DNA from: Lysobacteraceae bacterium
GTDB taxonomy: Bacteria > Pseudomonadota > Gammaproteobacteria > Xanthomonadales > Ahniellaceae
Length of the DNA: 47,442 bases
Direction: 5' to 3'
Assembly: GCA_021299185.1 (NCBI GenBank)
Contig: JAJTHZ010000029.1
Span: 1 to 47,442, forward strand
The translations under genes and the position numbers were made by a program. Below the pieces are notes generated by a model, which saw only the letters and a list, made by a program, of their open reading frames with translations, had not been told where the DNA came from and did no database searches. Below are positions 1 through 47,442 of this stretch, one piece after another; the stretch's first letter is position 1; every line of letters begins with the position of its first letter.

Positions 1-866
1 CCGGCGTCGGCGTCGGCGCGCGGGCCGCGCTTGGCGCCCGGACGCTTGGCCGGCGGGCGGCGGTCGCCGGCCTGCTTGCGCGGCGGGGCGGCGCGGCGCT
101 TGTTGGCGTCGTCCTTGGCCACCGGGTTGCCATCGGCGTCGAGTTCGACGAACTCGTCCTTGGCCTCGGCGGCGCTGATCGGGGCAGCCGACTTGCCTTC
201 CAGCACCGCGTCGGCGGCGGCGCGGGCGTACAGCTGCACGGCGCGGATCGCGTCGTCGTTGCCCGGGATGGCGTAGTCGACCAGCTTCGGGTCGTAGTTG
301 GTGTCGACCACCGCGACCACCGGGATGCCGAGCTTGCGCGCTTCCTCGATCGCGATGTTCTCGTGGCCGATGTCGATCACGAACAGCGCGTCGGGCAGCG
401 AGCCCATGTTCTTGATGCCGCCAAGCGACTTCTCCAGCTTCTCGCGCTCGCGGCGCAGCTGCAGGGCCTCGTGCTTGACGAAGCGCTCGATCGAGCCGTC
501 GGTCTCCATCGCCTCGAGTTCCTTCAGGCGCGAGATCGACTGCTTGACGGTGCGGAAGTTGGTCAGCATGCCGCCGAGCCAGCGGTGCGAGACGAACGGC
601 ATGCCGCAGCGCGCGGCTTCCTCGCGCACCGCGTCGCGGGCCGAGCGCTTGGTGCCGACGAACATCACGGTGCCGCGCTTCTGCGCGATGCCCGAGATGA
701 AGTTCATCGCGTCGGTGAACAGCGGCAGCGTCTTCTCGAGGTTGATGATGTGGATCTTGCCGCGCGCGCCGAAGATGTACGGCGCCATGCGGGGATTCCA
801 GTAGCGGGTCTGGTGGCCGAAGTGCACGCCAGCTTCGAGCATCTGGCGCATGGTCACGGATGGCAT
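1..866 (-). CDS. rpsB: 30S ribosomal protein S2 (partial, C-terminus cut by window edge)
   Basis: Small-subunit protein S2, needed for 30S assembly and recruitment of S1. The reverse strand reads [20 protein letters not shown] near the start, followed by the S2 signatures [29 protein letters not shown] and [11 protein letters not shown]. The start at 866 has a GGAG about 8 bases upstream; an internal Met five codons later is less likely. The frame is open for about 288 codons and runs off the left edge. The last ~40 visible residues form a low-complexity basic tail (KRRAAPPRK, then Arg/Pro/Lys/Ala-rich) beyond the usual ~240-residue core. tsf normally follows rpsB and would lie outside the window. 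The gene is divergent from map. Confidence 0.97.
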
Positions 867-1090
867 GGGGATATCTCCGATGCAATGGAGCGTCGCCGCG
901 CGTTCGAGGGCGGTCGGGCTCCGGGGTTGGGGCCTCCACGCATCCGCCGGCAGCGACCCACTGGGGGCACCCCGATGCCGGTGACGATGGCGTGTGTGGA
1001 TTGGGGTCCCGGGGGACCCTCCGGACCGGCGTCCCGGTCGCCCGGTGCGCTGGTTCCGTGCCGGACCCGTCGAAAACCCGGGCGCCAAGC
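867..1090 (-). promoter_or_regulatory. Long 5' leader of rpsB
   Basis: This gene-free stretch separates rpsB from map. If the promoter at 1097-1126 is used, the rpsB mRNA has an untranslated leader of about 220 bases. It contains a clear hairpin (GGGTCCC pairing with GGGACCC around 1005-1020). In E. coli and relatives S2 represses its own mRNA through a structured leader, so a structured leader is expected here. No specific S2-binding motif was verified. Confidence 0.4.
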
Positions 1091-1096
1091 CTGCGA

Positions 1097-1126
1097 AGCA
1101 TAACCCGGCCGGCCCGCCGGCGGCAA
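1097..1126 (-). promoter_or_regulatory. Putative sigma70 promoter of rpsB
   Basis: On the minus strand there is TTGCCG (1126-1121) and TATGCT (1102-1097), separated by 18 bases. This is the best-spaced pair in the rpsB-map gap. On the plus strand, TTGATAAAGT at 1161-1170 could contribute a -10 for map, but no convincing -35 accompanies it. Confidence 0.45.
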
Positions 1127-1236
1127 ATCGACCGGCCCTGACGGCGCGCGGGCCGCCCAGTTGATAAAGTCGGCGCCGGACCCCAGCCCGCGAGCCCCGG
1201 CCGCGACCGCCCCCGATGAAAGACGCCGTCCGCCCC

Positions 1237-2013
1237 ATGAACGTCGCCGTGAAGACGCGCGAACAGATCGAGAAGATGCGCGTCGCGGGGCAACTCGCGG
1301 CCGAAGTGCTGGCCATGATCGGCGAGCACGTGAAGCCCGGGGCCACCACCGAGGACCTCGACCGCATCTGCCACGACTGGATCGTCAACCGGCAGAAGGC
1401 GATCCCGGCCAACCTCGGCTACCGCGGCTTCCCCAAGACCATCTGCACCTCGGTCAACAACGTCATCTGCCACGGCATCCCCAGCCCGGCCAAGCTGCTC
1501 AAGGCCGGGGACATCATCAATATCGACGTCACCGTGATCCGCGACGGCTGGCACGGCGACACCAGCCGCATGTATTTCGTCGGCGAGCCGTCGGTGATGG
1601 CGCGGCGCCTGGTCGAGACCACCCACGAGGCAATGTGGCGCGGCATCAAGGCGGTGCGCCCCGGCGCCACGCTCGGCGACGTCGGCGCCGCGATCCAGCG
1701 CTTCGCGGAAGCGCAGCGCTTCTCGGTGGTGCGCGAGTACTGCGGCCACGGCATCGGGCAGGTCTACCACGAGGACCCGCAGGTCCTGCACTACGGCGAG
1801 CCGGGCGCCGGCCTGCGCCTCGTGCCGGGCATGACCTTCACCGTCGAGCCGATGGTCAACGAGGGCAGCCGGCTGACGCGCCTGCTGCCCGATGGATGGA
1901 CCGTGGTGACCCGCGACCAGAAGCTGTCCGCGCAGTGGGAGCACACGATCGCCGTCACCGAGGACGGTTTCGACGTGCTGACCCTGATCCCCGGCGACCG
2001 CGTGCCGGGATGA
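1237..2013 (+). CDS. map: Type I methionine aminopeptidase
   Basis: Removes the initiator methionine from nascent proteins; a dinuclear-metal pita-bread enzyme. The metal ligands are visible in order: the two Asp of [19 protein letters not shown], the His of [12 protein letters not shown], the Glu of TVEPMV and the Glu of QWEHTIAVT. The N-terminal substrate segment [20 protein letters not shown] and [12 protein letters not shown] are typical. Starting at the second ATG ([15 protein letters not shown]) gives 258 aa, the usual type I length. The ATG at 1216 would add seven residues; neither start has a strong ribosome binding site. The stop overlaps the glnD start (ATGA), so the two are probably translationally coupled. 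Confidence 0.95.
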
Positions 2014-4668
2014 CCCGCCTGCCCGCGCCCGCCGACGCCGAACGCTGGTGGCCGGCGGGCCGCGCCGAGACCCTGCAGGCGCCGCGCGGCGTGCGCGAGG
2101 CGGTCGAGCGCGCCGACGCCGCGCTGGCGCAGGCGCTCACCGACGGCGAATCGATCGAACGCGTCGTCGCCCTGCGCGCCTGGGTCATCGAGCAGGCGGT
2201 GCTGGTGGTCTGGCAGCGCGTGGTCGGTGCCGCGCCGGGCGTCGCGCTGGTCGCGGTCGGCGGCTTCGGGCGCGGCGAACTGCACCCGCGCTCCGACGTC
2301 GACCTGCTGGCCCTGGTTGCGCCGCGCCGCGATCCCGCGCTGTCCACCGCGCTGGAGCGCTTCTTCGCCGCCCTGTGGGACGAGGGACTCGCGGTCGGCC
2401 ACGCGGTGCGCACCGCGGCCGAGTGCGAGGACGCCGCGCGCGGCGACCTGACGGTGATGACCAACCTGCTCGAGAACCGCCTGATCGCCGGCGCGCACGA
2501 CCTCCATGCCGACCTGCAGGCCGCGATCGACCCGCGCCGCGTGTGGCCGGCGGATGCCTTCGCCGCCGGCAAGCGCGCCGAGCAGCAGGCGCGCCATGCG
2601 CGCTACCACGACACCGCGTACAACCTCGAGCCGAACCTCAAGGACGGCCCGGGCGGCCTGCGCGACCTGCAGACCGTGGTCTGGATCGCGCGCCGCCAGC
2701 TCGGGCTGGCCAGCATCGAGGCGCTGCGCGACGCCGGCCTGCTCAGCGCCGAGGAATACGGCGCGCTGGCGCGCTCGCGCGCCACCCTGTGGCGGATCCG
2801 CTTCGCCCTGCACCACCTCGCGCGGCGCGGCGAGGAGCGCCTCGTGTTCGAGCACCAGCGCGAACTGGCGCGGCTGTTCGGCCTGCGCGACGAGCATCCG
2901 CAGAACCTCGCCGTCGAGCAGTTCATGCAGGGCTACTACCGCGCGGCGATGACCGTCGGCCGACTCAACGAACGCCTGCTGCAGCGCCTCGACGAACTGC
3001 GCGAGGCACCGCCCGGTGGCGCGCCCGCCGAGCCGATCGACGACGAGTTCGCGGCGGTGGGCGCTTTCCTCGACCTGCGCGACCCGCACCGGTTCGAACG
3101 CCAGCCGGCGGCGACGCTGCGCGCGTTCCGCGTGCTGCTCGACCGCCCCGACCTGCAGGGCCTGCGCTCGACCCTGCTGGCGCGGCTGGACGCGGTGCTG
3201 CCCACGCTGGCCGATGCGCTGCGCGCCGATCCCGAGGCCAACGCCGCCTTCCTCGCCATCATCCGCCACCCCGGCGCGGTGGCCCACATCCTGCAGCGCA
3301 TGAGCCGCTACGGCGTGCTCGGTGCGTTCCTGCCGGCGTTCGGCAAGGTCGCCGGGCGCATGCAGTACGACCTGTTCCACGTGTACACGGTCGACCAGCA
3401 CACGCTGTTCGTGATCCGCAACGTGCGCCAGTACGCCGATCCCGCGGCGGCCGGCGCGCTGCCCCTGCCGTGCGAGGTCTATTCCCGCCTGCGCCGTCCG
3501 GAACTGCTGCTGCTGGCCGCGCTGTTCCACGACATCGCCAAGGGCCGCGGCGGCGACCATTCGGAACTCGGCGAGGCCGACGCGCGCGCGTTCTGCGAGC
3601 GCATCGGGCTGTCGAGCGCCGACGCCGACCTGGTCGGCTGGCTGGTGCGGCAGCACCTGACGATGTCGGTGACCGCGCAGAAGCAGGACATCACCGACCC
3701 GCGCGTGGTGCACCGCTTCGCCGGCATCGTGACCGACATCGAGCGCCTCGACCACCTCTACCTGCTGACCGTGGCGGACATCCGCGCGACCAGCCCGAAG
3801 CTGTGGAACTCGTGGAAGGACCGCCTGCTGGCCGAGCTGTACCAGTCCGCGCATTACGTGCTGGCGCGCGGCCTGGAGCACCCGGTCAACGCCAGCCAGC
3901 GGATCGCCGAGGCGCGGGTGGCCGCGCTGGTGGCGCTGGGCCCGGCGCGGCTCGACGTGCAGCGCATCGAGGCGCTGTGGGCGGAGTTCCCGCCGGACAG
4001 CTTCCTGCGCTATTCGCCGGACCAGATCGCCTGGCAGACGCGCGCGATCGTCGCCGCCGGCACCATGCCGGTGGTGGCGGTGCGCCGCTCGCCGGAGCGC
4101 GGCACCACCGAACTGTTCGTCTACTCGGCCGACAAGGACGGCTTGTTCGCCACCATCGCCGCGGTGATCGACCGCATGCAGCTCAACGTGGTCGAGGCGC
4201 GCATCGTGACCTCGGCCGCCGGCCACACGCTCGACACCTTCCAGTTGCTGGAGGAGGACGGCACGCCGGTCGCCGACGCCGCACGCGAGAACCAACTGGT
4301 CGCGCGCCTGCGCGACGAGCTGTCGCACGACGTGCTCAGCCTCAAGCCCGCGCGCCGCGCCGCCAGCCGTCGGCAGAAGCAGTTCCACGTGCCGCTGCGC
4401 ACCGAGTTCGACTTCGCGCCGTCGGGCCGCACCCAATTGGCCCTGGTCTGCTCCGACCGGCCGGGCCTGCTGGCCCACGTGTCGGCCGCGCTGCGCGAGT
4501 GCAACCTGCGCGTGCACGACGCGCGCATCGCCACCTTCGGCGAGCGGGTCGAGGACTTCTTCGAACTCACCGACCAGCACGACCGCGCGCTCAACGCCAC
4601 CCAGCTCGATGCGCTGCGCGAGGCCCTGCGCCGCCACATCGACAACGCCTCCGGAACCGACGCCCGCC

Positions 4669-4688
<20 letters not shown>
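2010..4688 (+). CDS. glnD: Bifunctional PII uridylyltransferase/uridylyl-removing enzyme
   Basis: Senses glutamine and adds or removes UMP on PII proteins, which controls nitrogen assimilation. The 892-aa product has the full architecture: a nucleotidyltransferase domain with [19 protein letters not shown] near residue 85, an HD domain with [17 protein letters not shown] near residue 505 (uridylyl removal), and two C-terminal ACT domains (starting near 700, [16 protein letters not shown], and near 809, [19 protein letters not shown]) that bind glutamine. The start at 2010 overlaps the map stop by four bases, and the 3' end overlaps dapD by 20 bases, so map-glnD-dapD reads as one operon. No domain is missing. 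Confidence 0.96.
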
Positions 4689-5496
<808 letters not shown>

Positions 5497-5531
5497 CCGT
5501 GCGGCGAAGGGCGCCGCGTCGGTGGAGCGAG

Positions 5532-5760
5532 GGGTCAGGGTATAGGGCCCAGGGTATAGGGCCCAGGGCCCAGTCAAGCGCCCGCGGTGTGACGTGTGTC
5601 GGCAGCCGACTGCCGCATCCGCGCGGAACGCCCCGACCCCGCCGCACGCTGCTTCTACTGGGCCCTATATCCTGCCAGCGCTACTCGCGCTGGCGTTCAG
5701 CGGGCCGCCGCGGTGCGGCGGCAATTCCCGCTTCACCCCTGGGCCCTGGGCCCTGATCCA
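5532..5760. repeat. GGGCCC-arm intergenic element, copy A
   Basis: Fills most of the dapD to arsC-like gap. The left arm (5532-5573) repeats TATAGGGCCCAGGG units. Two right-hand arms are in inverted orientation: 5657-5676 (ACTGGGCCCTATATCCTG) and 5737-5760 (CTGGGCCCTGGGCCCTGATC). Between them is a GC-rich core with a small hairpin at about 5677-5695. Two further copies with the same arm sequence lie at 36876-37009 and 42473-42687, so this is a dispersed repeat family and not a simple terminator. No coding potential is evident. Confidence 0.7.
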
Positions 5761-5788
5761 CAACCAAGGCGCAACCCCCGATCCCAAC

Positions 5789-6151
5789 ATGACAGACGTC
5801 CAGGCAACCCTCTACGGCCTCTCCAAATGCGACACGTGCACCAAGGCGCGCCGCTGGCTGGAGCGCTTCGGCATCCCGTTCCAGTTCGTCGACTACCGCG
5901 AGCAGCGCGTGCCGCCGGAGATGCTGAAGGACTGGGCCGGGCAACTCGGCGGCTTCGATGCGCTGCTCAATCGGCAGTCGACCACCTGGCGCGAACTGCC
6001 GCCGGCGCGCAAGCAGCCGGGCAGCGCGCCGGAGTACCTGCTGCTGATCCGCGAGCACCCGACCCTGGTCAAGCGGCCGGTGCTGGTGAAGGGCGGCGCG
6101 GTCACGCTGGGTTTCACCGACTCGCTGTACAAGCGGGTGTTCGGGATCTGA
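5789..6151 (+). CDS. ArsC/Spx-family protein (YffB-like)
   Basis: A 120-aa thioredoxin-fold protein of the arsenate reductase-related family. It shows the N-terminal [17 protein letters not shown] motif, with CxxC at residues 14-17, the mid region [13 protein letters not shown] and the C-terminal [14 protein letters not shown] typical of ArsC/Spx/YffB. The gene sits between dapD and dapE, as in xanthomonads, where it is often labelled arsC. The absence of any ars genes nearby argues against arsenate resistance; YffB-type proteins have glutathione-linked redox functions that are poorly defined. It is probably co-transcribed with dapE, 13 bases downstream. Confidence 0.85.
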
Positions 6152-6164
6152 AGCGGGGAGCGCG

Positions 6165-7292
6165 ATGGACGAGGTGCTGGACCTCACGATCGACCTGTGC
6201 CGGCGGCCGTCGGTGACGCCGGACGACGCCGGGTGCCAGGCGCTGGTCGCCGCGCGCCTGCAGGCGGCCGGGTTCGCCGTCGAGTCGCTGCGCCACGGCG
6301 CGGTCGACAACCTGTGGGCGACGCATGGCAGCGGCGGCCCGGTGCTGGTGTTCCTCGGCCACACCGACGTGGTGCCGCCGGGGCCGCTGGACCGATGGTC
6401 GTCGGCGCCGTTCGAGCCGACGCTGCGCGACGGCCTGCTGTACGCGCGCGGCGCGGCCGACATGAAGGGCAACGTGGCGGCGATGACGCTCGCACTGTGC
6501 GACTTCGTGGCCGCGCACCCGCGCCACCCGGGAACCGTCGCGCTGCTGCTGACCAGCGACGAAGAGGGCGAGGCGGTCGACGGCGTGCGCCGCGTGGCCG
6601 AGGAGTTCACCCGCCGCGGCCAGCGCATCGACTGGTGCGTGGTCGGCGAGCCCAGCGCCAAGACCGACCTCGGCGACGTGATCCGGGTTGGCCGGCGCGG
6701 TTCGCTGCACGGGCACCTCGTGGTGCGCGGCGTGCAGGGCCACGTCGCCTATCCGCAGATGGTCGTCAACCCGATCCACCGCATCGCGCCGGCGCTGGCC
6801 GAACTCGCCGCGCGCGAGTGGGATGCCGGCAACGCGCTGTTCCCGCCGACCAGCTTCCAGGTGTCCAACATCCATGCCGGCACCGGCACCTACAACGTGG
6901 TGCCGGGTGAACTCGCGCTCGACTTCAACTTCCGCTTCGGCACCGCATCCACCGCGGAAGGCCTGATGCAGGCGGTCGAGGCCGTGCTGGTGCGCCACGA
7001 CCTCGACTACGCCATCCGCTGGGAACTTTCCGGTGCGCCGTTCGCCACCGCGCCGGGCCTGCTCACCGGCGCGGTGCGCGCGGCGATCCGCGAGGTCACC
7101 GGCATCGAGGCGGTGGGCGACACCGGCGGCGGCACCTCGGACGGCCGCTTCATCGCGCCGCTGGGCGCGCAGGTGGTCGAGGTCGGCCCGGTCAACGCCA
7201 GCATCCACAAGATCGACGAGCACGTGCGGGTCGACGACCTGCCGCGGCTGCGCCGCATCCACCGCGGGATCGTCGAACGCCTGCTGCTGTGA
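6165..7292 (+). CDS. dapE: Succinyl-diaminopimelate desuccinylase
   Basis: M20 metallopeptidase that hydrolyses N-succinyl-LL-diaminopimelate. The 375-aa product has the zinc and catalytic motifs: [17 protein letters not shown] (His), [10 protein letters not shown] (bridging Asp), [14 protein letters not shown] (catalytic Glu pair) and the C-terminal [16 protein letters not shown] (His). A dimerisation domain lies between about residues 180 and 290 ([20 protein letters not shown]). The start is preceded by GGGGAG with good spacing. The gene ends 18 bases before the convergent dioxygenase gene. Confidence 0.96.
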
Positions 7293-7310
7293 CGTCGCGG
7301 CCGCGCGCGC

Positions 7311-8102
7311 TCAGGCGCGCCCGGCCGGATGGAAAGCGAATGCGTCCAGGCGCAGCGCGGCGTACTCGACGGCTCGGTGCCAGCGCTCCGCCCGCGGTGC
7401 CGGGCCGGCGGCGCCCCAGGCCACGAACAGCGGCAGCAGGTGCTCCGGCGTGGGATGGTTGGCTTGCGCGTGCGGCGCGCGCTCGCGCCACCCGATCACG
7501 TCGGCGCAATCGCGCGCCAGCAGGCGCTCGCCCAGCCAGTCGGCGAAGGCCGCGGCGACGGGCGAGGGCGCGGCGCCCGGGTCGTGCCAGCGCAGCGCGC
7601 CGAGTTCGTGGGTCATCCCGCCCGAGCCGAGCACGAGCACGTCCTCGGCCGGCAGGAAGGACAGCGCGCGCCCGAGCGCGGCGTGCGCGGCCGCGTCGGC
7701 GCGCGGGTCGATCGAGAGCGTCACCACCGGTCGATCGGCGGCCGGGAACATGCGTCGCAGCGGGACCCACGCACCGTGGTCGAGGCCGTGCCCGCCGTCG
7801 ATGCGGGCCGGCAGTCCGGCGTCGCGCAGCGCATCGGCGATGCGGCCCGCCAGAATGGCATCGCCGCGCGCCGGGTAGCGGATCGCCGACAGCGCGGCGG
7901 GAAAACCGGAGAAATCGTGCACGGTGGGCGGCGCCGGGTGCGCACCGACCCGGGTCGCCGGCGCGAGGTCGTGGGCGCTCGCCACCACCACCGCGCGCAC
8001 GGCGTCGAGACGCGCGCCGAGCCCGTCGAGGAAGCGCGCGGTCGGCGAATCCTCCAGCGCGAGCATCGGCGAACCGTGCGAAACGAACAGGGATGGCACC
8101 AT
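7311..8102 (-). CDS. Class III extradiol ring-cleavage dioxygenase (DODA/YgiD family)
   Basis: A 263-aa protein of the LigB-like 4,5-DOPA dioxygenase/YgiD family of zinc or iron enzymes. Motifs in order: LFVSHGSPMLALEDSPTARF at the N-terminus (metal His), VVVASAHDLAPATRVG (His), GGHGLDHGAWVPLRRMFP (His pair), VLVLGSGGMTHELGALRW (catalytic His) and the C-terminal ANHPTPEHLLPLFVAWGAAG. The start MVPSLFVSHGS matches the family N-terminus. It is divergent from a LysR regulator only ~80 bases away, a common arrangement in which the regulator controls its neighbour. The in vivo substrate is unknown. Confidence 0.88.
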   Translation of the reverse strand: MVPSLFVSHGSPMLALEDSPTARFLDGLGARLDAVRAVVVASAHDLAPATRVGAHPAPPTVHDFSGFPAALSAIRYPARGDAILAGRIADALRDAGLPARIDGGHGLDHGAWVPLRRMFPAADRPVVTLSIDPRADAAAHAALGRALSFLPAEDVLVLGSGGMTHELGALRWHDPGAAPSPVAAAFADWLGERLLARDCADVIGWRERAPHAQANHPTPEHLLPLFVAWGAAGPAPRAERWHRAVEYAALRLDAFAFHPAGRA

Positions 8103-8180
8103 CACCGCATGATGCGCGTTGCGGGCCCGGCCCGGAATCCGCAACATGCGCAGGCCTTCATTGCACGGGCGCAAGCCGCC

Positions 8181-9098
8181 GTGGCCGAACAACTCGACTG
8201 GAACGACCTGCGCTACTTCCTCGCCATCGCGCGCGCCGGCAGCCTCGCGGGCGCGGCGCAGGCGCTGGGCGTCAACCACTCGACCGTGTTCCGGCGCCTC
8301 AACGCGTTCGAGGACCGCCTCGGCGTGCGCCTGTTCGAGCGCCTGCCCGAGGGCTACGCGCCGACGCCCGAGGGCGAGGACATCCGCCGCCACGCCGAGG
8401 CGATGGACGAGCCGGTCAACGCGCTGGCGCGCAGCGTGGCGGGCCGCGACGGACGGCTGTCGGGCCGCATCCGCCTCACCACCGCGTCCACGCTCGCCTC
8501 CGACTACGTGGCGGGCTACGTGCGCGCCTTCCGCGACCGCTATCCGGACATCCAGGTCGAGATCGCCACCGGCGACCACGACTTCGACCTCAACCGCCGC
8601 GAGGCCGACGTCGCCCTGCGCGCCACGCAGAGCCCGCCCGAGCAACTGGTCGGGCGCAAGGTGCTGGAACTGCCGTGGTACGTCTGCGCCGGGAAGGAGA
8701 GCATCGCGCGGCACGGCGCGCCGGCGTCGATGGCCGACCTCGGCAATTTCCCGCTGATCGGCGCCGACGACGGCTTCGTGCGCCTGCCACCCTATGCGTG
8801 GCTGCGGCGGACCTTCGCCGAGGGCCAGTTCGCGGCGCGGGCGGGGGACATCGCCACCATCCGCGCCCTGACCCTGGCCGGGCTGGGCGTGACCGTGTTG
8901 CCGGGCGACCAGTACTGTTCCGAACTGGTGCACCTGTTCCCGGTCGAGCCCGCCTTCGTCGGGCAGCTGTGGCTGCTCACCCATCCCGACCTGCGCCACG
9001 TGGCGCGCATCCGGTCCTTCATGGATTTCCTGGCCGAGTCCCTGCGCGCCGACCCGCGGATCGCCCCGCGGGCGCTGCCGGTGGCCCCCCGTTCCTGA
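8181..9098 (+). CDS. LysR-family transcriptional regulator
   Basis: The N-terminal winged helix-turn-helix reads LDWNDLRYFLAIARAGSLAG, then ALGVNHSTVFRRLNAFEDRL; a periplasmic-binding-like effector domain runs from about residue 90 (SGRIRLTTASTLASDYVAGY). I chose the GTG at 8181, which gives about 305 aa and places the HTH at the usual distance from the N-terminus. The ATG codons at 8109 and 8112 would add a non-homologous extension and leave only six bases to the divergent dioxygenase start, with no room for an operator. The likely target is the adjacent dioxygenase gene and itself (inference). Confidence 0.85.
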   Translation: MAEQLDWNDLRYFLAIARAGSLAGAAQALGVNHSTVFRRLNAFEDRLGVRLFERLPEGYAPTPEGEDIRRHAEAMDEPVNALARSVAGRDGRLSGRIRLTTASTLASDYVAGYVRAFRDRYPDIQVEIATGDHDFDLNRREADVALRATQSPPEQLVGRKVLELPWYVCAGKESIARHGAPASMADLGNFPLIGADDGFVRLPPYAWLRRTFAEGQFAARAGDIATIRALTLAGLGVTVLPGDQYCSELVHLFPVEPAFVGQLWLLTHPDLRHVARIRSFMDFLAESLRADPRIAPRALPVAPRS

Positions 9099-9212
9099 CC
9101 CGCCCGGTGCCGGTAACGTGGGCTGGCGCCACGATGAAAGTCGCCCGCCGATGTTATAAGGGTCGCGCGGCGCGGTGGGGGACTCCGTTAGCGCCGCGTT
9201 AAGATGTTGATC

Positions 9213-9218
9213 TATAAT
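9213..9218 (+). promoter_or_regulatory. Consensus -10 box upstream of the OmpA-like gene
   Basis: A perfect TATAAT lies 64 bases before the start codon in a comparatively A/T-rich stretch (GTTAAGATGTTGATCTATAA region). No good -35 hexamer sits at 17 bases. Transcription would start near 9225 and give a leader of about 58 bases ending in the AGAGGAGAGG ribosome binding site at 9266-9275. Confidence 0.55.
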
Positions 9219-9282
9219 CCGGTGGCCCGGCAGGGGACCGGCTCGAACACCCATTCAGGAACACCAGAGGAGAGGTAGCACC

Positions 9283-10311
9283 ATGACCCGCAAGCATCTG
9301 TTTGCCGCGATCGCGCTCGGCCTTGGGGCCGCTGGCGCCGTGCAGGCGCAGGACTACGACGACCGTTGGTACGTCGCGCCCTACGCCGGCTACTACAACA
9401 ACGACGATGATCGCCTCAGCGACAGCGGCACCGTGCTGCTGGGCATCGGGATCGGTCGCTACATCGCGCCGAACACCTCGATCGACGTGTTCATCGACCG
9501 CACCCAGCGCGGTGCGAACGAGGAAGGCACGATCCTGTTCGGCACCGACGACGCGATGGACAGCACGCTCATCGGCGTCGCGCTGCGCCACTACTTCGGC
9601 AGCGGCGACTGGCAGCCGTACGTGATGGGCGGCGTGGGCCTGTCGAACCACCGTAACGGCGTCGAGGACGGCTGGGATCCGGCGGTCCAGGTCGGCGGCG
9701 GCCTGCAGTACGCCTTCAACGCCGACACCAAGTTCCGCGCCGAGCTGTTCGGCCGCCACGACATGGACGGCGACTCGGTCCCCGGCAGCGACAACTTCAC
9801 CGACTTCGGCATCAACCTGGGCGTGACGATGGCGCTCGGCGCGGCGCCGGAAGCCCCGGCCCCGGCCGCTCCGCCCCCGGCGCCGACCCCGGCCCCGGCT
9901 CCGGCCGAGCCGCCGCCGCCGGCCGAGCCGGAGAACGTGGTCATCGACCTGCGTGGCGTCGAGTTCGAGTTCGACCGTCCGCGTCCGGGCCAGGAGACCT
10001 CGGTCGACACCGCCGGCCTGCTGCCGGGTTCGATCGAGATCCTCGACCAGGCGGTCGACGTGCTGACCCGCTACCCGAACATCTCGGTGGAAGTCGCCGG
10101 CCACACCGACTCGACCGGTTCGGATGCCTACAACCAGACGCTGTCGGAGCGCCGCGCCCGCGTGGTGTACGACTATCTGGTCGGCAAGGGCATTGCGGCC
10201 TCGCGCCTGGTGGGTCCGAACGGCTACGGCGAAGCCCGTCCGATCGACACCAACGACACCAAGGAAGGCCGTCAGCGCAACCGTCGCACCGAGCTGGGCG
10301 TGCAGAAGTAA
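9283..10311 (+). CDS. OmpA-family outer membrane protein
   Basis: A 342-aa envelope protein that links the outer membrane to peptidoglycan. It has a signal peptide (about 1-22, ending AVQAQ), an eight-strand-type beta-barrel region (about 23-190, with alternating aromatic segments such as VAPYAGYYNN and YVMGGVGLSN), a Pro/Ala-rich linker (about 191-225) and a C-terminal OmpA domain (about 226-342) with the peptidoglycan motif VEVAGHTDSTGSDAYNQTLS and a following RRARVVYDYL helix. It has a strong Shine-Dalgarno (AGAGGAGAGG), a TATAAT upstream and an intrinsic terminator downstream, so it is a single-gene, probably highly expressed unit. Confidence 0.94.
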   Translation: MTRKHLFAAIALGLGAAGAVQAQDYDDRWYVAPYAGYYNNDDDRLSDSGTVLLGIGIGRYIAPNTSIDVFIDRTQRGANEEGTILFGTDDAMDSTLIGVALRHYFGSGDWQPYVMGGVGLSNHRNGVEDGWDPAVQVGGGLQYAFNADTKFRAELFGRHDMDGDSVPGSDNFTDFGINLGVTMALGAAPEAPAPAAPPPAPTPAPAPAEPPPPAEPENVVIDLRGVEFEFDRPRPGQETSVDTAGLLPGSIEILDQAVDVLTRYPNISVEVAGHTDSTGSDAYNQTLSERRARVVYDYLVGKGIAASRLVGPNGYGEARPIDTNDTKEGRQRNRRTELGVQK

Positions 10312-10340
10312 GCCGCTCCGCGGTACGAGTGGTACCCGAA

Positions 10341-10370
10341 GGGCCCGCCGCAAGGCGGGCCCTTTGCTTT
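10341..10370 (+). terminator. Intrinsic terminator after the OmpA-like gene
   Basis: GGGCCCGCC pairs with GGCGGGCCC around a GCAA tetraloop (10341-10362), followed by a T-rich tail TTTGCTTT. It lies 30 bases after the stop codon. Confidence 0.9.
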
Positions 10371-10440
10371 GGGCGGCCCGGTCGGCCGGCCCGTGCGGCT
10401 GCCAGCGGCGGCGGCGCGTGCGGTCGTTCGCGCGGTCTGC

Positions 10441-12474
10441 TCAGCGGGCGGTGACGGGACCCGCGGCAAGCAGCCGCGCAAGCTCCGGTTCGGGCAGCGG
10501 TCGCGCCAGCAGGAAGCCCTGCAGCAGGTCGGCGCCGCGCTCGCGGAAGAACGCCACCTGGCCTTCGCGCTCGATGCCTTCCGCCACCACGCGCAGGCCG
10601 AGGCTGTGGCCGAGTTGCACCAGGGCGGAGGCGATCGCCGCGTCGCGGGCCTGGCTTTCGACCCCCGCGGTGAAGCTCTGGTCGATCTTCAGGGTGTCGG
10701 CGGCGAGATGGCGCAGCTGGCTCATCGACGAGTAGCCGACGCCGAAGTCGTCCAGCGCCAGCGCCACGCCGAGCGCGCGGATGCGCTCGATGATGCGGGC
10801 CGCCTGCTCGAGGTCGCGCATCGCCGTGCCCTCGGTGATCTCCAGCTCCAGCAGTCGCGCCGGTGCGCCGCTGGCGGCCAGTTCGGCGGCCACGCCGTCG
10901 GCGAAGCCCGGGGCCTCGAAGGTCTGCGCGGCGATGTTGACCGCGATCCGCAGCGGGTTGCCGGCCGCCGCGCGTCGCGTGCAGCAGCGGCAGGCCTCGC
11001 CGAGCACGAAGCGATCGATCTTCGACAGCAGGTTGCCGCCCGCCGCGGCGGCGAGGAACTCGCCCGGCAGCAGCAGGCCGCGCCGCGGGTGGCGCCAGCG
11101 CACCAGGGCCTCGGCGGCGACGATCCGGCCTTCGCGGTCGACCATCGGCTGGTAGTGCACTTCGAGTTCGCCGGCGTCCATCGCGCGGCGCAGTTCCGCT
11201 TCCAGCAGCAGGTTCTCGCGCCCGGCGTTGCCGAGGTTGCGGCTGAACGGCGCCCAGCGGTTGCCACCGGCCGCGGCCGCACCGGACTGCGCGGCACTGG
11301 CGGCGGACACCAGCGCCTCCGCGGTATCGCCGTCGGCCGGGAACTGCGCGAGGCCGAGCGAACAGGTCACCGGCAGCAGCGAGCCGCCCGGCGCGGTGAG
11401 CGCGAGCCCGAGCTGGCCGAGCAGGGCATCGGCGCGCCGTCCGGCCTCGCCGGCATCGGCCACCGGCGCCAGCACCAGCACCAGGCGATCGTCGTCCAGC
11501 TGTCCCATCAGGGCGCCGGTGCCGAGCCATTCGCCGAGCCGCACCGCGAGGCGCGCCACCAGCCCGTCCACCGCGGCATCGTCGAGCGCCGCGCGCAGCG
11601 CGCGCACGCGGTCTGGGCGCGCCACCAGCACCGCGAGGCGCTCGCCGCGCACGTCGGCCTCGATCAGGCGTTCCACCAGGCGTTCGACGAACAGGTGCCG
11701 GTTGGGCAGCCCGGTGCGCGGGTCGAAGAAGGTCAGCCGTTCCACTTCGCCGGCCGCGCCTTCCGCGCGCCGCCGCTCGTCGTCGTGCAGCCAGACCACG
11801 AGGCCGGTGCCGATGGCGCCGACGGCCGCGAGGTCGACGAAATTGAGCCAGGGGCTGGCCGCCATGGACTCCATCGGCACGACCGGCGAGACGATCGCGG
11901 CGAAGTTGAGCAGCGAGACCAGGCTGAAGCCGAGGAAGGCCAGCGCCACGATCCGCTGGCCGACCGAGGCATTGCGCCACGGCTGCCCCGCGAGCAGTGC
12001 CACCGCGACCCCGAGGTAGGTCGCCGCGGCCACGAAGTAGCGCAGGCCCACGCGCATGAACACGCGCTCGCGCACCGCCGCGGGGTCGAAGGCATAGGCC
12101 AGGGTCGCGATGACCCCGAGTGCGACCGCGCCGGCGAGCACGGAGCGGGTCAGCCAGCTCGGTGGCGCCATGCCGCCGCGCAGGGCGAGCGTGCCGAGGA
12201 CCAGGGTCGCGACGTGCACGTAGACCGCGACCTGTGACAGCACCGAAGGGATGGTGCGCACGGCCGTGGCGTCGGCCCCGCGGCGGGCCAGCAGCAGCGC
12301 GGCGGCGGAGCCGACCAGGAACAGCGCCAGCGCGTAGAAGCTGGCCGACCAGAACTGCAGGTGCGGCCGTCGGTAGACGCGGTGGTAGTACGCGAAGAGC
12401 GTGCCGAGGCCGAGGCCCAGCAGGGCCTGCAGCGCGGACAACAGGGCGACGACGCTGGGTGGTTGCTCGATCAT
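10441..12474 (-). CDS. Membrane protein with degenerate GGDEF and intact EAL domain
   Basis: A 677-aa cyclic di-GMP signalling protein. The N-terminal ~230 residues hold about seven hydrophobic segments (ALLSALQALLGLGLGTLFAY, SFYALALFLVGSAAALLLA and others), a membrane sensor. The GGDEF domain begins at LTFFDPRTGLPNRHLFVERL but has DDDRLVLVL where GGDEF should be, so cyclase activity is unlikely. The EAL domain keeps VAAEALVRWRHP, NIAAQTFE, LELEITEGTAM, LALDDFGVGYSSMSQLRHL, TLKIDQSF, VVAEGIE and QGFLLARPLP, so phosphodiesterase activity is expected. The start at 12474 is supported by a TATGAT (minus strand, 12510-12505) about 30 bases upstream; the ATG at 12528 would lie upstream of that box. 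Confidence 0.88.
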   Translation of the reverse strand: MIEQPPSVVALLSALQALLGLGLGTLFAYYHRVYRRPHLQFWSASFYALALFLVGSAAALLLARRGADATAVRTIPSVLSQVAVYVHVATLVLGTLALRGGMAPPSWLTRSVLAGAVALGVIATLAYAFDPAAVRERVFMRVGLRYFVAAATYLGVAVALLAGQPWRNASVGQRIVALAFLGFSLVSLLNFAAIVSPVVPMESMAASPWLNFVDLAAVGAIGTGLVVWLHDDERRRAEGAAGEVERLTFFDPRTGLPNRHLFVERLVERLIEADVRGERLAVLVARPDRVRALRAALDDAAVDGLVARLAVRLGEWLGTGALMGQLDDDRLVLVLAPVADAGEAGRRADALLGQLGLALTAPGGSLLPVTCSLGLAQFPADGDTAEALVSAASAAQSGAAAAGGNRWAPFSRNLGNAGRENLLLEAELRRAMDAGELEVHYQPMVDREGRIVAAEALVRWRHPRRGLLLPGEFLAAAAGGNLLSKIDRFVLGEACRCCTRRAAAGNPLRIAVNIAAQTFEAPGFADGVAAELAASGAPARLLELEITEGTAMRDLEQAARIIERIRALGVALALDDFGVGYSSMSQLRHLAADTLKIDQSFTAGVESQARDAAIASALVQLGHSLGLRVVAEGIEREGQVAFFRERGADLLQGFLLARPLPEPELARLLAAGPVTAR

Positions 12475-12586
12475 GGCGGACGTGGCGGCGACGCCGCTGG
12501 AGCGATCATAACCGTTCGCCCGCGGCATTGCGGCGCGCGCGCGTTTTCGTGCCTAATGCCGGCCCGCTTCCCGCCCGGAGTCCCGC

Positions 12587-14806
<2,220 letters not shown>

Positions 14807-14809
14807 GGC

Positions 14810-15748
14810 ATGCACGCCGAGCGCCGCCCCGCCGCGGTCTTCCTCATGGGGCCGACCGCCTCGGGGAAGACCGCGCTGGCGGTCGATCTGGCGCGGCGGT
14901 TCCCGCTGTCGGTGGTCAGCGTCGATTCGGCGCTGGTCTACCGCGGGCTGGACGTGGGCAGCGCCAAGCCCGATGCCGCCACCCGCGCCGCCGTGCCGCA
15001 CGCGCTGGTCGACATCCGCGAGCCGGAAGACCCGTATTCGGCGGCCGACTTCCGTCGCGACGCGCTCGTCGCGATGGGGTCGGCGCGCGCCGACGGCAGG
15101 GTGCCGCTGCTGGTGGGCGGCACCGGGCTGTACTTCGCCGCGCTCGAGCGTGGCCTGTCCGCGCTGCCCGCCGCCGATCCGGTGCTGCGCGCGCGGCTCG
15201 AAGCCGAGGCCGGCGCGGTCGGCTGGGCCGCGATGCACGAGCGGCTGGCGCGGCTCGATCCGGCCGCCGCGGCGCGCATCCACCGCAACGACCCGCAACG
15301 CATCCAGCGGGCGCTGGAAGTGATCGAACTCACCGGCCGTCCGCTGTCGGCGCAGCAGCAGGGGCCCGGCAAGCGCCTGCCGTGGCGGGTGCTCAAGCTC
15401 GCCCTGCTGCCGGACCGCGCCGTGCTGCATGCGCGGATCGCGGCGCGCTTCTGCGCGATGGTCGACGCCGGCCTGCTGGCCGAGGTCGCGGCCCTGCGCC
15501 GGCGGCCCGGGCTTCGCGCCGACGCGCCGTCGATGCGCGCGGTCGGCTACCGGCAGGCCTGGGAACACCTCGACGGCGCGACCACCCGTGACGACTTCAT
15601 CCAGCGCGGCATCCACGCCACGCGCCAGTTGGCCAAGCGGCAGGTGACCTGGCTGCGCGGCGAGCACGATGCGTTCACGCTGGCGGCGGATGGTGGCGAC
15701 GCAGCGCATCGGATCGCCGGGTTCCTCGACCCGATCACGACGCCGTGA
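14810..15748 (+). CDS. miaA: tRNA dimethylallyltransferase
   Basis: Prenylates A37 of tRNAs that read codons beginning with U. The 312-aa protein has the P-loop MGPTASGKTALAVDLA (residues ~13-20), VVSVDSALVYRGLDVGSAKP (catalytic and substrate Asp), GRVPLLVGGTGLYFAALERG, HRNDPQRIQRALEVIELTG and MRAVGYRQAWEHLDG, with C-terminal ATRQLAKRQVTWLRG. All family motifs are present. It begins three bases after the S46 peptidase and heads the conserved miaA-hfq-hflX-hflK-hflC cluster. Confidence 0.97.
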   Translation: MHAERRPAAVFLMGPTASGKTALAVDLARRFPLSVVSVDSALVYRGLDVGSAKPDAATRAAVPHALVDIREPEDPYSAADFRRDALVAMGSARADGRVPLLVGGTGLYFAALERGLSALPAADPVLRARLEAEAGAVGWAAMHERLARLDPAAAARIHRNDPQRIQRALEVIELTGRPLSAQQQGPGKRLPWRVLKLALLPDRAVLHARIAARFCAMVDAGLLAEVAALRRRPGLRADAPSMRAVGYRQAWEHLDGATTRDDFIQRGIHATRQLAKRQVTWLRGEHDAFTLAADGGDAAHRIAGFLDPITTP

Positions 15749-15758
15749 CGCGCCGCGG

Positions 15759-15788
15759 TTGAACTTGGTCCCGGCGCCACCATACCTT
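15759..15788 (+). promoter_or_regulatory. Putative hfq promoter
   Basis: TTGAAC at 15759-15764 is followed after 17-18 bases by ATACCT/TACCTT. The same DNA also resembles a heat-shock sigma32 arrangement (TTGAAC, then CCACCATAC about 13 bases later); hfq is known to have sigma32 promoters in E. coli. Both readings are weak matches, and the 153-base miaA-hfq gap is the only spacious gap within the cluster upstream of hflX. Confidence 0.35.
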
Positions 15789-15790
15789 AG

Positions 15791-17493
<1,703 letters not shown>

Positions 17494-17662
17494 GCGCGCC
17501 GCCCGCGCGCGGTGCGCGGCGCTTCCGGGCTAGAATCGGATTCCCGGTGGCGCGCCGGCCGGCCTTGGCAGGCGGCAGCGGCGCCCCCATGGTGGCGGCA
17601 GTGCAGTAGACGAATCCTTGTTCGCGCATCCGGCAGAATCGGATGCGACATCGGAGCAGCGA

Positions 17663-18856
17663 ATGGCCTGGAACGAACCCGGCGGCAAACGGCGCGACCC
17701 CTGGCAGGGTGGCGGCGGTGGTGGCAGCGGCGGCGGCGGTGACGCCCCCGATCTCGACGCGATGCTCAAGCGCCTGCGCGACGGCTTCGGCCGGATGTTC
17801 GGCGGTGGCGGCTCCGGCGGGGCGGGCGTGTGGATCCTGATCGTCGGCGTGCTCGGCGCGTGGTTCCTGCTCGACTCCTGGCGCACGATCGACGAAACCC
17901 AGCGCGGCGTGGTCCTGCGCTTCGGCCAGTTCGACCGCATCATGCAGCCGGGCCTGCGCTTCAAGTGGCCGAGCCCGATCGAGCAGGTGCTGGTGGTCGA
18001 CGCCACCCGCGTCCGCTCGACCTCCGACCAGGTGCGCATCCTGACCCGCGACGAGAACATCATCAGCGTCGAGTTCAGCGTGCAGTACACGGTCGGCGAC
18101 CCGCGCGCCTTCCTGTTCGCGGTCCGCGACCCCGACGAGACGATCCGCGCCGCGGCCGAGAGCGCCGTGCGGCAGGTGATCGGCAACCGCACCATGGAGC
18201 AGTCGTTCGGCCAGTTGGCCGAGCTGTCGAGCGAGGCGCGGACGGTGCTGCAGACCCTGCTCGACGCGTACAGCCTCAAGGTGCTCGGCGGCGCCGAGGA
18301 CGCGGTGGCGACCTCGTTCTTCACGGTCGGCGAGTTCAATTTCCAGAACGTGCGTCCGCCGCAGGAAGTGCAGGACGCCTTCGACGACGCGATCTCCGCG
18401 CGCGAGGACAAGCAGCGCCTCGAGAACGAGGCCCGCGCCTACGCCAGCAAGATCGTGCCCGAGGCGCGCGGCCAGGCCGCGCGCGTGCGCGCCGAAGCCG
18501 AAGGTGCGCGCGACGCGCAGATCGCGGTAGCGGAAGGCGAGGCCGAGCGCTTCTCGCTGCTCGCCGCGCAGTACCGGCTGGCGCCGGAAGTCACCCGCAA
18601 GCGCCTGATGCTGGAAACGATGCAGGAGGTGCTCGCCGGGTCGCCCAAGGTGATCGTCGAGGGCGGCGGCGAGAACGTGCTCTACCTGCCGCTGGACCGG
18701 CTCGGGCAGGGCAATGGCGCGGCGCAACCGCTGCCGCAGGCCGGTGGCCCGGCGTCGCCGACGTCCGGTGCATCGCGGCCAGCCGCCGCCGCACCGGTTC
18801 TGGACACGATTCGCCCGCGCGACGCCAATCGCACGCCGCGCGAGGGGAGGAACTGA
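17663..18856 (+). CDS. hflK: FtsH protease modulator HflK
   Basis: An SPFH/prohibitin-family inner membrane protein that forms a cage with HflC around the AAA protease FtsH. The 397-aa product has a Gly-rich cytoplasmic N-terminus (GGGGGGSGGGG), one transmembrane helix (about 56-75, WILIVGVLGAWFLL), the SPFH domain beginning TIDETQRGVVLRFGQFDRIM and a long charged helix (AREDKQRLENEARAYASKIV). The start at 17663 follows GGAG. hflC begins two bases after its stop. A TAGAAT at 17531-17536 may be an internal -10. Confidence 0.96.
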   Translation: MAWNEPGGKRRDPWQGGGGGGSGGGGDAPDLDAMLKRLRDGFGRMFGGGGSGGAGVWILIVGVLGAWFLLDSWRTIDETQRGVVLRFGQFDRIMQPGLRFKWPSPIEQVLVVDATRVRSTSDQVRILTRDENIISVEFSVQYTVGDPRAFLFAVRDPDETIRAAAESAVRQVIGNRTMEQSFGQLAELSSEARTVLQTLLDAYSLKVLGGAEDAVATSFFTVGEFNFQNVRPPQEVQDAFDDAISAREDKQRLENEARAYASKIVPEARGQAARVRAEAEGARDAQIAVAEGEAERFSLLAAQYRLAPEVTRKRLMLETMQEVLAGSPKVIVEGGGENVLYLPLDRLGQGNGAAQPLPQAGGPASPTSGASRPAAAAPVLDTIRPRDANRTPREGRN

Positions 18857-18857
18857 C

Positions 18858-19721
18858 ATGAAGGCGTTCGCGATCTTCGCCGCCCTGCTGCTGGCCATCC
18901 TGGCCTCGAACTCGCTGTTCACCGTGCGCGAGAACGAATATGCCGTGCTGTTCCAGTTCGGCGCCATCAAGCGCGACGACTTCGAGCCCGGGCTGCACCT
19001 CAAGGCGCCGTTCGTGCAGAACGTGCGCAAGTTCGACAAGCGCCTGCTGACGGTCGACTCCGAGCCGGAGCGTTACCTCACGTCCGAGAGCAAGGACGTG
19101 CTGGTGGACTTCTACGCCAAGTGGCGGATCGACGACGTGGCGCGCTTCTATTCGTCCTTCCAGGGCGACGAGGCGCTGGCCACCCAGCGCCTGCTGCAGA
19201 TCGTGCGCGAGCCGCTGCGCCAAGCCTTCCAGCAGCGCAAGCTGCAGGAAGTGGTCTCCGGCCGCGGCGACCTGATTTCGCAGGTCGTCAAGCTGTCCGA
19301 CGAGGCGGCGCGCGCACTGGGCATCGAGGTGGTCGACGTGCGCATGATCCGCATCGACCTGCCCGAGGGCGGCGACGTGCTGTCCAGCGTGTTCAACCGC
19401 ATGCGCACCGAGCGCCAGCAGGTGGCCAACGACCTGCGCGCGCTCGGCCAGGAGGCCGCGGAGACCATCCGCTCGGATGCCGACCGCCAGAGCCGCGTGC
19501 TGCTCGCCGAAGCGCAGCGCGACGCGCAGAAGATCCGCGGCGAGGGCGATGCGCGCGCCGCCGAGATCTACGCCCGCGCCTACAGCAAGGACACGGAGTT
19601 CTACGCCTTCCATCGCAGCCTCGAGGCGTATCGCGAGTCGTTCCGCAGCAAGGACGGCGTGCTCGTGCTGGACAAGGATTCGGAGTTCTTCCGCTACTTC
19701 GGCGAAGGCGAGCGCCCTTGA
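18858..19721 (+). CDS. hflC: FtsH protease modulator HflC
   Basis: Partner of HflK in the HflKC complex that restrains FtsH. The 287-aa protein has an N-terminal transmembrane anchor (FAIFAALLLAILASNSLFTV), then TVRENEYAVLFQFGAIKRDD, the SPFH core VDVRMIRIDLPEGGDVLSSV and FNRMRTERQQVANDLRALGQ. The C-terminal motif KDTEFYAFHRSLEAYRESF is diagnostic for HflC. A strong GGGGAGG ribosome binding site lies within the end of hflK. Confidence 0.97.
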   Translation: MKAFAIFAALLLAILASNSLFTVRENEYAVLFQFGAIKRDDFEPGLHLKAPFVQNVRKFDKRLLTVDSEPERYLTSESKDVLVDFYAKWRIDDVARFYSSFQGDEALATQRLLQIVREPLRQAFQQRKLQEVVSGRGDLISQVVKLSDEAARALGIEVVDVRMIRIDLPEGGDVLSSVFNRMRTERQQVANDLRALGQEAAETIRSDADRQSRVLLAEAQRDAQKIRGEGDARAAEIYARAYSKDTEFYAFHRSLEAYRESFRSKDGVLVLDKDSEFFRYFGEGERP

Positions 19722-19790
19722 TCGCCCGGCCGCCGCGCCCGAAGGGCGCGGCGGCCACGCCGCTGCAAGTCACGCCGGCCAGGACGCGCC

Positions 19791-19976
19791 ATGCCGCAGG
19801 AAATCTGGGTCGCCCTGTGTCTCGTCGTGATCTTCGAGGGCCTGCTGCTGTTCGCCGCGCCGCAGGCGTGGCAACGCATGGCCCAGGAGCTCTCGCAAGC
19901 CGACCCGAAGCGGCTGCGGGCCGGCGGCGGCATCGCCATCATCATCGGCTTGCTGCTGCTGCAACTGGCGCTTTGA
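19791..19976 (+). CDS. yjeT: DUF2065 (YjeT-family) small membrane protein
   Basis: A 61-aa protein with two hydrophobic helices (WVALCLVVIFEGLLLFAAP and IAIIIGLLLLQLAL) separated by WQRMAQELSQADPKRLRAGG. This is the DUF2065/YjeT pattern, and the position directly after hflC is the conserved one. Its function is unknown; the context suggests a link to HflKC or FtsH (inference). Confidence 0.88.
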   Translation: MPQEIWVALCLVVIFEGLLLFAAPQAWQRMAQELSQADPKRLRAGGGIAIIIGLLLLQLAL

Positions 19977-21566
<1,590 letters not shown>

Positions 21567-21696
21567 TCGATCGCTCGACCGGCCGACGCGCGATCGCGGC
21601 GACGGTCGGTCTTCGCCTGGTGTCGTCGTCGCATCCCCTGCGGTCGCGCTGCGCGCAGCGCGACCACGACTGGCGTCCCCCATCGCGGCCTCGCCC

Positions 21697-21990
21697 GCAG
21701 GAGCGCGCTTGCGCGCGACCGCAACGTCTCGATCTTGCCGCAGGCGTCTTGCTTCGAGGTCTCCACTGTAGGAGCGCGCTTGCGCGCGACCGCTACGTCT
21801 CGATCTTGTCGCAGGCGTCTTGAGCGCTGGGTTTTGCTGTTGTCGCTTGCGGGAGCAGGACAATCCCGCACGCAAGGCGCCAGTGGCAAGGTCGGCAGGT
21901 GGCGGTCGCGCTGCACGCAGCGCTCCTACATCGGAGACCTCAAGACGCCGGCGGCAAGATCGAGACGTTGCGGTTGCGCGCAAGCGTGCA
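21697..21990. repeat. REP palindromes forming a large inverted repeat between purA and tRNA-Leu
   Basis: The 590-base purA-tRNA gap has no gene. It holds two direct REP units, AGGAGCGCGCTTGCGCGCGA at 21699 and again 71 bases later at 21770, and inverted units at 21904-21929 (GGTCGCGCTGCACGCAGCGC...) and about 21970-21990. The flanks are also inverted: the sequence after the first REP (CGTCTCGATCTTGCCGC) recurs as its reverse complement around 21950-21968. The whole block resembles a bacterial interspersed mosaic element. The rest of the gap (21567-21690, 21991-22112) shows nothing recognisable. Confidence 0.8.
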
Positions 21991-22112
21991 GCGCCATGCG
22001 ATGCAGCGCAGGGCATGGGCGCTTCGCAGGCCGCCGGCGCGCAACGCGGCGCGGGGCAGCGGCCGCCAGCCGCCCCCGGAGCATGCGCTGCGTCCGGCGA
22101 TGGCGCGCCCGG

Positions 22113-22142
22113 AAACGAAAAAGGCCCGCTTGCGCGGGCCTT
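22113..22142 (-). terminator. Intrinsic terminator of the tRNA-Leu gene
   Basis: On the minus strand AAGGCCCGC, loop GCAA, GCGGGCCTT, then TTTTCGTTTCC. It begins about 15 bases after the tRNA 3' end, so the tRNA is probably a single-gene transcript. Confidence 0.88.
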
Positions 22143-22156
22143 CGACGTGTCCTGAT

Positions 22157-22241
<85 letters not shown>

Positions 22242-22281
22242 AGGTGGTTTGGGGCGGCCGAGCCTCCCCGAAAGGCCGCGC

Positions 22282-22310
22282 AGGATAGCCCTGGCCCCGC
22301 GGGCTGTCAA
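22282..22310 (-). promoter_or_regulatory. Strong sigma70 promoter of tRNA-Leu
   Basis: On the minus strand a perfect TTGACA (22310-22305) and TATCCT (22287-22282) are separated by exactly 17 bases. A GC-rich discriminator (GCGCGGCC) follows, as at stringently controlled stable-RNA promoters. The start site would be near 22275, about 34 bases before the mature tRNA 5' end. Confidence 0.85.
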
Positions 22311-22373
22311 TCCGCACCGGCCGGGCGGATGGGCATGCACTACCATGGGGGCCTTGGATGCCCTGGATGCCTG

Positions 22374-24830
22374 ATGAGCAAGCGTAGCGGTCCCCCGAAG
22401 AAGACCGCGCGGCCGAAGAAGGCCGCGCCGTGGTTGCCGGACCTGCCGACCTCGCGCGAGCGGGCCCGCGGCGCCGGGGGGCATCCGCCGCCGCCGAAGC
22501 CGGCGTCGCGTCCGGTCGTGCGCCCGCAGCCGCGTCCGCAACCGGGCGAGATCGCGCCGACGCCGCGCCCGCAGCCGCGCCCGCAGGCCAAGCTGTCGAT
22601 CGACGATCCCTGGGCCTCGCGCGAGGCGCAGCGCTACGCGCAGCCGATCGCCAGCCGCGAGGCGATCCTCGCCTTTCTCGACGAGCGCACGGAACTGATG
22701 ACCGCCGAGCGCGTCGCGCAGGAACTCGGCCTCACCGAGCCCGATCGCCTCGACGCGCTGACCAAGCGCCTCGCCGCGATGGTGCGCGACGGCCAGTTGC
22801 TGGTGAACCGGCGCGGCGGCTACGGCGTCGCGCGCAAGCTCGACCTCATCCCCGGCGAGGTGATCGCCAACGCCGAGGGATACGGTTTCCTGCGCCCCGA
22901 CGCCGGCGGCGAGGACCTGTTCCTGTCGCCCGCGCAGATGCGCCAGGTGCTGCACGGCGACCGCGTGCTGGCCAGCGTGGTCGGTCTCGATCGCCGCGGC
23001 CGCCGCGAAGGGGCGATCGTCGAGGTGCTGGAGCGCCGCTCGCCGCGCCTGGTCGGCCGCTACCAGGACCAGGGTGGCTTCGGGCTGGTGGTGCCGGACG
23101 AGCGCCGCATCCACCAGGACGTGCTGATCCCGGCCGGTCGTGCCGGTGATGCGCGCGGTGGCCAGATCGTGGTCTGCGAGATCACCGAGCCGCCGACCCG
23201 CGATCGCCCGCCGGTCGGTCGCGTGATCAGCGTGCTCGGCGAGCGCCTGAGCGCGTCGATCGCGGTGCAGATGGCGATCGAAAGCCACGGCCTGCCGCAC
23301 GAATGGCCGGCCGGTGCGCTGGCCGACGCGGCGGCGGTCGAGCCCGTCGTCACCGCCGCCGAGCGCGAGGGCCGCGAGGACCTGCGCGAACTGCCGTTGG
23401 TCACCATCGACGGCGAGGACGCGCGCGACTTCGACGACGCGGTCTACGCCGAGCCGCGCGCGAGCGGCTACCGCCTGGTGGTGGCGATCGCCGACGTCTC
23501 GCACTACGTGCGTACCGGGACCGCGCTGGACGACGAGGCGCACAACCGCGCCACGTCGGTCTACTTCCCGGACTACGTGGTGCCGATGCTGCCGGAGACG
23601 CTCTCCAACGGCATCTGCTCGCTCAACCCGCACGTCGAACGCCTGTGCATGGTCTGCGACATGGTCGTCGACCACGAGGGTGAGGTGACGCGCTCGCGCT
23701 TCTACCCGGCGGTGATGCGCTCGCACGCGCGGCTGACCTACACCCAGGTGTGGAAGGCGATCGGCGAAGGCGACGCCGGCGCGCGCGCCGCGATCGGCGC
23801 GATGATGCCGCACCTGGAGAACCTCCACGGCCTCTACCAACTGCTCGCGCGCCAGCGCAGCAAGCGCGGCGCGATCGAGTTCGAGGGCCAGGAATTCCAG
23901 TTCAAGCTCGCGCCCACCGGCGAGGTGCTGGCGATGGGTGCATACGAGCGCAACGACGCCCACCGCCTGATCGAGGAGTGCATGATCGCGGCCAACGTCG
24001 AGGCGGCGCGCTTCCTCGAGAAGCGCAAGGTCCCCGCGCCGTTCCGCGTGCACGCGCCGCCGCCGCCGAACAAGTACGAGGACCTGCTGGGCTTCCTCAA
24101 GGAATTCCAGTTGCGCCTGCCGCCGCAGGGTGAGGTCACGCCCGGCGACTTCTCCGCGCTGCTGCGCAAGGTGCGCAAGCGCGCCGACGCGGCCCTGCTG
24201 GAGTCGGTGCTGCTGCGCGCGCAGAGCCTCGCCGTGTACCAACCGGCCAACGAAGGGCACTTCGGCCTCGCCCTGCAGGCCTACGCGCACTTCACCTCGC
24301 CGATCCGCCGCTACCCCGACCTGTTGGTGCACCGCGCGATCCGCCACGCGCTGGCCGGTGGGCGCGCCGGCGACTACACCTACGGCGCGTCCGAGATGGA
24401 GACCCTGTCCGCGCACTGTTCCAAGTGCGAGCGCCGCGCCGACGAGGCCGAGCGCGACGTCGACGAGCGCTACAAGTGCGCCTGGATGGAGAAGCACGTC
24501 GGCAGCGAGTTCGACGGCGTGGTCTCGGGCGTCACCTCGTTCGGCCTGTTCATCGAGCTGCGCGAGAGCCGCGTCACGGGCCTGGTGCACGTCACCCAGT
24601 TGCCAAACGACTACTACCACTTCGACGCGCGCCAGCAGTTGCTCACCGGCGAGCGCCGCGGCCTGCGCTTCCGGCTCGGCGATGCGGTGCGCGTGCTGGT
24701 GCTGCGCGCCAGCCTGGAGGACCGCAAGATCGATTTCCGGCTCGTCGAGCCACCGCGCGCGCCCAAGGCGCCCGCGCCGCAGCCGGCCGCACCCGGTCGC
24801 GCGGCGAAGCGGGCCAAGGGCAAGGGTTGA
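22374..24830 (+). CDS. rnr: Ribonuclease R
   Basis: A processive 3'-5' exoribonuclease that degrades structured RNA. The 818-aa protein (start MSKRSGPPKK) has a basic, Pro-rich N-terminus with RPQPRPQ repeats (about 40-75), a winged-helix segment (SREAILAFLDE...MTAERVAQELGL), cold-shock domains, the RNB catalytic domain with DGEDARDFDDAV near residue 345 (metal Asp residues) and HFTSPIRRYPDLLVHRAIRH, and an S1 domain near 710-790 (GVVSGVTSFGLFIELRESRV). A basic tail (GRAAKRAKGKG) ends it. An upstream ATG at 22329 is possible but less conserved in character. rlmB follows by three bases, the usual pairing. Confidence 0.96.
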   Translation: MSKRSGPPKKTARPKKAAPWLPDLPTSRERARGAGGHPPPPKPASRPVVRPQPRPQPGEIAPTPRPQPRPQAKLSIDDPWASREAQRYAQPIASREAILAFLDERTELMTAERVAQELGLTEPDRLDALTKRLAAMVRDGQLLVNRRGGYGVARKLDLIPGEVIANAEGYGFLRPDAGGEDLFLSPAQMRQVLHGDRVLASVVGLDRRGRREGAIVEVLERRSPRLVGRYQDQGGFGLVVPDERRIHQDVLIPAGRAGDARGGQIVVCEITEPPTRDRPPVGRVISVLGERLSASIAVQMAIESHGLPHEWPAGALADAAAVEPVVTAAEREGREDLRELPLVTIDGEDARDFDDAVYAEPRASGYRLVVAIADVSHYVRTGTALDDEAHNRATSVYFPDYVVPMLPETLSNGICSLNPHVERLCMVCDMVVDHEGEVTRSRFYPAVMRSHARLTYTQVWKAIGEGDAGARAAIGAMMPHLENLHGLYQLLARQRSKRGAIEFEGQEFQFKLAPTGEVLAMGAYERNDAHRLIEECMIAANVEAARFLEKRKVPAPFRVHAPPPPNKYEDLLGFLKEFQLRLPPQGEVTPGDFSALLRKVRKRADAALLESVLLRAQSLAVYQPANEGHFGLALQAYAHFTSPIRRYPDLLVHRAIRHALAGGRAGDYTYGASEMETLSAHCSKCERRADEAERDVDERYKCAWMEKHVGSEFDGVVSGVTSFGLFIELRESRVTGLVHVTQLPNDYYHFDARQQLLTGERRGLRFRLGDAVRVLVLRASLEDRKIDFRLVEPPRAPKAPAPQPAAPGRAAKRAKGKG

Positions 24831-24833
24831 TCG

Positions 24834-25580
24834 ATGAAGGGCTCGGACCTGCTGGTCGGCATCAACGCGGTCGAAGGCGCGCTGCGCCACGACGCCTCGG
24901 CGGTGATCGAGGTGCTGGTGGAGCAGGGCGCCCACAACCGCCGCGTCAAGGAGATCTCCGACGCCGCGCGCGAGGCGGGCGTCGCGGTGCACGCCCGCCC
25001 GCGCGAGTTCCTCGACAAGGCCACCGGCGGCATGCGCCACCAGGGCGTGATCGCGCGCTGGACGCCGCCGGCCGAACTCGGCGAACACGAACTGCCGCGA
25101 CTGGTCGAGGCCGCCGGTCGCGAGGCGCTGGTGCTGGTGCTCGACGGCGTGCAGGACCCGCACAACCTCGGCGCCTGCCTGCGCAGCGCGGAGGCGGCGG
25201 GCGTCACCGCGGTGGTGCTGCCGAAGGACCGCGCGGTCGGGATCACCCCCACCGTGCGCACCGCGTCGGCCGGTGCCGCCGACCGGGTGCCGGTGGTGCG
25301 CGTGACCAACCTCGCGCGCGCCCTCGAGGCGCTCAAGCAGGCCGGCGTGTGGATCACCGGGCTGGCGGGCGAGGGCGACACCACGCTCTATGCGGTGGAC
25401 CTCAAGGGGCCGGTGGCGATCGCCGTCGGCGGCGAGAGCGACGGCCTGCGCCGGCTCACGCGCGATCTGTGCGACTTCGTGGCGAAGATCCCGATGCGCG
25501 GCGCGGTCGAAAGCCTCAACGTCTCGGTGGCCACCGGCATCGCGCTGTTCGAAGTGCTGCGCCAGCGCGGGACTGCGTAA
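24834..25580 (+). CDS. rlmB: 23S rRNA (guanosine-2'-O)-methyltransferase RlmB
   Basis: A SpoU-family (SPOUT) methyltransferase that modifies G2251 of 23S rRNA. The 248-aa protein has an N-terminal substrate-binding domain (LVGINAVEGAL) and the trefoil-knot domain with motif 1 LDGVQDPHNLGACLRSAEAA, motif 2 IAVGGESDGLRRLT and motif 3 IPMRGAVESLNVSVATGIAL. The start ATG is four bases past the rnr stop; rnr-rlmB is a conserved pair. Confidence 0.96.
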   Translation: MKGSDLLVGINAVEGALRHDASAVIEVLVEQGAHNRRVKEISDAAREAGVAVHARPREFLDKATGGMRHQGVIARWTPPAELGEHELPRLVEAAGREALVLVLDGVQDPHNLGACLRSAEAAGVTAVVLPKDRAVGITPTVRTASAGAADRVPVVRVTNLARALEALKQAGVWITGLAGEGDTTLYAVDLKGPVAIAVGGESDGLRRLTRDLCDFVAKIPMRGAVESLNVSVATGIALFEVLRQRGTA

Positions 25581-25584
25581 GTCG

Positions 25585-25830
25585 ATGCACTGGTCGGACC
25601 TCGTCGGCATGGCCGGCGTCGTGCTGGTGCTGCTGGCCTATTTCCTGCTCCAGTCCGGGCGCATGCCGGCCACCGCGCCGGCCTACTCGTGGCTCAACAT
25701 CGCGGGTTCGGCGGCGATCCTGGTGTCGTTGACGCACGCCTTCAACCTGTCGTCGTTCGTGATCCAGGTGGCCTGGATCGCGATCAGCCTTTGGGGGCTG
25801 TGGCGCGCACGCGCGCCGCGCGCACGGTGA
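25585..25830 (+). CDS. Small membrane protein (CBU_0592-like)
   Basis: An 81-aa protein with three hydrophobic segments (DLVGMAGVVLVLLAYFLL, YSWLNIAGSAAILVSLT and SFVIQVAWIAISLWGLW) and a short basic C-terminus. The layout MHWSDLVG...LVLLAYFLLQSG...SFVIQ(V/I)AW fits the CBU_0592-like family of unknown function. It starts four bases after rlmB and is probably in the same operon. Confidence 0.75.
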   Translation: MHWSDLVGMAGVVLVLLAYFLLQSGRMPATAPAYSWLNIAGSAAILVSLTHAFNLSSFVIQVAWIAISLWGLWRARAPRAR

Positions 25831-25843
25831 GACGGCGGCGCGA

Positions 25844-26845
25844 TCAGAAGTAGCGGACGATCGGCACGCGCCGCCCGCCGGGCAGCGTGAGCACGCCCGA
25901 ACGGGGCGTGTCGAAATCGATCACCACCCGGCCCACCGGCGGTTCGACGCGGCGCACGGGGCGGAACGCACCGCGCAGGGTCTGTCCGTCGGCGAAGCGG
26001 TACCAGTCGGCCTCGAAGCGGAAGCGCGTGGGCATGCTCGCGATCGTGTTGAACCACAGCGCTCGCCCGTCGTCGTCGTACAGGTAGCCCAGCAGCATCA
26101 CGCTGGTGCCCTGCACGTCCAGTACGTAGCCGCGTCCGGTTTCGGCCGGATTCCACCACAGGCCGGGTTCCGGGTAGCCCGGCGCCGGCGGTCTGGCGGT
26201 GGTCCCCGCCTCGAGCAGTACGCGCTCAACCGGCACACTGCCGCCGGGCCAGGTGATGGTGGCGCGGGTGGGCGAGTCGAAGCGGATCGAAACCGCGCCG
26301 GGCGACGGCGCGAGCAGCGCCTCGCGCCACGGCGCGAGCAGCGCCTGGCCGTCGCGGAACTGGTTCAGGGGCGCCTCACCCCAAGCGACCGACCCGTCGT
26401 AGCGGAACGCAGCCGTCGCCCAGTCCGGGCGGCCGTCGTCCGCGTAGAAATAGGCCGAGAAGGTCATGAAGCCCTGGCCATACTCCAGGGCGAAGCCGCG
26501 CCCCGGCTCGGCGGGATTCCACCAGATGCCGGTTTCGGGGCGCACCGCGCCGGCGGGCAGGACCACGAAGTCGAGCCACGCCTGCACGGCGGAGATGTCG
26601 GCTGCGCTGAGCGTGGAGCGCAGGAAACGCATCGCTCCGGTCGTTTCGAGCGCGGTGAGCACGCCATCCTGACGCCGCGCCGCGGCGGCCGGGCGATCGC
26701 GGTTGGGGTCCGCCGCGTGGCACATCGCGCAGAGGTCGCGGTACACCTGCCCGCCGCGCACCACCGGATCGACCGCCTGCGCGAGCGCGCCGCAGGACAT
26801 CGAAAGCAGCGCGAACAGCGCAAGGAGCGGCCTGCAAGGGATCAT
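25844..26845 (-). CDS. Secreted cytochrome c-type protein with two WWNP repeats
   Basis: A 333-aa exported protein. A signal peptide (about 1-22, ending ALA) is followed by a single heme-binding motif CAMCH (residues 39-43) in a short cytochrome c-like domain to about residue 100. Then come two copies of a repeat: GIWWNPAEPGRGFALEYGQG from residue 106 and GLWWNPAETGRGYVLDVQGT from about 225, each followed by an aromatic FSAYFYADDGRPDW or LLGYLYDDDGRALW segment. The repeat occurs in other secreted proteins of this bacterial group, but I know no function for it. No clear distal heme ligand is visible. The gene is downstream of a TerC gene on the same strand. Confidence 0.7.
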   Translation of the reverse strand: MIPCRPLLALFALLSMSCGALAQAVDPVVRGGQVYRDLCAMCHAADPNRDRPAAAARRQDGVLTALETTGAMRFLRSTLSAADISAVQAWLDFVVLPAGAVRPETGIWWNPAEPGRGFALEYGQGFMTFSAYFYADDGRPDWATAAFRYDGSVAWGEAPLNQFRDGQALLAPWREALLAPSPGAVSIRFDSPTRATITWPGGSVPVERVLLEAGTTARPPAPGYPEPGLWWNPAETGRGYVLDVQGTSVMLLGYLYDDDGRALWFNTIASMPTRFRFEADWYRFADGQTLRGAFRPVRRVEPPVGRVVIDFDTPRSGVLTLPGGRRVPIVRYF

Positions 26846-26912
26846 GAGAGAAGCCTACCGCCGCTCCATGACCAAGCGTTGACACCGCGGCCGGCGGCGC
26901 GTGAAGGCGGGT

Positions 26913-27683
26913 CTACTGCGGTGGGCGCGGGCTGGCCGGCTCCTCGGCGTAGTCCTCGCGCAGCCGCACCGGCGCGACCTTCACCTTGCGCGCGCGCAGG
27001 TTGAGCAGTTCGACGAACACCGCGAAGCCCATCGCGAAGTAGACGTAGCCCTTCGGCACCGGCTGGCCGAAGCCGTCGGCGATCAGGATCACGCCGATCA
27101 GCAGCAGGAACGCAAGCGCCAGCACCTTCACCGTCGGATGGCGCATCACGAACTCGTGGATGCCCTTGGCGAGGAACACCATCACCGCCGTGGCGATCAG
27201 GATCGCCACCACCATGATGCTGATCTCGTCCACCATGCCGACCGCGGTGATGATCGAGTCCAGCGCGAACACCATGTCCAGCACCAGGATCTGCAGGATC
27301 ACCGCCGCGAAGGTCGCCTGCACGGCCGCGCCCTTGGCGTTGTCGGGCGCTTCCAGCTTGTTGTGCAGTTCATTGACCGCCTTGTAGATCAGGAAGACGC
27401 CGCCGCCGATCAGGATCAGGTCGCGCCATGACAGGTCGTTGCCGAACAGCGTGAACACCGTGGCCTGCAGCGACATGATCCAGGCGATCGCGAACAGCAG
27501 GCCGAGACGGCTGATCGCGGCCACCGCGATGCCGATCTGGCGCGCGCGGGCGCGCTGGTGCTCGGGCAGCTTGGCGGCGAGGATCGAGATGAAAATGACG
27601 TTGTCGACGCCGAGCACGACCTCCAGCGCCACCAGGGTGGCCAGCGCGATCCATGCCTCCGGCGAGGCGATCCATTCGAACAT
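26913..27683 (-). CDS. TerC-family integral membrane protein
   Basis: A 256-aa membrane protein with about seven hydrophobic helices. The family signatures are present: LEVVLGVDNVIFISILAAKL in helix 1-2 and LDMVFALDSIITAVGM in the middle, each with conserved acidic residues within the membrane, plus FLAKGIHEFVMRHPTVKVLA. TerC/YgdQ-type proteins have been linked to metal ion (manganese) export. No tellurite resistance genes surround it. It is 69 bases downstream of cysK on the same strand. Confidence 0.88.
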   Translation of the reverse strand: MFEWIASPEAWIALATLVALEVVLGVDNVIFISILAAKLPEHQRARARQIGIAVAAISRLGLLFAIAWIMSLQATVFTLFGNDLSWRDLILIGGGVFLIYKAVNELHNKLEAPDNAKGAAVQATFAAVILQILVLDMVFALDSIITAVGMVDEISIMVVAILIATAVMVFLAKGIHEFVMRHPTVKVLALAFLLLIGVILIADGFGQPVPKGYVYFAMGFAVFVELLNLRARKVKVAPVRLREDYAEEPASPRPPQ

Positions 27684-27752
27684 GGCGGTATTCCCCGGGC
27701 GCGAAGCCGCGCACTGTGCCCGAGCCGCGTGGATTTTTCGTGAAGGACTGGG

Positions 27753-28718
27753 TCATCCGCGCTCGAGCGCGGCCAGCCACTCGTCGTCCGAGCCCTCGTG
27801 CACGCCTTCGAACAGGAACGTGCTCAGGTACCGCTCACCGGTGTCCGGCAGCACGGTGAGGATCACGTCGCCGGCCTTCGCGTGCTCGCGCGCGAGGTGC
27901 AACGCGGCCGCGAACGCGCCACCGGAGGAGATGCCGCAGAAGATGCCCTCCTGCTGCGCCAGCGCCCGCGCCATGTCGCGCGATTCCTCGTCGGTCACCG
28001 GGATGTCGAGGTCGAACACCGTGCGGTCGAGCACCGAGGGCACGAAGTTCGGCGTCCAGCCCTGGATCTTGTGCGGCGTCCATTCCTTGCCGGCCAGCAG
28101 CGCGGCGCCCATCGGTTCGGTGGTGACCACCCGCACCTCGGGCCGCGCGAGCTTGATCATCTGGCCGGCGCCGGTCATGGTGCCGCCGGTGCCCCAGCCG
28201 GCGACGAACCAGTCGAGGCGGCGGCCGGCGAAGTCCTGCAGCACCTCGGGCCCGGTCGTGGAACGGTGGTAGGCCGGGTTGGCCGGGTTGTCGAACTGCT
28301 GCGCGAGGAAGGCGCCGTGGCGCTTCGCGAAAGCCTCGGCGCGCGCCACCATGCCCGTGCCGCGTTCGGCGGCCGGGGTCAGGATCACCTTCGCGCCGAG
28401 CGCGCGCATGATCTTGCGCCGCTCGATCGAGAACGTCTCGACCATGAACGACACGAAGGGATAGCCCTTGGCCGCGCACACCATCGCCAGCGCGATGCCG
28501 GTGTTGCCCGAGGTCGCCTCGACCACCATCTGCCCCGGCGCGAGCGTGCCGCGCGCCTCGGCGTCGAGGATGATGCCCAGCGCCAGCCGGTCCTTCACCG
28601 ACGACATCGGGTTGAAGGCTTCCAGCTTCACGTACATCTCGACGCCGGGCGGCGCGAGCCGGTTGATGCGCACCACCGGGGTGCGCCCGATGGTGCCGAG
28701 GATGCTGTCGTGGATCAT
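27753..28718 (-). CDS. cysK: Cysteine synthase (O-acetylserine sulfhydrylase)
   Basis: A PLP-dependent fold-type II enzyme forming cysteine from O-acetylserine and sulfide. The 321-aa product starts MIHDSILGTIGRTPVVRINR. The PLP lysine is in FNPMSSVKDRLALG (about 43), the substrate loop is EATSGNTGIALAMV, the phosphate-binding loop is GWGTGGTMTGAG, and the C-terminal CGISSGGAFAAAL contains the PLP N1 contact. CysK and CysM are hard to separate by eye; length and loop sequence favour CysK. The ATG at 28718 follows GGAGCG; an in-frame GTG/ATG nine codons upstream lacks family similarity. Confidence 0.92.
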   Translation of the reverse strand: MIHDSILGTIGRTPVVRINRLAPPGVEMYVKLEAFNPMSSVKDRLALGIILDAEARGTLAPGQMVVEATSGNTGIALAMVCAAKGYPFVSFMVETFSIERRKIMRALGAKVILTPAAERGTGMVARAEAFAKRHGAFLAQQFDNPANPAYHRSTTGPEVLQDFAGRRLDWFVAGWGTGGTMTGAGQMIKLARPEVRVVTTEPMGAALLAGKEWTPHKIQGWTPNFVPSVLDRTVFDLDIPVTDEESRDMARALAQQEGIFCGISSGGAFAAALHLAREHAKAGDVILTVLPDTGERYLSTFLFEGVHEGSDDEWLAALERG

Positions 28719-28815
28719 GGGCCGCTCCTGCGTCGGGGCGACCATTATGCGCCGCGCGCGCCGCGCGGGTGGCAGCCGTCGCCGGACTGCAACAGGGCTG
28801 CACTACGGTCGCGCC

Positions 28816-29730
28816 ATGAACCGATCCCGCGGTCCCGTGCGCGCGCTCGCTGCGCTGGTGCTCCTTGCCTGCGCGCCCGCCGCCGTCGCGCAGTTCGTCG
28901 ACGACAGCCGCGAGCGCTACGCCTTCGATTCGCCGGAAGGCTGGGCGATGGCCTGGGTCACGGCTTCCACGATCATGGCCGCGGGCGGCGCGACGCCGGC
29001 GCTCGGGCCGGGCGAACTGCAGGCCGGGGTCGATCTGGGCAGCATCCCGTGGCTCGACGAGGAACAGCAGCGCGTCGGGTTCGGCGGCTTCAAGGACGAG
29101 GACCTCAACAAGTCGCCGGCATTCGGTCGCCTGCGCGGCTGGGTCGGGCTGCCGGCCGGCTTCGTGCTCGAACTCGGGTGGACGCCGCCGCTGCGGGTGG
29201 ACGGCGCGAAGCCGGAAGACCTGTTCGCCGCCGCGCTCGGGCGTCGCCTGTGGGAAGGCTCCCGCTGGGACCTGTCGGCCCGGCTGCACGGACAGTACGG
29301 CCGCGCGCGCGGCGACATCACCTGTCCGCGCGCCATCGCCGGCCGCACCGATCCGATCGTCAACCCGTTCCGCTGCGTGGCGCCGTCCGACGATCGCATC
29401 GACCTGCGCTACCACGCGCTCGATGCCACCTTCGCCCACGCCGTGGCGGATGGCGCACGCGGTCATGTCACGCTGGGCGTGGTCCGGGTCGAGCCGCGCG
29501 TGCAGGTGAACGCGCGCTCGCCGACCCTGCTCAGCGTGCCGCGCCTTTCGACCCGCGGCAGTGCGCCGTACGTCGCGGCCGGGATCACCGGTTCGATCGC
29601 CGCCGGTTGGGAGATTGGCGCCGAAGCGCTGTGGTTGCCGCTCGACGTCCGCCGCGACGCGGACGGGGCGGCCGAGGACGATGCGTTCTGGAGCGTGCGG
29701 ATCAGCCTGCGCCATCGCTGGCGGGACTGA
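28816..29730 (+). CDS. Secreted or outer-membrane protein of unknown function
   Basis: A 304-aa protein with a clear signal peptide (RALAALVLLACAPAAVAQ, cleavage near 26). The mature part has alternating hydrophobic/polar strands (WVGLPAGFVLELGWTPPL, WDLSARLHGQYGRAR, GHVTLGVVRVEPRVQVN) and ends in an aromatic strand, SVRISLRHRWRD, consistent with an outer-membrane beta-barrel. Two cysteines (in DITCPRAI and FRCVAP) could form a disulfide. I do not recognise the family. It is divergent from cysK and is followed by a small secreted protein with its own ribosome binding site. Confidence 0.6.
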   Translation: MNRSRGPVRALAALVLLACAPAAVAQFVDDSRERYAFDSPEGWAMAWVTASTIMAAGGATPALGPGELQAGVDLGSIPWLDEEQQRVGFGGFKDEDLNKSPAFGRLRGWVGLPAGFVLELGWTPPLRVDGAKPEDLFAAALGRRLWEGSRWDLSARLHGQYGRARGDITCPRAIAGRTDPIVNPFRCVAPSDDRIDLRYHALDATFAHAVADGARGHVTLGVVRVEPRVQVNARSPTLLSVPRLSTRGSAPYVAAGITGSIAAGWEIGAEALWLPLDVRRDADGAAEDDAFWSVRISLRHRWRD

Positions 29731-29803
29731 GCACGACCGGGCGCAGGCGCGTCGCGACGCCGATGCCACGGACCTCGTCGCGGATCGCAAGGAGGAAGTC
29801 CCC

Positions 29804-30301
29804 ATGCATCACACCATCCGGCGCGCTGCCATCGCGCTGCTGTGCGCGGCGTCCATGCCGGCATCCACCGCGAACGCGGAATCGCCGGCGACTCCGGCGC
29901 CGCGGATCGTCCACGTCGCCACCGTCCACCTCGACGGCAACACCGGCATTCGCGGCAGCGGCGGCCATCCGCCGGAGGCGTTCCCGGAGTCCACGCTGCC
30001 TGCGGGCGGCGGCCTCGCGCTGACGCCACCGGGCGAGGATGGCGCCTGGCGGGTCCGCATGTTCGCCTTCGTGCCGTCGGAGATCGTCGCCGTGCAGGGC
30101 GAGCGGTTGCGCCTCGTGTTCGTCGGCGTGCAGGGTCCCTCGCATCGGATCCGGGTCGGCGACGGCGAACCGCAGCGCCTGCTGCGTGGCGCCACGCTGG
30201 CGGTCGACGTGGACACCTCGCGCCCCGGCCGCATCGACTTCGAGTCGATCGACCGCGCGCCGAGCATGCGCGGCTCGGTGCTGGTCGTCGCCGCCGATTG
30301 A
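29804..30301 (+). CDS. Secreted cupredoxin-like protein with an incomplete copper site
   Basis: A 165-aa exported protein (signal peptide to about residue 25, ANA|E). The C-terminal half has a plastocyanin-like pattern: VRMFAFVPSEIVAVQGERLR resembles the FxFxPxxIxVxxGexVr strand, GPSHRIRV (His114) corresponds to the first copper ligand position, and SMRGSVLVV (Met155) to the terminal MxGxxxV. The Cys and second His expected just before the Met are absent (FESIDRAPSM). The fold assignment is by pattern only. A strong AAGGAGGAAG site precedes the start. It converges on the di-heme peroxidase gene. Confidence 0.55.
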   Translation: MHHTIRRAAIALLCAASMPASTANAESPATPAPRIVHVATVHLDGNTGIRGSGGHPPEAFPESTLPAGGGLALTPPGEDGAWRVRMFAFVPSEIVAVQGERLRLVFVGVQGPSHRIRVGDGEPQRLLRGATLAVDVDTSRPGRIDFESIDRAPSMRGSVLVVAAD

Positions 30302-30304
30302 GGA

Positions 30305-30345
30305 CCGGGCACGCTGCGCGGGCATCCCCCGCGCAGCGTGCCGGG
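30305..30345. terminator. Long hairpin between convergent genes (bidirectional terminator candidate)
   Basis: A perfect 15-bp stem (30308-30322 with 30328-30342, GGCACGCTGCGCGGG / CCCGCGCAGCGTGCC) with a five-base loop lies between the two stop codons. There is no T tract on either side, so termination is inferred from stem strength and location. Confidence 0.6.
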
Positions 30346-30351
30346 CGCCGC

Positions 30352-34285
<3,934 letters not shown>

Positions 34286-34325
34286 GCCGGCGCCCGTCGC
34301 CGGCCACGTCCAGCAGAGGTCATCC

Positions 34326-34847
34326 ATGAGCCACGCCATCCGACTCGTCCTCGCCGCCGGCCTCGCGCTCGGCCTCGCCGCGTGCCAGAAGGCCGAGGAA
34401 GCCAAGCCGGCCGAGCAGCCCGCGGCGGCGCCCGCGCCGGTGTTGACCACGCCGACCGACGGCAACCCGGAGGCGTGGAAGGCCTTCCTCGCGCAGGAAC
34501 TGCGCCCGCACGTCGACCGCCGCTACCGTCGCCCGTTCGTGTACTTCATCCCCGACGTGGTCGCCGATGCGCCCGACGCGGCCGAGCAGCAGCGCCAGTA
34601 CGATTCCCAGCTCGAGAACATCCAGAACACGATCGGCCGCGGCGTGCAGGCGGGCTCGATGCTGGCCTTCGGCGGCCCGAATTCGACCAAGGTCGGCGAT
34701 GTGATCGTCGAGTCCTTCGCGCTCGCCGGGCCGAAGTCGCTCAAGGGCGTGCGCGTGGTGGTGATCGCCAAGCCCGAGGAGCGCGCGCGCATCGAAGCGG
34801 CGGTGCTGCCGACCGAGCCCGACTTCATCTGGGTCGACATCAAGTAA
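34326..34847 (+). CDS. Lipoprotein of unknown function
   Basis: A 173-aa protein with a lipoprotein signal peptide; the lipobox LGLAAC gives lipidated Cys20. A short Ala/Pro/Glu linker (QKAEEAKPAEQPAAAPAP) precedes a compact domain with DGNPEAWKAFLAQELRPHVD, PFVYFIPDV and GPKSLKGVRVVVIAKPEERA. I do not recognise the family. It lies between coaD and yfhL on the same strand, with an AGAGG before the start. Confidence 0.7.
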   Translation: MSHAIRLVLAAGLALGLAACQKAEEAKPAEQPAAAPAPVLTTPTDGNPEAWKAFLAQELRPHVDRRYRRPFVYFIPDVVADAPDAAEQQRQYDSQLENIQNTIGRGVQAGSMLAFGGPNSTKVGDVIVESFALAGPKSLKGVRVVVIAKPEERARIEAAVLPTEPDFIWVDIK

Positions 34848-36850
<2,003 letters not shown>

Positions 36851-36875
36851 CGCCGGGTTTGCGGGTTCGTTTTCG

Positions 36876-37009
36876 GGGTATAGGGATCAGGGTATAGGGC
36901 CCAGGGCCAAGGGCTCAGGGCCCAGTAAAGAGCGCGCAACGTCGCGCTGTCGCTGCAACCCGGCCCCTGCTTTTCACTGGGCCCTGGGCCCTGTGCCCTG
37001 GGCCCTTGA
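36876..37009. repeat. GGGCCC-arm intergenic element, copy B
   Basis: Occupies the ggt to metallohydrolase gap. The left arm (36876-36925) reads GGGGTATAGGGATCAGGG and then TATAGGGCCCAGGGCCAAGG; the right arm (36976-37009) is the inverse, CACTGGGCCCTGGGCCCTG. The core is ~50 bases. The inner edge of the right arm (CTGCTTTTCACTGGGCCC) matches copy A (CTGCTTCTACTGGGCCC), showing common origin. Confidence 0.75.
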
Positions 37010-37038
37010 CTCAATCTCCAAGTCCTGCGAGCACCCCC

Positions 37039-37908
<870 letters not shown>

Positions 37909-37945
37909 GCGCGGCGACGATCCACACCTTCCGGAGGACCTCCCG

Positions 37946-38377
37946 ATGCACCGAGCCACCGCCGCTTTCCTGCTGTTCGCCGCCACGTCCGCGTTCGCCG
38001 CCGACTACGGCGACCCGCTGCCCGCCGACGCAGCGCCGGTATCGATCGCCACCGCGCTCGCCGACGCGGACGCGCATGCGGACGCACCGCGCGCCTTCAG
38101 CGGGCGGGTCGGCAAGATCTGCCAGACCAAGGGCTGCTGGATGATGCTGACCGAAGGCGACGCCATGGTCCGCGTGATGACCGGCCACCGCTATTTCCTG
38201 CCCAAGGACGCCAGCGGCGACGCGGTCGTCTACGGCACGCTCAAGCGCAAGGAAATGTCCGCCGAGCAGGCCGCCCACATGGCCAAGGACGGCGGCGAGC
38301 CCGCACCGGCTGACGGACAGGGTGCCGTCGAATGGCGCATCGACGCCACCTCGATCCGGATCGAGCCCGCCGGCTGA
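37946..38377 (+). CDS. DUF4920 secreted protein
   Basis: A 143-aa exported protein (signal peptide to about residue 19, AFA|AD). The core GRVGKICQTKGCWMMLTEGD, then VRVMTGHRYFLPKDASGDAV, matches the DUF4920 pattern with a conserved CxxKGCWM pair of cysteines, suggesting a metal or redox role. It has a GGAGG ribosome binding site. Its function is unknown. The 478-base REP array begins eight bases after the stop. Confidence 0.85.
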   Translation: MHRATAAFLLFAATSAFAADYGDPLPADAAPVSIATALADADAHADAPRAFSGRVGKICQTKGCWMMLTEGDAMVRVMTGHRYFLPKDASGDAVVYGTLKRKEMSAEQAAHMAKDGGEPAPADGQGAVEWRIDATSIRIEPAG

Positions 38378-38385
38378 ACGAGGTC

Positions 38386-38860
38386 GCGGTCGCGCGCAAG
38401 CGCGCTCCTACGTCGGGATGCGGTGCGCTCACCGCGTGACGTAGGAGCCCGCTTGCGGGCGACCGCCACCTCGACCCTGGCCGTAGACCCGGATGTTGCG
38501 GTCGCGCGCAAGCGCGCTCCTACGTCGGGATGTGGTTCAGGCGCCGCGTGATGTAGGAGCCCGCTTGCGGGCGACCGCCACCTCGACCCTGGCCGTACGC
38601 CCGGATGTTGCGGTCGCGCGCTAGCGCGCTCCTACGTCGGGATGTGGTTCGGGCGTCGCGTGATGTAGGAGCCCGCTTGCGGGCGACCGCCACCTCGACA
38701 CTGGCCGTAGACCCGGATGTTGCGGTCGCGCGCAAGCGCGCTCCTACGTCGGGATGTGGTTCGGGCGTCGCGTGATGTAGGAGCCCGCTTGCGGGCGATC
38801 GCCACCTCGACCCTGGCCGTGCGCCCGGATGTTGCGGTCGCGCGCAAGCGCGCTTCTACG
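38386..38860. repeat. Tandem REP array with an exact 112-bp period
   Basis: Four full 112-bp units and a fifth partial one start at 38386, 38498, 38610, 38722 and 38834. Each full unit carries two REP palindromes in opposite orientation: GCGGTCGCGCGCAAGCGCGC followed by TCCTACGTCGGG, then TAGGAGCCCGCTTGCGGGCG. They are separated by a spacer with CACCTCGACCCTGGCCGT that varies at a few bases. This is a BIME-like array. The last partial unit overlaps the 3' end of the NUDIX gene. No gene lies inside. Confidence 0.92.
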
Positions 38861-39404
38861 GTGCGGGCCAGCGGCGCCCGGCAGCGTCGAATTCGATGAA
38901 GTACAGGCCGGCGTACAGCTTCGGGTCGATCGCATAGCCCTCGGCCATCGCCTGGGCCAGGAATCGCGCGCAGTCCGCGCGCGGGACCCGGTGCACCTTG
39001 ATGTCCTCGGTGGCATCGCCGCCGCCCGGGCCGACCTGCACCAGGTCGAAGGCGCGCACGAAGGTCATCACCTCGGTGCTCATGCCGGCGGACGACGGTC
39101 CGCCCATGACGATCTCCAGCCGGGCCGCGCGCCAGCCGGTTTCCTCCTCCAGTTCGCGCGCGGCGGATTCAAGGTAGCCCTCGTCCTCGCCGCCGGCGAG
39201 GTCGCCGACCAGGCCGGCGGGCATTTCGATCGTGCGCTGGCCGATCGGGACCCGGAACTGCTCGACCAGCAGGACCTCGTCGTCGGGCGTCAGCGCGACG
39301 ATGATTACCGCGCCGCGCGGGTTGACCCGTTCGACGAACTCCCAGGTGCCGCGCTGGCGAAGGACCAGCCAGCGGCCGTTGAAAAGGGTCTCGGTTTCCG
39401 CCAT
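38856..39404 (-). CDS. NUDIX hydrolase (ADP-sugar pyrophosphatase type)
   Basis: A 182-aa cytoplasmic hydrolase. The Nudix catalytic helix is RELEEETGW in GYLESAARELEEETGWRA; upstream are VIIVALTPDDEVLLVEQFRV and RTIEMPAGLVGD, the signature of ADP-ribose/GDP-mannose pyrophosphatases of the NudF/NudK kind. C-terminal TEDIKVHRVPRA is also typical. The start MAETETLFNGRWL is the first good Met. The stop codon (TAG) is supplied by the terminal REP palindrome of the tandem array, so the 3' end may have been altered by repeat insertion. Confidence 0.88.
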   Translation of the reverse strand: MAETETLFNGRWLVLRQRGTWEFVERVNPRGAVIIVALTPDDEVLLVEQFRVPIGQRTIEMPAGLVGDLAGGEDEGYLESAARELEEETGWRAARLEIVMGGPSSAGMSTEVMTFVRAFDLVQVGPGGGDATEDIKVHRVPRADCARFLAQAMAEGYAIDPKLYAGLYFIEFDAAGRRWPAP

Positions 39405-39509
39405 CGTGCGCGCCCCGTCCGCGGCGCCCGACGCGCCGACCCCGCCAGCATAGCGGCGAACTTTCCGGCCTCCGCGTGGTCCTTCTCCCGTCTTTCCCCG
39501 AGTATCCCG

Positions 39510-40889
39510 ATGAACCGTTTCCGACCGCTGTTGCTGTCCCTCGCCCTCGCGCCGCCCCTGGCCTTCGCCCAGGCGGCGACCCCACCCGCGGCGCCTGCGC
39601 CGGCCGCTGCAGCCGCACCGGCGGCCGCACCCCTGCCCGCGGACATTGCCGAGCAGATCAAGCGCGCCAACGTGGTGCCGCCCCTGCTGGCGCTCGGCCA
39701 GCGCTTCAACGCCGAAGCCAACTGGCCGCTCTACGAACTGACCATGAAGCGGGTCTCCGAATTGCGCCCGCATGCCGGCAACATCCGGCTGGAACTGGCG
39801 GCGGCGTACGCGATGCAGGACAACAAGCCTGCCGGCTACGACACCCTGCTCGGGCTGCGTGACCAGGGCTGGGGCTTCGCCATCGAGTCCGATGATCGCC
39901 TCGCCAATCTGCACGGCACCGAGATCTGGACCTTCCTCGTCGAGGGCTTCAAGGCCAACCGCGAGACGCAGGGCAGCGGCAGCGTCGCCTACACGCTGCC
40001 CGAGGGCGACCTGCTGATCGAAGCCCTGGCCTGGGACCCGGAACGCAAGCAACTGCTCGCCGGCAGCGTGCGTACGGGCGAGATCTCCCTGGTCGGCGAC
40101 GGCGGCGTGCTGACTCCGCTGGTCAAGCCCGACGCCACCAACGGCCTGTGGGGCGTGTTCGAGATGGCCGCCGACCCCGCGCGCGACCGCCTGTACGTGG
40201 CCAGCGCCGCGATCCCGCACGTCAAGCACGCCAAGGGCGAGGACTACGGCCGCGCCGGTGTCTGGACCTTCGAGCTCTCCAGCGGCAAGTACGTATCGCG
40301 CGCGGTGCTGCCGCGCGACGGCCTCAATCGGCTGATCACCGGTCTGGTGGTCGGTCCCGACGGCATCGTCTACGCCGCCGACGGCCAGGCGCGGCAGATC
40401 TTCAAGCTGGACGGCGACACGCTGCGCCCCTTGCTCGACAATCCGCGCCTGAGCTCGATCCGTGGCCTCGCGCTCAGTGGCGACGGCAAGCGGCTGTACT
40501 TCTCCGACTACGAACTTGGGCTGTTCGGCGTCGACCTGTCGACCGGCCGGCCGTTCGACGTCAAGGTGCACAAGGCGGTGAGCCTGTTCGGCATCGAGAG
40601 CCTGTACTGGCACGAGGGCAACCTGGTCGCGGTGCAGAACGGCCTGCGCCCCACGCGCATCGCGCGGCTGGTGCTCACGCCCGACGGCACCGGCGTGACC
40701 GCCGCGCAGCCGATCGACGTGGCGCAGCGCGCGTTCGGCCAGCCCACCCGCGGTGCGATCGGCGGCAAACTGCTGTACGTGATCGCCAATTCCCAGAAGG
40801 GCGGCTACACCGGGCTGGGCGTGCCGCGCGATGCGTCCAAGCTGGAGCGGATCCGGATCTGGCGCAGTCCGCTCGACGCCGCGCCCTGA
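39510..40889 (+). CDS. Secreted beta-propeller protein (SMP-30/NHL-like)
   Basis: A 459-aa exported protein. A signal peptide (about 1-20, AFA|QA) is followed by an Ala/Pro-rich linker to about residue 45, a helical TPR-like segment (WPLYELTMKRVSELRPHAGN, about 70-110), then repeated propeller blades such as ALAWDPERKQLLAGS, MAADPARDRLYVASA, LVVGPDGIVYAADGQARQIF and LALSGDGKRLYFSDYELGLF. This suggests a sugar-lactonase-like or scaffold propeller. No catalytic set could be confirmed, so the function is open. Confidence 0.72.
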   Translation: MNRFRPLLLSLALAPPLAFAQAATPPAAPAPAAAAAPAAAPLPADIAEQIKRANVVPPLLALGQRFNAEANWPLYELTMKRVSELRPHAGNIRLELAAAYAMQDNKPAGYDTLLGLRDQGWGFAIESDDRLANLHGTEIWTFLVEGFKANRETQGSGSVAYTLPEGDLLIEALAWDPERKQLLAGSVRTGEISLVGDGGVLTPLVKPDATNGLWGVFEMAADPARDRLYVASAAIPHVKHAKGEDYGRAGVWTFELSSGKYVSRAVLPRDGLNRLITGLVVGPDGIVYAADGQARQIFKLDGDTLRPLLDNPRLSSIRGLALSGDGKRLYFSDYELGLFGVDLSTGRPFDVKVHKAVSLFGIESLYWHEGNLVAVQNGLRPTRIARLVLTPDGTGVTAAQPIDVAQRAFGQPTRGAIGGKLLYVIANSQKGGYTGLGVPRDASKLERIRIWRSPLDAAP

Positions 40890-40925
40890 GGCGGCAGGTG
40901 CGGGTGGCGGACGCGCCGCCGCGCC

Positions 40926-41825
40926 TCAGCCCGGCGACGGCATCTCGCGCACGCGGCGCCGCGTGAGCGGGCCGAAGCGCAACCGGTCCAGCAGTTCGTC
41001 GGCGCGCGCCAGGTCCGGCGCGCGCCGCGCATAGTCCTCCGGCTGCTGCGGCGCCGGCGCATCGAGTGCGATCACGCTCAGGGCGCGCGACAGCAACGCC
41101 TGCTCGCGGTGCTCCCGGATCCGCGCCGCGGCCGATGCCGCGCCGCGGATCCCGCGCAGGAACGCGACCTCGTCGAGCCGCGCCAGCAGCGCATCCAGGC
41201 TGCCGAAGTGGGCCAGCAGCGCGGACGCGGTCTTCGGCCCCACGCCCGGCACGCCGGGGATGTTGTCCACCGCATCGCCGGTCAGCGCGAGGAAATCCGC
41301 CACCTGGTCGGCGCGCACGCCCATCCGTGCCGGCACGTCGTCGCGGCCGAAGCGCTCGCGCTTGGCGAAGTCCCACACCTGGTCGTGCTCGCCCAGCAAC
41401 TGGGTCAGGTCCTTGTCGCCGGTCACGATCACGCCGCGATAGCCGTGGGCCCGCACCCGCGCGAGCGCGCTGCCGATCAGGTCGTCGGCCTCGTACTCGG
41501 CGTCCGACAGCACGCACGCACCGAGCGCGGTCGCGACCTCGCGGCAATAGGCGAACTGCCGGTCGAGGTCGGGCGGCGGCAGTTCGCGGTTGGCCTTGTA
41601 GGCCGGATACAGGCGGTTGCGGAACGAGGTGGTCAGCGATTCGTCGAACGCGACCATGAGGTGGGTCGGTTTCGACTGCTCGACCAGGGTTAGGAGGAAC
41701 GACAGGAAGCCCTGTACCGCGTGCACCGGCTGGCCTTCGTGGTCGCTGAATTCCGGCGCGACGGAATAGTACGCACGGAACACGTACATGCTGGCGTCCA
41801 CCAGGTGCAGGGTGGGCAGCGCCAT
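40926..41825 (-). CDS. FEN-like 5'-3' exonuclease (Xni/Pol I 5'-nuclease family)
   Basis: A 299-aa stand-alone 5'-nuclease similar to the N-terminal domain of DNA polymerase I. Metal-binding acidic motifs: LVDASMYVFRAYYS, VAFDESLTTSFRNRLYPAYK, AEYEADDLIGSALAR and VTGDKDLTQLL, then the helix-hairpin-helix LTGDAVDNIPGVPGVGPKTA. Unlike E. coli Xni, the full set of acidic residues appears present. It probably processes flaps or RNA primers alongside Pol I. The gene starts five bases after the nitroreductase stop on the same strand, so the two may be co-transcribed. Confidence 0.88.
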   Translation of the reverse strand: MALPTLHLVDASMYVFRAYYSVAPEFSDHEGQPVHAVQGFLSFLLTLVEQSKPTHLMVAFDESLTTSFRNRLYPAYKANRELPPPDLDRQFAYCREVATALGACVLSDAEYEADDLIGSALARVRAHGYRGVIVTGDKDLTQLLGEHDQVWDFAKRERFGRDDVPARMGVRADQVADFLALTGDAVDNIPGVPGVGPKTASALLAHFGSLDALLARLDEVAFLRGIRGAASAAARIREHREQALLSRALSVIALDAPAPQQPEDYARRAPDLARADELLDRLRFGPLTRRRVREMPSPG

Positions 41826-41830
41826 CGTTG

Positions 41831-42409
41831 TCAGTCCGGCAGGGCGAGGTCGGACAGGCGTGCCAGCGGATCGGGCCGGGCGCGCTCGACGGCTGCCTCG
41901 CGCGGCGTGCCGATGTGCACGAAGGCGACGATGCGTTCGGTCTCGCCCAGCGCGAACCAGCGCGCGACCTCGGCATCGTACGCCGCGAAGCCGGTCAGCC
42001 ACTGCGCGCCGAAACCCATCGCGCGGGCGCCGAGCAGCAGGTTGTAGGCGGCGAGGCCCGCCGACAGCAATTGTTCCTGCTCGGGAATCTTGTGGCCCGG
42101 CGTCAGGGTCGCCACCACCGCCAGCACCAGCGGCGCATGGTCGTAACGGTGCCGCTCCTTGTCCACCTTGGCCGGATCGGCCGCCGGGTCGCGCGCCAGC
42201 ATCAGCGCCGCCAGCCGGCGACCGAAGGCCGCGCGCTGCGCACCCGCGATGCGGATGAAGCGCCAGGGCGTCAGCCGCCCGTGGTCGGGCACGCGCACGG
42301 CCAGTTCCAGCAGGGTCTTCAACTGCGCCTCGTCCGGCCCCGGCTCGCCGAGGGTCTTCGACGGCGCGGACAGGCGGTGCTGCAGGAAGGCCAGGGGGCT
42401 GTCGGTCAT
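41831..42409 (-). CDS. YdjA-like nitroreductase family protein
   Basis: A 192-aa FMN-dependent oxidoreductase of the small YdjA type. Features: RVPDHGRLTPWRFIRIAG (FMN-binding Arg and the PDHGRL signature), ALMLARDPAADPAKVDKERH, LSAGLAAYNLLLGARAMGFG and WLTGFAAYD, with C-terminal FVHIGTPREAAVERARPD. It acts as a dimer; the natural substrate is unknown. It is followed directly by the FEN-like exonuclease gene. Confidence 0.9.
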   Translation of the reverse strand: MTDSPLAFLQHRLSAPSKTLGEPGPDEAQLKTLLELAVRVPDHGRLTPWRFIRIAGAQRAAFGRRLAALMLARDPAADPAKVDKERHRYDHAPLVLAVVATLTPGHKIPEQEQLLSAGLAAYNLLLGARAMGFGAQWLTGFAAYDAEVARWFALGETERIVAFVHIGTPREAAVERARPDPLARLSDLALPD

Positions 42410-42472
42410 TGGTGGCGGTGGGCGCGGGGGCTGGGGGCTTGAGCGAGTTTAGCCGGTGGGGGTGTGGCGGAA

Positions 42473-42687
42473 AGGGCCCAGGGCTCAGGGCCCAGGGCCC
42501 AGGGCCCAGAACGATGGGATCGGGCCGAGTGGCGTAGGGTTCCGCGGGCATCGAGCAGCGTAGGGTGCAATGAGCGCAGCGAATTGCACCGCCCGCATGA
42601 CGCGGTGCATGGCTGCGCTCACTGCCCCCTGCGAATCCTGCGGCGCCGCTTCTTCCTGGGCCCTGAGCCCTGGGCCCTGGGCCCTCC
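42473..42687. repeat. GGGCCC-arm intergenic element, copy C
   Basis: Lies in the 351-base nitroreductase-pntAA gap, which holds no gene. The left arm (42473-42510) is four AGGGCCC-type units; the right arm (42655-42687) is the inverse, CCTGGGCCCTGAGCCCTGGG. The ~145-base core differs from copies A and B and contains its own hairpin (GGTGCAAT at 42564-42571 with ATTGCACC at 42583-42590). The inner edge of the right arm (CGCTTCTTCCTGGGCCC) resembles the other copies. Confidence 0.75.
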
Positions 42688-42760
42688 ATCCGTGCGCCGA
42701 CTCCCACAGCCACCAGCGCATGGCGTACCATCGGGAAGCCAGCGTACTCGGGGAGAAGTC

Positions 42761-43891
42761 ATGCCGGTCACCATCGGGGTGGTGCGCGAAACCGCACCCA
42801 ACGAGCGCCGCGTCGCGCTCGTGCCGGACGTCGTCAAGAAGCTCAAGCCGCTGGGCGCCACCGTCGCCATCCAGCGCGGCGCGGGCGATCCCACGCACCT
42901 GCCGGACGCCAGTTTCGGCGACGGCGTGGAAGTGATCGAAGACCCGAAGGCCGTGCTCGGCAAGGCCGACGTGGTGTTCAAGGTCGCGCCGCCCACGCTG
43001 GACGAGATCGCCGCACTGCGCGAGGGCTCGATCCTGCTCGGCATCCTGCAGCCGCACGCGAATCCCGAACGCACCAAGGCCTTGCGCGACCGCAAGGTCA
43101 CGGCGTTCGCGATGGAACTGCTGCCGCGCACCACGCGCGCGCAGGCGATGGACATCCTGTCCTCGCAGGCCGGCATGGCGGGCTACAAGGCGGTGCTGAT
43201 CGCCGCCCAGCAGAGCCCGAAGTTCTTCCCCATGCTCACCACCGCCGCGGGCACCATCCGCCCGAGCAAGGTGCTGATCGTCGGCGCCGGCGTGGCCGGC
43301 CTGCAGGCGATCGCCACCGCACGCCGCCTCGGCGCGCAGGTGGAAGGCTTCGACGTGCGCCCCGAGGTGAAGGAGCAGATCCAGTCGCTGGGCGCGAAGT
43401 TCCTCGACCTCGGCGTGTCGGCCTCCGGCAGCGGCGGCTACGCGCGCGAACTCACCGCCGAGGAGCGCGCCGAACAGCAGCGCCGCCTCGGCGAGCACCT
43501 GAAAGGCATCGACGTCATCGTGACCACCGCCGCGGTGCCGGGGCGCCCCGCGCCGAAGATCATCACCCGCGCCATGGTCGACGGCATGAAGGCCGGCAGC
43601 GTGATCGTGGATCTGGCCGCTGAAACCGGCGGCAACTGCGAACTGACCCAACCTGGGCAGACCATCGTGCACAACGCGGTGACCATCGTCGGCCCGGTCG
43701 GCCTGCCGAGCATGGGCGCGATCCACAGCAGCGAGATGTACGCCAAGAACCTGTTCAACTTCGCCAGCCTGTTCATCAAGGACGGCGCGATCGCGCTGGA
43801 CTGGGAGGACGAGCTGATCGCCAAGACCTGCCTCACCCACGGTGGCGAGATCCGGCACGAGCCGACCAAGAAACTGGTGGAGGGGGGCTGA
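42761..43891 (+). CDS. pntAA: NAD(P) transhydrogenase subunit alpha part 1 (NAD-binding)
   Basis: The soluble domain I of proton-translocating transhydrogenase, which binds NAD(H). 376 aa; MPVTIGVVRETAPNERRVAL at the N-terminus is shared with alanine dehydrogenase. The Rossmann motif is KVLIVGAGVAGLQAIATARR; the mobile loop region is ASGSGGYARELTAEE, and ETGGNCELTQPG and GLPSMGAIHSSEMYAKNLF follow. A GGGGAGAAG site precedes the ATG. The alpha chain is split, as in Rhodospirillum, whereas E. coli has one pntA. The next gene begins two bases after its stop. Confidence 0.96.
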   Translation: MPVTIGVVRETAPNERRVALVPDVVKKLKPLGATVAIQRGAGDPTHLPDASFGDGVEVIEDPKAVLGKADVVFKVAPPTLDEIAALREGSILLGILQPHANPERTKALRDRKVTAFAMELLPRTTRAQAMDILSSQAGMAGYKAVLIAAQQSPKFFPMLTTAAGTIRPSKVLIVGAGVAGLQAIATARRLGAQVEGFDVRPEVKEQIQSLGAKFLDLGVSASGSGGYARELTAEERAEQQRRLGEHLKGIDVIVTTAAVPGRPAPKIITRAMVDGMKAGSVIVDLAAETGGNCELTQPGQTIVHNAVTIVGPVGLPSMGAIHSSEMYAKNLFNFASLFIKDGAIALDWEDELIAKTCLTHGGEIRHEPTKKLVEGG

Positions 43892-43893
43892 CC

Positions 43894-44190
43894 ATGCTCG
43901 ACGGGTTCATTGCGCTGTACATCTTCGCGCTGGCCGCCATCACCGGTCACGTGATCATCTCCCGCGTGCCGGTGATCCTGCACACGCCGCTGATGTCGGG
44001 CTCGAACTTCGTGCACGGCATCGTGGTGGTGGGCGGCATGGTCGCGCTGGCGCACGCCGACACCAACCTCGAGCGCGCGGTCGGCTTCATCGCCGTGCTG
44101 CTCGGCGCGGGCAACGCGGTCGGCGGCTACGTGGTGACCGAGCGCATGCTGGAGATGTTCAAGTCCAGCAAGAAGCCGGGAGGCCAGTGA
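43894..44190 (+). CDS. pntAB: NAD(P) transhydrogenase subunit alpha part 2 (membrane)
   Basis: A 98-aa membrane subunit with three hydrophobic helices: FIALYIFALAAITGHVIISR, NFVHGIVVVGGMVALAHA and AVGFIAVLLGAGNAVGGYVV, ending TERMLEMFKSSKKPGGQ. It forms part of the proton channel (domain II) with the membrane part of PntB. The VPVILHTPLMSGSNFVHGI motif is diagnostic. It is tightly coupled between pntAA and pntB. Confidence 0.96.
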   Translation: MLDGFIALYIFALAAITGHVIISRVPVILHTPLMSGSNFVHGIVVVGGMVALAHADTNLERAVGFIAVLLGAGNAVGGYVVTERMLEMFKSSKKPGGQ

Positions 44191-44191
44191 G

Positions 44192-45652
44192 ATGAGCCTC
44201 GCCGCGATTCTCGACTTCCTCGCCAAGGCGAGCTACTTCGCCGCCGCGCTGCTGTTCATCCTGGGCCTGATGCAGATGGGCTCGCCGGTCACGGCGCGCA
44301 AGGGCATCCGCTGGGCCGGCGTCGGCATGGTCATCGCCACCGTGGTGACCTTCTTCGCGCCCTCGACCTGGGGCGAACACGGCATCGACACGCTCAACCT
44401 CGGCCTGATGGTGCTCGCCATCGTGCTGTCGTACGCGTTCTGGGTCTGGGGCAAGAAGGTCCCGATCACCGACATGCCGCAGATGGTCGCCATCTTCAAC
44501 GGCATGGGCGGCGGTTCGGCGGCGGCGATCGGTGCCGCGGCGATGATCAACGCCGCGACGTTCACCGGCGAGTGCACCCCGCAGGCGATGGCCGCGCACG
44601 CCTGCATGGACACCACCAAGTCGGTGCTGGCCATCCTCGGTGCGCTGATCGGCGCGATCTCGTTCTCCGGTTCGGTGATCGCCTGGGCCAAGCTCGATGG
44701 GCGGCTGGACAAGCGCTTCACCTTCGGCGGCCAGCAGGTGGTGAACCTGCTGGTGTTCCTCGCCTGCCTCGGGCTCGGCGCCTACCTGGTGTTCGCGCTG
44801 AACGTGCCGGTGATCATCGCGTTCTTCGCCCTGTGCCTGCTGTTCGGCGTGCTGATGACGCTGCCGATCGGCGGCGCCGACATGCCGGTGGTGATCTCGC
44901 TGTACAACGCCTTCACCGGCCTGGCCGTGGCCTTCGAAGGCTACGTGCTGCAGAACGAGTCGCTGATCATCGCCGGCACCGTGGTGGGCGCGGCGGGCAT
45001 GCTGCTCACGCAGTTGATGGCCAAGGCCATGAACCGGCCGATCAGCAACGTGCTGTTCTCCAACTTCGGCGGCGGCGGCGGCAGCGGCGAGGCGATCAAG
45101 GGCTCGATGAAGCCGATCGAGGCCTCGGACGCGGCCTCGCTGCTGTATCTGGCCGAGAAGGTCATCGTGGTGCCGGGCTACGGCATGGCGGTGGCGCAGG
45201 CGCAGCACAAGATGTGGGAGCTGTGCCAGCAGCTGATCAAGCGCGAGAAGGACGTGAAGTTCGCGATCCACCCGGTCGCGGGCCGCATGCCCGGTCACAT
45301 GAACGTGCTGCTCGCGGAAGCCGGCGTGCCCTACGACCTGATCGCCGACATGGACGACATCAACCCCGAGTTCGCGACCTGCGACGTGGCGATCGTGATC
45401 GGCGCCAACGACGTGGTGAACCCGGTGGCCAAGACCGACAAGTCGAGCCCGATCTACGGCATGCCGATCCTCGACGTGGTCAACGCGAAGAAGGTCATCG
45501 TCATCAAGCGCGGCAAGGGCACCGGCTTCGCCGGCATCGAGAACGCCCTGTTCTACGCCGACAACTGCAGCATGCTGTATGCCGACGGCCAGGAAGCGGC
45601 GAACAAGCTGATCGCGGAACTGAAGGCCGTGGATTCCGGCGGCGGGCACTGA
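44192..45652 (+). CDS. pntB: NAD(P) transhydrogenase subunit beta
   Basis: A 486-aa subunit with about eight to nine transmembrane helices (domain II), including FNGMGGGSAAAIGAAAMINA and LPIGGADMPVVISLYNAFTG, and a C-terminal NADP(H)-binding domain III with VIVVPGYGMAVAQAQHKMWE, HPVAGRMPGHMNVLLAEAGV, DINPEFATCDVAIVIGAND and VIKRGKGTGFAGIENALFY. The enzyme uses the proton gradient to drive NADPH formation. The start is one base after the pntAB stop. A GC hairpin overlaps the stop codon. Confidence 0.97.
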   Translation: MSLAAILDFLAKASYFAAALLFILGLMQMGSPVTARKGIRWAGVGMVIATVVTFFAPSTWGEHGIDTLNLGLMVLAIVLSYAFWVWGKKVPITDMPQMVAIFNGMGGGSAAAIGAAAMINAATFTGECTPQAMAAHACMDTTKSVLAILGALIGAISFSGSVIAWAKLDGRLDKRFTFGGQQVVNLLVFLACLGLGAYLVFALNVPVIIAFFALCLLFGVLMTLPIGGADMPVVISLYNAFTGLAVAFEGYVLQNESLIIAGTVVGAAGMLLTQLMAKAMNRPISNVLFSNFGGGGGSGEAIKGSMKPIEASDAASLLYLAEKVIVVPGYGMAVAQAQHKMWELCQQLIKREKDVKFAIHPVAGRMPGHMNVLLAEAGVPYDLIADMDDINPEFATCDVAIVIGANDVVNPVAKTDKSSPIYGMPILDVVNAKKVIVIKRGKGTGFAGIENALFYADNCSMLYADGQEAANKLIAELKAVDSGGGH

Positions 45653-45659
45653 GCCCGCC
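45641..45659 (+). terminator. GC hairpin over the pntB stop codon
   Basis: GGCGGGC (45641-45647) pairs with GCCCGCC (45653-45659) around a five-base loop containing part of the TGA. There is no T tract, so this is only a candidate for termination or mRNA 3'-end protection. Confidence 0.35.
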
Positions 45660-45678
45660 GTAGGTCTGGCGCAGGCGG

Positions 45679-45850
45679 GGTGTGGTAGGAGCGCTGCGTG
45701 CAGCGCGACCACGCTGCCGCATCCCCGTGGGAGCGGCGCGTGCGCCGCGAGCTCTTCGATGTTGCGTCGATCCCGGTCGCGCTGCACGCAGCGCTCCTGC
45801 ATCAGCCGCGCGCTCCAACGTGGGAGCCGGTTCCACGGGCGACTGCCCTT
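45679..45850. repeat. Cluster of REP-type palindromes between pntB and the integron integrase
   Basis: The 364-base gap between convergent pntB and intI contains no gene. It has GTAGGAGCGCTGCGTGCAGC (45683) and its inverse GGTCGCGCTGCACGCAGCGC (45775), a variant GGGAGCGGCGCGTGCGCCGC (45730) between them, and a degenerate GGGAGCCGGTTCCACGGGCG (about 45822). These are members of the same broad REP superfamily as the arrays at 21.7 kb and 38.4 kb but with different loops. The remaining bases (45851-46016) show nothing recognisable. Confidence 0.75.
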
Positions 45851-46016
45851 GCGACGAGGCTTCGGCGAAGCGACCACCGGTGAATCCGGATTCGACACCG
45901 CAGGACCATCGCGCGATGTCGGCGACCTGTTCAGCGAGGACGATCGATCGCGCGGGATCGAGCATGTTCGCCCAACTGGCGCAGATACCGGGCGCGCCGG
46001 CGAAGCCAGCCGCCTG

Positions 46017-47126
46017 TCACCTCCCTGCCACGGCGCCCGCTCGCGGCAAGCCCGGCAACAGCCGCGCCGCCCGATCCACCGGACTGACCACGCCGCCCGG
46101 CCCGCGGTTGAGCACATGCGTGTAGATCTGCGTCGTCGACACGTCGCTGTGGCCCAGCAGTTCCTGCACCGTGCGGATGTCGTAGCCGGCCTCCAGCAAG
46201 TGGGTGGCGAAGGAGTGCCGCAGCGTGTGGCAGGTGGCGGGCTTGAGGATGCGCGCACGACGCACCGCACCGTGCACCGCGCGCTGCAGCAGTTTCTCAT
46301 CGAGGTGATGGCGTCGCTCGATGCCGCTGCGCGGGTCGATCGAACGGTTCGGCGCCGGAAACGCGTACTGCCAGCCCGGCTCGCGAGGGCCGTTCGGGTA
46401 CTTGCGCGCCAGCGCGTGCGGGAGCCATACCGCGCCGAATCCGGCGGCGAGGTCGGCGGCGTGCAGGCGCAGCGCCTCCGCCACCTGGTGGCGCAGCGGG
46501 TCGCGGAGCGAGTCGGGCAGCATGGTGACGCGGTCCTTCCCGCCCTTGCCGTCGCGGATGACGATCGTCCGGCGCTCGAAGTCGACGTCCTTGACCCGCA
46601 GCCGCACGCACTCCATCAGGCGCATGCCGGTGCCGTACAGCAGCGAGGCCATCAGCCAGGGGCGGCCGAGCAAGTTGTCGAGCAGCCGCGACACTTCGTC
46701 CGGCGTCAGCACCACCGGCAGCCGACGCGCCGCCCGGGCGCGCTGGATGTTCTCCATCCACGGCAACTGCACGCCGAGGACTTCGCGGTACAGGAACAGC
46801 AGCGCACTCAGCGCCTGGTTCTGCGTCGACGCCGCCACGTCGTGCCGCGCCGCCAGCCCGGTGAGGAAGGCCTCCACCTCAGGCGCGCCGAGTTCGCGCG
46901 GATGTCGGCGTCCGTTGGCGACGAGGAAACGCCGGATCCAGCCGAGATAGGCCGTCTCCGTCCGCCGGCTCATGTTCAGTCGCCGGATCCGCTCCCGAGT
47001 GACTTCGAGCACGCCGCGCCGCGGCGACTCCCGGCGGGCACCATCGGCCCGCTCGCGATGATCCTCCCCCACGACCCCCCGCGCCGTCCTGGCAGGGGAG
47101 GTCGGTGCACCAGCACTGTCATCCAT
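46017..47126 (-). CDS. intI: Integron integrase IntI
   Basis: A tyrosine recombinase of the integron type, about 369 aa. The N-terminal SAM-like domain reads [38 protein letters not shown]. Catalytic residues: Arg in [20 protein letters not shown], Lys near [12 protein letters not shown], then [36 protein letters not shown] (His-x-x-Arg, His, Tyr). The IntI-specific insertion that separates integron integrases from XerCD and phage enzymes is present: [20 protein letters not shown] followed by [20 protein letters not shown]. The gene reads away from the probable attI site. The start at 47126 ([10 protein letters not shown]) is a guess; family similarity begins at about [11 protein letters not shown]. 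Confidence 0.93.
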
Positions 47127-47239
47127 GGCGTCGGAGATCCGGTTCCGAACCGCGTCCTTGCGGTGGAGCCAAGTTACACACCACTTTGGGGTGCCGCTGT
47201 CAGCCCAGGCCGATGATTCGTGTAGGAAAACCGCCCGAC

Positions 47240-47267
47240 TTGACCAGTGCCCGATATCAGATATCGT
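47240..47267 (+). promoter_or_regulatory. Candidate cassette promoter (Pc-like)
   Basis: TTGACC (47240-47245) and TATCGT (47262-47267) separated by 16 bases read rightward from the intI upstream region into the putative cassette. Integron platforms normally carry such a promoter in or next to intI/attI. The spacing is one base short of ideal. The -10 overlaps the inverted repeat described for attI. Confidence 0.5.
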
Positions 47268-47308
47268 CTGTGTTGCCACCCCAAACTGGGGTCTACTAGT
47301 AGTTAGCC
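47252..47308. other. Probable attI recombination region
   Basis: Between intI and the first rightward ORF lie the inverted repeat CGATATC-A-GATATCG (47252-47266), a hairpin ACCCC-AAACT-GGGGT (47278-47292), and a core-like GTTAGCC (47302-47308), one mismatch from the integron core GTTRRRY. Base composition falls sharply from here to the window end. The crossover would be between G and TT at 47302/47303. This is a location-based inference; the window ends before any attC can be seen. Confidence 0.5.
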
Positions 47309-47324
47309 CAATATTCCCTGACTC

Positions 47325-47442
47325 ATGCCAAGCCAAAATACCCTGCTGCTGGTCTACTTCGTGGCCTTCTTCTTGCTGGCCTTTGTAGTGCGCTCCGTAA
47401 TCGTCTACCGGCAAACAGGCATCAACCCTTTGGTTCTCCCCG
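47325..47442 (+). CDS. Start of a probable first-cassette gene (membrane protein, partial)
   Basis: ATG at 47325 opens [20 protein letters not shown] and continues as a transmembrane helix followed by [17 protein letters not shown] to the window edge (39 codons). The [11 protein letters not shown] ending of a first helix resembles small isoprenylcysteine methyltransferase-like membrane proteins, but too little is present to be sure. The segment is visibly less GC-rich than the rest of the window and uses A/T-ending codons (CAA, ACA, AAT, GTA), consistent with a captured cassette. It starts 17 bases after the core-like GTTAGCC site. No clear ribosome binding site is seen, as is common in cassettes. 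Confidence 0.5.

Follow-up and report, generated by a model that had tools for sequence, protein, structure and literature searches.

An integron integrase and attI site at the end of the window

The stretch of DNA analyzed here, called the window, is the entire contig C98 (47,442 bases) of genome G000. Close to its end lies intI (46017 to 47126, minus strand), the gene for an integron integrase. The identity given to this gene in the initial annotation is borne out: the protein scores 477 bits against TIGR02249 (E 2e-143; curated cut-off, 265) and contains SAM-like and Phage_integrase Pfam domains. The TIGR02249 domain spans 46071 to 47009 and the stop codon is at 46017 to 46019; the start codon is assumed to lie near 47126, and the reading frame stays open upstream of this likely start. 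The tyrosine recombinase residues (catalytic motifs) and the integron-specific insertion that had been reported for IntI could be spotted by eye in the translation. This is the only full IntI in G000; IntI-like matches on C42, C261, and C72 are weak and fall under the cut-off.

The best 80 named relatives of the window IntI are 58 to 68% identical to it. A phylogeny with xanthomonad integrases had been proposed. In a tree of 33 IntI sequences, the window IntI falls in one group (95/94) with the IntI of family members G003, G001, G004, and G007, and this group sits in a 24-row clade that includes the IntI of Xanthomonas, Rhodanobacter, Lysobacter, and Luteimonas. The IntI of family member G002 is found elsewhere in the tree. 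The named genera in the clade suggest that the order surveyed below is Xanthomonadales.

To the left of intI are a split pntA and pntB (pntB, 44192 to 45652, plus strand), both confirmed by Pfam (PNTB, E 1e-166). The initial annotation had remarked that the side of pntB is not a known integron locus. PntA and PntB had no tblastn match (E 1e-20) in 202 other loci, mostly surroundings of intI, attI, or arrays; hence, the pntAB neighborhood is not a shared integron locus in this sample. As had also been noted, intI points away from a segment of lower GC content: 0.585 at 47127 to 47302 and 0.529 at 47303 to 47442, against 0.715 for the window.

That segment holds the attI region (47168 to 47302, plus strand). 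Within it we found TTGACC (47240 to 47245, plus strand), a predicted -35-like element of a presumed cassette promoter; a perfect palindrome, CGATATC-A-GATATCG (47252 to 47266); and, just before the core, an inverted repeat of ACCCC and GGGGT separated by 5 nt (47278 to 47292). The core, GTTAGCC (47302 to 47308, plus strand), was placed by its position in the attI alignment. What had been described as a core-like site aligns where 16 other intI-linked attI have their GTTAG core, and those 16 sites also have the layout of the window attI in common. By the G|TT rule, crossover is expected between 47302 and 47303. The letters of the pre-core inverted repeat vary by genus (ACCCC/GGGGT or CCGAC/GTCGG), and the inversion is kept (alignment A3; L182, L193, and L195).

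Only the start of the first cassette is present (47303 to 47442, plus strand; GC, 0.529). It contains an open reading frame (ORF) that begins at 47325 and is still open at the window end. The ORF had been called a small membrane ORF; the reading frame is there, but its membrane character was an impression, and its 39 residues matched no Pfam family. A search of Rfam returned one sub-threshold snoRNA match and neither attC nor attI. A 140-nt repeat considered as an attC was ruled out, its far end having no GTTRRRY.

Only 140 bases of the first cassette precede the contig end, so that the window array cannot be followed; it likely lies just past the window edge. Arrays of attC adjoin intI in family members G002, G004, and G005, and in G001 the array contig opens with an exact repeat of the final 119 nt of the contig that carries intI. 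With IntI, an attI layout like that of intI-linked sites, and attC arrays beside intI in relatives, the chromosomal integron platform of the initial annotation stands. We conclude that the end of the window carries the integrase and attI of a sedentary chromosomal integron with the family's own IntI lineage, an integron that is real but ordinary in itself.

Two observations concern G002. Its IntI match has an internal TAG (this and a second array, described below, concern L055 near 10380, L171, and L172). The first cassettes of the G002 array (L055 10536 to 11700 and 12087 to 12880) look to us like DUF4062 and TIR-domain genes, which we take as possible defense genes.

Further attI sites in the same genome

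The window attI has copies at C197:157-294 (78% identity, E 1.8e-23) and C132:937-1075 (75% identity, E 3.3e-20), neither with intI alongside, which brings the total in G000 to at least three. The similarity starts at the core and stops some 40 nt short of the likely intI start. Across the 66 nt that lead up to the core, pairs of copies have 52, 55, and 57 letters in common; in all three TTGACC lies 62 nt from the core, and the palindrome is kept (L010 and L011). The palindrome, of the form CGATATC-N-GATATCG, may be the site of a regulator. A weak match on C258 to the window edge (E 0.03) was set aside as chance after reading.

On C132 the attI copy is followed by two canonical, correctly oriented attC sites (L011 653 to 725 and 224 to 313, minus strand; E 7.5e-13 and 4.3e-12). 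Both belong to the 18 training sites of the attC model; both also fit a plain attC pattern, for which the backward control gave 11 matches. With at least two attC and no intI nearby, C132 is a CALIN, described in the IntegronFinder 2.0 paper as an attC cluster lacking an integron-integrase (PMC9024848). On C197 the core is degraded to GTTGTAC, and there is no attC in the roughly 150 nt left before the contig end.

Could the two extra sites be products of misassembly or belong to another organism in the bin? G000 is in 270 contigs, all three copies lie at most 1.1 kb from a contig end, and C197 has no attC, as might be expected of such an artifact. However, the listed contamination is 0.34%, and the tetranucleotide correlation with the window is 0.968 and 0.958 for the solo contigs, against 0.957 for another of the genome's own contigs. 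Composition places C132 and C197 in G000. The palindrome and the 62-nt spacing common to the copies also speak against an artifact, and the order-wide result described below is independent of G000. We regard this explanation as very improbable.

Using the attI of G005 as the query in 10 family genomes, we found it twice in G005, where one copy adjoins intI, three times in G008, and twice in G009, where one match is a 39-nt piece at a contig end. With G000, 4 of the 10 family genomes have more than one attI. The copies keep TTGACC or TTGA, the near-core inverted repeat, and often GTTA; several have decayed cores. The solo attI of G005 has a decayed core followed by a single 205-amino-acid ORF (L192 5424 to 6041), within a 97-kb contig and with chromosomal genes around it, as if one captured cassette had become fixed. 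The solo-attI array of G008 includes an ORF that by eye resembles an IS110-type transposase (L182 5409 to 6524). The second array of G002, which spans the contig ends (about 5.971 Mb to 19.7 kb), has no recognized attI and no IntI match beside it.

attI sites across the order

As a plain DNA query, the window attI gave no match in the others of 41 genomes and no plasmid match. This failure implies that attI diverges fast, and we therefore used a model (R2), built only from 17 intI-linked attI. R2 recognizes both solo sites of G000 (E 9.2e-7 and 1.5e-5); the window attI is a training member, so its own score is not independent. At E 0.001, R2 misses the intI-linked attI of G001, G002, G003, G004, and G007. 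Because the model fails on attI of several family members, the survey undercounts. For attC, a strict regular expression missed real sites and was replaced by a scanner and then by a covariance model (R1); a second attC scanner, in Python, fell far short of the model in the number of sites and was excluded from the counts.

The order survey covered 298 genomes, drawn from a larger group and scored with stricter filters, at a match threshold of E 0.003. R2 matched in 106 of them: 36 have one attI, and 70 have two to six. We searched for IntI in the latter 70 and in 10 of the 36 single-attI genomes (G005 and nine others). The 70 genomes, chosen for having at least two attI, contain 207 attI against 76 IntI matches over the cut-off, a few of which are pieces of broken genes. 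Exactly one IntI is over the cut-off in 53 of these genomes and none in seven; attI outnumber IntI matches in 68. Where no IntI is over the cut-off, the solo sites cannot now be served by one.

Anatomy of solo attI sites

We took all R2-matched survey genomes with at most 10 listed contigs (39), plus G000, and found 94 attI at E 0.001. The three G000 sites were left out, giving 91, each examined with 4.5 kb on either side where possible. By tblastn, a full-length intI lies beside 25 sites (counting that of G055, which is in two frames, and that of G235, which has an internal TGA), a partial intI beside 15, and none beside 51. In 13 of the 15 partial cases only the attI-proximal, N-terminal piece remains. 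An intI-linked and a solo attI occur together in 19 of the 39 genomes.

Most of the 66 solo sites, meaning those with no full intI, stand at the head of cassettes. After removal of 13 attC mirror matches (same coordinates, opposite strand), R1 found at least one correctly oriented attC on the cassette side of 58, comprising 44 of the 51 sites with no intI and 14 of the 15 with a partial one. Solo loci have 261 attC on the cassette side, with none misoriented and none on the intI side. Among the eight solo sites with no attC, two have less than 500 nt to search, and at least two (L325 and L326) lack a GTTR core at the model end.

We then compared core regions at 86 of the 91 sites, five having been dropped for lack of a GTTR core near the model end. 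Solo attI are 0.90 identical to the intI-linked attI of their own genome over the last 14 nt and 0.74 over the preceding 14 (38 pairs, 18 genomes); against attI of other genomes, the values are 0.70 and 0.47. Since R2 itself selects for order-wide letters, only the own-over-other difference is informative: 0.20 and 0.27 in these last 28 nt and 0.08 to 0.18 further out, with common descent contributing to it. In pairs of sites from the same genome with alignable DNA, similarity is lost within 4 nt of the model's core end in 41 of 49, and among eight intI fragments from genomes with a full IntI in the panel, seven are closest to that IntI (two tied with a sister genome). To judge by these comparisons, solo sites belong to the integron system of their own genome.

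Some solo sites have lost their integrase where they stand. The flank of a solo site in G168 is orthologous to flanks in G154 and G302 that carry intI there; the distance from flank to attI is about 940 nt in G154, corresponding to 164 nt in G168, which has two IntI elsewhere. G237 and G225 compare similarly (178 versus 1,162 nt). On these alignments, a solo attI can come about when intI is lost in situ, and some sites arose in this way.

Signs of activity at solo sites

Loss in place raises an alternative, namely, that the arrays at solo attI are dead, left over from integrons that were once complete but lost intI and ceased to recombine. The orthologous loci just described, the part of intI retained at 15 sites, the degraded cores at some, and the seven multi-attI genomes with no IntI over the cut-off all fit this explanation. 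Against it speaks a solo site with wholly different arrays in two genomes. G157 and G197 have one solo attI in common, with intI cut to the same remnant. The locus is 97.1% identical over 4,590 nt up to the core and 98.5% identical over 30 kb beyond the array. The arrays between (8.6 and 9.7 kb, with 16 and 20 attC after removal of 17 mirror rows) have no stretch of at least 150 nt above 92% identity and no cassette in common there. Given the same remnant and wholly different arrays, the arrays diverged completely after the local loss of intI. Each genome has one IntI match, at another place.

Further signs come from G174, which has five attI; the adjoining intI is full at one of them and a fragment at the other four. 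Its arrays have in common four one-cassette-long stretches, 98.4 to 100% identical, whose ends lie at attC or attI crossover points or no more than about 25 nt away; one of these shared cassettes is the first at a solo attI. Such near-identical single cassettes, the different arrays of G157 and G197, and core letters that track the genome's own attI argue against dead leftovers, which we consider an unlikely account of solo arrays overall. A 1.3-kb repeat, probably an insertion sequence, is also common to the G174 arrays.

Whole arrays might also be swapped at solo attI by homologous recombination with relatives through the flanks, in which case IntI would not be needed there. Both flanks of the G157/G197 array, at 97 to 98.5% identity, would permit such a swap. 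However, a swap leaves unexplained the single cassettes common to arrays of one genome, with their ends at attC or attI, as well as the own-genome core letters in attI. We think it improbable, more so than dead leftovers.

A solo attI can persist, as a locus common to G065 and G110, members of two genera, indicates: the flank is 73% identical up to 222 to 227 nt before attI. Persistence is no proof of use, because no IntI was matched in G065 and just a 202-position piece in G110. Taking the arrays and their sequences together, the solo sites look live.

Proposed action of IntI in trans and comparison with known integrons

We propose that one IntI acts in trans on several dispersed attI and that this arrangement is common in the order; we put the probability of this reading at about 0.75. 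IntI would be made at one place in the genome and would insert, remove, and exchange cassettes in trans at the dispersed attI, each of which would have a promoter-like element and an array of its own. The distant IntI would thus do the cassette work at solo attI, and the promoters there would work. In G000 itself the proposal builds on two cut-off contigs, C132 and C197. We favor it because G000 combines three attI, two attC behind that of C132, one full IntI, and matching composition; because R2 finds two to six attI in 70 of 298 genomes, with attI far in excess of IntI matches (207 against 76); because 58 of 66 solo sites head attC and their core letters match their own genome; and because arrays differ at one solo attI and cassettes are common to arrays. 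Against it we counted C197, with its degraded core and no attC, and C132, with two attC; the eight solo sites with no attC and the decayed cores at some; the seven multi-attI genomes with no IntI over the cut-off; and the G065/G110 locus, in genomes with no IntI match or a piece only, together with the second G002 array without a recognized attI.

How does this compare with known systems? Xanthomonas has a sedentary chromosomal integron with intI beside ilvD and CALINs at seven loci away from ilvD (PMC12444791). The related IntI, the attI-headed chromosomal array, and the CALINs elsewhere in the same genomes are alike; the window integron lies beside pntB instead, and the available part of that paper mentions no attI at CALINs, whereas most solo attI here head attC. 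CALINs as described with IntegronFinder 2.0 (PMC9024848) resemble the solo arrays in consisting of attC with no intI nearby, possibly served in trans, but here a lineage-specific attI with a promoter-like element stands at the start of the arrays. According to the same source, a common proposal holds integrase-less arrays to be degraded integrons; the program does not detect attI outside class 1.

The one published precedent that we found in the open-licence PubMed Central set is the Shewanella prophage M16-3, in which the same attI stands at the start of an integron and of a CALIN (PMC9892861). There too, an attI heads an array lacking intI and a complete integron is also present; that is, however, one case in one prophage, whereas the sites here are scattered around chromosomes, and 70 of the 298 genomes from the order have at least two attI. 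Secondary attG sites (Loot et al. 2024, cited in PMC12901181 and PMC12444791) likewise place cassettes away from the intI locus but are described there as distinct from both attI and attC; the sites here are recognized by an attI model. Cassettes with attI pieces are known from mobile integrons (PMC12901181). Genomes with several intI have been described, as have CALINs, which might be used in trans (PMC2426708, PMC9229058, and PMC9668308). In the open-licence PubMed Central set, outside of which lie most subscription journals, we found no paper in which a single integrase is described as serving several arrays headed by attI. What is new is that arrays headed by an attI but lacking intI occur across the order, with signs that they are active.

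If many integrase-less arrays in this order start with a live attI and promoter, these arrays would be working platforms, and one integrase would open several separate entry points per cell, and therefore several first cassettes would be near a promoter at once. A fixed attI might then also explain the conserved CALIN positions in Xanthomonas (PMC12444791).

Origin of solo attI sites

The finding raises the question of how attI multiply. The four solo copies in G174 are 96.7 to 97.2% identical to the intI-linked site. One end of each is at the attI core; the other is at one of four different points within intI, joined to unrelated DNA, and no motif shared by these junctions was seen by eye. 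This looks like recent copying with one ragged end, which is what the copying of attI units would leave. We cite it for a tentative view, one that we hold to be somewhat less probable than its opposite, of the integron in this order as a network instead of one locus. Units made up of attI, a promoter-like element, and a 5' piece of intI of variable length would be copied to new sites in the chromosome, perhaps through a process tied to the activity of the integron itself, while all of the arrays would be kept open to cassette traffic by a single integrase.

DNA on the intI side is common with another genome at 40 of the 91 sites, at some over about 400 nt only. Similar intI-side DNA links 12 sites in 12 genomes (L253, L257, L266, L274, L290, L293, L297, L298, L299, L307, L329, and L331). 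Sixteen pairs of sites were aligned; among the results listed, one pair, L293/L257, had no direct match. Six of the linked sites have a full intI, five a partial one, and one has none; their intI-side DNA is perhaps an ancestral locus.
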